DNA of 64,000 bases from Ponticaulis koreensis DSM 19734 (lineage in GTDB: Bacteria > Pseudomonadota > Alphaproteobacteria > Caulobacterales > Hyphomonadaceae). The DNA lies in assembly GCF_000420665.1 (NCBI RefSeq), contig NZ_ATVJ01000001.1, positions 310,001-374,000 on the forward strand, given 5' to 3'. Made by a program: the position numbers and the translations under genes. Under the pieces are notes generated by a model that was not told the origin of the DNA, did no database searches, and worked only from the letters and a program-made list of their open reading frames with translations. This document shows positions 1 to 64,000 of this stretch, one piece after another (position 1 is the stretch's first letter; each line of letters opens with the position of its first letter).

Positions 1-778
1 AATGGTGGGAATTCTGATAATGGATTGCACCCGTATCAATAATCCTGACGCGTTTGTCGCTGACGTCTCCCAGTTCGGATGAAAGAGTTGCTCTCGTCGC
101 CAGATATTCCGGGACGAGCCCTGACATGCCTACTGCAAACTCGGCAGCCAGATTTCTGTCATCCTGCTGCGCAGCATCCGACGCCAGCCATTTACGCATT
201 AGCCTTTCGGCTGCATGCCATTCCCGAAACCGGATCATTATCTGCGCTAAAGCTACCAGCATATCCGGTGTCAGTGCCTCACCGAGACGGCTCAGATACA
301 CATCGTATACGCCTGAATTTTCTTCCGCGGCCGCAATACCAAAATGGTCAGCTACCCAAAGCGTCAGAAGCGGACAATCATGCGGTGCCTCATTCGCATA
401 ATTAAAAAAGTCGCGCACGACCTCGTTCTCGATAAAAATAATCCGGTTGGTCGTTAGCTCACGCAATAGGGTGAAACGTAGTGAGACCGAAAGGGCATGA
501 TAAACGTCAAAAAACCGCTCCGGCGCGCCAGCCTTCATTGCTGCTCGTAGCAAGCCGAGCAAAGGAGCCGGATTAGCAGGTTTTCGAGTATGTGCAGCGA
601 GCCAGGCATTCATCGCGCCCTCCCACCTGCCCTGAAGCTGCGCCTCCCAGGCCAGGGCACGAAACGTATGAAGGCTGTCCGGCTCCAGGTCTTCCAGTCG
701 CGCCCTGACAGCTGAAACCTCAGCAAGATCACGCGACCTGATTGCATGCCCGAGACGCTGCTTTAACTCGCTTTCCAA
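1..778 (-). CDS. Unidentified alpha-helical protein, C-terminus cut by window edge
   Basis: An open frame runs from a TTG codon at 776-778 to the left edge with no stop (259 codons visible). The TTG is preceded by AGGAG at eight bases, which is why it is chosen; the first in-frame ATG is about 50 codons later and has no such site. The product is helix-rich with alternating Leu/Ala and Trp/Arg positions (for example GLLRAAMKAGAPERFFDVYH), like an alpha-solenoid or TPR-type repeat protein, with no signal peptide. The family is not recognised. The frame was translated by hand, so small errors are possible. Its neighbour hemN lies downstream of its start on the same strand and is separate. Confidence 0.6.
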   Translation of the reverse strand, partial: MESELKQRLGHAIRSRDLAEVSAVRARLEDLEPDSLHTFRALAWEAQLQGRWEGAMNAWLAAHTRKPANPAPLLGLLRAAMKAGAPERFFDVYHALSVSLRFTLLRELTTNRIIFIENEVVRDFFNYANEAPHDCPLLTLWVADHFGIAAAEENSGVYDVYLSRLGEALTPDMLVALAQIMIRFREWHAAERLMRKWLASDAAQQDDRNLAAEFAVGMSGLVPEYLATRATLSSELGDVSDKRVRIIDTGAIHYQNSHH

Positions 779-865
779 AAGCCAACTCCTGATTCACGGA
801 GTTGATCACACTGTAATTCGAGAGATTTGTCAGCGCCTCAGCTGAACAGATCTGTGAGCTAGTCG

Positions 866-2224
866 CTAAACTGCTTTTGCGTGGCGGTTTGCAGGCACAG
901 CATTGGGCGAAGAATAGGCGTCAAAACACTGAGCCACGCTGCGCAACAGAACGCGCGCTTCCACAGGCACCTGAACGACGCTGCCTGTGACATCACAAAT
1001 GCCCAGACGCTCCAGCCCGCGCAAAAGTTCAAACGCGTCTGCGAAATGAGAAAGTGGCACATCGAATCGCTGACAGACCTTAGCCACGTCGACTTGCATG
1101 TCGCACATTAGACGCTCGATCACTGCGCTGCGCAGGCGGTCTTCATCGGTACGTCGTACGCCGCGGCGATGCGGAATATCACCCGCCATCACGCTCTCGG
1201 AATAGTCACGAATGTCTTTTGCGTTCTGAACAAAGCCGCCTGGGAACTCCGAAATGCCTGACGGACCGAGCGCGATGAGCGTCCGGCAGGAATCCGTTGT
1301 GTAGCCCTGAAAGTTGCGGTGCAGCGCGCCTATTTTCAGCGCGCCAGCAAGTGCGTCTTCTTCACGTGCGAAGTGATCAAGACCAATCTGCACATAGCCG
1401 AAATCCACCAGCGTTTCAGACAGAGCTTCAAACTGGTCAAAGCGGGCTTTGGTGTCCGGAAGAGTTTTCTCATCGATTGCGCGCTGGTGTTTTGCAAACC
1501 ATGGCACATGGGCATATCCAAACGCAGAGATGCGGTCCGGCTTCAGGCTGGCAGCCATTTCTGCAGAATGCGCAACGCTCTCAGCTGTCTGGTGCGGCAG
1601 GCCGTAGAGAAGGTCAAAATTGATAGCCGTAATATCGGCACCACGCAGCGCCTCAACAGCCCCCTTCACCAGAAGGAAGGGCTGGATGCGATTGATCGCT
1701 TCCTGAACCGTGCGGTTAAAGTCCTGTACGCCAAGGCTGGCACGCGTGACACCGCCTGCTGCCAGTGACTGGATCATTTCCGGGTTCAGCGTCCGTGGAT
1801 CCAGCTCGATCGAGATTTCGGCATCATCATCAATGCAGAAGGCATCGCGCAGCGAGTCGAGTACGCGCAGCATGTCTTTAGGGTTCAGCGCGTTAGGCGT
1901 GCCGCCACCAAAATGAAGATGCACACCGCCCCCATGCTGCGGCAGCTTCGCCTTCCAGAGTTCAATCTCTTTCAGAAGAACATCAACGAAGCGCCCGATA
2001 CGGGTATAGCCGTTCGGAACCGTGGTATGGCAGCCGCAATACCAGCAAAGCTGTTCGCAGAACGGCACATGCACATAAACAGAGATCGGTTCACTTGGCC
2101 CGATACCGGCAATCCAGCTCGAAACAGCGTCCGCATCCGGATTATCCTCAAACTGCGCGGCAGTCGGATAACTGGTATAGCGAGGTACGGGCTTCTGAGC
2201 GAGATCGAACCATTCCGGGCGCAT
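866..2224 (-). CDS. hemN: Oxygen-independent coproporphyrinogen III oxidase
   Basis: A radical-SAM enzyme that decarboxylates coproporphyrinogen III to protoporphyrinogen IX in haem synthesis without oxygen; cytoplasmic. The N-terminal PRYTSYPTA block and the cluster motif CEQLCWYCGCHT (CX3CX2CXC) are typical of true HemN, and the length (452 residues from this start) matches the family (E. coli about 457). The frame can be extended to a TTG at 2269, but the ATG at 2224 has GGAG six bases upstream and gives the usual short HemN leader, so it is preferred. It is divergent from the complex-I-like SDR gene. No convincing FNR box was found in the shared intergenic region. Confidence 0.93.
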   Translation of the reverse strand: MRPEWFDLAQKPVPRYTSYPTAAQFEDNPDADAVSSWIAGIGPSEPISVYVHVPFCEQLCWYCGCHTTVPNGYTRIGRFVDVLLKEIELWKAKLPQHGGGVHLHFGGGTPNALNPKDMLRVLDSLRDAFCIDDDAEISIELDPRTLNPEMIQSLAAGGVTRASLGVQDFNRTVQEAINRIQPFLLVKGAVEALRGADITAINFDLLYGLPHQTAESVAHSAEMAASLKPDRISAFGYAHVPWFAKHQRAIDEKTLPDTKARFDQFEALSETLVDFGYVQIGLDHFAREEDALAGALKIGALHRNFQGYTTDSCRTLIALGPSGISEFPGGFVQNAKDIRDYSESVMAGDIPHRRGVRRTDEDRLRSAVIERLMCDMQVDVAKVCQRFDVPLSHFADAFELLRGLERLGICDVTGSVVQVPVEARVLLRSVAQCFDAYSSPNAVPANRHAKAV

Positions 2225-2334
2225 GCTGAACTCCATAAGTGTCTGGGGAGTTGCAATATCTACGCGCAATTACCCCTTCTTAGAATGTGGCCATCTGGCA
2301 CTGAGACAGTTTGAAGCGCTTAATGGGGCTTTTC

Positions 2335-2360
2335 ATCCGATGAGAAGGTCATCTTCGGAT
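2335..2360. repeat. Imperfect inverted repeat between hemN and the SDR gene
   Basis: ATCCGA at 2335-2340 is mirrored by TCGGAT at 2355-2360 in the divergent promoter region. It could be an operator or a short hairpin; there is no T-run, so it is not a terminator. Nothing links it to a specific regulator. Confidence 0.3.
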
Positions 2361-2427
2361 AGACATTCGTGACAAATTTTGGTCTACAGCCTTCAACAAA
2401 AATCTCTTCAGTGCGGAGCGCATCAGC

Positions 2428-3411
2428 ATGTCAGGTGAATTGATCACGGTATTCGGCGGGTCAGGTTTTCTCGGTCGCTATGTTGTGCGCAATCTGTGCC
2501 GCGCCGGTTACCGCGTTCGCGTCGCGGTTCGCAAGCCGCATCTGGCAGGTGATCAGCGCCTCGCAGGTGATGTCGGCCAGGTCCAGATCGTTCAGGCCAA
2601 TGTCCGCAACCGCCCGAGCATCCAGCGTGCTCTTGAAGGTGCGTCCGGCGTCATCAACCTTGTTGGCATTCTGTTCGAGCGTGGCCAGCAGACATTTGAA
2701 GGTACGCAAGGCCTTGGCGCGAAAAACGTTGCTGAGCTTGCAGCTGAAGCCGGCATTACAAACTTCGTCCAGCTCTCTGCCATCGGCGCCGATGCTGAAA
2801 GCGAAGCCGAATACGCCCGCACAAAGGCTGAAGCCGAAGCTGACGTACGCCAGTATATGCCAAGCGCGGCAATCGTACGCCCAAGCATTATTTTCGGCCC
2901 AGAAGATGACTTCTTCAACCGTTTTGCCAGCATGGCCCGCTTCACACCGGCCCTTCCGCTGATCGGTGGCGGCGAAACCAAATTCCAGCCAATCTTCGTT
3001 GGCGATGTTGCCGATGCTGTTGTCAAAGCACTTCAGTCTGACGCCGCGAACGGCCGCACCTTCGAAATCGGCGGCCCGGCTGTCTACACATTCAAGGAAA
3101 TCCTTGAATACATCACCAAAGAGATCGACCGCCCGCGTCTGCTTGCGCCGTTGCCATTCTTTCTCGCCAAGCCAATCGGTCTCATCACAGGTACGATTTT
3201 CAGCATCTGGCCATTCCCTGCGCCGCCAATCACTGGCGATCAGGTCGAAATGCTGAAAACTGACAATGTGGTCGGCATTAGCGGCGAAGAGAATATCGGC
3301 ACGCTGGCAGACCTTGGTGTGACTGAGCTTGAGAGCATTGAGACCATCGTTCCGACTTACCTCTGGCGTTTCCGCCCGCAGGGCCAGTTCCACGAAGTCA
3401 AAGACGCTTAA
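2428..3411 (+). CDS. Complex I NDUFA9/39-kDa-like SDR protein
   Basis: An atypical short-chain dehydrogenase of the type associated with the 39-kDa subunit of NADH:ubiquinone oxidoreductase in alphaproteobacteria and mitochondria. The Rossmann motif GGSGFLG sits at residues 9-15, followed by VNLVGILFE near residue 80 and the VRPSIIFGPED block near 150, all typical of this group. The length, 327 residues, is normal. In the family the protein binds NADPH and stabilises complex I rather than acting as a metabolic enzyme. No nuo gene lies in the window, which is common for this subunit. GGAG nine bases before the ATG supports the start. Confidence 0.85.
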   Translation: MSGELITVFGGSGFLGRYVVRNLCRAGYRVRVAVRKPHLAGDQRLAGDVGQVQIVQANVRNRPSIQRALEGASGVINLVGILFERGQQTFEGTQGLGAKNVAELAAEAGITNFVQLSAIGADAESEAEYARTKAEAEADVRQYMPSAAIVRPSIIFGPEDDFFNRFASMARFTPALPLIGGGETKFQPIFVGDVADAVVKALQSDAANGRTFEIGGPAVYTFKEILEYITKEIDRPRLLAPLPFFLAKPIGLITGTIFSIWPFPAPPITGDQVEMLKTDNVVGISGEENIGTLADLGVTELESIETIVPTYLWRFRPQGQFHEVKDA

Positions 3412-3431
3412 GCTTTTCAGGAACAAGTGAG

Positions 3432-3479
3432 GGGCCCCACCCGTTCTGTCTTCAGTAGGTTCAGACAGAATGGAGGCCC
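3432..3479 (+). promoter_or_regulatory. Leader hairpin covering the osmC-family ribosome binding site
   Basis: A perfect stem TTCTGTC (3444-3450) / GACAGAA (3464-3470) is enclosed by an outer stem GGGCC (3432-3436) / GGCCC (3475-3479). The outer right arm contains or abuts the GGAGG of the following gene, whose ATG is at 3483. The structure could sequester the start site, or the inner dyad could be a protein operator. It lacks a T-run, so it is unlikely to be the terminator of the SDR gene. Confidence 0.4.
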
Positions 3480-3482
3480 TTA

Positions 3483-3923
3483 ATGAAACGCACAGGCACA
3501 GCTAAATGGAGTGGTTCGCTTAAAGACGGCAGCGGCACAGTGTCAACGCAGTCAGGCGTCCTCACCAACTCACCTTACTCGTTCAAAGGCCGCTTCGAAG
3601 ACGAAGACGGCAAGACCGTAACCAATCCGGAAGAGCTGATTGGCGCGGCCCATGCAGGCTGTTTCACCATGCAGCTCTCGCACATGCTGGCCGAAGCAGG
3701 CCACCCGGCAGATATGCTGGAAACCACAGCCAATGTGTCGGTCGAACCGGCAGATGGTGGCGGCTTCGAAATCACCAAAAGCCATTTACAGCTTTCGGCA
3801 CGCGTCCCTGGCATCGATAATGACGAGTTCATGAAGCTCGCGAACACAGCAAAATCCGGCTGCCCTGTATCGAAGGCCCTGGCAGGAACCGAGATTTCTA
3901 TGGAAGCCAAGCTTCACGACTAA
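3483..3923 (+). CDS. osmC: OsmC-family peroxiredoxin
   Basis: A thiol-dependent peroxidase that reduces organic hydroperoxides in the cytoplasm. The two reactive cysteines are visible in GAAHAGCFTMQLSHML (about residue 59) and in SGCPVSKAL (about residue 125). The length, 146 residues, and the start MKRTGTAKWSGSLKDGSG fit the OsmC branch rather than Ohr. A single-gene transcript is likely: a hairpin leader lies upstream and a strong terminator follows. GGAGG six bases before the ATG supports the start. Confidence 0.88.
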   Translation: MKRTGTAKWSGSLKDGSGTVSTQSGVLTNSPYSFKGRFEDEDGKTVTNPEELIGAAHAGCFTMQLSHMLAEAGHPADMLETTANVSVEPADGGGFEITKSHLQLSARVPGIDNDEFMKLANTAKSGCPVSKALAGTEISMEAKLHD

Positions 3924-3935
3924 GCAAACAACAAA

Positions 3936-3963
3936 AAAGGCGCCTCTGGGGGGCGCCTTTTTC
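3936..3963. terminator. Bidirectional rho-independent terminator
   Basis: AAAGGCGCC (3936-3944) pairs with GGCGCCTTT (3952-3960), with T residues after it on the plus strand and A residues before it. It serves the OsmC gene and, on the other strand, the EF-hand gene that ends at 3986. Confidence 0.9.
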
Positions 3964-3985
3964 TTATCCGTGAACGGTGCGGAAC

Positions 3986-5047
3986 TTAGTATTCCCGCAT
4001 TGGCTCTTCTTCCATCTCACCTTCGAGCTCCGGCTCATGCGCTTCATGTTCAGCGTGATCGCCATGCTCGACGCGCTCACGATGGATGATAACCCGCGCC
4101 TCGCCATCAAGCTCGATATCGAGATCGCGCTCCAGCTCTTCCAGATCAATAATGCCAGCCAGGCCTTCTTCATCCAGCAGAGCCTGCAGCTCCTCAAGAC
4201 CTGAGAGATCAATCTCTACGCCTTCAAGTTCGGCAATGCGTGCGATCTCGTCGGTATCAATCTCCTGAACGACGATTACGGCACGAGCCGCCTCACGCAC
4301 AGCGGCGCGCGCTTCATCACGTGCACGCGCAATTTCAATGCGGATATGCTCGCGGTCAGCAAGTTCCATCGCCTGCGCGCGTGAGATGTGCGCCTCGATG
4401 TTCATCTCTTCGATTTCGGACAGGCGCTCCATCGTCCGCTCGATGATCTCCTGGATCTCTTCGTCAGACATATCTACGTCGACATTTTCGACCCAGCGAT
4501 GCTCGCGAACTTCAATCTCACCATCTTCAAGCGAACCCAGCTCGGTCCGGTTCACCGTAATGACACGGACTTCCTCGCCTTCGTCGCTGATAAAGACATT
4601 ATCATTCACGCCCGTGACGACAGCTTCGGAATTGAACTCGTCAGCCGAAATCTGGCCATCACCATTCGTGTCGAGGATTTCAAAGACAGCGCTGTCATTA
4701 GCGGAAATTTCGCCCGCGGTGAGAACACCGTCGGAGTTTCGGTCAAGCCGCTCAAAGGCTTCGTCAGAAGCTGCTGATGGCATAGCGAGCAACATCGCGC
4801 TGCTGGCCGCGACTGCGCCGGCAGTTGCCAGCGACTTTCTAAGATTACGCTTCATAAGGGTCACAACGTCCTTCATCTGGAATTGGCGTTGTGACTGCCG
4901 GTCGTGCTCGTCGAGGAAACCCTCAATGCCAGCGCGCAGAGCTTCACTCGCGGTGAGGCCTTCTTTTTTGCATGCTTCCATGAAAGCGATTTTCTGCGAG
5001 TAAGAGAGCCTTACCTCGAGACTTTCACTCTTTTTTTCTTCACGCAT
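3986..5047 (-). CDS. Membrane EF-hand protein with ribbon-helix-helix-like N-terminus
   Basis: A 353-residue protein of unusual layout. Residues about 10-47 (EVRLSYSQKIAFMEACKKEG and onward to FLDEH) resemble a CopG/Arc-type ribbon-helix-helix. A positively charged stretch and a hydrophobic helix follow at about 66-93 (a signal anchor or signal peptide ending SAAS). Two canonical EF-hand loops, DRNSDGVLTAGE (102-113) and DTNGDGQISADE (126-137), come next, then about 200 very acidic, probably coiled-coil residues. AAAGG nine bases before the first ATG supports the long form. An internal ATG at 4855 would give a conventional secreted EF-hand protein. If the long form is made, DNA-binding and calcium-sensing parts would be separated by the inner membrane. 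Function unknown. Confidence 0.75.
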   Translation of the reverse strand: MREEKKSESLEVRLSYSQKIAFMEACKKEGLTASEALRAGIEGFLDEHDRQSQRQFQMKDVVTLMKRNLRKSLATAGAVAASSAMLLAMPSAASDEAFERLDRNSDGVLTAGEISANDSAVFEILDTNGDGQISADEFNSEAVVTGVNDNVFISDEGEEVRVITVNRTELGSLEDGEIEVREHRWVENVDVDMSDEEIQEIIERTMERLSEIEEMNIEAHISRAQAMELADREHIRIEIARARDEARAAVREAARAVIVVQEIDTDEIARIAELEGVEIDLSGLEELQALLDEEGLAGIIDLEELERDLDIELDGEARVIIHRERVEHGDHAEHEAHEPELEGEMEEEPMREY

Positions 5048-5192
5048 AGCGCACTGCCTTTCGGGTTCACGACCATTCAGTCACGCACTCAGCGGACCAG
5101 TAATTCACGTAAAAGAGAAACGAACTCACGTCTGGATGCCAGAAAAAACGTGTCCGGACACCTGAAATTTCGGTCATTTTAGCCCTGATGGC

Positions 5193-5606
5193 CTACCACT
5201 TAATGCCCATTTTCTGCTTCGCCCATTCGGCGAAATCAGCCGGCCGGTCATAAGCACGCTCATCCAGCGAACCGAAAGCAAGAAGTATCTGTTCAGCCGT
5301 TTCAAGGCGAACACCTTTCGGCGGGGCCTGCCCTTCCAGCCAGTAGGATGCGTTGTTCATATCCTGGCTTGGGTCGATGACGAACATAACACGTGTACCG
5401 CCATTGCCTTCTTCATCACGGCCAAAAACAAGACCGTAAATCGTCTCACGTCCCCACATGCCACGACTGATCTGCTGCACTTTGCCATCAAGCAGAACTT
5501 CATCATGGGACATATGACGACGCCACTGCAAAATGTGCATGTCATTGCCGTTGACGATTTTGATGTCGATTTTCCAGTGCGCCATGCGCACGATCGTCGC
5601 GTCCAT
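5193..5606 (-). CDS. Small conserved-looking protein of unknown function
   Basis: A protein of 137 residues from the ATG at 5606, which has GGAGG five bases upstream; an ATG five codons earlier (5621) has no site. The sequence is beta-rich (KIDIKIVNGNDMHILQWRRH, then LLDGKVQQISRGMWGRETIY) and ends in a helical Trp-containing tail. The spacing of the DGK and GxET elements is faintly reminiscent of FAIM-type beta sandwiches, but this is weak and no function is claimed. It has no signal peptide. A striking palindrome overlaps its promoter region. Confidence 0.65.
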   Translation of the reverse strand: MDATIVRMAHWKIDIKIVNGNDMHILQWRRHMSHDEVLLDGKVQQISRGMWGRETIYGLVFGRDEEGNGGTRVMFVIDPSQDMNNASYWLEGQAPPKGVRLETAEQILLAFGSLDERAYDRPADFAEWAKQKMGIKW

Positions 5607-5620
5607 TGAACCCTCCAGCA

Positions 5621-5655
5621 TTTATCGAAAAGCAATACTATCGTTTTTCGATAAA
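5621..5655. promoter_or_regulatory. Palindromic candidate operator upstream of the unknown gene
   Basis: TTTATCGAAAA (5621-5631) is the inverse of TTTTTCGATAAA (5644-5655). Within it lies a perfect 15-bp dyad, TATCG-TTTTT-CGATA (5639-5653). It is located just upstream of the minus-strand gene that starts at 5606, where an operator would act. No regulator gene is adjacent. Confidence 0.5.
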
Positions 5656-5693
5656 ATCAAGCTGTCAGTTTTTGTCCGGACAAGCACCAGTCG

Positions 5694-6548
5694 CTAGCTG
5701 ATCCAGCCAAATGCGAGCGGAGAGGACAGAACGAGCACAATAGCGAGTGCGACACGATAAACCACAAAAGGCAGGAAGCTCATCTTCTCAAGCAGCTTCA
5801 TCAGCGCCCAGATGGAGAAGATACCCGAGAGGAATGAAAGCGCCGCCACGATCAGACCATCCGTCAGGTTTGCTGCGCCCGTTGTTTCTGCGGTGAGCAG
5901 CTCCAGCACTGCATAAGCGCCGGTCGCCGCAAGTATCGGCGCACCGATCAGCATTGAGAACCGCGCAGCCTCTGTACGCTTGTAACCAAACCAGCGCGCT
6001 GCCGTCATGGTAATGCCGGACCGGCTCGTGCCAGGAAGAAGCGCGGCAATCGCCTGCGTCGCGCCGATGAGCACAGCTTGCATCACGCCCATTTCATCCA
6101 TGGACTTTTCATTCCCGCCGCGCGTATCAGCCCACCAGAGCGCGATACCAAAGACCAGCGTTGTTGCCGCGACTGTGAGCGGCCCGCGAAGACCATCTTT
6201 AAGCTCGTCACCTGCCAGCACCTCGAACCCGCCAACAACGGCCAGAGTGATCGGCATGGACAGAAGAATGAGCATGGCATGGCGCGCATTTGAAGAGAGC
6301 GCCTTACGGGTGGCAGCAGCGCCAATCAGGTCGAACCCACCACCAATTGCCCGGCCTACATCCTTCCAGAAATAGAGAAGCACCGCGAAAAATGTTCCCA
6401 GATGCGCCATCGCGTTGATCAGAAGTTCATCATGCGCGCCAAAACCGAAATAACTTGAGGCCAGAAGCACGTGTCCCGACGAGGAAATCGGCAGCCACTC
6501 GGTAATTCCCTGCAGAAGTGATATAAGTATGATCTGCATTAGCGACAT
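5694..6548 (-). CDS. uppP: Undecaprenyl-diphosphate phosphatase
   Basis: An integral membrane enzyme that dephosphorylates undecaprenyl diphosphate to recycle the peptidoglycan lipid carrier; overproduction gives bacitracin resistance in the family. Both signature motifs are present: QGITEWLPISSSGH near residues 14-27, and LLPGTSRSGITMTAARWFG around 170-190. About eight hydrophobic helices are visible and the length, 284 residues, is usual. The start could be this ATG or the ATG three codons later (MQII); neither has a strong ribosome binding site. Confidence 0.93.
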   Translation of the reverse strand: MSLMQIILISLLQGITEWLPISSSGHVLLASSYFGFGAHDELLINAMAHLGTFFAVLLYFWKDVGRAIGGGFDLIGAAATRKALSSNARHAMLILLSMPITLAVVGGFEVLAGDELKDGLRGPLTVAATTLVFGIALWWADTRGGNEKSMDEMGVMQAVLIGATQAIAALLPGTSRSGITMTAARWFGYKRTEAARFSMLIGAPILAATGAYAVLELLTAETTGAANLTDGLIVAALSFLSGIFSIWALMKLLEKMSFLPFVVYRVALAIVLVLSSPLAFGWIS

Positions 6549-6797
6549 AGCGTGCGTCCCGTCCCACGTTTCCGGCCCGTTCCGGCATATCGGACTTCTG
6601 CAGAATCGACTAGCTGATCGTCCAAATTTTTAGATTAAAATCATTTTGATATATATTAATCCCATGCGAACCAGTTGCAATTCCTGAAACGCGCGATATT
6701 CCCTCTATATAAGTATCATATTGATATCTGATGCCGATTCTTCGCTTGCTAAGGCCATTTCCCAGAGATATGTTTCGGCCAAATTCAGGAGAAGCCC

Positions 6798-8246
6798 ATG
6801 TCGACACGAATGCTCAAATTCGTTTCGACCGAGCAGGAGCGCCCGGTTAAACGGAGCGCTGAAGACCGGTCGGATGATTTCCACGAAATCTATCGTGAGT
6901 TCATCGAAGCTAAAGCCGAAGAACAGTCTGGTCGCTGTTCACAATGCGGCGTGCCATTCTGTCAGGAACACTGCCCGCTCGGAAACAATATTCCGGACTG
7001 GCTGATGCTCACAGCAAACGGCCGCCTTGAAGAAGCCTATCAAGTCTCGTCTGCAACGAACAACATGCCGGAAATCTGTGGCCGCATTTGCCCGCAGGAC
7101 CGCCTGTGTGAAGGCAGTTGCACGACCGAGCAATCCGGTCATGGCGCAATCACAATCGGCGCCGTTGAGAAATACATCACCGACACAGCCTGGGAAAACG
7201 GCTGGATCAAACCGATCACACCGCCGCGCGAGCGTGCTCAAAGTGTTGGCATTATCGGTGCGGGTCCGGGCGGCCTTGCTGCGGCTGAACAGCTACGCCG
7301 CAAAGGCTATAGGGTCACCGTCTATGACCGTTATGACCGCGTTGGCGGCCTTCTGGTTTACGGTATTCCGGGCTTCAAGCTTGAAAAAGACGTTGTCCAG
7401 CGCCGCGCTGACTATCTGGAAGCATCCGGCGTCGAGTTCGTGCTGAACTGCAATATCGGCGAAGATATTTCCTTCCAGGACCTGCGCGCCAGGCACAACT
7501 CCGTTCTGATCGCGACCGGCGTTTACAAAGCCAAGTCTCTCAACGCACCGGGCGCTGGCGCCGAAGGCGTCTTCCCAGCGCTTGAGTACCTGACGACATC
7601 CAACAAGCAGAACCTTGGTGATGCTGTTCCGGATTATGACAGCGGCAAGCTGAACGCCAAAGGCAAGAAAGTCGTCGTCATTGGTGGCGGTGACACAGCG
7701 ATGGACTGCGTACGCACAGCGATCCGTCAGGGCGCAAGCTCTGTGACATGTCTCTACCGTCGTAACCGCGAAAACATGCCGGGCTCCCAGCGTGAAGTCG
7801 CAAACGCGGAAGAAGAAGGCGTCATCTTTGAGTGGCTGGCCGCGCCTAAGGCAATCATCGACAATGGTGGCAAAGCATCAGCGGTTCGCGCGGTTCGCAT
7901 GCGCCTCGGGCTCCCAGACGCATCCGGTCGTCAGTCACCTGAAGAAATCCCGGGCTCTGACTTCGACCTCGAAGCAGACATGGTGATTCAGGCACTCGGC
8001 TTTGATCCGGAAGACCTGCCAATCCTCTTCAACGAGAACCAGCTTACAGTGAACCGTTGGGGCGCTGTCCGCGTCGATTACTCCACCATGATGACAAGCA
8101 TGGATGGCGTATTTGCTGTCGGCGACATTGTCCGCGGTGCATCGCTCGTCGTCTGGGCCGTCAAAGAAGGCCGGGACGCTGCCGAAGCCATGCATGAATT
8201 CCTTCTCGCCCGCGCGAAGGAACGTCCGGTCGCGGCTGCGGAATAA
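6798..8246 (+). CDS. gltD: Glutamate synthase small (beta) subunit
   Basis: The NADPH-oxidising subunit that passes electrons to GltB for conversion of 2-oxoglutarate and glutamine to two glutamates. The N-terminal 4Fe-4S cysteines are visible in CSQCGVPFCQEHCPLG and CGRICPQDRLCEGSC, the FAD fold in GAGPGGLAAA, and the NADPH fold in GGGDTAMDC. It has 482 residues, as usual. AGGAGAAG precedes the ATG. The preceding 249 bases, shared divergently with uppP, are AT-rich and probably hold its promoter. It is the first gene of a gltD-GFA-gltB run. Confidence 0.95.
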   Translation: MSTRMLKFVSTEQERPVKRSAEDRSDDFHEIYREFIEAKAEEQSGRCSQCGVPFCQEHCPLGNNIPDWLMLTANGRLEEAYQVSSATNNMPEICGRICPQDRLCEGSCTTEQSGHGAITIGAVEKYITDTAWENGWIKPITPPRERAQSVGIIGAGPGGLAAAEQLRRKGYRVTVYDRYDRVGGLLVYGIPGFKLEKDVVQRRADYLEASGVEFVLNCNIGEDISFQDLRARHNSVLIATGVYKAKSLNAPGAGAEGVFPALEYLTTSNKQNLGDAVPDYDSGKLNAKGKKVVVIGGGDTAMDCVRTAIRQGASSVTCLYRRNRENMPGSQREVANAEEEGVIFEWLAAPKAIIDNGGKASAVRAVRMRLGLPDASGRQSPEEIPGSDFDLEADMVIQALGFDPEDLPILFNENQLTVNRWGAVRVDYSTMMTSMDGVFAVGDIVRGASLVVWAVKEGRDAAEAMHEFLLARAKERPVAAAE

Positions 8247-8250
8247 AGAC

Positions 8251-8688
8251 ATGAGCGAGCCCATTCACGGACAATGCCTTTGCGGCGACGTCTCATTCCG
8301 AGTCGAAAGCGCGATCGACCACGTCGATGCCTGCCATTGCAAAATGTGTCAGCGCTGGAACGGAGCGGCGGCGGTCACAGCGATTCTGTCTGAAGGCGGT
8401 CTGGTCTTCGAAAAAGACCAAACACTCAGCTGGTATAATAGCTCTGAATGGGCGCAGCGTGGCTTCTGCTCCAAATGCGGCTCCAGCCTGTTTTATCGCC
8501 TCAAGGACAATCCGGACTTCTGGTCGATTTCGAGCGGGTCGCTCGATCTACCAGACGGAATCGCCATGAAGCACGAAATTTTTATAGACGAAAAGCCAGC
8601 CTATTACGCGTTTACAGGCGACCATCCGCGTCTCACGGGTGAAGAAACCATGGCAATGTTTAACACGACGACCGACGGCGGAGACTGA
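8251..8688 (+). CDS. GFA-fold (glutathione-dependent formaldehyde-activating-like) protein
   Basis: A protein of 145 residues with the CENP-V/GFA zinc-binding pattern: GQCLCGDVSF (residues 7-16), CHCKMCQRWNG (near 29-38), and FCSKCGSSLF (near 71-80). The enzymatic role of most members is unproven. It starts four bases after the gltD stop and ends just before the gltB start, so it is translated as part of the glutamate synthase operon. A longer frame from 8104 overlaps gltD and is not used. Its placement between the two glutamate synthase subunits is unusual. Confidence 0.85.
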   Translation: MSEPIHGQCLCGDVSFRVESAIDHVDACHCKMCQRWNGAAAVTAILSEGGLVFEKDQTLSWYNSSEWAQRGFCSKCGSSLFYRLKDNPDFWSISSGSLDLPDGIAMKHEIFIDEKPAYYAFTGDHPRLTGEETMAMFNTTTDGGD

Positions 8689-8689
8689 T

Positions 8690-11600
8690 TTGACAAACTC
8701 GACCGAAACTTATCTCGAAAACCGCCAGAAGCTGATCGACGCTCATGCTTATGACCCGCGCGATGAAAGCGATGCCTGCGGTGTAGGCCTCATTGTTGCG
8801 CTGGACGGCCAGCCGCGTCGTGAAATCGTTGAAAAAGGCGTTCGCGCTCTCAAAGCGGTCTATCACCGCGGCGCTGTCGACGCAGACGGCAAAACAGGTG
8901 ACGGCGCGGGTATCCGCGTGGACGTGCCTCAGGACTTCTTCAAAGAGCAGGTCGCACGCACGGGCCACAACCCAAGCCGCGCGCCAATCTGCGTTGGCCA
9001 GATCTTCCTGCCACGTACAGACCTTTCTGCTCAGGAAGCTGCCCGTACAATCGTGGAAGCAGAAATCCTGAAATACGGTTTCTACATTTACGGCTGGCGT
9101 CAGCCGCCTATCGACCCAAGCATTATCGGTCAGAAGGCGAATGACACACGTCCGGAAATTGAGCAGGTCCTCTTCTATGACGCGCAGGACCGTTCACGCG
9201 CCGATCTGGAGCGTGCGCTTTACATCTGCCGTCGTCGGATTGAACGCCGCGCGCGAGAAGCCGCTATCCCGAGCTTCTATGTCTGCTCTCTGTCTCAGCG
9301 GAACCTGATCTATAAAGGAATGTTCCTCGCCGAAGACATCGACAACTTCTATCCAGACCTCAAAGACGAACGTTTTGTTTCTGCTGTCTGTATTTATCAC
9401 CAGCGCTACTCCACCAACACCTTCCCGCAATGGTGGCTGGCCCAGCCATTCCGCATGCTCGCGCACAATGGTGAGATCAACACGGTTCGCGGCAACGAGA
9501 ACTGGATGAAATCACACGAAATCCGCATGGTTGCGGATGCGTTTGAAGGTCACGAGAACGACCTGAAGCCGGTCATCTCGGCCGGCGCGTCTGACTCCGC
9601 CTCTCTCGATGCTGTCTTCGAAATGCTGGTTAAGGCTGGCCGCTCTGCGCCGATGGCGAAAGCGCTTCTCATGCCGGAAGCCTGGTCGAAGCGTGACAGC
9701 GTCATGGCTGACGAGCATGCAGCGCTCTATTCTTACGCTAACTCCGTGATGGAGCCTTGGGATGGCCCTGCTGCGATTGCAGCGTTTGACGGCCGCTGGG
9801 CGATTGCCGGCCTTGACCGTAACGGTCTGCGCCCGATGCGTTACGCCCTCACCCGTGACAACATTCTGGCTGTCGGCTCTGAATCTGGCATGTGCCCGCT
9901 CGACGAAGAAGAAATCGTCAAGAAGGGCCGTGTGCGTCCGGGCGGCATGATTGCTGCCGACATTGAAGAGCACAAATTCTACGAGCACAAAGAGATCGTC
10001 TCCAAGCTCGCAGCCAAGCACCCGTATCTGGAATGGCTTGAAAACGTCAAAGAACTCGAGCCTATGATCGGCCCGGGTGAAGAACCTGTAGCCTATGGCG
10101 CGGACGAACTGCGCCGTCGTAAGCTCGCTGCCGGCTTCACCATGGAAGACATGGAGCTCATCCTCGCGCCTATGGTCGAAGATGGCAAAGAAGCTATCGG
10201 CTCAATGGGTGATGACGCGCCTCCAGCGGTCATTTCCGACACGTATCGTCCGCTGTCTCATTTCTTCCGCCAGAACTTCTCTCAGGTGACAAACCCGCCA
10301 ATCGACCCGCTTCGGGAAGATCGCGTGATGTCCCTGAAAACACGCTTCAAAAACCTCGGCAACATTCTGGCCTCCGACGCGACACAAACCGATGTGTTCG
10401 TTCTGGAAAGCCCGGTTCTGTCGAACGGTATGTATAAGCGCTTCCGCGAGATGATGGGCGACCGCGTCTGCGAGATCGACTGTACATTCGCGCCGCCACT
10501 GGCAAATGCCTACACTGGTGACAGCCTGCGTGCCTGCCTCGATCGCATCCAACAGGAAGCTGAAGACGCTGTGCGTTCCGGCCATGAGCACATCGTCCTT
10601 ACCGACGAATTTCAGGGTCAGGACAAGATCGCAGCGCCAATGATCCTCGCAGCCAGCGCGGTTCAGTCTCACCTTGTAAAGCAAGGTCTGCGCTCTTTCT
10701 GCTCGATCACGGTCCGTTCGGCCGAGTGTCTCGACACGCACTATTTCGCAGTGCTCGTCGGCTGTGGCGCAACATGTGTCAACGCTTACCTTGCGCAGGA
10801 TTGTATCGCAGAACGCCACGCCAAAGGTCTGTTCGGCGACCTGTCTCTTAACGAGTGTGTGCGCCGTCAGAAGAATGCGATTGAAGGCGGCCTTCTGAAG
10901 ATCCTCTCAAAAATGGGTATCTCGGTCATCTCGTCATATCGTGGCGGTTACAACTTCGAAGCGCTGGGCCTTTCCCGTTCGCTCGTCGCTGAATACTTCC
11001 CGGGCATGACAAGCCGTATCTCAGGTATTGGCCTCGGCGGTCTTGAGAAGAAAGCCATCGAAATCCACAACAAGGCATATGATGAAGACGTCATCTCCCT
11101 GCCAATTGGTGGTTTCTACCGCATCCGTCGCAATGGCGAGCGTCACGCGCTTGATGGCAAGCTGATCCACCAGCTCCAATCTGCGTGCGACACAGGCTCT
11201 TACGCCCGCTATAAGACATTTTCTCAGGCGCTGCGCGATCAGGACCCGATCCAGCTTCGTGACCTTCTGGACTTCAAACCAGCAGAACGCTCTGTTCCGC
11301 TCGACGAGGTTCAGTCCATCAACGAAATCCGCAAGCGCTTCCTGACGCCGGGCATGTCGCTTGGTGCGCTCTCTCCGGAAGCACACGGCGCGCTCAACAT
11401 CGCCATGAACCGTATCGGCGCGAAGTCGGTTTCCGGTGAAGGCGGCGAGGACCGCGACCGCTACAAACCGCTTCCGAACGGTGACAACCCGAACTCTGCA
11501 GTGAAGCAGGTTGCGTCCGGTCGCTTCGGCGTGACCGCTGAATACCTGAACCAGTGCCGCGAGATCGAGATTAAAGTCGCTCAGGGCGCTAAACCGGGTG

Positions 11601-13210
11601 AAGGTGGCCAGCTTCCGGGCTTCAAAGTCACCGAGATGATTGCACGTTTCCGGAATTCTACACCGGGCGTAACACTGATCTCGCCTCCGCCGCACCACGA
11701 CATTTACTCGATCGAGGACCTTGCCCAGCTCATTTACGACCTGAAGCAAATCAACCCGATCGCACGTGTCTGCGTGAAGCTGGTGGCCCGTTCGGGCGTC
11801 GGCACAATTGCGGCAGGCGTAGCGAAAGCGAAAGCGGACGTCATCCTGATCGCTGGAAATAATGGCGGCACGGGTGCCTCCCCTCAGACGTCGATCAAAT
11901 TCGCAGGTCTGCCATGGGAGATGGGTCTGGCTGAAGCTCACCAGGTTCTGTCACTGAACAATCTGCGCGATCAGGTTACCCTGCGTACAGATGGTGGCCT
12001 GCGCACAGGCCGTGACATTGTCATGGCGGCTATGCTGGGCGCTGAGGAATACGGCATTGGTACACTCTCGCTCGTCGCGATGGGCTGCATCATGGTTCGC
12101 CAGTGTCACTCCAACACCTGCCCTGTCGGCGTATGTACACAGCGCGACGACCTCCGCGAGAAGTTCACCGGAACGCCGGACAAGGTTGTGAACCTGATGA
12201 GCTTCATCGCTGAAGAAGTCCGTGAAATCCTCGCCGACCTCGGCTTCACAAGCCTTGATGAAGTGATCGGCCGTACAGACCTCCTGTCTCAGGTGTCTCG
12301 CGGCGCGGCTCACCTTGATGACCTCGACCTGAACCCGCTTCTGGTCAAAGTCGAGCAGGACAAGCCGATCAGCTACAAGCCGAACCACCGCAACGAAGTT
12401 GCCGAAACGCTCGATCACCAGATCCTGCGTGACGCGCAGCCATTCTTCGAGCGTGGCGAAAAAATGCAGCTGGCTTACGGCGTGAAAAACGTAATGCGCG
12501 CCATCGGCACGCGTGCGTCTTCGGAAATCGTTCGCCAGTTCGGCAATGATGCGATCCCGGCTAACCGCCTCTGGATCTCGCTTCGTGGCTCTGCGGGTCA
12601 GTCTCTTGGCGCATTCGCTGTCAAAGGCCTCACCCTCGAAGTCACCGGCGACTCCAACGACTATGTCGGTAAGGGCCTGTCCGGCGCGACCATCATTCTG
12701 AAGCCGTTCTCCCACCTCGCGACAGAGGCTGCGACGAACACCATTATCGGCAATACCTGCCTTTACGGTGCGACCTCGGGCAACCTCTTTGCAGCAGGTC
12801 AGGCGGCAGAACGTTTCGCGGTTCGTAACTCCGGCGCAACAGCGGTCATCGAAGGCTGCGGCTCTAACGGCTGTGAGTATATGACGGGCGGTAAAGTCGC
12901 GATCCTCGGTGAAGTTGGCGACAACTTCGGCGCGGGTATGTCTGGCGGCATGGCCTTCATCTACGATCCGGACAACAACTTCGAAAACGTTGTGAACCCG
13001 GATTCTGTCGGCTGGTATCGTGTTCAGTCTTCTCACTGGGAAGGCGTTCTCAAGAAGATGATCCAGAACCATCTGAAGCGCACAGACTCCCGCCGCGCCA
13101 TGACCATTCTCGACCAGTGGGAAACAGAGCTGCCACACTTCTGGCAGATCGTTCCGCACGAGATGAAGGATCGTCTGGATCAACCGATTTCAGAGACTGC
13201 GGCAGCCTGA
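8690..13210 (+). CDS. gltB: Glutamate synthase large (alpha) subunit
   Basis: A 1506-residue subunit with a class II glutamine amidotransferase domain, a central domain, an FMN synthase domain and a C-terminal beta-helix. The TTG at 8690 is preferred: it follows the GFA stop by one base, has GGAG about six bases upstream, and gives a 29-residue propeptide before the catalytic Cys in DACGVG, as in other GltB proteins. A GTG at 8639 would overlap the previous gene by 50 bases. The 3Fe-4S ligands are in CIMVRQCHSNTCPVGVC, and the FMN region in GGTGASPQTSIKFAGLPWE. A strong terminator follows. Confidence 0.96.
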   Translation: MTNSTETYLENRQKLIDAHAYDPRDESDACGVGLIVALDGQPRREIVEKGVRALKAVYHRGAVDADGKTGDGAGIRVDVPQDFFKEQVARTGHNPSRAPICVGQIFLPRTDLSAQEAARTIVEAEILKYGFYIYGWRQPPIDPSIIGQKANDTRPEIEQVLFYDAQDRSRADLERALYICRRRIERRAREAAIPSFYVCSLSQRNLIYKGMFLAEDIDNFYPDLKDERFVSAVCIYHQRYSTNTFPQWWLAQPFRMLAHNGEINTVRGNENWMKSHEIRMVADAFEGHENDLKPVISAGASDSASLDAVFEMLVKAGRSAPMAKALLMPEAWSKRDSVMADEHAALYSYANSVMEPWDGPAAIAAFDGRWAIAGLDRNGLRPMRYALTRDNILAVGSESGMCPLDEEEIVKKGRVRPGGMIAADIEEHKFYEHKEIVSKLAAKHPYLEWLENVKELEPMIGPGEEPVAYGADELRRRKLAAGFTMEDMELILAPMVEDGKEAIGSMGDDAPPAVISDTYRPLSHFFRQNFSQVTNPPIDPLREDRVMSLKTRFKNLGNILASDATQTDVFVLESPVLSNGMYKRFREMMGDRVCEIDCTFAPPLANAYTGDSLRACLDRIQQEAEDAVRSGHEHIVLTDEFQGQDKIAAPMILAASAVQSHLVKQGLRSFCSITVRSAECLDTHYFAVLVGCGATCVNAYLAQDCIAERHAKGLFGDLSLNECVRRQKNAIEGGLLKILSKMGISVISSYRGGYNFEALGLSRSLVAEYFPGMTSRISGIGLGGLEKKAIEIHNKAYDEDVISLPIGGFYRIRRNGERHALDGKLIHQLQSACDTGSYARYKTFSQALRDQDPIQLRDLLDFKPAERSVPLDEVQSINEIRKRFLTPGMSLGALSPEAHGALNIAMNRIGAKSVSGEGGEDRDRYKPLPNGDNPNSAVKQVASGRFGVTAEYLNQCREIEIKVAQGAKPGEGGQLPGFKVTEMIARFRNSTPGVTLISPPPHHDIYSIEDLAQLIYDLKQINPIARVCVKLVARSGVGTIAAGVAKAKADVILIAGNNGGTGASPQTSIKFAGLPWEMGLAEAHQVLSLNNLRDQVTLRTDGGLRTGRDIVMAAMLGAEEYGIGTLSLVAMGCIMVRQCHSNTCPVGVCTQRDDLREKFTGTPDKVVNLMSFIAEEVREILADLGFTSLDEVIGRTDLLSQVSRGAAHLDDLDLNPLLVKVEQDKPISYKPNHRNEVAETLDHQILRDAQPFFERGEKMQLAYGVKNVMRAIGTRASSEIVRQFGNDAIPANRLWISLRGSAGQSLGAFAVKGLTLEVTGDSNDYVGKGLSGATIILKPFSHLATEAATNTIIGNTCLYGATSGNLFAAGQAAERFAVRNSGATAVIEGCGSNGCEYMTGGKVAILGEVGDNFGAGMSGGMAFIYDPDNNFENVVNPDSVGWYRVQSSHWEGVLKKMIQNHLKRTDSRRAMTILDQWETELPHFWQIVPHEMKDRLDQPISETAAA

Positions 13211-13281
13211 CGAACCTCCGGCTGACTGCACCCTCCGGCGAGCCCCAATATTTCGCCGGACCCTTGAGTAGAGTGCCCTTA

Positions 13282-13316
13282 CCCCGGCTCTGTTTGCCCA
13301 CAGAGCCGGGGTTTTC
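13282..13316 (+). terminator. Terminator of the glutamate synthase operon
   Basis: CCCCGGCTCTGT (13282-13293) pairs perfectly with ACAGAGCCGGGG (13300-13311) and is followed by TTTTC. Confidence 0.93.
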
Positions 13317-13336
13317 ATTTTGCATATAGCGCATAG

Positions 13337-13368
13337 CAAAAACCCCGGAGGAGCGAACTCATCCGGGG
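13337..13368 (-). terminator. Terminator of the YciE-like gene
   Basis: CCCCGGA (13343-13349) and TCCGGGG (13362-13368) form the stem. Read on the minus strand it ends in TTTTT (plus-strand A-run at 13338-13342), downstream of the gene that ends at 13405. Confidence 0.85.
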
Positions 13369-13404
13369 CTTTTGAAAGACTTCACGTCTTATGGGGTGCT
13401 GGCG

Positions 13405-13902
13405 TTACGCAGCAGCTTTCTCATTTACGCCTGTTTCGGCGATCATGGTCATGCGCTTGTCGCCACCCATGGTGTCATCAAGACACTTATAAAGGGCACG
13501 GGCCTCATTCTGCTTACCAAGGCGGCGAGCAAAGGCTGCACTTGAGCCGTAACCGGCCATCGCATAGTGCGCCATGCGCTGGTACTGAGTGATAATCACG
13601 GCGTCCTGCACTTCGCTGTTTTCGAAGTCCGCTTCAATGCCGTGGGCTTTTGCCTCTTTTACGAGACCTTCCATGCCTTTGCAGAACTCGCCCTTCGGGT
13701 CGGCATTATAGCTTTTCAGAATATCCGCGACGATTTCCTTACCGTCCTGAATACCTTTTACGCCGTCATTCAGCGCCTGTTTCAGGTTCGGATCTGTTGC
13801 GTGTTCCGCCAGCTTGCGCGTGGCTTTTTCGGCCTGATTGTTCGCGCTGTAAATGTCCTGAAGCTGGTCGATATATACGTCTCTCAGTGTTGCAAGAGCC
13901 AT
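13405..13902 (-). CDS. YciE/YciF-type ferritin-like protein (DUF892)
   Basis: A four-helix ferritin-like protein of 165 residues; family members are stress-induced and of uncertain biochemical role. Visible family blocks are LRDVYIDQLQDIYSANNQAE at the N-terminus, GIEADFENSEVQDAVIITQY near residue 100, and HYAMAGYGS. The ATG at 13902 has AAAGGAGAG eight bases upstream and begins at the expected MALATLRDVY. A longer frame upstream (from 14091) lacks family similarity and would overlap the divergent YjbR gene. Confidence 0.88.
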   Translation of the reverse strand: MALATLRDVYIDQLQDIYSANNQAEKATRKLAEHATDPNLKQALNDGVKGIQDGKEIVADILKSYNADPKGEFCKGMEGLVKEAKAHGIEADFENSEVQDAVIITQYQRMAHYAMAGYGSSAAFARRLGKQNEARALYKCLDDTMGGDKRMTMIAETGVNEKAAA

Positions 13903-14013
13903 GGGTGTCTCTCCTTTCAATTGGCGGGCACGTTCATCGCGCCTCTTCAACAAACTAACGGAAAGCCCCCTCTCAATGTTCCGAAAAAATTCGAGGCATG
14001 CTAGGAATCCCCT

Positions 14014-14382
14014 ATGAAACTGGATGAGTATAACGCCTTCTGCGGCAGCCTTCCTCACACCACGCATGTCGTGCAATGGGGCGGCTCTCATGTCTGGAAA
14101 ATTGGCGGCAAGGTTTTCGCGATTGGCGGCGCAGACGCTGACAACAAACTCAGCCGCTGCTCATTCAAAATTTCCCGCATGGGCTTTGATATCCTGAAAG
14201 AACAGCCCGGCCTTCAGGGTGCGCCGCATCTGGCCTCACGCGGCATGAGCTGGATCCAGCGCACAACCGACGAGACCATGTCAGACGAGGAGCTCCTCAG
14301 CTATATCCGCGACAGCTATACGATTGTCGGGCGCGGCCTGACGAAAAAGCTGCAGCGTGAGCTGGGCCTGCTGACCGAATGA
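14014..14382 (+). CDS. YjbR/MmcQ-type protein
   Basis: A 122-residue protein of the MmcQ/YjbR group (CyaY-like fold, suggested DNA-binding, function unproven). The expected HTTHVVQWGGSHVWKIGGKVF block is split over residues 15-35, with KISRMGFDILKEQPG and the C-terminal SYTIVGRGLTKKLQRELG. Its stop overlaps the start of the next (PH-like) frame by four bases (ATGA), so the two were co-translated before the frameshift in that gene. Confidence 0.85.
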   Translation: MKLDEYNAFCGSLPHTTHVVQWGGSHVWKIGGKVFAIGGADADNKLSRCSFKISRMGFDILKEQPGLQGAPHLASRGMSWIQRTTDETMSDEELLSYIRDSYTIVGRGLTKKLQRELGLLTE

Positions 14383-15028
14383 CACGTCCCGACACCTGGC
14401 CCTTTGATAAGTACCTGCGAGACGATGAGACGATCATCTGGCGTCAAAGGCAGGTGCGCGCTCATTGGGGGCGAATAGCTTTGTGTGTTTTGTTCGGCAT
14501 TTTCTGTTGGCCCGTAACTTATTTCGGTGAACGGATGCTATTCGAGACTTACCTAAAAGTAGAGTTCATTGATTTCCTGCAATACGCAGTGGTCCTGATT
14601 CCGCTACATTATATCGCCATTGTCGGCTTTCTTAGCCTCATCGGAATTCCTCGAAGTTTCTTCTACCACTATGCTCTTACGAACAAGCGCGTTTTGATCG
14701 TGAATACCTTCCTCGGAAGAGACTACCGATCCCTTTCCGGTCGTTGGATGAATCCGTCTTTCATATTGCCAAACAGCCTCGGCAAAACGGGAACGGTTAT
14801 AATGCTTGCGCTCACATGCTCGGACTAGGCGGAATAGGAAAGCGAACTACCGATTGGAATATCGCTGCCCACGGTACTGGCTACAGCCTATGCTGGATGT
14901 GTGCGCACATCCCAAAAGATCTAATTGGCGTTAGCGAACCGCAAAAACTTGCTAACCTGATCAAAACCACACTTTCACCACTACAACAGGCCGATCAAAA
15001 GGCTAGGGAAGACGCCCATCCTGATTAG
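14379..15028 (+). pseudogene. Frameshifted PH-like membrane protein (paralogue A)
   Basis: Two overlapping frames make one family-length protein. The first (14379-14828) holds DDETIIWRQRQ, two membrane helices and the strand motif YALTNKRVLIVNT, but then runs into a non-homologous tail. The second frame, readable from about 14743, continues with LDESVFHIAK and ends IPKDLIGVSEPQKLANLI, the C-terminal pattern of the paralogues. The switch needs a one-base insertion or two-base deletion near 14735-14745. Four intact relatives are at 20536, 21603, 22181 and 29854. A sequencing error is possible. There is no matching slippery heptamer in frame, so programmed shifting is unlikely. Confidence 0.7.
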
Positions 15029-15061
15029 GGCTAGTCCGCTCTTCCACGGACGCTCGATTAC

Positions 15062-15820
15062 ATGACACATCATACACTTAATTCACTCTGCCTTGCTCTT
15101 GCGCTCACGCCTGTTGCGGCCTGCGCGGAGGACACGCCATCCCATTGCGCACGTGAAACCGTTTATAACGCGCCTTTCGTCATTTGCCGGTTTGATCAGA
15201 GCGCGGACATGCGCCTGTTCCTCACCGCGCCCGATGGCGAAGCGTTCGGCCATTTTGAACTGCTGGAGGAGACACTCAATACAGATGGTGAGACTCTCGT
15301 CTTTGCGATGAATGGCGGCATGTATCACGAGGATCGCACGCCGGTCGGCCTTTACATTGAGGATAGCGAACAGGCCCAACAGCTGATGACGCGCGAAGGG
15401 CCGGGCAATTTCGGCATGCTGCCGAATGGCGTTTTCTATATAGACGCGTCCGGCGCGCACGTGCTGGAAAGCCTCGCCTACCGCACGCTTGCGCCCGAAG
15501 CGATTTACGCCACCCAATCAGGTCCCATGCTGGTCATTGATGGCGAATATCACCCCTCGCTCAATCCGGCGGGCACGTCGCTCAAACGCCGCAATGGGGT
15601 CGGCGTCAATGAAGAGGCCGGCGAAGTCGTTTTTGTAATCTCGGACACGTTCGTGAACTTTTACACCTTTGCCCGCGTGTTCCGAGATCATCTGGGCGCG
15701 CCCAACGCGCTATACCTCGACGGCACGATCTCACGCGTTTATGCACCTGAGCTATCACGCAATGAACAAGGCCTCCGCATGGGGCCAATCATTGGAGTTG
15801 TGGAAAGCACAGAAGAGTAG
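15062..15820 (+). CDS. Phosphodiester glycosidase-like lipoprotein (DUF2233/NAGPA family)
   Basis: A 252-residue exported protein. The signal peptide ends in a lipobox-like VAAC near residue 21, suggesting a lipoprotein. The family core is visible in AMNGGMYHEDRTPVGLYIE, ATQSGPMLVIDGE, RRNGVGVNEE and ALYLDGTISRVYAPEL. Members resemble the enzyme that uncovers mannose-6-phosphate (N-acetylglucosamine-1-phosphodiester hydrolase), and bacterial substrates are mostly unknown. It lies two bases before the next gene and is probably co-transcribed with it. Confidence 0.85.
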   Translation: MTHHTLNSLCLALALTPVAACAEDTPSHCARETVYNAPFVICRFDQSADMRLFLTAPDGEAFGHFELLEETLNTDGETLVFAMNGGMYHEDRTPVGLYIEDSEQAQQLMTREGPGNFGMLPNGVFYIDASGAHVLESLAYRTLAPEAIYATQSGPMLVIDGEYHPSLNPAGTSLKRRNGVGVNEEAGEVVFVISDTFVNFYTFARVFRDHLGAPNALYLDGTISRVYAPELSRNEQGLRMGPIIGVVESTEE

Positions 15821-15822
15821 GC

Positions 15823-16536
15823 ATGACAGATACAATCACGGTTGGCAGCCGTTTCAATGGACCACCAGGGTCTGGAAATGGCGGTTATTCAGGTGGACTG
15901 CTGGCCAAAAAGATGCAGACCTCCGGCGCTGTGCTCGTCCAGCTGCGTGCGCCGCCGCCGCTCGATACGCCGCTGAGCGTTACGACGTCAGATGACGGCC
16001 TCGATGCCATGCTCGGCGAGACGCTCGTCATCAAAGCCCGCCCGGCCGATCCTCTGAGCGCCGCGCCTCAGGCCCCAGCTCAAAGCCTTGCCGCGAAAGG
16101 CCCTGAAACCTTCAACTCAGTTGAAGACCATGTCTTTCCGGCGTGTTTCGTCTGCGGGCCGCTGCGCGAACGGGGCGACGGACTCTGCCTCTTCACCGGC
16201 CGGCTTGAAGGCTATGATGGCGTTGGTGACCTCTGGATGCCGGACGACAACTTCTGCGATGAGGAAGGCCGCGTCTGTGATGAATTTCTCTGGGCCGCGC
16301 TTGATTGCCCGGGCGCCTTTGCGATTGGTAATCAGAAGAATCCGATGGTGCTTGGCCAGATGACGGCGCAGATACACGAGCGCCCGAAAGCGGGTGAGAC
16401 ACTCACCGTTACCGGCTGGCTGAACTTTCATGACGGACGCAAACATGGTGCAGGCACAGCGATCTACCGCGCCAACGGCACATGCCTTGCGCAGTCAGAG
16501 CAGATATGGATCGAACTCAAGCCCAAAACCGCCTGA
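15823..16536 (+). CDS. Hotdog-fold (thioesterase-like) protein
   Basis: A 237-residue protein with an N-terminal FNGPPGSGNGGYSGGLLA block and a C-terminal half holding QMTAQIHERPKAGETLTVTG and a final beta strand (CLAQSEQIWIEL), as seen in tandem hotdog thioesterase-like proteins. A CFVCG motif near residue 106 may bind a metal or be structural. Substrate unknown. It starts two bases after the previous stop (AGAGTAGGC acts as a poor ribosome site), so translational coupling is likely. Confidence 0.65.
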   Translation: MTDTITVGSRFNGPPGSGNGGYSGGLLAKKMQTSGAVLVQLRAPPPLDTPLSVTTSDDGLDAMLGETLVIKARPADPLSAAPQAPAQSLAAKGPETFNSVEDHVFPACFVCGPLRERGDGLCLFTGRLEGYDGVGDLWMPDDNFCDEEGRVCDEFLWAALDCPGAFAIGNQKNPMVLGQMTAQIHERPKAGETLTVTGWLNFHDGRKHGAGTAIYRANGTCLAQSEQIWIELKPKTA

Positions 16537-16628
16537 TTGCAGCCAGTCGCCATCAGAAAAGGCTTTCGCCAGACGCCCATTCTCCGTAAAGAGGGGCAAA
16601 TCCCACCTGCCAATACAGGGGCACTCAG

Positions 16629-17285
16629 ATGAAATTCTTTGTCGACACAGCTGAAATTGACGAAATCAAAGCCCTTCTGGAAACCGGCCTTCTGGACGGC
16701 GTCACGACCAACCCGTCGCTGATCGCAAAATCTGGCCGCAACATTCTCGAAGTTCTGAAAGAAATCTGCGCACTGGTTCCGGGTCCTGTTTCCGGCGAGG
16801 TCACAACGACTGTTGCCGCTGACATGATTGCAGAAGGCAAGAAGCTCGCAGAGATCGCTGACAATCTCGTAGTGAAGCTGCCGCTTACATTTGACGGCAT
16901 CAAAGCCTGCTACGCGCTGAGCCAGGAAGGCATCAAAACGAACGTCACGCTGTGCTTCTCTTCTGCGCAGGCGCTTCTGGCGGCAAAGGCTGGCGCGACA
17001 TACATCTCACCATTCGTTGGCCGTCTTGATGACATCGCGCAGGACGGCATGGGCCTGATCTCTGACATTTGTCAGGTCTACTCCATGTATCCGGACATCC
17101 ACACAGAGGTTCTGGTCGCGTCTATCCGCAACCCGATTCACCTGATGGAAGCTGCAAAAATGGGCGCTGATGTTGCGACCATTCCGCCAAAAGTCATTCA
17201 CCAGCTCTTCAAGCATCCGCTGACAGATGCCGGCCTTGAGGCATTCATGAAAGACGTCGCATCGACCAAACAATCCATTCTGTGA
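16629..17285 (+). CDS. tal: Transaldolase / fructose-6-phosphate aldolase-like protein
   Basis: A small (218-residue) class I aldolase of the TalC/FSA group. It starts with [14 protein letters not shown], has [14 protein letters not shown], and carries the Schiff-base lysine in NLVVKLPLT (about residue 84). Small family members act either as transaldolase in the pentose phosphate pathway or as fructose-6-phosphate aldolase; sequence reading alone does not decide which. A monocistronic unit is likely, with a terminator following. Confidence 0.88.
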
Positions 17286-17310
17286 TACGTCATATAAATT
17301 GATTAGAATA

Positions 17311-17340
17311 AAAGCGCAGGCGTCACGGTCTGCGCTTTTT
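17311..17340 (+). terminator. Terminator after the aldolase gene
   Basis: AAAGCGCAG (17311-17319) pairs with CTGCGCTTT (17330-17338), followed by TT and further T-rich sequence. Confidence 0.85.
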
Positions 17341-17443
17341 CTTTGTCTTACGTGAAGACGCCAAACGCAGTTACAAGGTTCTTTCGGGCGCCAGCAAACA
17401 ACTTTCGTCGCTGAGCAATGACATCGCCCGTGCACTCCAGAAC

Positions 17444-18421
17444 TCATACCTTCACGACCACCTTCCCGCGCGCGGCACCGGCACCAACCTTTGCTATCGC
17501 CTCATCACAACGCTCCAATGGGAACACGTCATCGAGCAAAGGCTTTAACTCCCCGGAAACAGCGCGGCGCGCGATGTCAGCAGTTACATCGGCGCTCGAA
17601 GGAACTGCGAGAACGCCAATCTGCCGCCCTCCAGCCCTATAAAAGAAGGAACCTCCCATCAGGCTAAGCAGAGTAGAGACTGAACCGCCTACGGCCTGAT
17701 AGCGACCACTCTCCGCAAGCGCCCTGGCAACTGTCTGCGCTGAGCGCGTCGCCACCAGATCCAGAATCAGATCCCATTTCTGTCCCGTTCCTGCGAAATC
17801 CGTCGTCTCGTAGTCAATCACCTGATCAGCGCCGAGGTGAGTGAGATAATCCAGCTTGTCACCTCGATCCACGCACGTCACGATCGCGCCTCGTGCTTTG
17901 GCCAGATGCAGAGCTATTGGCCCGGCACCTCCGCCTGCACCATTGATGAGAAAACGCACACCGTTTTCGGCACCAGCCACGCCCGCGAGAGCTATCCCGC
18001 CCGACTGAGGCAGGGCGGCCGCCACCTCGTCAGACAATTCTAATGGCACGCGGTTGCAATAAGCTGCTTTAACAATGGCATATTCAGCAAAACCGCCACG
18101 CGTCATAACAAAATCGCCCATGACCCTTTCGCCAGTTTTCCAACCCTCAACACCCTCCCCCAGAGCGTCGATCTCACCGACGATGTCAGACCCGAGAACG
18201 CTGCGCCACGGCCGAACAAAGCCCCCAGCCAGTCGCGCATAAAACGGGCTTCCGGTCAAAAACTCCCAGTCAGACAGGTTCACTCCACAGGTTGAAACCC
18301 GAACCCGAACCTCGCCTTTTCCAGGTGAGGGGCGCGGCACCGTCAGCAGCTCAAGCCGTTCAACACCTCCATAGCCAGACTGGACCCATGCACGCATATC
18401 CCGCTGCGGCGGCATAGACAT
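17444..18421 (-). CDS. Zinc-independent MDR-family oxidoreductase (quinone oxidoreductase-like)
   Basis: A medium-chain dehydrogenase/reductase of about 325 residues. The GroES-like part carries CGVNLSDWEFLTG and GSDIVGEIDALGEGV but lacks the GHE zinc site, which points to the zeta-crystallin/quinone reductase branch. The nucleotide fold is INGAGGGAGPIALHLAKARG. The frame extends upstream to 18475 but would overlap the MAPEG gene; the ATG at 18421 lies four bases after that gene's stop and the ATG at 18397 begins the family block MRAW, so one of these is the start. Probably co-transcribed with the MAPEG gene. Confidence 0.8.
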   Translation of the reverse strand: MSMPPQRDMRAWVQSGYGGVERLELLTVPRPSPGKGEVRVRVSTCGVNLSDWEFLTGSPFYARLAGGFVRPWRSVLGSDIVGEIDALGEGVEGWKTGERVMGDFVMTRGGFAEYAIVKAAYCNRVPLELSDEVAAALPQSGGIALAGVAGAENGVRFLINGAGGGAGPIALHLAKARGAIVTCVDRGDKLDYLTHLGADQVIDYETTDFAGTGQKWDLILDLVATRSAQTVARALAESGRYQAVGGSVSTLLSLMGGSFFYRAGGRQIGVLAVPSSADVTADIARRAVSGELKPLLDDVFPLERCDEAIAKVGAGAARGKVVVKV

Positions 18422-18425
18422 CGCT

Positions 18426-18818
18426 TTAGCCAATCGCATACCAGATACAGCCCACCGCTGTAGCCAGCATAACAAGCGCGGTCAGAAACGTTCCGGCAGA
18501 ACGGCCCCATTCAAGCCCTTTGACCAGGCTGATACCCATGGCGTGGAGAACGCGCCCAAGGATAAAGGCGATCCCCAGCATATGGATCAGCCAGACCGGC
18601 GCAGACAAAGCGGCGAGCGCAAGCCAGCCGACAAGCACAATCGGCACATCCTCGATCGCATTGCCCTGCGCGCGAATGGCCCGCAGCATACGGTCACTAC
18701 CACCATCGCCAAGGCTCACTTTTTCGGCCACGCGTACACGGCCGACATTTCCCTTCAGCACAAACATCAAGATGATAATGAGGCCGATATAAAGCCCGAC
18801 AGCTTCAAATCCTGTCAT
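18426..18818 (-). CDS. MAPEG-family membrane protein
   Basis: A 130-residue integral membrane protein with four hydrophobic helices and the family pattern RVRVAEKVSLGDGGSDRMLR followed by AIRAQGNAIEDVPI, the conserved arginine/glutamate loop of eicosanoid and glutathione metabolism MAPEG proteins. Bacterial members may act as membrane glutathione transferases; activity here is unknown. It is upstream of and nearly abuts the MDR oxidoreductase gene. Confidence 0.85.
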   Translation of the reverse strand: MTGFEAVGLYIGLIIILMFVLKGNVGRVRVAEKVSLGDGGSDRMLRAIRAQGNAIEDVPIVLVGWLALAALSAPVWLIHMLGIAFILGRVLHAMGISLVKGLEWGRSAGTFLTALVMLATAVGCIWYAIG

Positions 18819-18843
18819 AACATCCTCCCCGAATTTTCTTTAT

Positions 18844-19221
18844 CTAATCAACGCAGAGCGTAGCGCCTACCTGCCCATTCTCAACGGTCGCGCAGCACCC
18901 GAACGGGCTGGTCGTCATCTGGCACGTACCCGTCATAGAGCCTTCCGGCAGCATGTTACTCCCCGCAATATCTGCACGGCACTGGCCCTCACACTCTGAA
19001 CTGTCAAAGCACGGCTCACCGGCATCCGGATACGAATACACGCATTGATACCAGCCGCGCATACCGTCGCGGACATAGTCACCGCCTGCGTCCCGGCAGA
19101 TGTCAGCATTCGCTGCAACAAAGGCTTCAGTGGCCTCAACCTGCGGACGCTCCGCAACCGGTACTTCGGTTACGCAGGCCGCAATGAGCAGTCCTGAAGC
19201 AATAATGATCAGATTGCGCAT
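18844..19221 (-). CDS. Cysteine-rich small lipoprotein, function unknown
   Basis: A 125-residue protein with a short signal peptide and lipobox LIAAC (Cys16). The mature part has nine more cysteines, including EPCFDSSECEGQC and SPFGCC, suggesting a disulfide-linked compact domain in the periplasm or outer membrane. No family is recognised. It stands alone between the MAPEG gene and the esterase on the same strand. Confidence 0.7.
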   Translation of the reverse strand: MRNLIIIASGLLIAACVTEVPVAERPQVEATEAFVAANADICRDAGGDYVRDGMRGWYQCVYSYPDAGEPCFDSSECEGQCRADIAGSNMLPEGSMTGTCQMTTSPFGCCATVENGQVGATLCVD

Positions 19222-19274
19222 CGTGTTTCCCTTCTCTTACGTTAAGCATGCGCTGCGCTTGAGACATGGGCAAC

Positions 19275-19300
19275 AAAAAAGGGCACCAACCGAGGCGCCC
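19275..19300 (-). terminator. Terminator of the esterase lipoprotein gene
   Basis: GGGCACC (19281-19287) pairs with GGCGCCC (19294-19300) with one mismatch. On the minus strand it is followed by TTTTTT, downstream of the gene ending at 19323. Confidence 0.75.
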
Positions 19301-19322
19301 TTCTGATTTAGTCCTGTTAAAA

Positions 19323-20369
19323 TTACTGCGCAGACGACGCAATCTTTCCGCCTTCAGCACTCATCATCAGTTCGACAATGGTTCGCGTGACTTCTGGCTC
19401 AAGTCCTTCAGTATGTCCTTTATCAAGCCGGATAACGTCCGCCACAATGCGACCACCATCACAGTTCGGATACACAAAAACTTCAGATGTGCCGCCACGC
19501 GGCAACAGACCCCATACAGGGTTCGGTACGCGCTGAGCTGATCCGTCATACACATAGCCAGGCTCTGTATCGATTACGTCATCCTCGCGAATGCGCGCAT
19601 CACAACCAAGACGATCTGCCCACTCGGACGTGTCTGGCAGTTCAACAATCTCCAGCTCGCCATTCGTATTGATATGGCTGAACTCACAGATTGGAAACTC
19701 CTCTGGCGGAAGCACGCGCGGCTCACGCGGCGGGCGCGGACCTGTATCATCCGGACCCGGACGATAGAAATTTGGCGATAGCTGAGATCGACTGACACGG
19801 CCGCCTGACAAGCTCAGAAAACCGTCGACCTTATCAGCATAAAAGTCGGTACAGATCAGACGACGTGACGTCATCCCACCCTGAGAGTGACCAGCCATCC
19901 AGAATGAATTGATATTCTCCGCGCCAATCTCATCGATCAGGTTTGTGACGATACCTTCCAGATGGGCATCATCTGTTTCGCGCCAGAACTGGATTGGCGA
20001 ATTGGGCGTAGCGACAATCAGATTATAGTCGTCGATATGATCCAAAATCGGGAAGTAGTGACGCTGCCAGTTTCCGTATGATCCGCCGCCATGAAGGTTC
20101 AGAACGATTGTGACCGGATCGCCCTCGCGCAGATCACATGAGTAATCCAGATAGTAATTGCGTTCCGTTTCCGGATTCATGGCTGGTCCCTGCTCAACAA
20201 CCAGCGCGCCGCAATCTTCGCCGCGCACACAACGGTCTACCGGTGGTGGCGTGCATGGTGCAGCACTTAGCGTGAGCGGCACGGACGGCGCCGTTGTCTG
20301 ACACGCGGCAAGCGCAAACAGCGCACCGCACAAGCTAGTTATGCCTGCAGCAGATCGTTTTATATTCAT
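19323..20369 (-). CDS. Lipoprotein alpha/beta hydrolase (PHB-depolymerase/esterase-like)
   Basis: A 348-residue exported hydrolase. The lipobox LAAC is at about residue 23. The oxyanion-hole region VLNLHGGGSYGNW and nucleophile elbow GHSQGGMTSRR are typical of LpqC/PHB-depolymerase-like esterases, and KGHTEGLEP near the C-terminus carries the likely catalytic histidine. There are several cysteines in the N-terminal mature part (CTPPPVDRC, GEDCG). Substrate unknown. Confidence 0.8.
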   Translation of the reverse strand: MNIKRSAAGITSLCGALFALAACQTTAPSVPLTLSAAPCTPPPVDRCVRGEDCGALVVEQGPAMNPETERNYYLDYSCDLREGDPVTIVLNLHGGGSYGNWQRHYFPILDHIDDYNLIVATPNSPIQFWRETDDAHLEGIVTNLIDEIGAENINSFWMAGHSQGGMTSRRLICTDFYADKVDGFLSLSGGRVSRSQLSPNFYRPGPDDTGPRPPREPRVLPPEEFPICEFSHINTNGELEIVELPDTSEWADRLGCDARIREDDVIDTEPGYVYDGSAQRVPNPVWGLLPRGGTSEVFVYPNCDGGRIVADVIRLDKGHTEGLEPEVTRTIVELMMSAEGGKIASSAQ

Positions 20370-20535
20370 GGAGTCCTCCCTATCAGCCCCGTTTTCAACT
20401 TAAGGCTCAAAGTCAGAAATTCATGAGAGCCCGCTACAGTCAAGTGAGGTGCTAAATTAGTTCAGTTTTTACAGCGTCGCGCTTTCCAAGGTCGTCTGCC
20501 CGCTCTAGCCTGTTTTCCGATTTGGGGGACAAGGA

Positions 20536-21111
20536 ATGAACGCAGAATTTGCCAGCCGGAAGCTGAACCGGAAGCTACAGAAGAAACTAAAGCCCGGCGA
20601 AACCGTGCGCTGGACCGATGAGGGCTGTCGCGCGACACTCGATCTTCAGATTTTCTACGCGATCTACGCCGCCATAGGTGCCGCAGTGGTTTACCTCGCT
20701 GTCTTTTATATGCCCTCGCATCTGATGTTCGACATCTTCCGTGAAACCAACCCGTTTTCATTCGTCTACTACATCTGGGCGACAGTGATCACGCTGGCTG
20801 CTTTTGGCATGCCCGCTTTCGCCTTCCTCCAATCGTTCAGCTTTGCTTACGCAATAACAAGTGAGCGCTTACTTATTATGAACACATTTCCGCCTTCACT
20901 CTGCCGAACCATGCCGCCAGAAGAGATTCAGTTCGTGAAGGTTTCTGCAAACGGGACGCGCGGCAGCATCAAGCTGAGGCGACCTCAGCTGGTTCATATG
21001 TTCCGCAAGTATCGCGGGCATTGGAACTTTCTGATGCCGCGCAGGCTGATGAACATCGCGAATGTCGAAACGGCGGCCGACCACCTCAACACGCTGATGA
21101 ACAAGCGTTGA
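20536..21111 (+). CDS. PH-like two-helix membrane protein (paralogue B)
   Basis: A protein of 191 residues: N-terminal LKPGETVRWTDEG, two hydrophobic helices (about 36-60 and 75-105), then the beta-strand motif YAITSERLLIMNT and a C-terminal helix AADHLNTLMNKR. This layout resembles bacterial PH-like (YdbS/YdbT-type) membrane proteins and matches the other copies in this window. GGGGGACAAGGA precedes the ATG. It is the first of a plus-strand run of five small genes ending at 23190. Function unknown. Confidence 0.7.
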   Translation: MNAEFASRKLNRKLQKKLKPGETVRWTDEGCRATLDLQIFYAIYAAIGAAVVYLAVFYMPSHLMFDIFRETNPFSFVYYIWATVITLAAFGMPAFAFLQSFSFAYAITSERLLIMNTFPPSLCRTMPPEEIQFVKVSANGTRGSIKLRRPQLVHMFRKYRGHWNFLMPRRLMNIANVETAADHLNTLMNKR

Positions 21112-21148
21112 TGGCCGCTCCAATGTGAGGACAAAAAGGGGACGAAAC

Positions 21149-21523
21149 ATGACTTTCTCACTGTGGATACAGGATCTCGACTATAACAATGTCGTTGACC
21201 AGCCGGTTGAATCGGCGAGCCCGGCTATCTCACTTCTGAACGAGTATGACTGGCCGCCGCACCTTCAGAAATTCGAAGCCTCCGGCGGTATTCAGGGCGA
21301 GGCCTGCCCGCCTGTTCTTGGCGTGACCGACCAGACAACAGAGAGCTGGATCACTCTGCTCCCGAAGACGGATGGCAGCTACCATATCAGCTGGAACATG
21401 ATCAGCGATGGTGGAGCCAATGCTGCGACAGGTGACCGCCAGGGCGTCGGCCATGCCGATGCCGAGTTTGCTATTCGCTGCTTCATGGCACGCGATACAG
21501 ACTGGCTGCGCGACCACATCTGA
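21149..21523 (+). CDS. Hypothetical protein
   Basis: A protein of 124 residues from the ATG at 21149, which has GGGGAC six bases upstream; a frame start eight codons earlier has no such site. It is acidic and Trp-rich with no signal peptide or helix (FSLWIQDLDYNN, ISWNMISDGGANAATG, MARDTDWLRDHI). No family recognised. It is placed between two PH-like paralogues. Confidence 0.65.
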   Translation: MTFSLWIQDLDYNNVVDQPVESASPAISLLNEYDWPPHLQKFEASGGIQGEACPPVLGVTDQTTESWITLLPKTDGSYHISWNMISDGGANAATGDRQGVGHADAEFAIRCFMARDTDWLRDHI

Positions 21524-21602
21524 GCGGCCATCTTCTGCTTGCATATCGCCCGTTTTGCGTTTCCACTAAACGCGGAACAGGCGTTTAAGCGGCGGGGGTC
21601 AG

Positions 21603-22184
21603 ATGCCAGAACACACAGTCACTGACGGCGCCGAAAACGAGCTACCCGTAAAGGCGGTAAAGCTGCTTCAGGGCATGATGCTGCCCGAAGAGCAGCTTAT
21701 CTGGTCCGGCCAGCCCACGCGCATCAAAAAAGCGCCGATCATCATCATGATAGTCTGCGCTCTGATCGCCCTGCTTATGCAGATTCCGTTGATTTTGGAT
21801 GATCCGGAAAGCCTGCCGGTTGTGCTCGGAAGCTTTGGCGTTGTGATTCCCATCGCCGCCATCAGCCTGTTTTTCATCGTCCGCGGCCAGTTTCGGAACA
21901 CCTGGTACTTTGTGACGACCAATCGCGCGATCGCCTACATCCCGATGCTGGTCATTTGGGGGAACGCGTTTCAGTATCTGATTGGCCCGAATTCTTCGCT
22001 CGAGCTGAACGAGAGAAACGAGGTCGGCGACATCGTCATTCGCTCACCCGACTATTACAAGAATACTCATAAGCCGGGACGCTTTTTGCGATTGTCCAGT
22101 GTCGCTGCGCCGCAGGACGTGCACTACAAAATCGCCTGGGTAATCGCGGCAAAACGGCAGACTGACGGAACGACATCCCCGTGA
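21603..22184 (+). CDS. PH-like two-helix membrane protein (paralogue C)
   Basis: A 193-residue protein with LPEEQLIWSGQPTRI, two hydrophobic helices (about 46-64 and 76-98), then WYFVTTNRAIAYIPML and a beta-rich cytosolic part. It is the most divergent copy in the beta motif. GGGGG precedes the ATG. It shares the bases GTGA with the start of paralogue D, so the two are translationally coupled and may work together. Confidence 0.7.
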   Translation: MPEHTVTDGAENELPVKAVKLLQGMMLPEEQLIWSGQPTRIKKAPIIIMIVCALIALLMQIPLILDDPESLPVVLGSFGVVIPIAAISLFFIVRGQFRNTWYFVTTNRAIAYIPMLVIWGNAFQYLIGPNSSLELNERNEVGDIVIRSPDYYKNTHKPGRFLRLSSVAAPQDVHYKIAWVIAAKRQTDGTTSP

Positions 22185-22738
22185 CTGTAGGCAAAGACGT
22201 CTTACTCCACACGGTTCTGCGGGATGGAGAGACACTTCTCTGGAGCGAAATGGTGCATCCTGCCCGTATCCGCTGGCAACAGTTCAGAGATGTCGCAGGT
22301 GGTGTTCTGTACCGTGTGCTTGGCTTATTCACCTGTCTGGTTATCTCGGTACAGCTCGTTTCAGCCATTCCCATCTATGTGCAGCGGGACGAGATAATCC
22401 GGCTATCAGGTAGTATCATCGTTCTGGCACTCTGCGTGCCGATCAGCCTCGCCGTCATTTATTCCCTCATACAACGGCTCCGAGATACTAATGATGGTGT
22501 GGAGCGATTTCCTATCGCATACGGAGTCACAAACCAGCGTCTTTTTGCAATCCGAAACGACGGCGACATGCACTCAAGCCTTGAGATCGACCACATTTTG
22601 CGCGTGGAAGACGTAACATCAGAATCAGAAATTCTGGTGACCGGAACCGACGCCGACGACATGTTCATCATGGTCATGCTCACGGATAAACAGTCAGCCT
22701 GTGAGGCCATCGCTAAAGCCCGTGGACTAACCGCATAA
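22181..22738 (+). CDS. PH-like two-helix membrane protein (paralogue D)
   Basis: A 185-residue protein starting at GTG inside the end of paralogue C. It has RDGETLLWSEMVHP, two hydrophobic helices (about 42-64 and 73-97), YGVTNQRLFAIRND, and a C-terminal LTDKQSACEAIAKAR helix. The two adjacent copies C and D, co-translated, recall the way YdbS and YdbT are paired in Bacillus; this is an analogy of layout only. Confidence 0.7.
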   Translation: MTVGKDVLLHTVLRDGETLLWSEMVHPARIRWQQFRDVAGGVLYRVLGLFTCLVISVQLVSAIPIYVQRDEIIRLSGSIIVLALCVPISLAVIYSLIQRLRDTNDGVERFPIAYGVTNQRLFAIRNDGDMHSSLEIDHILRVEDVTSESEILVTGTDADDMFIMVMLTDKQSACEAIAKARGLTA

Positions 22739-22818
22739 CCGGCTCACGTCGAAATTTCATATGTCCTCTTAACCGGAGCACCAGTCTCCCCCGCTAAACT
22801 GCAGATGGAGGGACGCCA

Positions 22819-23190
22819 ATGCTCATCACACCTAAGAACATCACCCATGTCATCATCATGGCGGCCTGCGTGTTCGGCATGGCCTTTTTCGTGTTTCTGT
22901 GGGCCGTTGAAGATCGAAGTGCCGGAGAGACGAGCTATTTCTTCGGGCTGATCGCCGCCTTCGCATTCGGGGCAATTTCACCGTTCAAAGCGGGGGCATG
23001 GATTGGCCGGATGATTATTGCGCTCAGCCTGTTCGGCCCAACCATTCTGATCCTTTTTTTCCATACAGGTCCCGTCAGCCATTTTGATCTCTGGCCAGCT
23101 TTTGTTGTTGGCGGGCTTATGGCCAATTCTCATTATATCGAGATTGCCATCCGGTTCGTGATGGACATGCAGCGCAAATTTGCGCGCTAG
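22819..23190 (+). CDS. Small four-helix membrane protein, function unknown
   Basis: A 123-residue protein with four hydrophobic segments (about 10-28, 40-58, 66-83, 90-108) and a basic C-terminus. GGAGGG precedes the ATG. It ends with a four-base convergent overlap with the arylamine N-acetyltransferase gene. No family recognised. Confidence 0.7.
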   Translation: MLITPKNITHVIIMAACVFGMAFFVFLWAVEDRSAGETSYFFGLIAAFAFGAISPFKAGAWIGRMIIALSLFGPTILILFFHTGPVSHFDLWPAFVVGGLMANSHYIEIAIRFVMDMQRKFAR

Positions 23191-24002
23191 GCATCCGAAC
23201 GCGGAAACATCTGCCTGCGGCGCGCTGTCAGCATCGGCCAGAGGCGTTCAAGGTCCGGCTCTTCCAGCCCGAACAGATCACGCAGGACTGTTCTCATCTC
23301 ATCGACTGATTCAATGATGCGCGGCGCTTCCTTGCTGCCTGGATGATTGGTTTCCAGCATCTGACCGCGTAGCGTGTGATAGGACCGCCCGCGCCTGATC
23401 TTCGCCGTCATTGTCTTGCGGAAAATGGAATTCGGATCTTCCACCTGAACATCATGCTGTTGCTGAAGAAGCGCGTTATCAGCTGGCTCGGCGCGAAAGT
23501 CATAACTCATCGCAGAGCGCCAGCCGCCCTCATGCATACGCCAGTATCCATCCCCTGCATCCAACAGAGCCATGCGTAGCGGACGGTGCAGCGTTTCGGC
23601 TTCCTCCAGTGCAATGGCGGAAATCTGCGAGCCGCCAAAGCCGACATCCACAAGATAATCACGGTCCAGCGACACCATCAGGCAAAGATGATTTCCAAGC
23701 GCGACATCACCCATTTTCTCGCGCCGCACACCGCCAGACAGCCGCATCACCTCAAAGCCGATTTCGCTGAGCACCCACTCAAACAGCGTGTTCATTTCAA
23801 AACACCAGCCACCCTGTTTGCGCGTGACGATCTCATCATAGGCGGCTTCAAGCGACCATTCGACGGGGCGACCGGCATAGATATCGAGATTCTCAAACGG
23901 CACCGCGCGCACATGCGCCTCAATCAGCCCGTTCAGCGTCGCAAGATCGACACGGAGCGGTGCGACGTAATTGATCCTTTTGAGATATTCAACGAGTTTC
24001 AT
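23187..24002 (-). CDS. nat: Arylamine N-acetyltransferase
   Basis: A cytoplasmic enzyme that transfers acetyl from acetyl-CoA to arylamines and hydrazines. The catalytic triad is visible: Cys67 in RKQGGWCFEMN, His105 in ALGNHLCLMV, and Asp119 in YLVDVGFGG. It has 271 residues, normal for the family. No operon partner. The plus-strand TonB-C gene is divergent from it. Confidence 0.92.
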   Translation of the reverse strand: MKLVEYLKRINYVAPLRVDLATLNGLIEAHVRAVPFENLDIYAGRPVEWSLEAAYDEIVTRKQGGWCFEMNTLFEWVLSEIGFEVMRLSGGVRREKMGDVALGNHLCLMVSLDRDYLVDVGFGGSQISAIALEEAETLHRPLRMALLDAGDGYWRMHEGGWRSAMSYDFRAEPADNALLQQQHDVQVEDPNSIFRKTMTAKIRRGRSYHTLRGQMLETNHPGSKEAPRIIESVDEMRTVLRDLFGLEEPDLERLWPMLTARRRQMFPRSDA

Positions 24003-24168
24003 TGCGCACGGGTAGATCGTGCCAGTGAATATGGCAAACCAATATGCTCACAGCGGCTATCGGAAAAACTCAACATTCGGTAGCTCCTTTTCCTCTAATT
24101 GCAGCGTGGATACTTGAGCGGAGCAGGAAGTCCCGTTTATTTTTATCACAATCATAGGGGACGTGATT

Positions 24169-25041
24169 ATGTGGAAAACACTCTCGGCTGCTGTTCTGCC
24201 CTTGGTATTCGGTGCGTTCTGCACTGCCAACGCGGAGGCCGACTTATGCAACGAAATCGAATGGTGGATTATTGAAGGCTTGACCGAGACTCCTTTTGTC
24301 TCTCTCGATCCGGCCTTTCGATCAGAGGACAATGGGGGCTATCGTCCCGGAGCATCTCTGGAACCCCTGAATGGGGAACCTTGTGGTTTGAACAGAGAAC
24401 TGCCGAATCACGCTGAAGGCACCATGAAAGTCACGTCATTGACCTGCCGCTTTCCCGTTAATGGAGAGGCAAGAGGACGTCTGCGCGACGCGCGAGACGG
24501 ATATTATCGCCTGAAAGAACAGCTTGCAGAATGTTCGGTGCTTCAGGACTGGCAAGTTCGCGAAGATGAAGGCTATTCGCGTTATGCTACAAACTGGTCT
24601 CATCCGGGCAGTGAACAACTTTCGCTTATACTGCGGAGCGAAAGTCTCTACACTTCAAATTCGAGCGATCTGGATATCACTCTTGAAAGGGTTGAGTTCG
24701 AGTCAGAGACTGCGCCGCCAAGAACGGGAACAACAAGACCACCGGCAATGCAAACCGTCCGGCCTCGCAACCTGAATCGGTGGGCAAGCCGCGTGTCCCA
24801 GGCCTATCCTGAAATTGCCAGAAGACTGGGTTGGGAAGGAACCGTTGGATTGACTGTCATCGTCGATGAGAGTGGACAACCGCAGGACTGCGAGATCACG
24901 CGAACTAGCGGCTGGCCCATTCTTGATCATACTGCCTGCGAAAGCATGATAGGCTATGCGCAATTCCATACGGCTGTGGACGATCAGGGCAACACCCAGC
25001 CAGGACAATACAGCACCCAAATCCTGTACCAGTTGGACTGA
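24169..25041 (+). CDS. Secreted protein with C-terminal TonB domain
   Basis: A 290-residue protein with a cleavable signal peptide (ending TANAEA) and a C-terminal TonB-like domain: AYPEIARRLGWEGTVGLTVI, then CEITRTSGWPILDHTACESM. Unlike classical TonB it has a signal peptide rather than a membrane anchor and no Pro-rich periplasmic spacer, so it may be periplasmic and act outside energy transduction. The ATG at 24169 is chosen because AGGGGAC lies eight bases upstream; the GTG at 24163 is too close to it. Confidence 0.75.
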   Translation: MWKTLSAAVLPLVFGAFCTANAEADLCNEIEWWIIEGLTETPFVSLDPAFRSEDNGGYRPGASLEPLNGEPCGLNRELPNHAEGTMKVTSLTCRFPVNGEARGRLRDARDGYYRLKEQLAECSVLQDWQVREDEGYSRYATNWSHPGSEQLSLILRSESLYTSNSSDLDITLERVEFESETAPPRTGTTRPPAMQTVRPRNLNRWASRVSQAYPEIARRLGWEGTVGLTVIVDESGQPQDCEITRTSGWPILDHTACESMIGYAQFHTAVDDQGNTQPGQYSTQILYQLD

Positions 25042-25078
25042 ACAGTCCTGCTGGCCGCCTTGTGGAGCACTTGCTTCG

Positions 25079-25783
25079 CTATGGCAAGCATAGCCTCGCG
25101 ACCACACCAATATGGTCTGTCAGCTGATTACCGCCTGACATATTCTCAATGCGCGTCAGGCTGCCAGCCGTAGCGCCCCTGACAGCAATATGATTGAGCA
25201 ACCGTCCTTCGAATGGCGGTGCCTCCGTCGCGAGCTTCAAATCAAACCGTGCCAGAAAATCTGACACCATTGCATGCGCCGCTTCGTTGGTGCGTGCCCG
25301 CGGGAAGGTATGATTGAAGTCTCCGCCCAGAATGACCGGCAAATCGGTTTCCAGTACGGGCCCAAGCTCGTCCGGCAATGCAGCCAGAAAGGCTTTATGC
25401 TCCTGCCAGCGTTCACTGTCGCGCTGACCAGACGTCACGTGGCAGAAGGACCATGGAATACACATGCCGATGACCAGGCAATCCTGCCCCTCAGCATTAG
25501 TAACCCCGCTCACAAGCCGGCCTTCAAGCGGACGCCCCGATCGCGGTGTATGAACGTTTCTCCAGGGCGATTTCGAAACGAGAGAAATTTTCCTTGCTTG
25601 CGGATGCGCAGAATACGCCCAGTCCGGACTCGCGAAGATTGCATGCCCGTCAGGCATGGCGTCAGCCCTGACCTCGCTCAGAATGCCAATATCGGCGTTA
25701 GTCGCCGCATAACGGTCCTTCAACACAGGAAGCGCTTTGCCTCGTCGAGGGGCGAATTCAAAGTTCCAAGCCAGAATATGCAA
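25079..25783 (-). CDS. Endonuclease/exonuclease/phosphatase-family protein
   Basis: A 234-residue EEP-fold protein: LAWNFEFAPRRGK at the N-terminus, SEVRAD (metal-binding Glu), LGGDFNHTF (catalytic Asp-Asn) and LTDHIGVVARL (final Asp-His). The substrate could be nucleic acid or a phospholipid/phosphoester. No signal peptide, so probably cytoplasmic. Convergent with the TonB-C gene. Confidence 0.8.
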   Translation of the reverse strand: MHILAWNFEFAPRRGKALPVLKDRYAATNADIGILSEVRADAMPDGHAIFASPDWAYSAHPQARKISLVSKSPWRNVHTPRSGRPLEGRLVSGVTNAEGQDCLVIGMCIPWSFCHVTSGQRDSERWQEHKAFLAALPDELGPVLETDLPVILGGDFNHTFPRARTNEAAHAMVSDFLARFDLKLATEAPPFEGRLLNHIAVRGATAGSLTRIENMSGGNQLTDHIGVVARLCLP

Positions 25784-25910
25784 TGCCGCCTCCCCACACC
25801 TATAGCATTGAATGAAAGCCGCATTCCTTCAACCCACCTGCGACAAGGGCGCGCCTTATAAAGTCCGATCTTTCAGGTATGTTACTGAAAGCGAAGTGGG
25901 GGACACGACA

Positions 25911-26489
25911 ATGAAACTCTTCATCTGGGTGGGGCATCCACGCGAAACGTCTTTCTGTCACGCACTGGCAGATGCTTACGCCGAAGGTGCAGCCGGGAAA
26001 GGCGCGGACATCCGCCGGATGAACCTAAACGATATGTCGTTCGATCCGGATCTCACACTCGGCTACACGCAGCGCAAAACGCTGGAGCCCTGCCTTGAAG
26101 AATGGCGCGAAACGCTCCTATGGGCCGATCATATGCTGTGGGTATATCCGCAATGGTGGGGCGGCATGCCCGCAAAGATGAAGGGCGTTCTGGACCGCGC
26201 CTTTCTGCCCGGTTTTGCCATGAATTATCACGAGAATGATCCCTGGTGGGATAAGCTGCTCTCAGGGCGCACAGCCGACGTGATGATCACCGCAGATGCA
26301 CCAGCCTTCTTCGACCGTCTCGCCTATGGGTCACCCGCCCAGCATCAGGTAAAAAACCTCGTCCTGAAGTTTTCCGGCATCAAGCCGCTTCAGGTCAAAC
26401 AGATGGGCACAGTGAAATCCGCTAAGCCGGAGAAGCTCACACGCTGGATTGCCGAAGCCAGAGCACGCGGCGCGAAGATCGCCGGCTAG
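25911..26489 (+). CDS. Flavodoxin-fold NAD(P)H oxidoreductase (NQO/KefF-like)
   Basis: A 192-residue protein from an ATG with GGGGGAC upstream. It has family blocks FIWVGHPRETSFCHALADAY, VYPQWWGGMPAKMKGVLDRAF and GFAMNYHEND, typical of two-electron FMN/FAD quinone reductases or KefF-type regulators. A longer frame from 25812 is not supported. No potassium efflux gene is nearby, so a detoxifying reductase is the simpler guess. Confidence 0.85.
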   Translation: MKLFIWVGHPRETSFCHALADAYAEGAAGKGADIRRMNLNDMSFDPDLTLGYTQRKTLEPCLEEWRETLLWADHMLWVYPQWWGGMPAKMKGVLDRAFLPGFAMNYHENDPWWDKLLSGRTADVMITADAPAFFDRLAYGSPAQHQVKNLVLKFSGIKPLQVKQMGTVKSAKPEKLTRWIAEARARGAKIAG

Positions 26490-26497
26490 CGGACTGT

Positions 26498-26953
26498 TTA
26501 GGCCTCCAGAACGGCTTGCATTTTCGCTATCGCGGCAGTCCACCCTGCTGCAACGTCGTCGAGAATTTCACTGCCAGAAACCGCCGCCGTCTGCAGCGTC
26601 ACCACCATATGAGTGCCATCCCCGTCAGGCGCGATGCTGACAGACACCTGACTGACGCCCTGCACCTGATCTTCCGACTTGATGATTTCGGTATAGATAA
26701 TCTGCTCGTCAGTCGCGATATGGTGATAAATGCCCACCACCTCAGCCACGATATAATCTCCCACAAGGCAGAGCGACACGTCTTTCCCACCTACAGAGAA
26801 ATCATCTTCGGTGTAGCGGATCACCACATCATCAGACGGTGAATTCCATTTTGCCCGCTGCTCCAGATCAGCCCACGCAGCAAACACGCGTGCCGGACTG
26901 ACGTTGAAATGTTTTTCCAGAACCGACGTTCTGTGCTGCATAAGTGCGGTCAT
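26498..26953 (-). CDS. SRPBCC (AHSA1-like) domain protein
   Basis: A 151-residue protein of the START/AHSA1 superfamily: KHFNVSPARVFAAWADLEQRAKW at the N-terminus and GWTAAIAKMQAVLEA at the C-terminus. Such proteins often bind hydrophobic ligands. Its ATG overlaps the stop of the upstream ArsR gene by four bases (ATGA), the standard ArsR-SRPBCC pairing, and GGGGAC lies five bases before it. Confidence 0.85.
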   Translation of the reverse strand: MTALMQHRTSVLEKHFNVSPARVFAAWADLEQRAKWNSPSDDVVIRYTEDDFSVGGKDVSLCLVGDYIVAEVVGIYHHIATDEQIIYTEIIKSEDQVQGVSQVSVSIAPDGDGTHMVVTLQTAAVSGSEILDDVAAGWTAAIAKMQAVLEA

Positions 26954-27294
26954 GTTTCGTCCCCTTCCTTGAACATGGCATCCATCCGGCCCAGCCGGTT
27001 CTGCCACCCTTTTTCATACTCATTGATCCACCCCGACAGCCGGGCGAGCGCCTTCTGATCGAGCGAGCAGATACGCTTGCGCCCTTCCTTTCGCGTGATG
27101 ATCAGCCCACCGGCTTCCAGCACTTTCAAATGCTTCATGAAGCTTGGCAGCGCCATCTCGAACGGTTCGGCAAGCTCTGTAGCTGCCGCCTCCCCCTGAT
27201 GAAGCCTCGCAATCACGGCCCGCCGCGTTGTATCGGCGAGCGCATGAAACCCGAGATCAATCTGACTTTGCGTAGATGAATTAAAGTTAGCCAT
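26950..27294 (-). CDS. ArsR-family winged-helix repressor
   Basis: A 114-residue regulator from ATG 27294 (an upstream frame start at 27321 lies before the predicted promoter's -10). The winged helix is seen in FHALADTTRRAVIARLHQG, and the recognition region in MALPSFMKHLKVLEAGGLI. It lacks the cysteine metal sites of ArsR/SmtB, as is usual for members paired with SRPBCC proteins. The start has no Shine-Dalgarno and sits at the predicted transcription start, so the message may be leaderless. TTAGC/GCTAA dyads at the promoter suggest autoregulation. Confidence 0.85.
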   Translation of the reverse strand: MANFNSSTQSQIDLGFHALADTTRRAVIARLHQGEAAATELAEPFEMALPSFMKHLKVLEAGGLIITRKEGRKRICSLDQKALARLSGWINEYEKGWQNRLGRMDAMFKEGDET

Positions 27295-27341
27295 AAAGCT
27301 AAGTATCAGCACGGCGCACACCCGTCAAGATAGTTAGCTAA
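27287..27341 (-). promoter_or_regulatory. Promoter and candidate auto-operator of the arsR-type gene
   Basis: On the minus strand TTGACG (plus 27323-27328) is followed, after 17 bases, by TACTTA (27300-27305), and the ATG begins six bases later. The dyad TTAGC-N6-GCTAA overlaps the -10 and start codon (around 27287-27302), and a second palindrome, TTAGCTAA (27334-27341), lies just upstream of the -35. The arrangement fits repression by the encoded ArsR protein. Confidence 0.55.
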
Positions 27342-27360
27342 TTGGCTTTGTATTATTCGA

Positions 27361-28731
27361 TTAGTCGTTCTGGGACGGTGCGGTCTCGACTGGCTCTGGC
27401 GCATCAGCATCCGGTTCTTCGTCGTCGCCGTCCTCGGTGCTGGTTTCGCTCGCAGGCTCTTCGACCATCACCTCGATCACTTCACCGTCTTCCACCGCAT
27501 AGGCAGGCCTGAAGCGCGGGAAAGCGCCGGGCGCCTGATTATCCTCAGGCATGTCGCGCGGCACAAATACCAGCGGGTCGACCTCATCACCAATGCGAAG
27601 CGGCGCGGTAAGAAGATGGCCGACATCCAGCACAATGCCCCGTGTGGCATCATAGTTTCTGACCAGCGCATTCTCATTGAGGATGGCACTGCCCAGATGG
27701 CCAACAATGTCTGGCGCCGTCAGGAAGCTTGAATGACGCATACGGTCACCGCCCGGCACATCCGTCAGGTCCAGCACAGTGATGCCGCCAGCTTCCTGCA
27801 AACGCTCCAGCACTTCAGGGCTGGTCGGGTCCGTACCACCAAGGCGGGAGGCACCTGCAATCAGCCGCGAAAACCAGAGCGCGCGATCATCCTGCGTGAC
27901 CAGAATGGTGAAAGGCGGACGGTCCGGACCGAGCGTTTCCATCTGCCGCCAGAACACATCCACATCCAGATCGGGAGACGCCAGGACCACATTTGTGATC
28001 TTATCATTCAACCCGCCATTCCGGATGGAATACTGGCGAAGCGCTTCCATAGTGAGCCAACTGCCCATAGAGTGCGCGAATATAGTGATGTCCCGCACTT
28101 CTTCGCGGTTGGCGATGCCGGTGATCAGATTTTCCAGATCATCACGCGAGTAATTGGCGCTCTCACGGTCATAGAGATATCCGTTCAACCGCCCGCTGGA
28201 TGGCCATGCAAACAGGACAGACGCCTGACGCATACCGGAATCGAGCTTCATCTGCGCAAGGCCGAACACAGCCGCATCGAAGGTCACATTATAGCCGTGC
28301 ACAAAAATCAGCACGCTGCCGTCTTCGACCTGTTGGCCGAACCATGAGCTCACACGCTCGGTCGGATTCTCGCCGATATAATCAATGCTGTTGGTGACGA
28401 AATGCTCGTTAGCGTCCAGTCTCGACCCGTCATGCGGCAGTTCGAGACGCCCCGTCTGGTGATCAGGCGGCGCAGCGATGTTGATGATAGAAATCTCGCC
28501 TCTTGGAGACCGCTCGCCGGAATAGACAACGCCCGGCTCATCAGAACGGGCCCGCGTTGATACCACCAGCACGCTCGCGGACTCACGCGTTTCCTCATTG
28601 GGAACCGGCGTCACCACCAACCTGTTCTTCGGCCCAGAAATGCAGGCCGACAGGCTGAGTGCCGCAAGAACGACAGGAAAGAAACGCGAAAGCGGCGTAC
28701 GTCTGAACTTCATCCCTGATCTATGCATCAC
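27361..28731 (-). CDS. DUF900-type alpha/beta hydrolase lipoprotein
   Basis: A 456-residue exported protein; a lipobox (LSAC) follows a basic hydrophobic leader near residue 30. The hydrolase core is LIFVHGYNVTFDAAVFGLAQ, FAWPSSGRLNGYLYDRESA and the elbow FAHSMGSWLTMEAL, as in the DUF900 esterase-like family. The C-terminal 70 residues are acidic and low complexity (Asp/Glu/Pro-rich). Substrate unknown. Divergent from the DMT transporter. Confidence 0.82.
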   Translation of the reverse strand: MMHRSGMKFRRTPLSRFFPVVLAALSLSACISGPKNRLVVTPVPNEETRESASVLVVSTRARSDEPGVVYSGERSPRGEISIINIAAPPDHQTGRLELPHDGSRLDANEHFVTNSIDYIGENPTERVSSWFGQQVEDGSVLIFVHGYNVTFDAAVFGLAQMKLDSGMRQASVLFAWPSSGRLNGYLYDRESANYSRDDLENLITGIANREEVRDITIFAHSMGSWLTMEALRQYSIRNGGLNDKITNVVLASPDLDVDVFWRQMETLGPDRPPFTILVTQDDRALWFSRLIAGASRLGGTDPTSPEVLERLQEAGGITVLDLTDVPGGDRMRHSSFLTAPDIVGHLGSAILNENALVRNYDATRGIVLDVGHLLTAPLRIGDEVDPLVFVPRDMPEDNQAPGAFPRFRPAYAVEDGEVIEVMVEEPASETSTEDGDDEEPDADAPEPVETAPSQND

Positions 28732-28814
28732 CGGTGAACACTGTTCAATCGAAGAAGTTCCACATCAACCGCACGTGATTTGCTGTAGGGGCTTTGCTGA
28801 CCAATAGTCAGCCC

Positions 28815-29663
28815 ATGCCTTCAACCCTTCGCATCCTCCTTCTTGGCAGCCTTGCTATGATAGCCTTTGCTGCCAATTCGGTGCTGGCGCGCTTTGCCCT
28901 TGTCGATGGCGCGAGCGGCGCGTGGAGCTTCACACTCATCCGCCTTATCTCCGGCGCGCTGGCGCTCGCGCTTCTGGTACGCCTGAAGGTGAAAGGCACC
29001 GGCAGCTGGAAAGGTGCAGCGAGCCTGCTCGTCTATGTGGCGGGCTTCAGCTATGCCTATCTGGCGCTTGGCGCAGGCTTTGGCGCGCTGGTCCTGTTCG
29101 CCGTTGTTCAGTTCACCATGGTCGGCTGGGCGCTGAAGACAGGTGAGCGACTATCCGCCCTGCAATGGGCAGGCCTGATTGCGGCATTCGGCGCGCTCGT
29201 CTGGCTGTTATCGCCAAGCCTCAGCGCGCCATCTTCCGGATTTGCGATACTTGCCATGATGGCCGCCGGCATGGGCTGGGGCGCTTACTCGCTGATCGGC
29301 CGGTCCAGCAAAGCGCCAACGCGCGACACAGCCGGAAACTTTCTCCGCGCCAGCCTGATCGCCCTTCTCCTGACGCCTCTTATCTTCCTCGCACACACCG
29401 AAGCCATGCCGGGCAATACAGCGATTGCCGCAGCCCTCGCCTCTGGCATCATCACATCAGGTATCGGATATGCGATCTGGTACGGCGTCCTGCCCGCTCT
29501 CGGCCGTGCGCAGGCCGGTATCTTACAGCTCACCGTTCCCGCGATCGCAGCCCTTGGCGGAGTGCTTTTCCTGAGCGAGCCGCTGACGCTCCGCCTTGCC
29601 CTGTCTGCCACCATCATCCTCACCGGCGTAGGCCTCGCCACGCTCCGCCGACAGCCGCGCTGA
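28815..29663 (+). CDS. DMT-superfamily (EamA) transporter
   Basis: About ten hydrophobic helices in two EamA repeats over 282 residues (AFAANSVLARFALVDGASG in the first, GIITSGIGYAIWYGVLPALG in the second). Members export metabolites or take up small organic compounds; the substrate is unknown. The start is uncertain: a TTG at 28794 lies only two bases after AGGGG, while the ATG at 28815 begins directly before helix 1 but lacks a clear ribosome site. The TPP riboswitch begins shortly after the stop. Confidence 0.8.
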   Translation: MPSTLRILLLGSLAMIAFAANSVLARFALVDGASGAWSFTLIRLISGALALALLVRLKVKGTGSWKGAASLLVYVAGFSYAYLALGAGFGALVLFAVVQFTMVGWALKTGERLSALQWAGLIAAFGALVWLLSPSLSAPSSGFAILAMMAAGMGWGAYSLIGRSSKAPTRDTAGNFLRASLIALLLTPLIFLAHTEAMPGNTAIAAALASGIITSGIGYAIWYGVLPALGRAQAGILQLTVPAIAALGGVLFLSEPLTLRLALSATIILTGVGLATLRRQPR

Positions 29664-29694
29664 TGCCCCTTCCCAAATCAGAGCAACTGAACTA

Positions 29695-29848
29695 GGTTTA
29701 CCCCAATATCCGAGGGGCGCCGGTGCACCGGCTGAGATCCTGTTTGCCATTCAGAAAAAGTGGAAACCGCTTTTTCGCCCGGAATGACAAACCGCTGAAG
29801 AAGAGCACCCTTTGAACCTGATCCGGTTTAGACCGGCGTAGGAACGGA
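29695..29848 (+). promoter_or_regulatory. TPP (THI-box) riboswitch
   Basis: The conserved thiamine pyrophosphate aptamer is clear: GAGGGGCGCC, GGCTGAGATC, ACCCTTTGAACCTGATC, P5 stem CCGG-loop-CCGG, and GCGTAGGAACGG. P1 can form from TCCG (29709-29712) and CGGA (29845-29848). An enlarged P3 side arm (29740-29792) includes AAAAAG/CTTTTT and GTGG/CCGC pairing. It precedes a PH-like gene and thiC. The AGGAA that would act as ribosome site for the first gene (29840-29844) lies inside the aptamer's 3' strand, suggesting direct control of translation. Confidence 0.93.
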
Positions 29849-29853
29849 ATGAG

Positions 29854-32402
<2,549 letters not shown>

Positions 32403-32470
32403 CGGACGTTTCCTGTCTCCGAAACTTATCAACGGCGCGAACCACACAGGCTCAGTTGATTTATCGGCGC

Positions 32471-33556
32471 CTAAAAGAAGAAGCCTAGCAAATTGACGGC
32501 GGCCGAGACTAGGCCGTCCCAGTTTGCATACGTCACCGCTGCAACCGCAGCAGGGCCCGCTGTTTTTCCCGCGGATTTCGCGAATTCTTTTGCAAAGGTA
32601 TCGATCAGTCCGCCAAACCAGCTGAGCACGCGCCCAACCATTCTACCAACCGCCGTCAACGCACGCCAAAGCTTGGTCGTTACGGCTGATTGGGACTGCG
32701 CCTGCTCCTCAATTGTTTCCAACTCTCTGGCAATATCTTCCAGCTCCTCCTGATCTAGTGGCAACTCTTCCAGTTCCTCAGGAGGGTTGTTGTGACCCAT
32801 GCCGACGGATGCACTCTGCAAGCGGTCGATAAAAGACCTCGCGCGAGCAACTTCAGATTTAATGGCGCCCGTTTTTAAATCAGCAAGCTTTTTGCCAACC
32901 ACGTCCGGGTACGACCATTGGTAATCATCGACCAATCGCCGCTCATTAGGTACCCAAATGTGGCCTATTGCTTCTATCTCTGCGACTGCATTATCGACTT
33001 CGTCTTCATCGACGTCATCGAGAAATGTCTGTGGAATAATGTCGCCAGCATAGTAGGGGCCGCCCCAGATATAGAAGTAGTCGCCTTCATCTCTTGGAGT
33101 GGAGTTCGCAGGGTCCTCGTAGTTAAACAGAAACCATTGCACCATCTCGGCCACTCGTTGTTCTCTGGTCATAGCTGACAAGTCAGGAACGGCACTTGGA
33201 TCTCGCAGCTCAAGTCCAGTCGAAATTCGCGTGGCAAAATATTCTGGCGGTCCGTAGAAATCCACGAACCTTCGTTGATCTGTCGGCCAATTATCTTTCA
33301 ATGCTTGGTAAACACTCGCGACCCATTCAGAATCACTTGCGGCGTCGACCCCCACATACCCCGATGCGGTGAAGCTTTCGAAGTAAACCGCCACACCATC
33401 TAAGTTTCTATTCCCAATGTTTGGCTCCGACGACAGGTAAGCCTGTCCGCTCGTGTCTACACGAATTTGGTGCGTGGTTCCGTCGTCCTCAACAGAAGCC
33501 AGCAACCTCGCAACATTAAAGAGCGTGAATTCTTGCGGGTCGTTCAGATTTATCAT
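32471..33556 (-). CDS. Unknown protein with GHNNPPE motif and hydrophobic C-terminus
   Basis: A 361-residue acidic protein, no signal peptide. Its first half is globular and Tyr/Trp-rich (YFYIWGGPYYAGDIIPQ), followed by SVGMGHNNPPEELEELPL near residue 255, a Gln/Glu helix, and a C-terminal region with an amphipathic/hydrophobic stretch ending LLGFFF. The GHNNPPE motif is seen in uncharacterised alphaproteobacterial proteins. It is the second gene of a two-gene unit with the zinc-ribbon protein (52 bases between). Base composition is more AT-rich than the flanks, suggesting acquisition. Function unknown; an accessory effector at the membrane is possible. Confidence 0.65.
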   Translation of the reverse strand: MINLNDPQEFTLFNVARLLASVEDDGTTHQIRVDTSGQAYLSSEPNIGNRNLDGVAVYFESFTASGYVGVDAASDSEWVASVYQALKDNWPTDQRRFVDFYGPPEYFATRISTGLELRDPSAVPDLSAMTREQRVAEMVQWFLFNYEDPANSTPRDEGDYFYIWGGPYYAGDIIPQTFLDDVDEDEVDNAVAEIEAIGHIWVPNERRLVDDYQWSYPDVVGKKLADLKTGAIKSEVARARSFIDRLQSASVGMGHNNPPEELEELPLDQEELEDIARELETIEEQAQSQSAVTTKLWRALTAVGRMVGRVLSWFGGLIDTFAKEFAKSAGKTAGPAAVAAVTYANWDGLVSAAVNLLGFFF

Positions 33557-33608
33557 TTAGACAAATTTCCTAAAGACAGCTGTTCAGACATCATTGCGAA
33601 CTGAGACC

Positions 33609-34793
33609 CTATTCTAATCTTGTCACGGGCGGAGCAGTGTCGAATCCATCACCACTAGACTGCATAAACTGATGAAAGAAAACGCTTGCTATGACCGACT
33701 GTGGACAATTGAAGTCACGTCGGGATTTTCTTAACTCCCAACCTTCTGCTACAAATTTATCAACTTTCCGATCGAATATTCCTCTACAGACCGCGTGTGC
33801 TTGGCGATCCGGAATTCCTTTTGTTGCCATGAAGTCAACAGTATCGCGCGCACTTTGCCAGAGAAGATTACAAACTTGAGCAGGACAGAATTTTTTCAAT
33901 GCGCGTCGAATAATTTGATCCAAACGCTCGTCTGATCGATCTGCTTCCAAATACCTTTGTTTCAGCAAATAGCCGAAATAGTGGAGACATTCTTGCACGC
34001 AAATCGCGATCCAAAAATGATCAACATCATCATACCAATGCTCAGGCCAATTTCCTGAGCTCACTATTTCTTCCAGACCGAAAACGAATTGTTTGCGCTC
34101 TTCGAGCGAATTCGCTGGCATGAATTCCCAGCTCACAGCTGTTGGGCGATATTGTACGACCTGGGTCAAATCTTCAGAAAATATAAGAGAGCTCTCGTCG
34201 CTACTGAGTCCAATTTCCAAAAACCCTCTATGATACAGAAGCTCGACGGATTGTTTCGTGTACGTTTCACTAGGTCCCAGAGGGACCGGCGAAGTTTGAA
34301 AAGGTGACACCCCTGCATAATCTGGTCCCACAGAGTGGCGCACGAGACCGAGAATCCCAACTGCAACTTCGAACTGAACATCTGAGGGCGCAATGTCGAT
34401 TCTCCATGAACGCTGTACCGCTTGCACAGCGGCCTCAATGCGTTCCTTGTGTAATAGAGTCTGTTCCGCTCTCCACGACTTGCAGCCTCCGCACCGGCAA
34501 GGTTCTCTCTTACCATGTCCGCAGCTTGGGCAGAACGCGCGAGGCGTTTGCCAACTGTATCCCGTTCGACTCCCACGCGCGACTACCAACTTCTCGTCCA
34601 AGCAATATGGGCAGTGTTCTGGCAGTATTTCTGGCGGTAGGATCGATGAAAGCTTAGATGGCGTAACTGCCAATTCATATTTTTCGATCAAGTCTGAAAC
34701 TGGAACATCAGTTTCGAAATACTCCAAAAGCAGTTGAGAAATTTCTTCCTCTGAAAGGTGGGCCAGTCGTTTGTCCTGCAGTGAATTTCTCAT
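33609..34793 (-). CDS. HTH/zinc-ribbon protein of unknown function
   Basis: A protein of 394 residues from ATG 34793; the longer frame upstream (to 35000) overlaps the divergent gene and is not used. Residues 14-52 look like a helix-turn-helix (EEEISQLLLEYFETDVPVSD and on to LSSILPP). A cysteine cluster follows: CPYC (61-64), CPSC (88-91) and CRCGGC (99-104), probably two zinc sites. The remaining 290 residues are helical with no recognised domain. No Shine-Dalgarno is visible; the ATG lies at the predicted transcription start. Upstream partner of the GHNNPPE gene. AT-rich compared with neighbours. Confidence 0.7.
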   Translation of the reverse strand: MRNSLQDKRLAHLSEEEISQLLLEYFETDVPVSDLIEKYELAVTPSKLSSILPPEILPEHCPYCLDEKLVVARGSRTGYSWQTPRAFCPSCGHGKREPCRCGGCKSWRAEQTLLHKERIEAAVQAVQRSWRIDIAPSDVQFEVAVGILGLVRHSVGPDYAGVSPFQTSPVPLGPSETYTKQSVELLYHRGFLEIGLSSDESSLIFSEDLTQVVQYRPTAVSWEFMPANSLEERKQFVFGLEEIVSSGNWPEHWYDDVDHFWIAICVQECLHYFGYLLKQRYLEADRSDERLDQIIRRALKKFCPAQVCNLLWQSARDTVDFMATKGIPDRQAHAVCRGIFDRKVDKFVAEGWELRKSRRDFNCPQSVIASVFFHQFMQSSGDGFDTAPPVTRLE

Positions 34794-34799
34794 GCAATC

Positions 34800-34828
34800 A
34801 TTTAGATTGAAATTAAATACGAAATCAA
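34800..34828 (-). promoter_or_regulatory. Candidate promoter of the zinc-ribbon gene
   Basis: On the minus strand TTGATT (plus 34823-34828) and CTAAAT (34800-34805) are separated by 17 bases, with the ATG six bases after the -10. Transcription would begin at or next to the start codon, in line with the missing ribosome site. Confidence 0.45.
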
Positions 34829-34892
34829 CGAGATGATTTTGATCTCCCCAAAAACTTATCCCCCTTCTCATCCGCGAGCCTAAACTTGGCGG

Positions 34893-35477
34893 ATGATCAC
34901 CGCGCCTGCCTTTGACATGCTCCACACCCTGCCCGGCCCGAGCCGGGTGGTCGGGCTGTTTCTGGCGCGGCTGCTGAGCTATCTGCTCCGCCTCCATCAT
35001 GCGGGCCAGACAGTGGTGCCCGCCGAGATCGTCTCTATGGTGCGCTCAGCCGATGCGATGGTGGAGGCTTCCATCCGTTATCTTGCGGCCGGTCAGCTCA
35101 CCGCGGCCGGATGCCCCGCGGCGGCTGAGGCTCTGCGTTCAACCCTTGAAGCCCTCACCCCTGCCGCCCCTGACACTTTTGCTGAGCCCGCTTCCCCTGC
35201 GGAGCTGATCGAGCAGCTTCAAACCACAATCGACACCTTTGAGCGCGCTGAGGCGTTGGCGCGCGAGCTTGCCTGCCTGATGCTCTGCGTGCATTGCCTT
35301 ATCACCCCGTGGCAGCGCGGCCCGCGACTTCACACCGGCGTCGAACACTCCGCGACGCTCCAGCCCCGTAGACCGGGCGTCACTCCACCAACAACCATCA
35401 GGGTTGCCCGTGGCCCGCCCATTCACGCGCCCAACCTCTGGCCATCGCCCGAGCCTCAAATACGGCTCGCCGCGTAG
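34893..35477 (+). CDS. Ala/Leu-rich hypothetical protein
   Basis: A 194-residue protein, alanine- and leucine-rich and helical in its first 140 residues (LARLLSYLLRLHHAG, AEALRSTLEALTPAAPD), with a Pro/Arg-rich tail that may be degenerate. Composition and codon use match the GC-rich chromosome rather than the AT-rich pair next to it. No ribosome site was found. No family recognised; it could be a remnant. Confidence 0.5.
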   Translation: MITAPAFDMLHTLPGPSRVVGLFLARLLSYLLRLHHAGQTVVPAEIVSMVRSADAMVEASIRYLAAGQLTAAGCPAAAEALRSTLEALTPAAPDTFAEPASPAELIEQLQTTIDTFERAEALARELACLMLCVHCLITPWQRGPRLHTGVEHSATLQPRRPGVTPPTTIRVARGPPIHAPNLWPSPEPQIRLAA

Positions 35478-35831
35478 GGTGTCATTAGGCTGAAAGCCGT
35501 AATGCACCAGAACGCCTCCCCTTCCATGGTGGATTACGCGTGCGCTAATCCACCCTACAAATCCCCACATCACGCCCCCCGCGCGACAGAGACCGCTCTG
35601 TGGCGATAAGTGTGTTGGGGTTTTTGTGAGTTTTGCTCGGGCTTGTCGCTTCGCTCGCCCTGCGCCTGCGCGGTCGCTTGTTTGGTGTGGCCAGAACTTA
35701 GTTCTGCGCGGCAGCCCTGAGCGCGTTCTATGTGAGCCGAAGGCTCACGAGAACAAACAATAAAAAGCCCCGAACTCATCAATCCAAACCAGACATTGCA
35801 CCGGTTCGCTGACAGGCGTATCTCCCTTCCC
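35478..35831. other. Gene-free stretch with hairpins and a dispersed-type repeat
   Basis: No convincing gene. It holds the GGTGGATTA dyad described separately and a perfect hairpin GTGAGCC (35731-35737) / GGCTCAC (35741-35747). A minus-strand 91-codon frame (35570-35845) overlaps slyX and has no ribosome site or family features. Confidence 0.6.
35528..35554. repeat. GGTGGATTA inverted repeat (REP-like)
   Basis: GGTGGATTA (35528-35536) and TAATCCACC (35546-35554) form a perfect 9-bp stem with a GC-rich loop, followed by CTAC. Palindromes of this kind (GTAGGGTGGATTA...) recur between genes in many proteobacteria. Only one copy was noticed here. Confidence 0.55.
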
Positions 35832-36044
35832 ATGACCGACACCACATCCCGCCTCGACGAGCTTGAAATGCGTGCTGCCCATCAGGAGCAGACGATTGAG
35901 GATCTCAACACCGCCATTACCGAGCAGTGGAAGATTATCGAGCGTATGGAGCGCCAGCTGGCGGCGCTGCGTGACCGTGTCGCTGATGCCGAGCTTTCGG
36001 CGGGTGAGGCCGCGCCTGTCGACCGGCCTCCGCCGCATTGGTAG
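35832..36044 (+). CDS. slyX: SlyX-family protein
   Basis: A 70-residue coiled-coil protein with the SlyX pattern: RLDELEMRAAHQEQTIEDLN, then ITEQWKIIERMERQLAALRDRV and a C-terminal PPPHW tail. Function is unknown in the family. The ATG at 35832 gives the standard start MTDTTSRLDELE; a frame start 12 codons earlier is not used. Confidence 0.88.
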   Translation: MTDTTSRLDELEMRAAHQEQTIEDLNTAITEQWKIIERMERQLAALRDRVADAELSAGEAAPVDRPPPHW

Positions 36045-36660
36045 AGTTTCTTATCTCACGCCAGTTCGCTTTGCTCACGGTTTCCCTTCTTCGTTCTCGC
36101 GAGGCAAGTCTCGCATAGAACAGGCTCAAGGCTGATGGCGGATATTCGCCCGTTGCCTGGTCGGGCTCTGGCGAGCCCAACCCAGACATTCGTTCGAGAC
36201 CTCACAAGCAACCGCTTAAGCGTAGCAGGGCCGAGCCTGTGCGAAACAATGTAGGCAGGCCAAATAAACCAATCACCTGAATTCAGAAAAACGAAAAATA
36301 AAACCAAATAAAATAATGTATCTCACAGGTCGGAAATTATTTTTATTTCGACCGGTGCAAAATATTAATCAGCGCCTATATATATTAAACACTGATGAGT
36401 ATTTCAGCTCATCTGAAAGACCGGAACATTTTCGGCATTTACGGAAACGACCCCAGAAAGACCCGCTGACCGTACCTGGACTGGCCGCTTTACCGCGCCG
36501 TCAACTGTCGCGCCCGTCTTCTGGACATTTTCGCAGCCCGCTTCAGCCATTCTAAGGCAGAGGCCGCTGCACCTCTCCGGACCCGTGCCGTCTCATGACA
36601 TGCGCGCCAGGCCCGGAAGAGCATATCGGAGCCAAGGCTTCGATCACGAAAGACAAAGAC
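36045..36660. other. AT-rich non-coding region with two hairpins
   Basis: About 0.6 kb without a supportable gene. From 36285 to 36395 it is strongly AT-rich. A stem GGTCGGAA / TTTCGACC (36328-36335 with 36346-36353, one G-T pair) and a second stem GATGAG (36394-36399) / CTCATC (36408-36413) lie about 40 bases apart. These could be parts of a promoter/leader or a small RNA. Minus-strand frames here (for example 36056-36307) lack family features. Confidence 0.4.
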
Positions 36661-36843
36661 ATGACGATTATCACTTACAAAAATCCGCGCAGCCCGAACG
36701 CTGTAAAAGGCAGCCTCGCCGAGCAGGCGTTCGCGCCGCGTGCTGTAAAGTTGGCCTCAACCCCTTCAAAGCCTAAACGGCAACAGGCGGAAAAACGCCT
36801 TTGCGGAACGCTCACCCTGTTTCACCCGGCCACGGCCAGTTGA
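36661..36843 (+). CDS. Possible 60-residue basic protein
   Basis: A short frame starting MTIITYKNPRSPNAVKGSLA, then lysine-rich (STPSKPKRQQAEKR). The start has only a weak purine-rich stretch upstream. Codon composition is similar to real genes, but there is no family match and nothing else to support it. Confidence 0.25.
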   Translation: MTIITYKNPRSPNAVKGSLAEQAFAPRAVKLASTPSKPKRQQAEKRLCGTLTLFHPATAS

Positions 36844-36974
36844 ACCGTTCAGCCCGCGCAGACATCCGGTTTGCGCAGGCTGACGCTCCACCGAACGCGC
36901 CGCCCAATAGCCGCTCAGTCTCATACCCGGCTCAAGGCGCAGACTTTTCTATCAGAGTGCACTGGACCCTTCTC

Positions 36975-37532
36975 ATGAGTATCGACAAAGTTATTGAAAG
37001 CCTTCCAGGCATGTCCGCGAAAAATCGCGAGAAACTTAAATTCAACGCTGAAGCCATGCGCGATAATGGCAAGGAAGATCAGTCAGAAAATGCGGAACGC
37101 GTTCTGCAGGCGCTCATTGACGTTGCCGCCGAAGAAAAGCAGGCACGCTATGACGACCTGACAGCTATGAGTATGGCCGAGCGCGTGCATGACGTGTTCA
37201 TCACCTCTCCGGCGACCAATACCGAAGCCAAGGCCATCACCGCACTGATCGACAATCCGGGCAAGACACCCAGCGAACTCACCGCGATCTGCGGCTGGAA
37301 AACCCAGTCCTGGCAGACCTATTTCGGCAATATGTGCAAGAAGCGCGAAGCCGTACTCTGGCCGGATAACGAGACGGACAGCATGACCGCCAGCAAGATG
37401 ATCGGGCTTCTCGTGGACGAAAATGAAGAGGCAGGCGGCCTCACCATGAAACCCGATGTGGAAGAAATCTTCCGTAAGATGGGGCATGGCACGAAACGTC
37501 GCCGTTCTAAAACGGCCCGCGCTGCGGCTTAA
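36975..37532 (+). CDS. Hypothetical protein with HTH-like segment and basic tail
   Basis: A protein of 185 residues from ATG 36975 (the frame is open upstream to 36801, but that part is low-complexity and Pro-rich). The middle (NPGKTPSELTAICGWKTQSW and on to FGNMCKKREAVLW) resembles a winged-helix or HTH unit. The C-terminus KRRRSKTARAAA is strongly basic. A DNA-binding role is a guess. A terminator follows. Confidence 0.6.
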   Translation: MSIDKVIESLPGMSAKNREKLKFNAEAMRDNGKEDQSENAERVLQALIDVAAEEKQARYDDLTAMSMAERVHDVFITSPATNTEAKAITALIDNPGKTPSELTAICGWKTQSWQTYFGNMCKKREAVLWPDNETDSMTASKMIGLLVDENEEAGGLTMKPDVEEIFRKMGHGTKRRRSKTARAAA

Positions 37533-37563
37533 GTCCGGAACGCCGACTATATTCAAATTAAAC

Positions 37564-37595
37564 CCCGGAAAGCGCCAGGCTCTCCGGGTTTTTTT
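37564..37595. terminator. Bidirectional terminator
   Basis: CCCGGA (37564-37569) and TCCGGG (37583-37588) are followed by TTTTTTT, with A-rich sequence on the other side. It lies between convergent genes, serving the hypothetical gene and the TonB-dependent receptor. Confidence 0.85.
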
Positions 37596-37607
37596 CTGTT
37601 GCTATGG

Positions 37608-39848
37608 CTAAAACACATACTCCAGAGAGGCCCCGAAGGTCCGCGGCTCGGACCGGAACGTGTTATAGCCGATAAAGCCATAGCCGGAGACGGCATAGTC
37701 TTCATCGGTGAGGTTCCGTCCCCAGAGGCTGAGCGTGACGCCCGAGTCTTCAAAGCCGAGATCGAGCGCGGCCTGCAGCGTGGCAAACCCGTCCTGACTA
37801 CGCGCGGCGAGGCCTTCGGCATCAAGGAAATACTCGCTTCGATATTTGCCATGCACAGATGCAAGCGCAGAGATGGTGTCCGTCACGTCAAACGCGTAAG
37901 AGCCGCCCAGCGTGAGCGATGTATCCGGCGCGAATGGCAACGGATTACCATCAAACAGAGCCGCATTGCCGCCAATGTTAGACGTCTGCTGGATCTCTGT
38001 CTCATTCAGAGTGAGCGAGCCGTTCAAAGTCAGCGCGTCTGTCGGGCGAAGGCTGAACTCGGCTTCCACGCCATATGACTCCGCTTCGTCCAGATTGGAG
38101 AGCGAGTTTGACGTGATCGTGCCACCACCTGGCAGATCAAAGGAGACGAAGATACGGGCCTGCGGATTATTATAATCAAGATAGAAGGCCGCGAGGCTAT
38201 AACTATAGCGCGGGTTCGGCGCGGATTTGAAACCCACCTCGTAAGCAGTCACAGTCTCGGCTGCGAACAGACCTTCATCCGCATAATGGGCAGCATTGTT
38301 CGCGACTTCGCCGTTAAAACCGCCGGACTTGAAGCCATTGGAAATGCTGGCATAGGCCATGCCGGCGGCAAAGTCGTAAGACAACGCGGCATTACCTGAG
38401 AGGCGCGTCTCGCTAATCTCATTGCCTCCAATCGCAGCGCCGAGGCCGTCGCGATTATTGAAGCCGACCACCCCATCATCGAAGATGTGAACGCCCTGCC
38501 CATTGCCTTCAATCGTTTCGTCAGTGAGGCGCGCACCAATGGTGAACTGAAGCGCCTCGGACAGATCAATCTGATGGCTGGTGAACAGCGCGAAGGTTTC
38601 GCGTGTCTGCTCAATATCAGTGACGAGCGTCGTCGCTGTGCCATTGCTTGCCGGTGTCGGGCCTACACGTCCCGGCGCGCCGACATAGCTGCACGTGCCG
38701 AGCTGTGTGGCAGGGTCGAGCTGGCCGCACCAGATGGTGTAGCGCTGCTGGAATTCATCAGCTGAAAGCGCCGCGCCATAAAGCGCCGTGCCATAGCTCG
38801 TCTCCCCTGTCAGGCGGAGCTCCTGAGACAGCTGCACATAGTCACGATTATATGAGAGGTTCGCATTGAGGTTCTGATTGCCGAACGGCGCTGGCGTGCC
38901 GTCAAAGTCGAAACCGTAATTCTGCTCATAGCCTTCAATGGCCGTGAGGGAGAAAAGCTCCCACGTCCCCAGAGTGCGGGTATATTCAGCAGACACTCCA
39001 TAGAATGCGTTGTCTGTGCCCTGAATACCTTCGCCCTCGCTGGAGATTTCATGATCGCCAAGCGTCAGGCTGTCATTGCGCGGCGTCGTGTTCACGCCAT
39101 TGTCTTCTTCATAATGCGCGCTGAGGAGAAGCTCACTGGCATCAAGATCGAAGAGCAGCCCCGCCCGCAAGCCGAACTGGTCGGTTTCACCGCCCGCAGC
39201 AGACGGGCCGGACACATTGTCCAGAACCGGGCCGCGCGAGGTATAATTACCGGCGATGCGATAGCTGACCATATCTGTCAGCGCGTCACCTAAGGCAGCC
39301 GCCGCGTCATACCGGTCGTAATTGCCGACGCCAACGCGGACATAACGTGTCTGATCATCAGACGGACGCGCCGAGATGAGGTTCACCGCACCGCTGGAGG
39401 CGTTGCGTCCATAAAGCGTGCCTTGCGGCCCTTTCAGGATTTCAACGCGTTCAAGATCATAGAGCATCAGCCCTGTCTGAACATTGGTCGCGAGGAAAGC
39501 ACCATCGGAGTACACAGCAGCCGCTGAAGGCGTTAGCGCCTGATGGTCTACAGCGCCAATACCGCGGATCTGGAACGCGACCTGAGTGCCGTTTGCGACA
39601 GCCGCCTCAACACCAGTGGCAAGGTCCGTCAGATCGGCCGCGCCAAGATAGCTCGACGCCAGATCGAGGCGTTCACCATCCAGCACGGAAACAGAGGCAG
39701 GCAGATCGGAGACAGGCTGCTCGATACGGGTGACCGAAACGGTCACAGGGTCCAGACGACGATCCGCGCTGACATCATCCTGCGCGGCGGCATTTCCGGC
39801 TCCAGCGAGGAGCGCGGCACTCAAAAAAACGTTCAGATTTTTCATCAT
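37608..39848 (-). CDS. TonB-dependent outer-membrane receptor
   Basis: A 746-residue receptor with signal peptide (ending NAAAQ), a TonB-box-like DPVTVSVTR, plug domain (DLPASVSVLDGERLDL, QIRGIGAVDHQ, LYDLERVEILKGPQGTLYGR) and a beta-barrel ending in EYVF with the terminal Phe. Plug sequence GRNASSGAVNLIS is typical of the FecA/IroN-like and alphaproteobacterial nutrient receptors. The substrate is unknown. The gene is divergent from the DUF411 metal-binding protein, so a metal or metallophore is conceivable but not shown. Confidence 0.93.
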   Translation of the reverse strand: MMKNLNVFLSAALLAGAGNAAAQDDVSADRRLDPVTVSVTRIEQPVSDLPASVSVLDGERLDLASSYLGAADLTDLATGVEAAVANGTQVAFQIRGIGAVDHQALTPSAAAVYSDGAFLATNVQTGLMLYDLERVEILKGPQGTLYGRNASSGAVNLISARPSDDQTRYVRVGVGNYDRYDAAAALGDALTDMVSYRIAGNYTSRGPVLDNVSGPSAAGGETDQFGLRAGLLFDLDASELLLSAHYEEDNGVNTTPRNDSLTLGDHEISSEGEGIQGTDNAFYGVSAEYTRTLGTWELFSLTAIEGYEQNYGFDFDGTPAPFGNQNLNANLSYNRDYVQLSQELRLTGETSYGTALYGAALSADEFQQRYTIWCGQLDPATQLGTCSYVGAPGRVGPTPASNGTATTLVTDIEQTRETFALFTSHQIDLSEALQFTIGARLTDETIEGNGQGVHIFDDGVVGFNNRDGLGAAIGGNEISETRLSGNAALSYDFAAGMAYASISNGFKSGGFNGEVANNAAHYADEGLFAAETVTAYEVGFKSAPNPRYSYSLAAFYLDYNNPQARIFVSFDLPGGGTITSNSLSNLDEAESYGVEAEFSLRPTDALTLNGSLTLNETEIQQTSNIGGNAALFDGNPLPFAPDTSLTLGGSYAFDVTDTISALASVHGKYRSEYFLDAEGLAARSQDGFATLQAALDLGFEDSGVTLSLWGRNLTDEDYAVSGYGFIGYNTFRSEPRTFGASLEYVF

Positions 39849-40020
39849 GGGGGGCGTGTAATGACATTATCCCTGCGGGGCAATTGTAAATTTCTGATCA
39901 CATGGATGAGCAAATTTGAACGACGAACACGCAGGAACTATAAGAAAAATGTTCCAGCTCCATTTCATCACACGTTAAGAGCTAGCTGGTGTCATATCAC
40001 GCTTTAAAGGGGACTTTCAC

Positions 40021-40044
40021 ATGACTTTTCCACGGGGAGCCTGA
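40021..40044 (+). CDS. Seven-codon leader ORF before the DUF411 gene
   Basis: ATG ACT TTT CCA CGG GGA GCC TGA encodes MTFPRGA. It has AGGGGAC seven bases upstream and ends one base before the ATG of the DUF411 gene. The GGGGAG inside it is the ribosome site of the next gene. It may couple or regulate translation; this is inference from layout. Confidence 0.4.
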   Translation: MTFPRGA

Positions 40045-40045
40045 C

Positions 40046-40513
40046 ATGTTCAAACGCCTTACGCGCACCCTCTTTGCTGCACTCACGCTCGGCTCACTTC
40101 CGCTCACCGCAATGGCTCAAACCGTGACCGTACATAAAACGCCATGGTGTGGATGCTGCGCGCATTGGGTGGACCATTTACGTGAGAACGGCTTCGAGGT
40201 TGAGGTCCATGAAACGGAGAACATGACGCCGATCCGTGAACAACTTGGCGTGCCGCAGGAACTCACCAGCTGTCATACCGGTGTTGTTGAGGGGTATGTT
40301 CTGGAAGGCCATGTACCGGCGCATGAAGTGCACCGTCTTTTGGCTGAACGACCGGACGCGACGGGCCTCTCAGTTCCGGGCATGCCTATGGGCTCACCGG
40401 GTATGGAAACACCGGGCATGCCGGACACCTATAATGTCGTCCTGTTCTCCGAAACCAGCGCGGAGACCTACGCGACCTATACTGGCGCCACAGCCATTCA
40501 TCAGCATGATTGA
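40046..40513 (+). CDS. DUF411 periplasmic metal-binding protein
   Basis: A 155-residue exported protein; signal peptide ends TAMAQ. The family motif TPWCGCCAHWVDHLRENGFE is followed by TSCHTGVVEGYVLEGHVPA and GLSVPGMPMGSPGMETPG, a Met-rich stretch that suits copper binding. DUF411 proteins are often found with copper resistance genes. GGGGAG precedes the ATG. A weak hairpin (CGCA/TGCG near 40567-40580) may end the transcript. Confidence 0.88.
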   Translation: MFKRLTRTLFAALTLGSLPLTAMAQTVTVHKTPWCGCCAHWVDHLRENGFEVEVHETENMTPIREQLGVPQELTSCHTGVVEGYVLEGHVPAHEVHRLLAERPDATGLSVPGMPMGSPGMETPGMPDTYNVVLFSETSAETYATYTGATAIHQHD

Positions 40514-40770
40514 CCGCGCAGCGCCCGCGTCGATCAGCAACTGACTACACATTTTTGCAACGGGACGCAGATTATTGCGCCCCGCTGTGTGATGTCCTTG
40601 CTAAAATGGTGTAAAACGCGTACAGAGCGGTTATCGACATTCAGCTGATGACTTTAGCGCGACGCTCTTTCCAACTTTGCGGACCGGCTGAACCCTCTTC
40701 TCAATTTCGGTAAACTTAAAGACCGCAGTCGAGGCACGCCTCACTGCAAACTCCCAAGGAATATTACTAT

Positions 40771-40986
40771 ATGGCAACCGGCACTGTGAAGTGGTTCAAC
40801 ACCACCAAAGGCTACGGGTTCATCGAACCTACTGATGGTTCAAACGACGTTTTCGTACACATCTCCCGCGTTGAGGCATCTCCGCTTGGCACGCTGAACG
40901 AAGGCGACCGCATCTCTTACGATATGGAACAAGACAAACGCTCCGGCAAAATGTCTGCAGGCAATCTGCGTCCAGCTGAAGACTAA
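40771..40986 (+). CDS. csp: Cold-shock domain protein
   Basis: A 71-residue single-CSD nucleic acid chaperone: GTVKWFNTTKGYGFIEP (RNP1 KGYGFI), DVFVHIS (RNP2), and SGKMSAGNLRP at the end. Two hundred and fifty-seven bases without a gene precede it, consistent with the long structured leaders of cold-induced csp genes, although no specific cold box was identified. Whether it is cold-induced cannot be told. Confidence 0.95.
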   Translation: MATGTVKWFNTTKGYGFIEPTDGSNDVFVHISRVEASPLGTLNEGDRISYDMEQDKRSGKMSAGNLRPAED

Positions 40987-41006
40987 TCAGCACTTTCAGA
41001 CGGGAA

Positions 41007-41030
41007 AGAGCCGGATTCCGGCTCTTCTCC
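41007..41030 (+). terminator. Terminator after the cold-shock gene
   Basis: AGAGCCGG (41007-41014) and CCGGCTCT (41018-41025) form a perfect stem with a three-base loop, followed by a pyrimidine-rich tail. Confidence 0.75.
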
Positions 41031-41133
41031 TGCGTCTTTAGACGCGAACCCTGCCTGACATTTAAGGTTACAGCGCACCCACACCGCCCTAAGCTGGTTT
41101 TCAGACGTGTTGGCGAAAAAAGCGTGAAACCAA

Positions 41134-42063
41134 ATGGCTTTGAAACCTCTCCTTTCGACATTGACAATGTGCCTCGCTCTCGCGCTGCCATCTGGCGCCC
41201 AAAGCGATCGGCGCATTGCCCTCACTTATGATGATGCACCTCGCGGCGACAGCGCTTTACAGGGTGATGAACGGGTCGAGATGCTGATTAACGGGCTAGA
41301 CGCTGCTGGCGTGGAACAGGCCGCGATCTTTGTGGTCACCGAACGTATCAACTCGCCCGAACGCCTCGCGCGCATTCAAAGCTTTGCGGACGCAGGCCAT
41401 GTGATCGCCAATCACAGCCACACCCATCCATGGCTCAGAAACGTCACCGCCGAAGAGTACCTCGCCGAAATCGACACAGCAGAGATGATCCTGCAAGTCT
41501 TCGAAAACCGCCGCCCCTGGTTCCGCTTCCCTTATCTCAATGAAGCGCCCGACATTGAACGCCGCGACGCGGTACGTGCAGGCCTTGCCGAACGCGACCT
41601 CTTCAGCGGCTATGTCACTGTCGATACCTATGACTGGCACTTAGACAGTCTCTATCAGAGCGCTATATCACGTGGTCAGAATGTCTGCATGTCCAGCCTT
41701 CGTGACCTTTACACTGGCATGCTGGTTGAAGCAGCAAACTTCTATGATCAGGCCGCGCGGGAGTATCTGGACGAGGTGCCGGCACAAGTCATGCTACTTC
41801 ACGAGAATGATGTGGCCGCGCTGTTCGTGACGGATCTCGTCGCCGCGCTTGAAGCCGACGGATGGGAAATCATCTCCGCTGATGAAGCCTATGAAGATCC
41901 GATTGCGAGCGTTCTCCCTGACACCCGTTTTCTGGGTATGGGCCGCGTCGCCGCGCTCACCAGCCTGGCCGGAAAGCCCGGCCCTGAGTTTACCTATCTC
42001 GCGGTAGAGGAAGACCAGATTAACGCGGTATTTGAAGACCGCGCTCTTGGCGCGTGTGACTAA
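41134..42063 (+). CDS. Secreted polysaccharide deacetylase-family protein
   Basis: A 309-residue protein with signal peptide (ending PSGAQS) and a NodB domain: catalytic TYDDAPRGD, metal-binding NHSHTHPW (HX3H), and FRFPYLNEAPD (the conserved R-x-P-Y). LLHENDVAALF near residue 225 matches the final His motif. Substrate may be peptidoglycan, an exopolysaccharide or another N-acylated glycan. Convergent with the DUF3299 lipoprotein. Confidence 0.87.
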   Translation: MALKPLLSTLTMCLALALPSGAQSDRRIALTYDDAPRGDSALQGDERVEMLINGLDAAGVEQAAIFVVTERINSPERLARIQSFADAGHVIANHSHTHPWLRNVTAEEYLAEIDTAEMILQVFENRRPWFRFPYLNEAPDIERRDAVRAGLAERDLFSGYVTVDTYDWHLDSLYQSAISRGQNVCMSSLRDLYTGMLVEAANFYDQAAREYLDEVPAQVMLLHENDVAALFVTDLVAALEADGWEIISADEAYEDPIASVLPDTRFLGMGRVAALTSLAGKPGPEFTYLAVEEDQINAVFEDRALGACD

Positions 42064-42065
42064 AT

Positions 42066-42734
42066 CTATCGGGGTACCGGAAAGAGTTCGAGAGAGCTTA
42101 ATTCCACCGTATAGGCCGCATTGCCGAGATCATTCTCATTGCGCTCAACACTGATCACACCTTCCAGATAATAGGGCGCCCAGATATCCTCCACACGCGC
42201 GGCCTTTTCGGCCTGCACATAAATTACCTGATTGGGCGGAGGCGGGGGCGTGTGAATGCAAGCCCCCTGAGACGGGACGAACAGAAACTCGGTATAGCGG
42301 TCGTCCGTTTCAAAGGTGAACGGCACGACATAGCCCGGAATGCGGATCAGCGTGCCGTCAATATCGTCAACAGTATCAAACGTCCCGAATTGTGGCATAT
42401 AATCGAGGTCTGAGCCTTCCTCGATTTCAGCGCCTGCCGTCACATCAGATAGGCGCGTCGCCTCGGCCTGAAGACGCATTTCAAGCCGCTCGTAGAACTC
42501 TTCCTGCTGACGGAAATATTCATCCAGCGCGCCCTCTGGCAGAAGGTCGCTCCACACGATCGGCAGAGGCTGGCCCGCTTCGACACCCCAATATGGAGAA
42601 CTCTCTTCTTGCAAAGTTTCAGCAGACACCACGGATGAAGCCGGGTCATTCACCTCCGGTGACGCGTTTTGAGACGCGTCACTGCAAGCTGAGAGGATAA
42701 GAAGCGCCAAAACGGGGAAGATGAGTTTCATCAT
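42066..42734 (-). CDS. DUF3299 lipoprotein
   Basis: A lipoprotein of about 222 residues with lipobox LILSAC. The DUF3299 core is RIPGYVVPFTFETDDRYTEF followed by LFVPSQGACIHTPPPPPNQV, then VSVERNENDLGNAAYTVELS. Function unknown; the family often sits beside ABC exporters. The ATG overlaps the htpX stop, so it is translated with htpX. A neighbouring ATG two codons upstream is also possible. Confidence 0.85.
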   Translation of the reverse strand: MMKLIFPVLALLILSACSDASQNASPEVNDPASSVVSAETLQEESSPYWGVEAGQPLPIVWSDLLPEGALDEYFRQQEEFYERLEMRLQAEATRLSDVTAGAEIEEGSDLDYMPQFGTFDTVDDIDGTLIRIPGYVVPFTFETDDRYTEFLFVPSQGACIHTPPPPPNQVIYVQAEKAARVEDIWAPYYLEGVISVERNENDLGNAAYTVELSSLELFPVPR

Positions 42735-43684
42735 CCCCATGGGCCTTTGCGACGTGCTTCACGCGCCTTAGCCCAGGGTGAGGTGACCGTCTCAGGTTCA
42801 GCGACATCAGCTGGCTGGTAGGCGCCGCTCACCTGTCCTTTAAGGCCCATCAACGCTTCAATCCGGTTTTGTGTGGCCGGGTGCGTAGAGAAAAGATTAT
42901 CGCCCTTCTGGCCCGCCAGCGGGTTTACAATGAAGAGGTGTGCCATGGACTGGTTAGCCTCGGTATTACGATCCGGCATCAGCTCTGCCTGCCCCGAGAT
43001 TTTGGCGAGCGCGCGCGCGAGCGGCTCAGGATCACCAAGAATTTTAGCGCCCTCACGGTCAGCTTCGTACTCTCGCGCACGGCTGATCGCCATTTGAACG
43101 ATGGAGGCTGCAATCGGTGCCAGAATGGCGATAGCGATACCGGCAATCAGACCGCCGCGATCACGTCCCCCACCGAAGAACATGGCAAAGTTCGCAAGCA
43201 GACCAATCGCACCTGCAATTGTCGCTGTGACGGTCATAGTCAGCGTGTCACGGTTCTTCACGTGGGCAAGTTCGTGCGCCATAACGCCCGCGATCTCGTC
43301 ACGGTTCAGCATGTTGAGAAGACCCGTTGTTGCGACGACTGCGGCATTTTCAGGGTTCCGGCCGGTTGCGAATGCGTTCGGCTGGTCCATCTCGATGACA
43401 CAGATTTTCGGCTCAGGTAGGCCTGCGCGTTCGGCAAGACGGCGCACATCTTCAAGATAGGCCGCGACCTTGGCGTTGTTGCGGTAATCCTCAGCGGGCT
43501 TCGCGTGATAGCTCCGCAGAACGATCTGATCGGAGTTCCAATAGCTGAAGACGTTCAGGCCAATCGCCACAACGAAGGCGATCATCATACCGCCTACGCC
43601 GCCAACCAGATAACCGACTGCGCCGAACAGCGCTGTCATCGCCGCAAGCAGCATAAAGGTCTTTGTATGGTTCAGCATGGTCAT
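42731..43684 (-). CDS. htpX: Membrane zinc metalloprotease HtpX
   Basis: An inner-membrane M48 protease involved in quality control of membrane proteins. Two N-terminal membrane helices, the catalytic VMAHELAHVKNRD (HEXXH) near residue 140, two more helices, and SRAREYEADREGAKI (third zinc ligand region) are visible. It has 317 residues; C-terminal SPWAKAREARRKGPWG. Co-translated with the DUF3299 lipoprotein, which may be a partner. Confidence 0.95.
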   Translation of the reverse strand: MTMLNHTKTFMLLAAMTALFGAVGYLVGGVGGMMIAFVVAIGLNVFSYWNSDQIVLRSYHAKPAEDYRNNAKVAAYLEDVRRLAERAGLPEPKICVIEMDQPNAFATGRNPENAAVVATTGLLNMLNRDEIAGVMAHELAHVKNRDTLTMTVTATIAGAIGLLANFAMFFGGGRDRGGLIAGIAIAILAPIAASIVQMAISRAREYEADREGAKILGDPEPLARALAKISGQAELMPDRNTEANQSMAHLFIVNPLAGQKGDNLFSTHPATQNRIEALMGLKGQVSGAYQPADVAEPETVTSPWAKAREARRKGPWG

Positions 43685-43746
43685 GCTGCGAGGTCTCCGA
43701 TTGAACAGGCAAAAAATATGCTCAATCGAAAATGTAGGAAGGGCGC

Positions 43747-43770
43747 GGCAGGCTGAAAAGAGCCTGCCGC
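43747..43770 (-). terminator. Weak hairpin after the GST gene
   Basis: GGCAGGCT and AGCCTGCC (around 43747-43770) form a stem with a short A-rich loop. There is no T-run, so it may be rho-independent only weakly or not at all. Confidence 0.35.
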
Positions 43771-43779
43771 AATAGGACC

Positions 43780-44553
43780 TTAATTACGTTCGGATGGCGG
43801 GCGCACCTGAACCGGCGTCAGATTGCCGGGCACGCCATTTGGCCGCGCAGTTGCCACCATGCGCTGATAGGCAGGACGCGCCTCTACGCGCTCTTTCCAG
43901 GCAGCGACTTGCGGGAACTGGTTCACATCCACCAGATTAAGCTGTGTCGCGACATTAAGCGGGAACCACATGATGATATCGGCAGCGGAGAATTCCGGTC
44001 CGCCGAAATAGTCATAATCTTCCAGCCAGTTTTCGGCATATTGGACAACCGCTTCACTATCCACCAGGGGTGAGCGGCTGGTCGGCGGGTTTGTCCGCCA
44101 TGCGCGATAATCGCTGAACAGGCGCGCGGCGAGCGAGCCTTCAGCATAATGCAGCCACATCAGATAAGTCGGGTAAAACTCGCTATCGATTGGCGGGGCC
44201 AGTTCGCCCGGTGCATAGCGCGTGAGGATCGTTTCCATAATCGCGCCGGACTCAACGAGGATCTGATCACCAATCACAACCGTCGGCACTTGCGGCATTT
44301 CGTGGCCAAGCGCGCGCACAAGGTTCATGGATGCCTGAAGATCGCCGGGCACATATTCCAGCTCGTACGGATAACCCAGCTCTTCCATGAGCCAGACAAT
44401 ACGTTCCGACCGCCGCCCTTCGAGGTGATAAATAGTGACAGGCGGCAAAGGCATGGCCTCGGCTTCCTGAACCCGCGTCTGCGTTGTGGTGTTCACCGAA
44501 ACGCAGGCTGCAAGCAAGGGCAATGACGCCAGAGCGCCAATGAGTTTTTTCAT
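43780..44553 (-). CDS. Glutathione S-transferase-like protein with lipoprotein signal
   Basis: A 257-residue protein. The N-terminus MKKLIGALASLPLLAACV is a standard lipoprotein signal with lipobox LAAC (Cys17) and a following Asn/Thr-rich linker. From residue 39 a thioredoxin-like GST domain begins (VTIYHLEGRRSERIVWLMEE, VPTVVIGDQILVESGAIMET), and the all-helical C-terminal domain ends ARPAYQRMVATARP. GSTs normally act in the cytoplasm where glutathione is abundant, so export as a lipoprotein is unusual. Binding role rather than catalysis is possible. Confidence 0.85.
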   Translation of the reverse strand: MKKLIGALASLPLLAACVSVNTTTQTRVQEAEAMPLPPVTIYHLEGRRSERIVWLMEELGYPYELEYVPGDLQASMNLVRALGHEMPQVPTVVIGDQILVESGAIMETILTRYAPGELAPPIDSEFYPTYLMWLHYAEGSLAARLFSDYRAWRTNPPTSRSPLVDSEAVVQYAENWLEDYDYFGGPEFSAADIIMWFPLNVATQLNLVDVNQFPQVAAWKERVEARPAYQRMVATARPNGVPGNLTPVQVRPPSERN

Positions 44554-44674
44554 GATTTCCTCCCAGTTTATGTAAGGAGGCTATCGCTGTTTTACGGTGT
44601 TAGATAGATGCCATCCGGTGCAGAGAGGCACCGGATGGTTCACATTTTTTTGAACTAAAACCTGAGAGTACAGA

Positions 44675-45751
44675 TTAGCTCACCATACGGAACGTTTTGC
44701 GCAGATATTCAACGAATCCCGGGCTGATACCTTCTGCAAGATAATGGTCTGCTGGCAGCGGCCATTTCGGTGAGGTATAATCTGTATCGGCGCGAACCTT
44801 CTCAGGGAAGTCGTGCGCGAGAATGGCTGCGCGCCCGATCATCGCAAAGTCACAGCCAGCTTCCAGAACTTTGCGAACATGCTCTGCATCGACGATTTTA
44901 CCGGCTGCACCGACTTTCACATTGCCTCGTGGCAAATCCATGAAGTGCTGAAGCAGAGGCTTGTCTTTGAACTCTTCTTCCTCCGGTATTTTGAAGGAAT
45001 CCCAGAGCGAGAGGTCGATATAATCCACCTCGTCGCGGGTCACGAGTTCAGAGAAGAACTGCTTCATCTCGCCGAGACGCTGACCGAAACGTTCAGGTGA
45101 GAAGCGCACGCCAATCTGGAAGTCAGGACGGCAGGCCTCACGAATGCCGGTAATCACCTCAAGGATCAGGCGGCAACGGTTTTCAAAGCTTCCGCCATAC
45201 TGGTCGTCACGCTGGTTGATTTCCGGCGACAGGAATTGCGCCAGAATATAGCCGTGCGCACCGTGCACTTCGACGCCGTCAAACCCGGCTTTTTCAGCGC
45301 GTTTAGCAGCCGTGATGAAGTCGTCGCGCAGCTGTTCGACTTCTTCGGTTGTGAGTGCGCGCGATCCGGTGTCTGCATCGTCAGATGCACCCACCGGCTG
45401 GCCGACAATCTCTGTCGGGGAGCGAATGCCTGCATGGTGCAGCTGAAGCGACGAGACAGCACCGCCAGCGCGCAGACCGTCTGCCAGACGCGTCAGGCCT
45501 TCAAGGTGATCATCGCTCCACACGCCAAGCTGGCCGGGAAAGCCCTGACCATTGGCCTGTACGTGCGCGGCGCAGGTCATCACCATGCCAAACCCGCCGG
45601 TGGCGCGCATGGTCAGCCATTTATACTCATCCTCGGAGAGTACACCTGTATCATGGCTTTGCTGGTTGGTGAGCGGCGCAAGCGCCAGACGATTTTTCCA
45701 GTCCGGTCCGCGTGTGAATGAAATTGGCGAGAAGATATCTGCAGCTGTCAT
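44675..45751 (-). CDS. Old-yellow-enzyme-family NADH:flavin oxidoreductase
   Basis: A 358-residue FMN TIM-barrel protein: NRLALAPLTNQQSHDTGVLS, LQLHHAGIRSP, the active-site strand GFDGVEVHGAHGYILAQFLS, and ENRCRLILEVITGIREA. Members reduce activated alkenes or take part in degradation pathways; substrate unknown. No iron-sulfur or second flavin domain is present, so it is the short form. Confidence 0.88.
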   Translation of the reverse strand: MTAADIFSPISFTRGPDWKNRLALAPLTNQQSHDTGVLSEDEYKWLTMRATGGFGMVMTCAAHVQANGQGFPGQLGVWSDDHLEGLTRLADGLRAGGAVSSLQLHHAGIRSPTEIVGQPVGASDDADTGSRALTTEEVEQLRDDFITAAKRAEKAGFDGVEVHGAHGYILAQFLSPEINQRDDQYGGSFENRCRLILEVITGIREACRPDFQIGVRFSPERFGQRLGEMKQFFSELVTRDEVDYIDLSLWDSFKIPEEEEFKDKPLLQHFMDLPRGNVKVGAAGKIVDAEHVRKVLEAGCDFAMIGRAAILAHDFPEKVRADTDYTSPKWPLPADHYLAEGISPGFVEYLRKTFRMVS

Positions 45752-45895
45752 TGTTTCCTGTCCCTTATTTTGCCCTGATCTAAGAGCAGTCTGTCACGCG
45801 AAGAGCAAGCCGAAACCGCCCTGACTGGACTTCCCACCACGCGTCTCTCATGATCCGGGTGTAAAGCATCAGGCCGCAAGAGCTGGGAGGGAAAC

Positions 45896-46405
45896 ATGAG
45901 AAAGCTGATCATCACCTTGTTTGCGCTGGCACTGAATTTCAGCGTCAACACGGCACCGGTTCACGCCCAGGGATCGAGCTCTATCAACATTGCGGGGCTG
46001 AACTTTTACTGCAACGCCAATAATGGCGCGCGGGTGCCAATCTACTTCACCGAAAACGCCTGGCGGGGCGGCGGCGCAATGGCGGGGATTGATCCCTATC
46101 GCGGCTTCTACATCGATGTGAGTCCGAACTATCTCTACTCACTGAACCAGTATGCGGCAGCTTACGTTTTCCTGCATGAATGCGCGCATGTCGCCCTGCC
46201 ATTCGGTGTGGGCCTTGCCTCCCCGTCGCAGGAAATGAACGCAGATTGCTATGCCATCCGACAGATGCGCAATCTGCGCCTGATCAACAATCCGTATGAG
46301 TTCAATGCCGCGGTATCAGCCGTCGCGAACATGCCGGGCTCGCCTGCAGGCCATCTTCCAGGCCCTGCCCGCATTCGGCATCTGGCGCAGTGTATCAGCT
46401 TCTGA
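45896..46405 (+). CDS. Secreted protein with HEXXH motif
   Basis: A 169-residue protein with signal peptide (ending VHAQ). The centre holds YVFLHECAHVALPFG, a HEXXH-type zinc metallopeptidase motif, followed by EMNADCYAIRQMR, where Asp or Glu could be the third ligand as in minimal gluzincin/MPTase-like folds. There are few other features. Likely a small periplasmic metallopeptidase-like protein; activity unproven. Confidence 0.75.
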   Translation: MRKLIITLFALALNFSVNTAPVHAQGSSSINIAGLNFYCNANNGARVPIYFTENAWRGGGAMAGIDPYRGFYIDVSPNYLYSLNQYAAAYVFLHECAHVALPFGVGLASPSQEMNADCYAIRQMRNLRLINNPYEFNAAVSAVANMPGSPAGHLPGPARIRHLAQCISF

Positions 46406-46852
46406 TCAGGCTTTCTCGGCCTGACGGAAGAAGAAGGCGCCCAGAAGCCAGATAAGCGCGAAAGCGATGGTCGCAGCGATTACATCCCAAGGCCATTTAG
46501 CCGCCTCAGAGCCCCAACCGAGCGCCAGCGCACTACTGCCTATGGCGACCTGCATAATCGCCATAATCAGGAGCGTTTTCTTCATCGCCTCCGGGCTAAA
46601 CCGGCCATAGACGCCGCCGACGACGCCCACGAGCAGCACGACCAGATAATAAAGGTTCGCTGGATTATCGGCGTCGCCGATCAGTCCGACTGCTCCGCCA
46701 GCCCAGAACAGAAGGACCGAACCAATAATATGGGCAACAAAGCCCAGTCGATAAGAGATCGGACGCTTCAGGCGTACAAAGATCAGGCCCGCAACGCCCA
46801 ACATGGCGAGCAAAACGCCCGCCACGATAAAATCACCAATCGACCAGTTCAT
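46406..46852 (-). CDS. Four-helix membrane protein, function unknown
   Basis: A 148-residue protein from ATG 46852 with AGGG nine bases upstream; the longer frame to 46942 overlaps the upstream gene. Four hydrophobic helices. It lies 19 bases downstream of the lipoprotein gene on the same strand and is probably co-transcribed. No family recognised. Confidence 0.75.
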   Translation of the reverse strand: MNWSIGDFIVAGVLLAMLGVAGLIFVRLKRPISYRLGFVAHIIGSVLLFWAGGAVGLIGDADNPANLYYLVVLLVGVVGGVYGRFSPEAMKKTLLIMAIMQVAIGSSALALGWGSEAAKWPWDVIAATIAFALIWLLGAFFFRQAEKA

Positions 46853-46871
46853 TTGAGATTGCCCTGCAAGC

Positions 46872-47405
46872 CTATTCCGGAACAGGCGGCCAGACGGTTG
46901 CGTCGACGAAATCGCAGTCTGCCGCTTCCATGACCGCGTCATCCCAGTGAGCGCTGTGTGCGCTTTCCGCCGAGATCACCCAAGGCTCTTCACCATATTG
47001 GGTATCGCCGTCGACCTCAGTGACCGCGGTGAAATTGACCACGCCGTCATCATTCAGCTGGCCATCGCTTAGAATGGTTTCAAACGCCGCGAAATAAGCG
47101 TTTTCCGCATCATGGATCGTGCCGTAATGACGGCCGGAAAATACACCTGCGATATCCAGCGTAATCTCCAGACCTTCCGTCGAGCTATCTTCCTGCAGGA
47201 AGTAGCAATACTCGCCCTCTGTGAGCGCCGAAATCGCGGTCGTTGCCGCGTCGGACACTGCCTCGGTAACTTCGCCCGCAGCTTCAGCCACGGGAACAGC
47301 TGCTTCAACTGGCGCAGGCGCAGCTTCCACGGGCTCTACCGTTTCAGACTGCCCACATGCCGCGAGCACGAGCGCGAAAAGCGCTGGTGAGATAAGATGT
47401 TTCAT
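46872..47405 (-). CDS. Ala/Glu-rich lipoprotein, function unknown
   Basis: A 177-residue protein from ATG 47405, which has GAGGGG seven bases upstream. Lipobox LAAC, then a low-complexity Ala/Glu/Pro/Val linker (about residues 18-60) and a small globular domain with GEYCYFLQEDSSTEGLEITL and a final CDFVDATVWPPVPE; the two cysteines may pair. First gene of a two-gene unit with the membrane protein. Confidence 0.75.
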   Translation of the reverse strand: MKHLISPALFALVLAACGQSETVEPVEAAPAPVEAAVPVAEAAGEVTEAVSDAATTAISALTEGEYCYFLQEDSSTEGLEITLDIAGVFSGRHYGTIHDAENAYFAAFETILSDGQLNDDGVVNFTAVTEVDGDTQYGEEPWVISAESAHSAHWDDAVMEAADCDFVDATVWPPVPE

Positions 47406-47529
47406 AATTTCCCCTCGTATTCCCATGTCACACTCGCACCAGAGTCTTGTATTTACAAGGCAGCTTTAAGGCAGGCGCTGCAATCACTAAGAGGCTGCAC
47501 GATCCACAGAAGCCATGCTAACAGGGCTC

Positions 47530-47979
47530 ATGAAGATTTATATCGATGCAGATGCCTGTCCGGTGAAGGACGAGGTCTACAAAGTTGCAGAACGCCACGG
47601 CGGACATGTGTTCGTCGTCTCGAACAGCTTTCTGCGCGTTCCCTCCCTGCCTTATATCACGCAACAAGTTGTTGATGCAGGGCCTGACGAAGCAGACAAC
47701 TGGATTGCCGAGCGCGCGACGCGGGCTGACATTGTCATCACAAATGACATTCCGCTCGCCGAACGCTGCCTGATGAACGATGCCCGCGTCCTGCAGCCCA
47801 CCGGCAAAGCTTACACCAAATCCAACATTGCATCGGCTATCGCGACCCGAGCATTGATGGAACAGCTGCGCTCTACCGGCGAGCAGTTTGGCGGTGCGCC
47901 GCCTTTCAGCCAGCGCGACCGCTCGCAATTTCTACAGGCCCTTCACGAGGTGTGCGTAAAACTGAAACGCGGCGCTTAA
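47530..47979 (+). CDS. yaiI: UPF0178 (YaiI/YqxD) protein
   Basis: A 149-residue PIN-like nuclease-fold protein with MKIYIDADACPVKDEVYKVA at the start and DIVITNDIPLAERCL near the middle. Biochemical role unproven in the family. The start five codons earlier (47515) lacks the family block. Ends in a four-base convergent overlap with the FAD monooxygenase gene. Confidence 0.88.
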   Translation: MKIYIDADACPVKDEVYKVAERHGGHVFVVSNSFLRVPSLPYITQQVVDAGPDEADNWIAERATRADIVITNDIPLAERCLMNDARVLQPTGKAYTKSNIASAIATRALMEQLRSTGEQFGGAPPFSQRDRSQFLQALHEVCVKLKRGA

Positions 47980-49190
47980 GCGGACTTTTTAAGCCCGGTG
48001 AGTTGCTTATAGCGATCAGCAATGTCCTGAAGTTCGCCTTCAGCGAATATGTCCTCAAGCCTGTCAAAGCCTTCCGGTGCGCGTTCATGCGCCAGCTGCA
48101 TGCACTGTTCAGGACCGTTCTGACGGTTCGCGCGAACAATGGCTGCCGTCGCGGGCAGACGCTCGCCCTCATAGCGGGCGAGGATATCGGCAACACTGCC
48201 ACCCGCTTCAATATTTCGCGTCAGGCAAAGCGCATCAATAATGGCCTGCGTCGCGCCGTTGGAGCCGATCGGGTACATCGGGTGCGCTGCATCACCGAGC
48301 AGCGTCACATGCCCATCTGTCCAGGTATCGACAGGATCACGGTCGACAAGCGGGAATTCGTATATTCCTTCAGCCTGCTCGATCAGACCTGGCACATCGA
48401 GCCATCCAAACGCCCAGTCTTTGAATTCGGGATAAAAGTCGTCGCGATTGCCCACACGGTTCCAGTCCTCACGGTCCAGAAGTTCGGAAACTTCAAGCTC
48501 GGCAATCCAGTTGATCAGCTGTTTGCCATCGCTGCGGACAGGCGAGATCGGATAGCAGACAAACTTCTGGGACTGATGTCCCGCCATAATCATACTGGCG
48601 CCCGTGAGGTAAGGCTCGGCCCATGTCACACCACGCCAGAGGACACGCCCTGAATATCGCGGCAGTCCCTGATCCGGATACATTTGCTGACGCGCAGCAG
48701 AATGAATGCCATCAGCGCAAACAAGAATATCGGAGCTAACCTCAACAATCTCTCCATCGGTGCGTTTCAGAGTCGCGATCGCCTGCCCGTGCTCAGTTCT
48801 GAAGGCATCCAGCCGATAGCCGGACTTGATATTTTCTTCTCCCAGCCGCGATTGTGCATGACGGAGCAGCGTCATCTGCAAATCTCCGCGACCGAGCGAG
48901 ATTTGCGGCGCTTCGAAACCGGCAAAACGACCACGCGGCTCGGACCAGATATGCTGACCATGCATGTTGTAATACGAGAGCTCACGCGTCGTGACGCCGT
49001 GCGCCAGCAGATCGTCCACAACGCCAAAAGGTTCTAACAACACCGCGGCATGCGGCAGAAGGTTTATACCCACGCCAAGCGGGCGGATCGTCTCAACCGC
49101 TTCAAAGACCGTAACCTGATGCCCCGCATCATGAAGCGCCAGCGCAGCCGAAAGCCCGCCCATGCCTGCGCCGATAATATTGATCTTCAT
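47976..49190 (-). CDS. FAD-dependent monooxygenase (aromatic hydroxylase-like)
   Basis: A 404-residue class A flavoprotein: GAGMGGLSAALALHDAGH (FAD fold), VCADGIHSAAR (DG motif), and GDAAHPMYPIGSNGATQAII (GD motif). It resembles 3-hydroxybenzoate 6-hydroxylase and salicylate hydroxylase-type enzymes; the substrate cannot be read from sequence. No aromatic catabolism genes are adjacent. Confidence 0.87.
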   Translation of the reverse strand: MKINIIGAGMGGLSAALALHDAGHQVTVFEAVETIRPLGVGINLLPHAAVLLEPFGVVDDLLAHGVTTRELSYYNMHGQHIWSEPRGRFAGFEAPQISLGRGDLQMTLLRHAQSRLGEENIKSGYRLDAFRTEHGQAIATLKRTDGEIVEVSSDILVCADGIHSAARQQMYPDQGLPRYSGRVLWRGVTWAEPYLTGASMIMAGHQSQKFVCYPISPVRSDGKQLINWIAELEVSELLDREDWNRVGNRDDFYPEFKDWAFGWLDVPGLIEQAEGIYEFPLVDRDPVDTWTDGHVTLLGDAAHPMYPIGSNGATQAIIDALCLTRNIEAGGSVADILARYEGERLPATAAIVRANRQNGPEQCMQLAHERAPEGFDRLEDIFAEGELQDIADRYKQLTGLKKSA

Positions 49191-49377
49191 AAGTCCTCCC
49201 GCCGTGGATCAGTCGCCGTCTTTGTCGTCATACTCGCCGCGACACACTGGCAGGACAAGCATAACTTCATTCAGCCCTCAAAACTGAACGCGTTAAATTT
49301 GAGGTTGATTTATCCTCCGCGCGACTGCCATTCTGGTGAAAAGATAAAGCCTGCGTTTCGTGGGCGGGGAGGTTACG

Positions 49378-50907
49378 ATGACAGATTACACATTCTGGAA
49401 ACCTGCATTTGTTGTCAGTCTGGCACTTGGTCTCACAGCCTGCGGGCAAAATTCTCCAACGCCGGAGGCCCCCATCCAATCAGGTGCGATTTTCTTTCCG
49501 TTCGATAATGACACCGGTATCAGCCCGGATACGCCGCTTCGCATCACATTTCCCGATCCACTCACCATCCACTCTGAAGGCGTAATAGAAATCACCGATG
49601 CAGAAACCGGCGACGTCGTGGATCGTATCGATGTCTTTATACCTTTCGGCCCCTTCCCGGACGGGCGTATGTCAGGCGCAACTCAGGAGGACAGAGTCCG
49701 CCTTGGCAGAGAGTCGGTCATGTCGGACTACCAGGTGAACACGCTTCAGGGCGTCGACTTCCATTACCACCCTGTGCTTGCACGCGACATGACCGCCATC
49801 ATCACGCCCCACAACGGCGCGCTGGACTATGGCGAGACCTATAACGTGCATGTGGATGGAGACGTTTTCGGCCTCAGTTACACAGACTTTGAATGGAGCT
49901 TCACGACACGCGATGCCCCGCCTGATGCCGATACCGGCCTGGTGACCGTTGCAAGTGACGGGTCTGGTGACTTTGTGACGGTTCAGGGGGCACTCGACTT
50001 CGCCCCTTCAGAAAGCGCTGAGCCTTTCGAGATATTCATCCGCAACGGGCGCTATGACGAGCTGGTTTTCCTGAACGGTAAATCGGACATCATTCTGCGC
50101 GGCGAGAGCCGTGACGGCGTTGTCGTGCGCTATCCGAACAATTCGGCCTTTAACCCGCCGCGAGAAAACCCGTCCCGCCGTCCTGCCTTTCAACTCCATG
50201 AAGTCAGCGACATCCAGCTTTCAGATTTCACCATACAGAATGATTTCATCGGACAGGCAGAGGCGTTGCTGGTGCGCGGTGACCGCGTCATCATCGACAA
50301 CATGCAACTCAACGGCTCTGGCGATGCGCTCACCACCTATGGCTCCATCTATATGCAGGATTCAGAGCTGGTCGGGGACGGCGACACCATTCTTGGTTAC
50401 GCGACACTGTTTTGCCTGCGCTGTACGATCAAATCGGTCGGCCCTTTCACATGGACGCGTACGCCTGAAGGCCAGCATGGCAACATCTTTGTGGATTCAG
50501 AGCTGATCTATCAGGATCAGCCCCTGCCCTGGTCTGTGACCGAGGACAATCCGGAAGGCCAGAAGACGCGCGGTGTATTGGCCCGCCTGCCGTTTAATGG
50601 TCCACGCGAAGGCCCGCGTCACGAACGGTCTAACTTTCCGTTTGCCGAAATGGTTCTGATCAATACGCGCACAGACGGGATACCACCGGAAGGCTGGGGG
50701 CCGGTTGAGGAAGAGCATGCTGAATTCAGCTGGGAGAATATCCATCTCTGGGAGTTCAACACCATGGATATGGAGAGCAATCCGGTCGACATGTCAGAGC
50801 GCCATCCTCTTGTTCGGGTGCTTGATGCAGAAACGGATGCTGAGCTCATCGCTAACTATTCAGACCCGACCTTCATTCTCAATGGCTGGACACCCGAAGT
50901 GAAATAG
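49378..50907 (+). CDS. Lipoprotein pectinesterase-like protein
   Basis: A 509-residue protein from ATG 49378 (GGGGAGG upstream). Lipobox LTAC (about residue 25), an N-terminal Ig-like domain (PFDNDTGISPDTPLRITFPD, ending WSFTT near 180), then a right-handed beta helix with pectinesterase signatures: GSGDFVTVQGALDFAP, RNGRYDELVFL and ISDFTIQND-type strands. Pectinesterases remove methyl esters from polygalacturonate. Catalytic Asp positions were not confirmed, and no pectate lyase is adjacent, so another polysaccharide is possible. Confidence 0.82.
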   Translation: MTDYTFWKPAFVVSLALGLTACGQNSPTPEAPIQSGAIFFPFDNDTGISPDTPLRITFPDPLTIHSEGVIEITDAETGDVVDRIDVFIPFGPFPDGRMSGATQEDRVRLGRESVMSDYQVNTLQGVDFHYHPVLARDMTAIITPHNGALDYGETYNVHVDGDVFGLSYTDFEWSFTTRDAPPDADTGLVTVASDGSGDFVTVQGALDFAPSESAEPFEIFIRNGRYDELVFLNGKSDIILRGESRDGVVVRYPNNSAFNPPRENPSRRPAFQLHEVSDIQLSDFTIQNDFIGQAEALLVRGDRVIIDNMQLNGSGDALTTYGSIYMQDSELVGDGDTILGYATLFCLRCTIKSVGPFTWTRTPEGQHGNIFVDSELIYQDQPLPWSVTEDNPEGQKTRGVLARLPFNGPREGPRHERSNFPFAEMVLINTRTDGIPPEGWGPVEEEHAEFSWENIHLWEFNTMDMESNPVDMSERHPLVRVLDAETDAELIANYSDPTFILNGWTPEVK

Positions 50908-51019
50908 ACAGCGCATTTTAACCTGAAGGGCTTGCGCGCAAGACGGTTGGCGTGGAACGCTCCTTCAATGCTGGAGGCAACTGCCTGCGGCCAACAGACA
51001 ATCGGGAAGGAAAGTTGAC

Positions 51020-51445
51020 ATGAAGGCTATCAAAACTGCGCTAATCGCAGCATCGGTGCTTGGCCTTACAGGCGCAGCGCACGCAGATGAAGTCTGGTCA
51101 TCTGATGAAGGCAATATCGTCTTTCTGTCCGAGCTGGAAACGGGTGAAGCCATTATCGGCGCGCCTGTTGGCGACACGATGATTCGAATGATCTTCCCGG
51201 GCCTTGCCGGAAATTATGACAACCGGAGCATGCATGATGGCGTCTGGATCAGCTCCTCATCATTCGGCACCGAACCGTGCGGCATCTCCGTTCAGGACCC
51301 TGAAACAGGTGAAACCTCTGCCTATTGGGGCCGCGCGCAAATGATCTTCACCTCTACCGGCTATCCGTCGGATATCGTACTCACAGCCGGTGTCTGTTTT
51401 GGTGATCCTGAAGAGATGCTGTTTGGCGAAGCGCTGAACCAGTAA
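51020..51445 (+). CDS. Secreted hypothetical protein
   Basis: A 141-residue protein with a clear signal peptide (ending GAAHA). The mature part is beta-rich and acidic with two cysteines (EPCGISVQDPE, AGVCFGDPEE). No family recognised. GGAAAG upstream. It is convergent with the DapA-fold gene. Confidence 0.7.
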   Translation: MKAIKTALIAASVLGLTGAAHADEVWSSDEGNIVFLSELETGEAIIGAPVGDTMIRMIFPGLAGNYDNRSMHDGVWISSSSFGTEPCGISVQDPETGETSAYWGRAQMIFTSTGYPSDIVLTAGVCFGDPEEMLFGEALNQ

Positions 51446-51451
51446 ACGCCG

Positions 51452-52693
51452 TCAAACTGCGTAGCGTGGCCAATGCTCCATATCGGATGGACGTACACCG
51501 CGTGCCCATGCGGCTCGGCCAACAATAAACTGCTCTTCAGGCGCGTCTGTCATCGTCAAACCGGCAGCCGCGAAAGTGGTCCGGATTTTCTGTCGTGCCG
51601 CCGCATCAAGAACAGGCACATGGTCGGCTTCGCTGGCCGAGACCGGTAGCAAGCCGCCATTGCCGCCGCCGAGCCATGAGTAGTATTTATTATGCTGCCA
51701 TGGGTGCGCACCAGCACGAATGACTTCGGACTGCAGCTGGAAAAAAGCATCGTGCACGGGCTGAATACGCTCAGCCGCCGCGTTGATCCGCGCCATATCC
51801 CTGCTCGCGCAGGCATTCAGCAAATCGTTTCCAAGCTGTTCAGTCGGCGTCTGAACTGCCTCGCCATTCCATTGGCCACTCCACTGAATGCGGTAGTGTT
51901 GCGAAAGCAGAGGAACGAAGTCGAGGTTCACAGGCGCCATGAGAAGACGGTCTGCCAGACGGTCACACATTTGCAGAGTTGATGTCAGTGTCACCGGCTG
52001 TGAAATCTTTACAGATGTAACGTTCCCAAAGTCCGCGACACGGTCAAACACATCCAGAGGCTGACCTGCTGGCCCGAGATGCGGAAAGTTGCGCCCGCGG
52101 TTGAGCGCTGCATAAAGCATGATCGGAAGATCAGTCGACTGAATACGCTGCGCCATAGATGCGTAGAGATCTTCTGCTGAAATATCAGTCGCATACCGGG
52201 ACGCCAGCAGAACCATATCCACCCCCAGCGCTTCGAGCCGGTTCAGCAACGCGATGTCCGCTTCGGGCGTCGTGTTGTAGACAATCCCATGCACAGGGAT
52301 GCGTCCGCGTGCCTCATCGAGGATAATTCGGTGATATTGCTCCCAACGCGGATCTTCCTGCAGCGTCCAGTTGACCAGAGGCAGCGTGCCGGAAAACCCC
52401 ATCGCGATAGCATGATTGACGTCATGCCGGATGCCTTCTTCGTCAAGCGTATGCCCATCGGCCTGAAACGTCGGAAGAAAGAGGTTCAGCAGACCTTTCA
52501 GATTGTCGTGAGCCCATCGGCGCTGCGGCGTTGACGCATCTGTTTCGGTGAAACCATAGGATTCATCTGACGAAGGCGTTGCAGATGCTGCGCCTGCAAC
52601 GAAGAGCGGCGCGGTCGCAGAAAGGCCTGCCACCTGCATCAAACGTCGACGATTTACGAGATTTTGGCCACCTGTTTCAGACTGTGATTGCAT
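51452..52693 (-). CDS. Tat-exported DapA-family (dihydrodipicolinate synthase-like) protein
   Basis: A 413-residue protein from ATG 52693. The N-terminus carries a twin-arginine signal, NRRRLMQVAGL at about 14-24, ending AGAASA. The DapA-type TIM barrel follows: EEGIRHDVNHAIAMGFSGTL, Tyr194 in LYAALNRGRN, and the likely Schiff-base Lys229 in TSVKISQP. DapA-fold aldolases are normally cytoplasmic; export is uncommon. The frame extends upstream to 52837 but overlaps the next gene and is not used. Substrate unknown; probably a periplasmic aldolase or lyase. Confidence 0.85.
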   Translation of the reverse strand: MQSQSETGGQNLVNRRRLMQVAGLSATAPLFVAGAASATPSSDESYGFTETDASTPQRRWAHDNLKGLLNLFLPTFQADGHTLDEEGIRHDVNHAIAMGFSGTLPLVNWTLQEDPRWEQYHRIILDEARGRIPVHGIVYNTTPEADIALLNRLEALGVDMVLLASRYATDISAEDLYASMAQRIQSTDLPIMLYAALNRGRNFPHLGPAGQPLDVFDRVADFGNVTSVKISQPVTLTSTLQMCDRLADRLLMAPVNLDFVPLLSQHYRIQWSGQWNGEAVQTPTEQLGNDLLNACASRDMARINAAAERIQPVHDAFFQLQSEVIRAGAHPWQHNKYYSWLGGGNGGLLPVSASEADHVPVLDAAARQKIRTTFAAAGLTMTDAPEEQFIVGRAAWARGVRPSDMEHWPRYAV

Positions 52694-52769
52694 GAATGAA
52701 GCGCTCCCTGATATTTTGGGAGAGCCTGCTACACCAAACTCGCAATAGCAAGAGGCGTGAAACACTGTT

Positions 52770-53459
52770 TTAGAATACAGAAACCTCGGGCGTCGTCGTC
52801 TGAACCGTCTGTAGACTTGGCGCGATACCGCGGTCATTCACGCGGAACCAACCTGCAATGGAGTAACGGTCACGCATTGCGGGCAGAACCTCATGAGGGA
52901 TGTCCTCGCTGAGAAAAATAACCAGCATGCCGAGCTCTGGCAGAACCAGCTCCACAGCATCCTCAGAATCCTCGCGATCAAAGATTGCAAGCGCGCCGCC
53001 ATCACTCTCGTCCCAGTCCTCATTCAGATAGAAGACGGTCGAGAGCACACGGTTACGCGCACCTTTGAACGAATCCATATGGCGTTTGTAGAACGCGCCC
53101 GGCTCATACACCGCAAAATGGGCTTCGTATGAAAACAGGCCGAGATATAGCGCCTCGTTCACCGCCAGACGGACCGTTTCCATGACGTCCAGATAACGTG
53201 CCTGAATCTCTTCGTCTCGACTTAGCCAACGGGTTTTATCGCGGCGGATATCAGATTTGATGGCGTGATCGCCCGCACGCCCGATGCCGGCCCGCTCAAG
53301 CATGGCTTCGCTATGGAGCGTTTCAGCTTCAACGCGCAAAGCACGTGATAACTCAGGCGGCACGACGGTACGGGTTACAACCCATCCAGTGTCCGTCAGC
53401 TGGTTGATCCAGTTCCACCCCTGAGGCGGGACCGGCAATTCGGCTGTGTTCAAACGCAT
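52770..53459 (-). CDS. 2-oxoglutarate/Fe(II) oxygenase
   Basis: A 229-residue protein with the jelly-roll iron site: FYKRHMDSFKG (HXD), EDIPHEVLP (distal His) and RYSIAGWFRVN (2-oxoglutarate Arg). It resembles the prolyl-hydroxylase-like (SM-20/P4Hc) group. The start MRLNTAELP at 53459 is chosen over a frame start 12 codons upstream. Substrate unknown. Confidence 0.82.
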   Translation of the reverse strand: MRLNTAELPVPPQGWNWINQLTDTGWVVTRTVVPPELSRALRVEAETLHSEAMLERAGIGRAGDHAIKSDIRRDKTRWLSRDEEIQARYLDVMETVRLAVNEALYLGLFSYEAHFAVYEPGAFYKRHMDSFKGARNRVLSTVFYLNEDWDESDGGALAIFDREDSEDAVELVLPELGMLVIFLSEDIPHEVLPAMRDRYSIAGWFRVNDRGIAPSLQTVQTTTPEVSVF

Positions 53460-53610
53460 AAGGCCCAAACAAACAAAAGGTCCGCGCCGATACACCCACT
53501 CCGTGCACCTCGCAAGAAAAAATCCCCATGGTTACCCAAAAGTGCGGACTTATAGCCCGCAATAACCGCTCTATCTCATAACACGCGTCTATAGACGGAA
53601 AGGACAGATC

Positions 53611-54213
53611 ATGACTAAATTTACGCGTACACTTCTCGCGTCTGCAGTTGCAGGTGCAGCATTCCTTCTTCCAGCTCAGGCTGAGGTCGTTTCATATCAG
53701 GCAGAGCCTACACACTCATATGTCCGCGCGACATATACGCACCTTGGCCTCTCCCATCAGGGCCTCGAATTCCCTGCGATCAGCGGCACATTCGACATTG
53801 ATCTGGAAGATCCGGAAGCGTCCGTGATCGACGTCACGATCGATATGCTTTCGCTCGACACAAATACGGGTGGTGAAGAGTTCTACACCGAACTGTCCAG
53901 CAGCGACTTCTTCAATTTTGAAGAATTTTCGATTGCGCACTTCGTTGCGACCGAACTGAGCGTCAGCGAAGAAGACGACACTAAAGGCACAATGACTGGT
54001 GACCTGACCATTCACGGCGTCACACAGCCGGTTACGTTTGATGTCACCCTGAACTTCCAGGGCGACCACCCGATGATGGGCGTGCCTGCACTTGGCGTAT
54101 CTGCTAGCGGTGAAATCCTTCGCTCAGATTTTGGCGTCGGCGCGTTTGTTCCATACGTATCTGATGAAGTTGAACTGAACATCCAGCTCGAACTCATCGT
54201 TCCCGCGGAATAA
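53611..54213 (+). CDS. yceI: YceI-family periplasmic lipid-binding protein
   Basis: A 200-residue protein with signal peptide (ending PAQA) and the YceI lipocalin-like barrel: YQAEPTHSYVRATYTHLGLS, GTFDIDLEDPEAS, GDLTIHGVTQPVTFDV and SGEILRSDFGVGAFVP. Members bind isoprenoid chains. AAAGGA precedes the ATG. A strong hairpin follows. Confidence 0.93.
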   Translation: MTKFTRTLLASAVAGAAFLLPAQAEVVSYQAEPTHSYVRATYTHLGLSHQGLEFPAISGTFDIDLEDPEASVIDVTIDMLSLDTNTGGEEFYTELSSSDFFNFEEFSIAHFVATELSVSEEDDTKGTMTGDLTIHGVTQPVTFDVTLNFQGDHPMMGVPALGVSASGEILRSDFGVGAFVPYVSDEVELNIQLELIVPAE

Positions 54214-54220
54214 GATATCA

Positions 54221-54258
54221 GTCCGGGCGGGGACCAGTCCCGCCCGGACTGCTCTCCT
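54221..54258 (+). terminator. Strong hairpin after yceI
   Basis: GTCCGGGCGGG (54221-54231) pairs perfectly with CCCGCCCGGAC (54239-54249), followed by a pyrimidine-rich tail. It may also end the flagellin transcript on the other strand. Confidence 0.75.
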
Positions 54259-54277
54259 CTACCCGTCAGCCATTCGA

Positions 54278-55108
54278 CTATTCATCGAAAAGCTGAGTCG
54301 CGTAGGTAGGAAGCTGGTTGGCAATATTGAGGGACTGAACACGCAAATCGCGTTTGGTCTGCTCGGCCTGAAGTTTTGCAGCCTCTCTGCCGAGGTCGGC
54401 ATCGACCAGTGTTCCAAGATTATTGCTCAGGACATCCGCCGTCTTCATGACGAGCGTGCGCATCGTATCAATCGTACGGATGCGACCTCCCAGAATATTC
54501 ATGACTTCATGGTGCTTTTCGAGCGTCGACTCGATGCGCGACAGGGAATCCTTTGCGTCCTGTAGCGGATCAATCACCATGCTTGGGATCATATCCGTAT
54601 CAGCGCCGCCGGGCTTCAGATCGTATCCGGGAACAGAGATTTCCTTGCCACCCTTCACATCCGTGATCGGACGCATGTTCGACGTGCTTCCGTCGATCAG
54701 ATTGAAGTCATTAAAGCCGGCATTGTTGATTATGGTATCGATCTGGTCTCGGAGCTTTATGAAATCCTCGTTGAGGATACCGCGGCTTCGATCATCCAGC
54801 CCCGGATCAGCCGCTGCCAGCGCCTTTTCCTTCATTTCCATGATGAGGTCGGTCAGCGCCTCCGTCGCCGTCAGCGCAACATCGCCAACCGCGACCGAAA
54901 GATCGAGAGAATCCCGCACGACGCCGAGGCCGGAGATATCAGCCCGTAGCGTCTGTGCCATGGCGTAAATGGCACCATTGTCCTTGGCGCCATTCACCTT
55001 GCGCCCGGTATTCATCCGGCTTTCAACAGTCTGCAAATCCCTGTCGGATTTGTTCAGGCTGCGAACCGTCGTCATGGAGCTCGAATTGGTATTCACGCTG
55101 ATCGGCAT
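54278..55108 (-). CDS. Flagellin
   Basis: A 276-residue filament protein. Conserved N-terminal D0/D1 (MPISVNTNSSSMTTVRSLNK, QTVESRMNTGRKVNGAKDN) and C-terminal D0 (EAAKLQAEQTKRDLRVQSLN, ending ATQLFDE) flank a short central domain (about 130-175). The size matches the short flagellins of Caulobacterales/Hyphomonadaceae. AGGAAGG precedes the ATG. No other flagellar gene is nearby; no exact sigma-54 promoter was found. Confidence 0.93.
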   Translation of the reverse strand: MPISVNTNSSSMTTVRSLNKSDRDLQTVESRMNTGRKVNGAKDNGAIYAMAQTLRADISGLGVVRDSLDLSVAVGDVALTATEALTDLIMEMKEKALAAADPGLDDRSRGILNEDFIKLRDQIDTIINNAGFNDFNLIDGSTSNMRPITDVKGGKEISVPGYDLKPGGADTDMIPSMVIDPLQDAKDSLSRIESTLEKHHEVMNILGGRIRTIDTMRTLVMKTADVLSNNLGTLVDADLGREAAKLQAEQTKRDLRVQSLNIANQLPTYATQLFDE

Positions 55109-55261
55109 ATCGGCACGTTACCTTCCTGGTCTTTTTTCGCGCCGGCCGGTTTTTTATGTGGCTCATGTGACGCTTTTACAGCGTACACTACCTTTCATTA
55201 TTGAATGTCCGTTTGAATCCTTCTGCCAAAATCAGCACAGTTCAAAAGGTAAATGTTAGGG

Positions 55262-55936
55262 TTAATCAAACCCGACAAACACCGCAGCATCATCAACAGA
55301 TTTCCGGCGCGAAACGACCGCATTTGCAGGGAAGGTTTCATCCGGCCAGCCCATAGCAATGGCCATCATGATGACCTGATCATCCGGAATGCCTGCTTCT
55401 TCGCGCACGACAGGGCTTTGCATAATGCCCTGCGAATTGATCACGCAGCCAAGCCCACGCGACCATGCCGCATTCACAATGCCATTACAGACTGCGCCGC
55501 AGTCAAACGTGGTGATGTCATTTCCCTCAACCTCTTTGTCAAAGGTGATGATGACGGAGACCGGCGCATCAAACTGGCGGAAGCCGCGCAGCACCCAATC
55601 CATCCGTTTTTCCTTGTCATGGCGCTCAATGCCCATGGCTTCGAACAACTGGACAGCAATCTCGACCTGACGGTCACGGTGCACGCCCTGATATTTGTCG
55701 CCACCACGGAATTCACGGCTGTCAGGCACACCCGCCATATTGCGCTCGACATTGCCTTTACGAATGCGGTTCAGAACGTCGCCGCCAATCACATAGAAAT
55801 GCCATGGCTGGGTATTCATTGAGGATGGCGCGCGAATAGCGAGCTCCAGAACCTCTTTAATCACCTCTTTCGGAACGGGCTTATCAAGATATCCGCGAAT
55901 GCTGCGGCGACCGTTGATGACCTCATCATATTCCAT
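55262..55936 (-). CDS. Nitroreductase-family protein
   Basis: A 224-residue FMN enzyme: EVINGRRSIRGYLDKPVPKE, LAIRAPSSMNTQPWHFYVIG, and GLGCVINSQGIMQSP. The start MEYDEV at 55936 has GGGGAAG upstream; the frame extends to 56020 without support. Substrate unknown; nitroaromatic or quinone reduction is typical. Divergent from the iron alcohol dehydrogenase. Confidence 0.88.
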   Translation of the reverse strand: MEYDEVINGRRSIRGYLDKPVPKEVIKEVLELAIRAPSSMNTQPWHFYVIGGDVLNRIRKGNVERNMAGVPDSREFRGGDKYQGVHRDRQVEIAVQLFEAMGIERHDKEKRMDWVLRGFRQFDAPVSVIITFDKEVEGNDITTFDCGAVCNGIVNAAWSRGLGCVINSQGIMQSPVVREEAGIPDDQVIMMAIAMGWPDETFPANAVVSRRKSVDDAAVFVGFD

Positions 55937-56169
55937 GTTTCTTCCCCGTGGCTTTGTTTGAGCGAAGTCTGAGCACGGGTGACACAAATTTCCAATCCTT
56001 CCCCTAACGTCAGGTCGCAATTGATTTTAGATCGTGTCAAAACGCTCCTAAGTTTCGAACTGATCTTTTCAAGTAAAGTGTAGTCAGATACACCAAAGCC
56101 AAATGGACGCCGGAACAACCGGCACACAACTCAGCTCACGCCTGTGAGTAAGGACCTGGAAACGCCCAA

Positions 56170-57324
56170 ATGACGTCTTTTGAATTCAACACCACCCGTT
56201 CCATCATCAATGAGCCGGGCTCGATCAAACGCCTTGGCGAGATTTGCACACGCCTCGGCTTTGAACGCCCGCTGGTGGTGACAGATCCGGGTATTGTGAA
56301 GGCAGGCCTTCTTGAGAAGCTGACTGCGTCTCTTGACGCCTCCGGCACGTCATACGCTCTCTATACCGACATCGTAGCGGACCCGCCGGTCGAGACAATC
56401 ATGGCAACGCTGGAAGCTGCCAAAGCGCATAATGCGGACGGCATTATCGGCTTTGGTGGTGGCTCATCCATGGATGCCGCAAAGATTGCTGCCCTTCTTC
56501 TTCGTTCAGATGAAAAGCTCGAAGACATTTACGGCGTCGGCATGGCGAAGGGCGAGCGCGCGCCGCTTATCCTGATCCCGACGACTGCAGGCACAGGCTC
56601 TGAAGTGACAGCTGTTGCCATCGTAACCACCGGCCCGAACACAAAAGCAGGTGTAGTTGCGAACCAGCTCTATCCGGATGTGGCCCTTCTCGATGCGGAA
56701 CTCACGCTCGGCCTGCCGCCAATCGTGACCGCGGCCACCGGCGTTGATGCGATGGTCCACGCGATTGAAGCTTACACATCAATTCACCTCAAAAACCCGT
56801 ATTCAGACATGCTCGCCCAGAAGGCGCTCGAGCTTCTGTCCAAGAATCTGAAGCCGGTCATCGCAGACGGTTCAAACCTCGCCGCACGCCAGAACATGCT
56901 GTTCGGCGCGTGCCTCGCAGGACAGGCTTTTGCTAATGCGCCCGTGGCTGCCGTACACGCCCTCGCCTATCCGCTGGGCGCGCGCTACCACATTGCGCAT
57001 GGCACATCGAACGCGCTGCTTCTACCGCACGTTCTGCGCTTCAATGCACCAAATGCCGCAAGCCTCTATGCTGAACTCGCGCCGATCTGTTTTGACAATG
57101 TCCCGACAGGCTCTGACGAAAAGACTGCGCTCTGGTTCGCTGACCAGCTTGAACAGCTGAGCCTTGATGTCGGCCTGCCGCCTCGCATGCGAGATGCTGG
57201 TGTTCTGGCAAATGACCTCGATCTGCTCGCAGAAGAAGCCATGGGCCAGACACGACTTCTGAAGAACAATCCGCGCGAAGTGACACAAAGTGATGCACGC
57301 GATATCTACGAAGCGGCTTACTAA
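56170..57324 (+). CDS. Iron-containing alcohol dehydrogenase
   Basis: A 384-residue group III dehydrogenase. NAD(P)-binding GFGGGSSMDAAKIAAL, PTTAGTGSEVTAVAI, and metal region GVDAMVHAIEAYTS with HALAYPLGARYHIAHG carrying the His ligands. The neighbouring succinate-semialdehyde dehydrogenase suggests it oxidises 4-hydroxybutyrate to succinate semialdehyde, a known activity in this family, but other alcohols are possible. Followed at 85 bases by gabD on the same strand. Confidence 0.9.
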   Translation: MTSFEFNTTRSIINEPGSIKRLGEICTRLGFERPLVVTDPGIVKAGLLEKLTASLDASGTSYALYTDIVADPPVETIMATLEAAKAHNADGIIGFGGGSSMDAAKIAALLLRSDEKLEDIYGVGMAKGERAPLILIPTTAGTGSEVTAVAIVTTGPNTKAGVVANQLYPDVALLDAELTLGLPPIVTAATGVDAMVHAIEAYTSIHLKNPYSDMLAQKALELLSKNLKPVIADGSNLAARQNMLFGACLAGQAFANAPVAAVHALAYPLGARYHIAHGTSNALLLPHVLRFNAPNAASLYAELAPICFDNVPTGSDEKTALWFADQLEQLSLDVGLPPRMRDAGVLANDLDLLAEEAMGQTRLLKNNPREVTQSDARDIYEAAY

Positions 57325-57409
57325 AAAACGCAGGAACAATGGGCGCTGCACAGCGTCCATTGAAAACCTCACACTATTCCGAATACGGGACTCAGGGAGA
57401 ATTTCAGGG

Positions 57410-58867
57410 ATGACGGACCACAAGCTTTCCGATCCGGCACTTCTGTGCACGAAAGCCTATATCAACGGCAAATGGACTGACGCGGCAGACGGCTCGACTT
57501 TCAATGTCGACAACCCTGCAAACGGCGAACTGATTGCCGAAGTCGCCTATTGCGGCGAAGCGGAAACCAAAGCTGCTATTGAAGCTGCTGAAGCTGCGCG
57601 ACCTGCATGGGCTGCCAAGACACCTAAAGAGCGCGCAAAACATCTGCGCGACCTCTTCAATCTGATGATGGCCAATCAGGATGATCTCGGCCGTATCCTC
57701 ACGCTTGAACAAGGCAAGCCGCTTGTCGAAGCAAAGGGCGAGATTGCTTACGGCGCGAACTATGTTGAATGGTTCGCTGAGGAAGCAAAACGCGTCTATG
57801 GCGAGGTGATGACGCAGCCGTCTCCGGACAAGCGCGTTGTTGTGATCCGTCAGCCGGTCGGCGTTGCCGCGCTTATCACGCCGTGGAACTTCCCGAACGC
57901 AATGCTGACACGCAAGATCGCGCCAGCGCTTGCTGCAGGCTGCACAGTCGTTTGCAAACCAGCATCGGAAACGCCACTGTCCGCGCTGGCAATTGCCGAG
58001 CTGTGTGATCGCGCAGGTATCCCGCCCGGTGTTGTGAACATTGTTTGCGGCAATACACGCGCAATCGGCGGCGAACTGACCTCTAACCCGAGCGTCAAAA
58101 AGCTTTCCTTCACCGGCTCCACCGAAGTCGGCAAAATGCTGACCGAGCAGTGCTCCGGCACGCTGAAGCGTCTCTCCATGGAGCTTGGTGGCAACGCGCC
58201 TTTCATCATCTTTGACGACGCAGACCTCGACCTGGCGATCAAAGGCGTCATGGCGTCCAAATTCCGTAACGCTGGCCAGACCTGCGTCTGCACGAACCGT
58301 ATTCTCGTCCATGAGGACGTGAAGGATGCCTTCGTTGAGAAGCTCCTTGCAGCCACCAACGCGCTCAAAGTCGGCAATGGCCTGGATGATGGTGTCGACC
58401 TTGGCCCGCTCGTCTCAGTCAAAGCCCGCAAGACGGTTGAAGAGTTTGTAGCTGATGCTGTCGAGAAAGGCGCAAAAGTTCATGAAGGCCCGTCTACGCC
58501 AAACGGCGAATGCTATTCGCGTCCGCTGGTTCTGACAGAAGCGACCCGCGAGATGCGCGTCTTCTCTGAAGAGATTTTCGGGCCTGTTGCGCCGGTCTTC
58601 ACCTTCAAGACGGATGAAGAAGCCATTGCTATGGCGAATGACACAGAGTTTGGCCTCGCATCCTACTTCTACTCCAAAGATGTTGCGCGCTGCTGGCGTG
58701 TAGCCGAGGCGCTGGAATACGGCATGGTCGGTATCAATGAGGGCATCATCTCAAACGAGATGGCTCCGTTCGGCGGCGTGAAGGAATCCGGTCAGGGCCG
58801 TGAAGGCTCACACCATGGTCTCGACGATTATCTGGAAATCAAATCGCTCACATTTGGCGGCATCTGA
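57410..58867 (+). CDS. gabD: Succinate-semialdehyde dehydrogenase (aldehyde dehydrogenase family)
   Basis: A 485-residue aldehyde dehydrogenase. Rossmann region PWNFPNAMLTRKIAPALAAG, FTGSTEVGK, catalytic Glu in MELGGNAP, and catalytic Cys in NAGQTCVCTNR; the C-terminal MAPFGGVKESGQGREGSHHG is typical of GabD. The ATG at 57410 gives the usual N-terminus; the longer frame starting in the previous gene is not used. Likely feeds succinate into the TCA cycle with the upstream dehydrogenase. A terminator follows. Confidence 0.93.
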   Translation: MTDHKLSDPALLCTKAYINGKWTDAADGSTFNVDNPANGELIAEVAYCGEAETKAAIEAAEAARPAWAAKTPKERAKHLRDLFNLMMANQDDLGRILTLEQGKPLVEAKGEIAYGANYVEWFAEEAKRVYGEVMTQPSPDKRVVVIRQPVGVAALITPWNFPNAMLTRKIAPALAAGCTVVCKPASETPLSALAIAELCDRAGIPPGVVNIVCGNTRAIGGELTSNPSVKKLSFTGSTEVGKMLTEQCSGTLKRLSMELGGNAPFIIFDDADLDLAIKGVMASKFRNAGQTCVCTNRILVHEDVKDAFVEKLLAATNALKVGNGLDDGVDLGPLVSVKARKTVEEFVADAVEKGAKVHEGPSTPNGECYSRPLVLTEATREMRVFSEEIFGPVAPVFTFKTDEEAIAMANDTEFGLASYFYSKDVARCWRVAEALEYGMVGINEGIISNEMAPFGGVKESGQGREGSHHGLDDYLEIKSLTFGGI

Positions 58868-58886
58868 TCCCGCATCGACACGCATA

Positions 58887-58920
58887 GAAACGCCCGTCAG
58901 GAAACTGGCGGGCGTTTCTT
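58887..58920. terminator. Bidirectional terminator between gabD and the IclR gene
   Basis: GAAACGCCCG (58887-58896) pairs with CGGGCGTTTC (58909-58918), followed by TT and preceded by A residues. It overlaps the last bases of the IclR reading frame. Confidence 0.85.
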
Positions 58921-59686
58921 ATCCAAGCGCACCTGTCTCCGAGATCATCGCCGTCACCGACATGAGCGCTTCGATGATCTGACGGCGTTTTTCAGGGGAG
59001 TATCGCTCGACAGGGCCGGAAATGCCGATCGCACCAAGCACACGCCGATCTTCATCGAGGATCGGTACGGCAATCGAGAATATCCCCTGCTTCCAGTCAG
59101 GATCGGCCTCGAAATAGCCTGCAAGGCGGACCGATGGCAGGCCGGACAGCACATCATCACGTACGATTTTTGTATCGGAGCGCAGCGGCACCACTGCTAG
59201 AGACCGGTCGTACAGACCTTCAGGGTCCTCATGAAAGGCAAGCATGACCCGTCCGGCGGCAGAGGCAGGAACGGGCAAGCGCGAACCGGGGCGGCTGGAA
59301 AAGCGGATCGGGCGCGGCGAGATGAGCTTCTCCACCACCAGCACGCTATCACCATCCAGAACGTAAAGGTTCACCGTCTCGCCCAGCTCGCTTTGAAGCT
59401 TATGGAAGTATGGCGCAGCCGCTTTGCGCACGGGATGGCCAGCCAGCACTTTGGAGCCCAGTTCGAACAGTTTCAGGCTCGGCTGATACATGCCTGTTTC
59501 GGCGTCCTGCACCGCATAATTGGACGCAACGAGGGTCGCCAGTGTGCGATGGGCATTGCTCTTCTGCAGCCCCAGATCCTGCGCCAGCGTCGACAGCCTG
59601 ACCGGCCCCGATGCCTGCACCAGATACTCCAACACCCGCAAACCCTTTTCCAGAGTTGAGTCCATTCCCCGAAATACCTCATTCAA
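58919..59686 (-). CDS. IclR-family transcriptional regulator
   Basis: A 255-residue regulator: N-terminal winged helix (LEKGLRVLEYLVQASGPVRL, QKSNAHRTLATLVASNYAV) and the C-terminal effector domain (ASAAGRVMLAFHED, AGYFEADPDWKQGIFSIAVP, GAIGISGPVERYSPEKR). Divergent from the enoyl-CoA hydratase and convergent with gabD; it may regulate either. Effector unknown. Confidence 0.93.
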   Translation of the reverse strand: MNEVFRGMDSTLEKGLRVLEYLVQASGPVRLSTLAQDLGLQKSNAHRTLATLVASNYAVQDAETGMYQPSLKLFELGSKVLAGHPVRKAAAPYFHKLQSELGETVNLYVLDGDSVLVVEKLISPRPIRFSSRPGSRLPVPASAAGRVMLAFHEDPEGLYDRSLAVVPLRSDTKIVRDDVLSGLPSVRLAGYFEADPDWKQGIFSIAVPILDEDRRVLGAIGISGPVERYSPEKRRQIIEALMSVTAMISETGALG

Positions 59687-59754
59687 TTGACAGGACCGCT
59701 TGCCGCGACCATCAAGTCGGCTTGTTATCTGGTCAAAGTGTCGGGGGAGTTTGC

Positions 59755-60585
59755 GTGAGCGTCAATTGGGAAATGCCGAAGGGCGAAGAGGTCGAAGGCT
59801 CAACTGAAAAAGTCATCGGCATATCCGCAGGCCCGATTGGCTGGATCGTGATCAACAATCCTGCCCGCCGCAACGCTATGTCCCGCGCCATGTGGGAAAC
59901 AGTGCCCATGCTTCTGGATACGCTCTGCGCTCTCCCAGATACGCGCCTGATTGTTGTAACCGGCGCCGGAAGCAAAGCCTTCATTTCCGGCGCGGACATT
60001 TCCGAGTTTGAAAAGCAGCGCGCCTCACTTGAGGCCAACAAGGCCTATGACGAAGCCGCGGGTGCGGCCTTTGGCGCGTTCGCGGACTGCATTCTGCCGA
60101 CCATCGCCATGGTTCGCGGCGCGTGTATTGGCGGCGGGCTGGCAACCGCAATCAGCTGCGACATCCGCATCGCCACCGACACGTCCATTTTCGGCATCCC
60201 CGCAGCCAAGCTAGGTGTTGGTTATCAGTTTGATGGCATTCAGCGCCTCATGTCGATCATCGGACCAGCACGGACCAAACAGCTCATGTACACAGCTGAA
60301 TTCTACAAAGCCGAGCGCGCCGTTGCTATGGGTCTCATCGACGAAGCCATGGAGGCTGAAGCACTTGAGCCGCGCCTTTACGAGCTTGCAGGCATGATCG
60401 CCGCCAATGCGCCGCTCAGTATTCGGGCCGCAAAACTCGCCGTCGATGAAGCCGTCAAAGACCCTGACCTTCGAAACACGGCGAAAGTTCAGGCCGCGAT
60501 TGATGCGGCGTGGAGCAGTGGTGACGTCAAAGAAGGTCACCGCGCTTTCCTCGAGAAAAGAAAAGCGAATTTCACCGGCAAATAG
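59755..60585 (+). CDS. Enoyl-CoA hydratase/isomerase family protein
   Basis: A 276-residue crotonase-fold protein. PARRNAMSRAMWETVP, oxyanion-hole FISGADISEFEKQ, and MVRGACIGGGLATAISCDIR. The GTG at 59755 is selected because GGGGGAG lies five bases upstream; a longer frame from 59611 overlaps the IclR gene. Substrate unknown; with the divergent IclR it may be part of an acyl-CoA degradation route. Confidence 0.88.
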   Translation: MSVNWEMPKGEEVEGSTEKVIGISAGPIGWIVINNPARRNAMSRAMWETVPMLLDTLCALPDTRLIVVTGAGSKAFISGADISEFEKQRASLEANKAYDEAAGAAFGAFADCILPTIAMVRGACIGGGLATAISCDIRIATDTSIFGIPAAKLGVGYQFDGIQRLMSIIGPARTKQLMYTAEFYKAERAVAMGLIDEAMEAEALEPRLYELAGMIAANAPLSIRAAKLAVDEAVKDPDLRNTAKVQAAIDAAWSSGDVKEGHRAFLEKRKANFTGK

Positions 60586-60726
60586 AGGGCGCTCACTCGG
60601 CAGTCAGACTGGTCAGAACCGATGCAATCTCTTGCCCCGATTTATCGAGAATCGGGAAAGACTTGCTACGCAGAGACGGTGAGATAAGGTTAACCCCCCC
60701 ACTCACAAGTTTCTGGTGACTGTTTT

Positions 60727-62721
60727 ATGGCCCTCTTCAAACAACTGATTTTATCCGGCGTCATGGCGAGCGCATTTGCGCTGCCATCCATGGCACAGAC
60801 TTCGTCCGCCGCGGGCGGCCAGTCCGGCTATGACGAAACGCTCGAAGCGATCTCCCCGACTGACGAGCCTGTGCGCGTTGGCCTTGCAGGCGAAGATCCG
60901 GCTGATATCGGCCGCTACATTCTGGCAGCCAATGGCGGCGTTGGCGGCGGCTCGCTGTCTCCGGATGGCGAAACGATCGCCTTCTCATGGTCCATCACAG
61001 GCGAGCGCCAGCTCTGGACGATACCTGCAACAGGCGGCCAGCCTACACGCCTGACATACGGCAATGGCATTTCCTTCTATCGCTGGGCACCGGATGGCGA
61101 ACACCTGATCTATGGCGCAGACAATGACGGTGACGAGCAGGAAGCCTACTTTCTGATCTCTGCAGACGGCACGAGCGAGGAAATTATCTTCCCTGCACAG
61201 CCGGGCGCCTTCCGCACATTTGGTGACTTCCTGCCGGAAGGTGATGGCATCATCTACACCTCTACGGCGCGCACCAACCTTCACTTCGATATTTACAAGG
61301 CAGCTATCCCGAATGGCGAGCCTGAAATTATCTATGAAGGCGAGTTCGGCGTTTATGTCGGCGCTGTGTCTCCGGACGGCAAATATGTGAACTTCTCGAC
61401 CACTGTCGGCGAGGATTCTAACAACCTCTATATGCTCGACATCGAATCCGGCGACGTCACGACAATTTCGGAGCCAGAACGCCGTGCGTCTCAGGGCGGC
61501 ATCACCTGGAAGGACGATTCTTCAGGCTTCTACTTCGTCAGCAACATGGAACGCGAATATCAGGCGATCCAGTATTATGACGTCGAGTCCGGCTTCACCT
61601 CCATGATCGCATCTGACGATCAGGCGGATATGGGCAGCCTGCGCCTTTGCGGTGCGGACGACCGTTACCTCGCATGGACCCGCAATGTTGGCGGCTACTC
61701 CGTCATCCACGTGGAAGACCGCGTCGAAGACACAATGCTGGACGTGCCGGAACTTCCCGATGGCGCTTACGGCCTCTCCTGTAACGAAGAAGATCCGCGT
61801 ATTGTGATCGGCGTAAATGGCTGGCGCACACCGGGCAGCTTTGTGACTTGGGACCTCGATACAGGTGAAGTGCATGACACATTCATCGCGCCTATGGCTG
61901 GTCTCGACCCGGAACGCCTCGTTCGCCCTGAAGATGTACGCATCACAGCGCGCGACGGTGTTGAGCTTCAAGGTCTGCTCTATTTGCCAGACGATGCCTC
62001 TTACACAGGCGAAGGCCTTCCACCGGTCGTCTTCTTTGTACATGGCGGCCCGACAAGCCAGTCCCGCCCGACCTTTGATGCCAACACGCAATATCTGGTC
62101 GATCAGGGCTTTGCTGTCTTTGAACCGAATGTGCGCGGTTCTACCGGTTTCGGCCACACCTACGTAACGCTGGATGACCGTGAGAACCGTCTTGAGTCCA
62201 TCGCCGACCTTGTCGATATGCTGGACTGGCTTCGTGAAGATGGCCGCGTTGATGCAGACCGCGCCGCGGTTGTTGGTGGCTCTTATGGTGGCTATGCGGT
62301 GAACGCCGCGGTTGCCAACTTCCCGGGCAATTTCGCAGCAGGTGTTTCCCTCTTCGGCGTTGCAGACTGGGTCACAGCGCTTGAAGTTGCGTCGCCGGGC
62401 CTCAAAGCATCTGACCGTATCGAGTATGGTGACATCACTGAGGATTACTGGCGCGAGTACTACACAGAGAACTCTCCGATCCGTCAGGCAGACCAGATCG
62501 ACGTGCCAATGCTCTACTCACACGGCGCACGTGACCCGCGGATCGACATCTATGAGACTGAGGTGATGGTCCGCACTATCCGCGAAAACGGCGTGCGCGC
62601 TGACTATATCCGCTTCCTCGATGAGGGACATGGCTGGCGGAAGCTGTCCAACCAGCTCTTCTATGCCCGCGCGCAGGCAGAGTTCCTTGCCGACGTTCTG
62701 GACATGGATATTGGCGAGTAA
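60727..62721 (+). CDS. Secreted S9-family (prolyl oligopeptidase-type) peptidase
   Basis: A 664-residue enzyme: signal peptide (ending SMAQ), an N-terminal beta-propeller with repeated PDG-type strands (SLSPDGETIAFSW, YRWAPDGEHLIYG), and a C-terminal alpha/beta hydrolase. Catalytic Ser lies in VVGGSYGGYAVNA, Asp in HGARDPRI, and His in DEGHGW. It probably cleaves dipeptides or acyl-peptides in the periplasm. A terminator lies just after the stop. Confidence 0.92.
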   Translation: MALFKQLILSGVMASAFALPSMAQTSSAAGGQSGYDETLEAISPTDEPVRVGLAGEDPADIGRYILAANGGVGGGSLSPDGETIAFSWSITGERQLWTIPATGGQPTRLTYGNGISFYRWAPDGEHLIYGADNDGDEQEAYFLISADGTSEEIIFPAQPGAFRTFGDFLPEGDGIIYTSTARTNLHFDIYKAAIPNGEPEIIYEGEFGVYVGAVSPDGKYVNFSTTVGEDSNNLYMLDIESGDVTTISEPERRASQGGITWKDDSSGFYFVSNMEREYQAIQYYDVESGFTSMIASDDQADMGSLRLCGADDRYLAWTRNVGGYSVIHVEDRVEDTMLDVPELPDGAYGLSCNEEDPRIVIGVNGWRTPGSFVTWDLDTGEVHDTFIAPMAGLDPERLVRPEDVRITARDGVELQGLLYLPDDASYTGEGLPPVVFFVHGGPTSQSRPTFDANTQYLVDQGFAVFEPNVRGSTGFGHTYVTLDDRENRLESIADLVDMLDWLREDGRVDADRAAVVGGSYGGYAVNAAVANFPGNFAAGVSLFGVADWVTALEVASPGLKASDRIEYGDITEDYWREYYTENSPIRQADQIDVPMLYSHGARDPRIDIYETEVMVRTIRENGVRADYIRFLDEGHGWRKLSNQLFYARAQAEFLADVLDMDIGE

Positions 62722-62747
62722 TCGCCAGCCTGAAATCTGAAAATAGC

Positions 62748-62784
62748 GAAACGCCGGGAGCCTAGCTCTCGGCGTTTTCTTCTT
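62748..62784 (+). terminator. Terminator overlapping the end of the convergent gene
   Basis: AAACGCCGGGAGC (62749-62761) and GCTCTCGGCGTTT (62765-62777) form a 13-bp stem with one G-T pair and a CTA loop, then TCTTCTTC. The loop is the stop codon of the DUF1573-like gene on the other strand. Confidence 0.85.
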
Positions 62785-63298
62785 CTACCGGCATCTCACC
62801 GACAGGCCACACGACGGCGCGCGCATAGAGCGTGGAGTCAGGGCCGTTAAAGGCATCGGTGACAACGTGGATGCGGATATACTGCTCGCCTTCCATGCCA
62901 TCGGTATTGATCGAGATTTTGATCTCGCCCAGCTCGTTACCCGGCACGGGTTCTGGAGAAATGCGTACGGAGACACCTGAAGTCTGCGAATAACCGCGCT
63001 GTACACTGAGCGGTCCAAAGCCGTTATTGAGGAAGAGGTAGGTGTGTTCCAGAATGCTACCGTGCTCGACATCCCCGAAATTGACGCTCGCCGCATCAAA
63101 GCCGATCACGCCTTTATCGTCCGGTGCGCGGATTGCGTAGGCTTCAACCATTTCCCCGGTTTCAACCATAGCTTCTGCAGGGTCCACCGTTTCGATCTGC
63201 TCCTCAGGCGCAGCATCCTCATCGCTTGCAACTGACACAGGGGCAATGGCCAGAGTTGCAAACGCAAGGCAGGACAGGCGTAAGGTCGCAAAACTCAT
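62762..63298 (-). CDS. DUF1573-like secreted protein
   Basis: A 178-residue protein with signal peptide (ending SVAS), an acidic linker, and a single Ig-like domain: VNFGDVEHGSILEHTYLFLN, then GEIKISINTDGMEGEQYIRI and VVTDAFNGPDSTLYARAVV. This resembles DUF1573 beta sandwiches but lacks the usual CGCT cysteine motif. Function unknown. Confidence 0.72.
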   Translation of the reverse strand: MSFATLRLSCLAFATLAIAPVSVASDEDAAPEEQIETVDPAEAMVETGEMVEAYAIRAPDDKGVIGFDAASVNFGDVEHGSILEHTYLFLNNGFGPLSVQRGYSQTSGVSVRISPEPVPGNELGEIKISINTDGMEGEQYIRIHVVTDAFNGPDSTLYARAVVWPVGEMPVEEENAES

Positions 63299-63409
63299 CT
63301 AAATTCTCCGCTTTTCGCTTCAGGCTGAAACACTTTCCGCAGAGAGTGCAATTCCGTTACCAGTTTGGAAAGTGATGATTGCAGTTACAGAATCGGCTAG
63401 CAAAGGCTC

Positions 63410-64000
63410 ATGTCCAAGCTCTATTTCACCTACTCGGCGATGAATGCCGGCAAGTCGGCAATCCTGCTTCAGGCAGCCTATAACTACGGCGAACGCGGCA
63501 TGTCGGTCATGCTCTGGACATCCGGGCATCACGGTTCTGAAAATGCTGAGACTGGCAAGATCGAATCCCGTATCGGACTGGAGGCTGAGGCCCACCTGTT
63601 CCGAAGCGAGACAGACCTTTACAGCGCCATCTCCAAACGGGCCGAGAACGCCCCGCTGCATGCCATCTTTGTGGATGAAGCGCAGTTCCTGAACGAGGAT
63701 CAGGTCTGGCAGCTGGCGCGTGTAGGCGACGAGATGCGCCTGCCAGTGCTTTGCTATGGCCTGCGCACAGATTTTCAGGGCGAGTTGTTCGAAGGCGCAG
63801 CCGCTCTGCTCGCGATTGCGGACGATCTGCGCGAGGCGCGCACGATCTGTCATTGCGGACGCAAAGCCACGATGACGGCGCGTCTGGACGAGAACGGCAA
63901 TGCTATTCGTGAAGGCGATCAGGTGAGCGTGGCTAAAGGCATTTATGTCTCGCTCTGCCGTCAGCACTGGAATGAAAAAGTGCGGGGCGTAACCGGATAA
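63410..64000 (+). CDS. tdk: Thymidine kinase
   Basis: A 196-residue salvage enzyme that phosphorylates thymidine to dTMP using ATP. P-loop-like YSAMNAGKSAILLQ near residue 10, VDEAQFL (catalytic region near 88), and a C-terminal zinc site (TICHCGRKATM, SLCRQHW). The stop codon TAA is the last three bases of the window, so the gene is complete. Confidence 0.96.
   Translation: MSKLYFTYSAMNAGKSAILLQAAYNYGERGMSVMLWTSGHHGSENAETGKIESRIGLEAEAHLFRSETDLYSAISKRAENAPLHAIFVDEAQFLNEDQVWQLARVGDEMRLPVLCYGLRTDFQGELFEGAAALLAIADDLREARTICHCGRKATMTARLDENGNAIREGDQVSVAKGIYVSLCRQHWNEKVRGVTG

Follow-up and report, generated by a model that had tools for sequence, protein, structure and literature searches.

The window, i.e. 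the whole 64,000 nucleotide stretch of Ponticaulis koreensis DSM 19734 DNA analyzed here, carries a minus strand open reading frame that displays an N-terminal ribbon-helix-helix (RHH) domain, a hydrophobic segment, two EF-hand loops and a long acidic tail. A palindrome is located in the upstream region. The features at the locus are:

3986–5047, minus strand: the whole open reading frame, 353 aa, long form from the ATG at 5047 (open reading frame listing, orthologues in the genus)
4898–5029, minus strand: RHH domain, residues 7–50 (profile, model and alignment)
5021–5023, minus strand: Ser9 codon; this RHH strand residue varies together with the operator (sequence comparison)
4869–4873, minus strand: internal Shine-Dalgarno-like AAGGA, 13 nt before the ATG at 4855 and 4 nt before the GTG at 4864
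4862–4864, minus strand: GTG, codon 62, candidate internal start, which lines up by eye with a Henriciella ATG
4853–4855, minus strand: ATG, codon 65, the internal start proposed by the sequence-only reading of this locus
4769–4855, minus strand: signal-peptide-like segment, residues 65–93 (sequence)
4769–4780, minus strand: PSAA, signal-peptidase-I-like motif, residues 90–93 (sequence, alignment)
4709–4744, minus strand: EF-hand loop 1, D102–E113 (by eye, Pfam)
4637–4672, minus strand: EF-hand loop 2, D126–E137 (by eye, Pfam)
3989–4621, minus strand: acidic tail, residues 143–353 (no significant Pfam family)
3933–3963, minus strand: terminator-like hairpin after the gene (consensus match only; three such hairpins found against 1.8 expected)
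5151–5160, strandless: putative operator TGTCCGGACA, 104–113 bp upstream of the start (sequence, conservation)
5129–5138, strandless: degenerate second copy CATCCAGACG, 22 bp on (sequence)
5673–5682, strandless: second exact TGTCCGGACA, 52–61 bp upstream of a gene for a 142 aa protein (sequence)

The sequence-only reading described the frame as an RHH-like domain joined through a membrane helix to EF hands. This one-frame fusion is real and is found in 153 relatives, confirmed after a search of GTDB contigs with one degenerate pattern. The best 80 of the 153 (L040–L119) were studied. A set of 78 omits L068, which runs off its contig, and L116, which has an early stop; the alignment (A4) also omits these two and has 79 rows with the window protein added. 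L053, L054 and the window gene are near-copies of one another, and all counts given here, other than those of thinned sets, take related genes as independent. The best 80 relatives include members from Caulobacter, Phenylobacterium, Brevundimonas, Henriciella, Ponticaulis, Parvularcula, Kordiimonas, Devosia, Aminobacter and an Altererythrobacter bin. The constant part of the family is the RHH domain with the hydrophobic helix, and the tail is the variable part.

Six other genomes of the genus were searched. Five have an orthologue, with 63%–99% identity over the first 142–144 residues; in the sixth (G001, 87% complete) no orthologue was matched. The first 144 residues find a partial match in 48 of 61 genomes, the window's own included, many of these via the EF hands alone. 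In an order-wide search the first 92 residues of one divergent member were matched in 102 of 299 genomes, some over the RHH domain only, and class-wide 25 of 385 genomes gave matches, many of which are weak, short or interrupted by stop codons. Comparison of residues 1–50 with those of L113 gives a dN of 0.034 and a dS of 0.492. A chance open reading frame or a run-on is ruled out by the orthologues in the genus, the 153 relatives, the invariant residues of the family and a dN far below dS. The ribosome site of the long form, which had been called good, is modest only (AAAGG, 9 nt before the ATG).

The RHH-like N-terminus had been placed at residues 10–47; a profile and an AlphaFold model put the RHH domain at approximately residues 7–50. 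The profile (A1), made from the N-termini of 23 relatives with the window gene included, identifies solved RHH proteins when compared with PDB sequences, i.e. ORF56 (E-value = 1.6e-5), DinJ (2.3e-5) and ParG (0.005). A separate model of residues 1–62 was made because the 142-residue model matched EF-hand chains only. It displays helices at positions 16–29 and 33–60, with block-mean pLDDT values of 93–97 over residues 11–50. The RHH strand is unformed in it, as is expected of a lone monomer. Among the 50 closest chains listed for this model, most are RHH proteins by title and include TacA, KacA, MazE, ParD, PutA, CopG and Arc. The best structural match has a Z score of 6.5 over 51 residues at 1.3 Å, with the top rows tied. 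Prediction of the 1–62 segment, the check proposed with the sequence-only reading, thus gives an RHH fold, and a different fold was not seen.

Pfam RHH models are weak for the window protein (RelB, E-value = 0.014, below the cut-off) and NCBIfam gives sub-cut-off matches only. In PHROGs, residues 3–66 match a transcriptional repressor family (E-value = 4.9e-5). Residues K5, K6, E11, R13, K19, S34 and R38 are invariant in the 79 aligned members. The fused RHH-membrane-EF-hand protein probably binds DNA, since a matching palindrome is found in the gene's own promoter across four or more alphaproteobacterial orders.

The two EF-hand loops, which had been called perfect, are canonical by eye and are recovered by Pfam EF-hand_1 above the cut-off in two stretches (E-value = 2.1e-9); calcium binding is predicted from this. 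Residues 86–142 of the model match EF-hand chains with Z scores of 7.6–8.2, and the 142-residue model has EF-hand-type chains alone among the matches listed. Scanning of the tails in the 79 members (E-value up to 0.01) shows EF-hand_5 in 66 and TonB_C in nine. Tails without a Pfam family at E-values up to 0.1 are found in L026 (1081–1791, minus strand), L027 (1477–2160, plus strand) and L062 (2992–3462, plus strand). Several Caulobacteraceae members of about 110 aa have little beyond the RHH domain, the helix and one EF hand.

A UppP gene is located upstream on the same strand in 14 of the 80 loci, and also in the window (5694–6548). This same syntenic place is occupied by a member with an EF-hand tail in the window's genus, and in Henriciella by one with a TonB_C tail (L094, L092, L057 and L078 compared with the window), and on this account tails seem to have been exchanged at one syntenic place. 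Such exchange suggests a modular coupling of periplasmic inputs to transcription. Calcium as a family-wide signal is ruled out by the TonB_C tails (9 of 79): because some relatives have a TonB_C or other tail, calcium is not the common input of the family.

The hydrophobic helix had been given as residues 70–93. The helix is real, but a plain membrane anchor is less likely, as it ends in PSAA at residues 90–93. P90 and A93 are each at least 90% conserved in the 79 members, and the motif P[SAVT]xA closes the hydrophobic helix in 72 of the 78 relatives. A hydrophobic helix that closes with P[SAVT]xA is what is expected of a signal peptidase I site. With this ending the stretch looks closer to a Sec signal peptide than to a simple anchor. 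The motif suggests cleavage by signal peptidase, and the tail, whether TonB_C, EF-hand or other, would be exported while the RHH domain is kept in the cytoplasm.

The stable transmembrane calcium sensor proposed by the sequence-only reading is therefore doubtful, given the conserved signal-peptidase-like motif and the TonB_C tails of some relatives. ToxR/CadC regulators combine in one protein a DNA-binding domain in the cytoplasm, a single helix in the membrane and a domain in the periplasm, an arrangement proposed for the window family as well. They use a winged helix-turn-helix and an uncleaved anchor. The window family has instead an RHH domain and a signal-peptide-like helix, thus it is not a member of that group but may work alike. 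No Pfam winged helix-turn-helix match is found in the window protein at E-values up to 1. A stable, uncleaved one-component sensor of this kind, where periplasmic calcium on the EF hands would act through the helix on an RHH dimer at the operator, agrees with the predominance of EF-hand_5 tails (66 of 79 at E-values up to 0.01), with the approximately 110 aa Caulobacteraceae members that consist of little more than RHH domain, helix and one EF hand, and with the operator in the own promoter. It is nevertheless unlikely: P[SAVT]xA is kept in 72 of 78 members where a plain anchor has no need of it, TonB_C tails in nine of 79 exclude calcium as common input, and internal starts would export the tail alone.

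Internal starts were recounted in 111 genes and in a set thinned below 70% identity. A Met codon just before the signal-peptide-like region is present in 58 of the 105 members that have a membrane segment. A Shine-Dalgarno core ends 5–10 nt before this Met in 40 of the 58, compared with 24 of 370 other internal Mets. The difference persists in the thinned set (21 of 30 versus 17 of 216, Fisher 1.6e-13). Because of this enrichment, many members are probably dual-start genes which also make the tail alone. The Arg codon AGG directly precedes the pre-signal-peptide Met in 11 of 33 cases, against 52 of 1014 elsewhere in the same genes; this rare-codon sign is weak because it fades after thinning (4 of 22 versus 27 of 516).

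A dual start was one of the two options offered by the sequence-only reading. It is supported for many members, however the ATG at 4855 that was named for the window is badly spaced at 13 nt from AAGGA. The AAGGA sequence is kept in the genus (L053, L054, L056, L058 and L113), and the GTG at 4862–4864 is the better candidate for an internal start there. The two options, a one-protein regulator and a dual-start gene, are compatible since dual starts are also supported in many members. In the remaining 47 of the 105 members there is no such internal Met, thus the fusion is independent of it, and production of the short form only, which was to tell against the fused protein, is unlikely for the same reason.

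These counts also bear on a two-product gene, in which the RHH domain would be an ordinary cytoplasmic autorepressor that shares a frame with an exported protein, with no control by tail or membrane. The internal start with its ribosome site in 40 of 58 members fits such a gene, as do the near confinement of the exact operator to the locus and the constancy of the RHH domain beside varying tails. We regard it as improbable. The fusion is kept in the 47 members without an internal Met and there is a linkage to a signal peptidase gene. In addition, a signal peptide behind a cytoplasmic domain should direct the long form to the membrane.

In 53 of the 80 loci the operator sequence TGTCCGGACA occurs in the 260 bp that precede the start, at distances of 54–203 bp; the next most frequent palindromic 10-mer upstream is found in three. 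If the lepB side is included (the region before a linked signal peptidase I gene, described below), 71 of the 80 loci have the exact sequence. The loci together comprise 476,675 bases and contain 91 exact copies, of which 88 lie in own-promoter or lepB-side regions and three elsewhere. In the window there are two exact copies, and only one in 100 shuffles contained as many. The second of them (5673–5682) is also present in L053 and L054, with no exact copy at L113, L056 or L058. The 142 aa gene behind it (5193–5621, minus strand) has no significant Pfam, NCBIfam or PHROG family.

TGTCCGGACA accompanies members from the Hyphomonadales, Hyphomicrobiales, Sphingomonadales and Kordiimonadales, in addition to the Caulobacteraceae. 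Nine of the 80 loci are without an exact operator in either place. Five of the nine show one mismatch and another, L102, has TGTCATGACA, and in L061, L071 and L095 (Kordiimonadales) there is nothing close to the operator in either place. L071 displays an exact copy at approximately +1835, about 63 bp before a neighboring 365 aa gene with a signal-peptide-like start.

In the own promoters a weaker second copy peaks at +22, with a mean of 5.66 of 10 letters compared with 1.28–4.4 at other offsets. On the lepB side this second copy is weak, with means of 4.0 (+21) and 4.07 (+22) out of 10 against as much as 3.87 at other offsets. A spacing of 22 bp is two helical turns and would fit RHH dimers bound in tandem. 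A search for a sigma-70-like promoter gave none, and repression is for this reason a guess from position, which sites at 54–203 bp before the start allow.

Genome-wide, exact TGTCCGGACA sites were counted against a backwards control. The window genome has seven exact sites and four control sites. In seven further genomes the exact counts are one each in Caulobacter and Kordiimonas, both at the RHH locus, two to five in four others, and seven in Brevundimonas; the controls are one in Brevundimonas and two to five in the other six. A large regulon as a general rule is ruled out by these counts, which are near the control (seven versus four in the window genome, one to five versus two to five in six others). 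A wider regulon is possible in Brevundimonas, since the exact site occurs seven times there against one for the control; two of the seven sites in this genome, that of L089 (G443), are the lepB pair. Of the window genome's five other sites, one is inside a coding frame (L037) and the rest are without clear promoter logic, with one possible exception (L038 1501–1523, C2:333468), where the site is immediately followed by GTGTCCTGACAC before a gene for a secreted 187 aa protein.

The residue at strand position 9 of the RHH domain, which we take by comparison with Arc to face the DNA, varies together with the operator. This was compared in 110 genes after loci were merged and exact repeats over the first 150 bases removed, with at least 60 bases of upstream sequence required. 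Lys is found at position 9 in five genes, and all five have TGTCATGACA upstream compared with none of the 105 others. Arg is found in six, of which five (L079, L016, L185, L201 and L207) have the asymmetric operator TGTACGGACA or its complement, compared with none of the 104 others; the sixth Arg gene has TGTCCGGACA. Three near-identical genes with His at this position have TGGCCGGACA, and 57 of 86 Ser/Thr genes have exact TGTCCGGACA in their own promoter. When the set is thinned below 70% identity, TGTCATGACA accompanies four of four Lys genes and TGTACGGACA five of six Arg genes.

The Lys genes do not form a single group in a tree of 108 genes, although forks are often weak. L023 and the group L183/L121/L182 lie in one part of the tree, beside the Ser/Thr genes L122, L184, L186 and L199, which carry TGTCCGGACA. 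The Lys gene L102 lies elsewhere. With such weak forks Lys at position 9 may still have had a single origin. The co-variation is the best evidence here that the RHH domain itself would read the operator, and the residue-operator pairs form a natural data set on RHH specificity.

It is accordingly very unlikely that the palindrome is the site of another regulator and that the RHH domain merely dimerizes the protein. The presence of a site beside a gene does not identify its binding protein, and Pfam RHH scores are weak for many members, which leaves this reading some room. Yet the site goes with the RHH gene in several orders, its numbers elsewhere are close to those of the control in most genomes checked, it varies together with residue 9, and E11 and R13 are invariant in 79 members. 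An N-terminal frame left open by chance in front of a secreted EF-hand gene, with the short form alone real, can be dismissed almost entirely: internal ribosome sites in many members would agree with it, but the invariant residues in the 79 members, the dN well below dS and the members without any internal Met do not.

Gene neighbors were clustered from longest open reading frames, some of which are antisense, and the lepB and uppP links are based on tblastn. Genes that recur nearby encode signal peptidase I, UppP, and GltD-like and epimerase-like proteins. In 34 of the 80 loci, those of short Caulobacteraceae-type members, the signal peptidase I gene (lepB) follows directly downstream in convergent orientation (tblastn E-value of 1e-73 or better). 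The linked lepB is found at about +280 to +1340 from the RHH gene start in L065, L067, L069 and 31 other loci. One or two exact TGTCCGGACA copies precede it in 30 of the 34, of which 18 have the operator there only and 12 also in the RHH promoter; the remaining four have it in the RHH promoter only. All 35 lepB-side copies are 21–201 bp before the lepB match and none is inside it.

The linked lepB is a second copy. Another full lepB is present in all six Caulobacteraceae genomes chosen from the 34 and adjoins an RNase III signature in five of them. A single lepB is present in the window genome. The 3,726 bases around it contain no exact operator and one single-mismatch copy, about 690 bp before the first ATG of this lepB. 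The peptidase link is therefore not general; it is seen only in Caulobacteraceae-type loci.

Taken together, this family probably represents a so far undescribed type of membrane gene switch that controls itself, since the relatives share the fusion design and a matching DNA site in their own promoters. The specific reading which we moderately favor is a membrane-linked autoregulator, where the RHH domain sits on the operator, the tail is exported, and the membrane or cleavage state sets the output. RHH dimers would bind TGTCCGGACA-type operators in their own promoter, most likely repressing it, and in the Caulobacteraceae would also, or instead, bind the promoter of the adjacent second signal peptidase I gene. 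The hydrophobic segment would act as a Sec signal peptide, leaving the RHH domain in the cytoplasm and placing the tail (EF hands, TonB_C or other) outside. In many Hyphomonadaceae-type members the second ribosome site would yield an exported tail without the RHH domain. Insertion of the tail, ligand binding or signal peptidase cleavage would then decide between retention of the RHH domain at the membrane, its release and its destruction, and in this way gene output may follow the state of export or of the periplasm. The computations show the fold, the fusion, the conservation of the operator and its co-variation with strand residue 9, the internal ribosome sites, the conserved PSxA-type motif and the linkage to the peptidase gene; the binding, repression, topology, cleavage and direction of the switch are inferred from these. 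If correct, this would add a family of RHH-based, membrane-linked switches. The system extends beyond the earlier reading: besides the fusion there are a putative operator, a candidate recognition residue that varies along with it, a second start and, in one clade only, a signal peptidase gene alongside. Its regulation is testable at once because a candidate operator is in hand.

A more particular proposal, which we hold tentatively and consider rather doubtful, is that the RHH repressor, with a signal-peptidase substrate in its own chain, reports signal-peptide processing. In the Caulobacteraceae it would control the second signal peptidase I gene by way of the operator that both genes share, in a feedback that adjusts export capacity, and the periplasmic tail would serve as a ligand gate that can be swapped. 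A signal peptidase gene controlled by a protein which itself has the peptidase-like motif would make the adjustment of signal-peptide processing directly testable.

With respect to known systems, the nearest published logic appears to be that of RsiV, RsiP and PutA. Trifunctional PutA has an N-terminal RHH domain, represses its own gene and chooses between DNA and the membrane, to which it moves (PMC5293562). An N-terminal RHH domain is common to PutA and the window protein; however PutA is a membrane-associating flavoenzyme, and the window protein has a predicted signal peptide and exported tail instead. Neither the window protein nor the Pfam families listed for the 79 members show proline dehydrogenase or another enzyme domain. 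RsiV is cut by signal peptidase only when lysozyme is bound (PMC6066255) and RsiP is cut by the signal peptidase SipP (PMC8844934). Both resemble the window family as membrane regulators with a cytoplasmic regulatory end and a signal peptidase site. They free a sigma factor, whereas in the window family the cytoplasmic end is the RHH domain itself and cleavage is suggested by a motif.

RHH antitoxins of the RelB, DinJ and TacA type have the same fold and are among the closest sequence and fold matches. In contrast to these, the window family has a signal-peptide-like helix, and no toxin is recognized among the recurrent neighbors of the family, nor in a Pfam scan of the window neighbors. A role as the antitoxin of a toxin pair is unlikely. 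Among titles found in the open-licence literature there is no description of an RHH-membrane fusion system. Matches listed there for TGTCCGGACA mostly concern the p53 family, and none is bacterial by title.

More than one member may be present in a genome. L055 has two members in tandem (2995–3567 and approximately 750 bases on), of which one carries a TonB_C-like tail and the other EF hands. The window genome has a second RHH-membrane gene on another contig (L002 1174–1782, minus strand). Its tail is of the TonB_C type, its strand position 9 is occupied by His, and a TGGCCGGACA site lies at −102.
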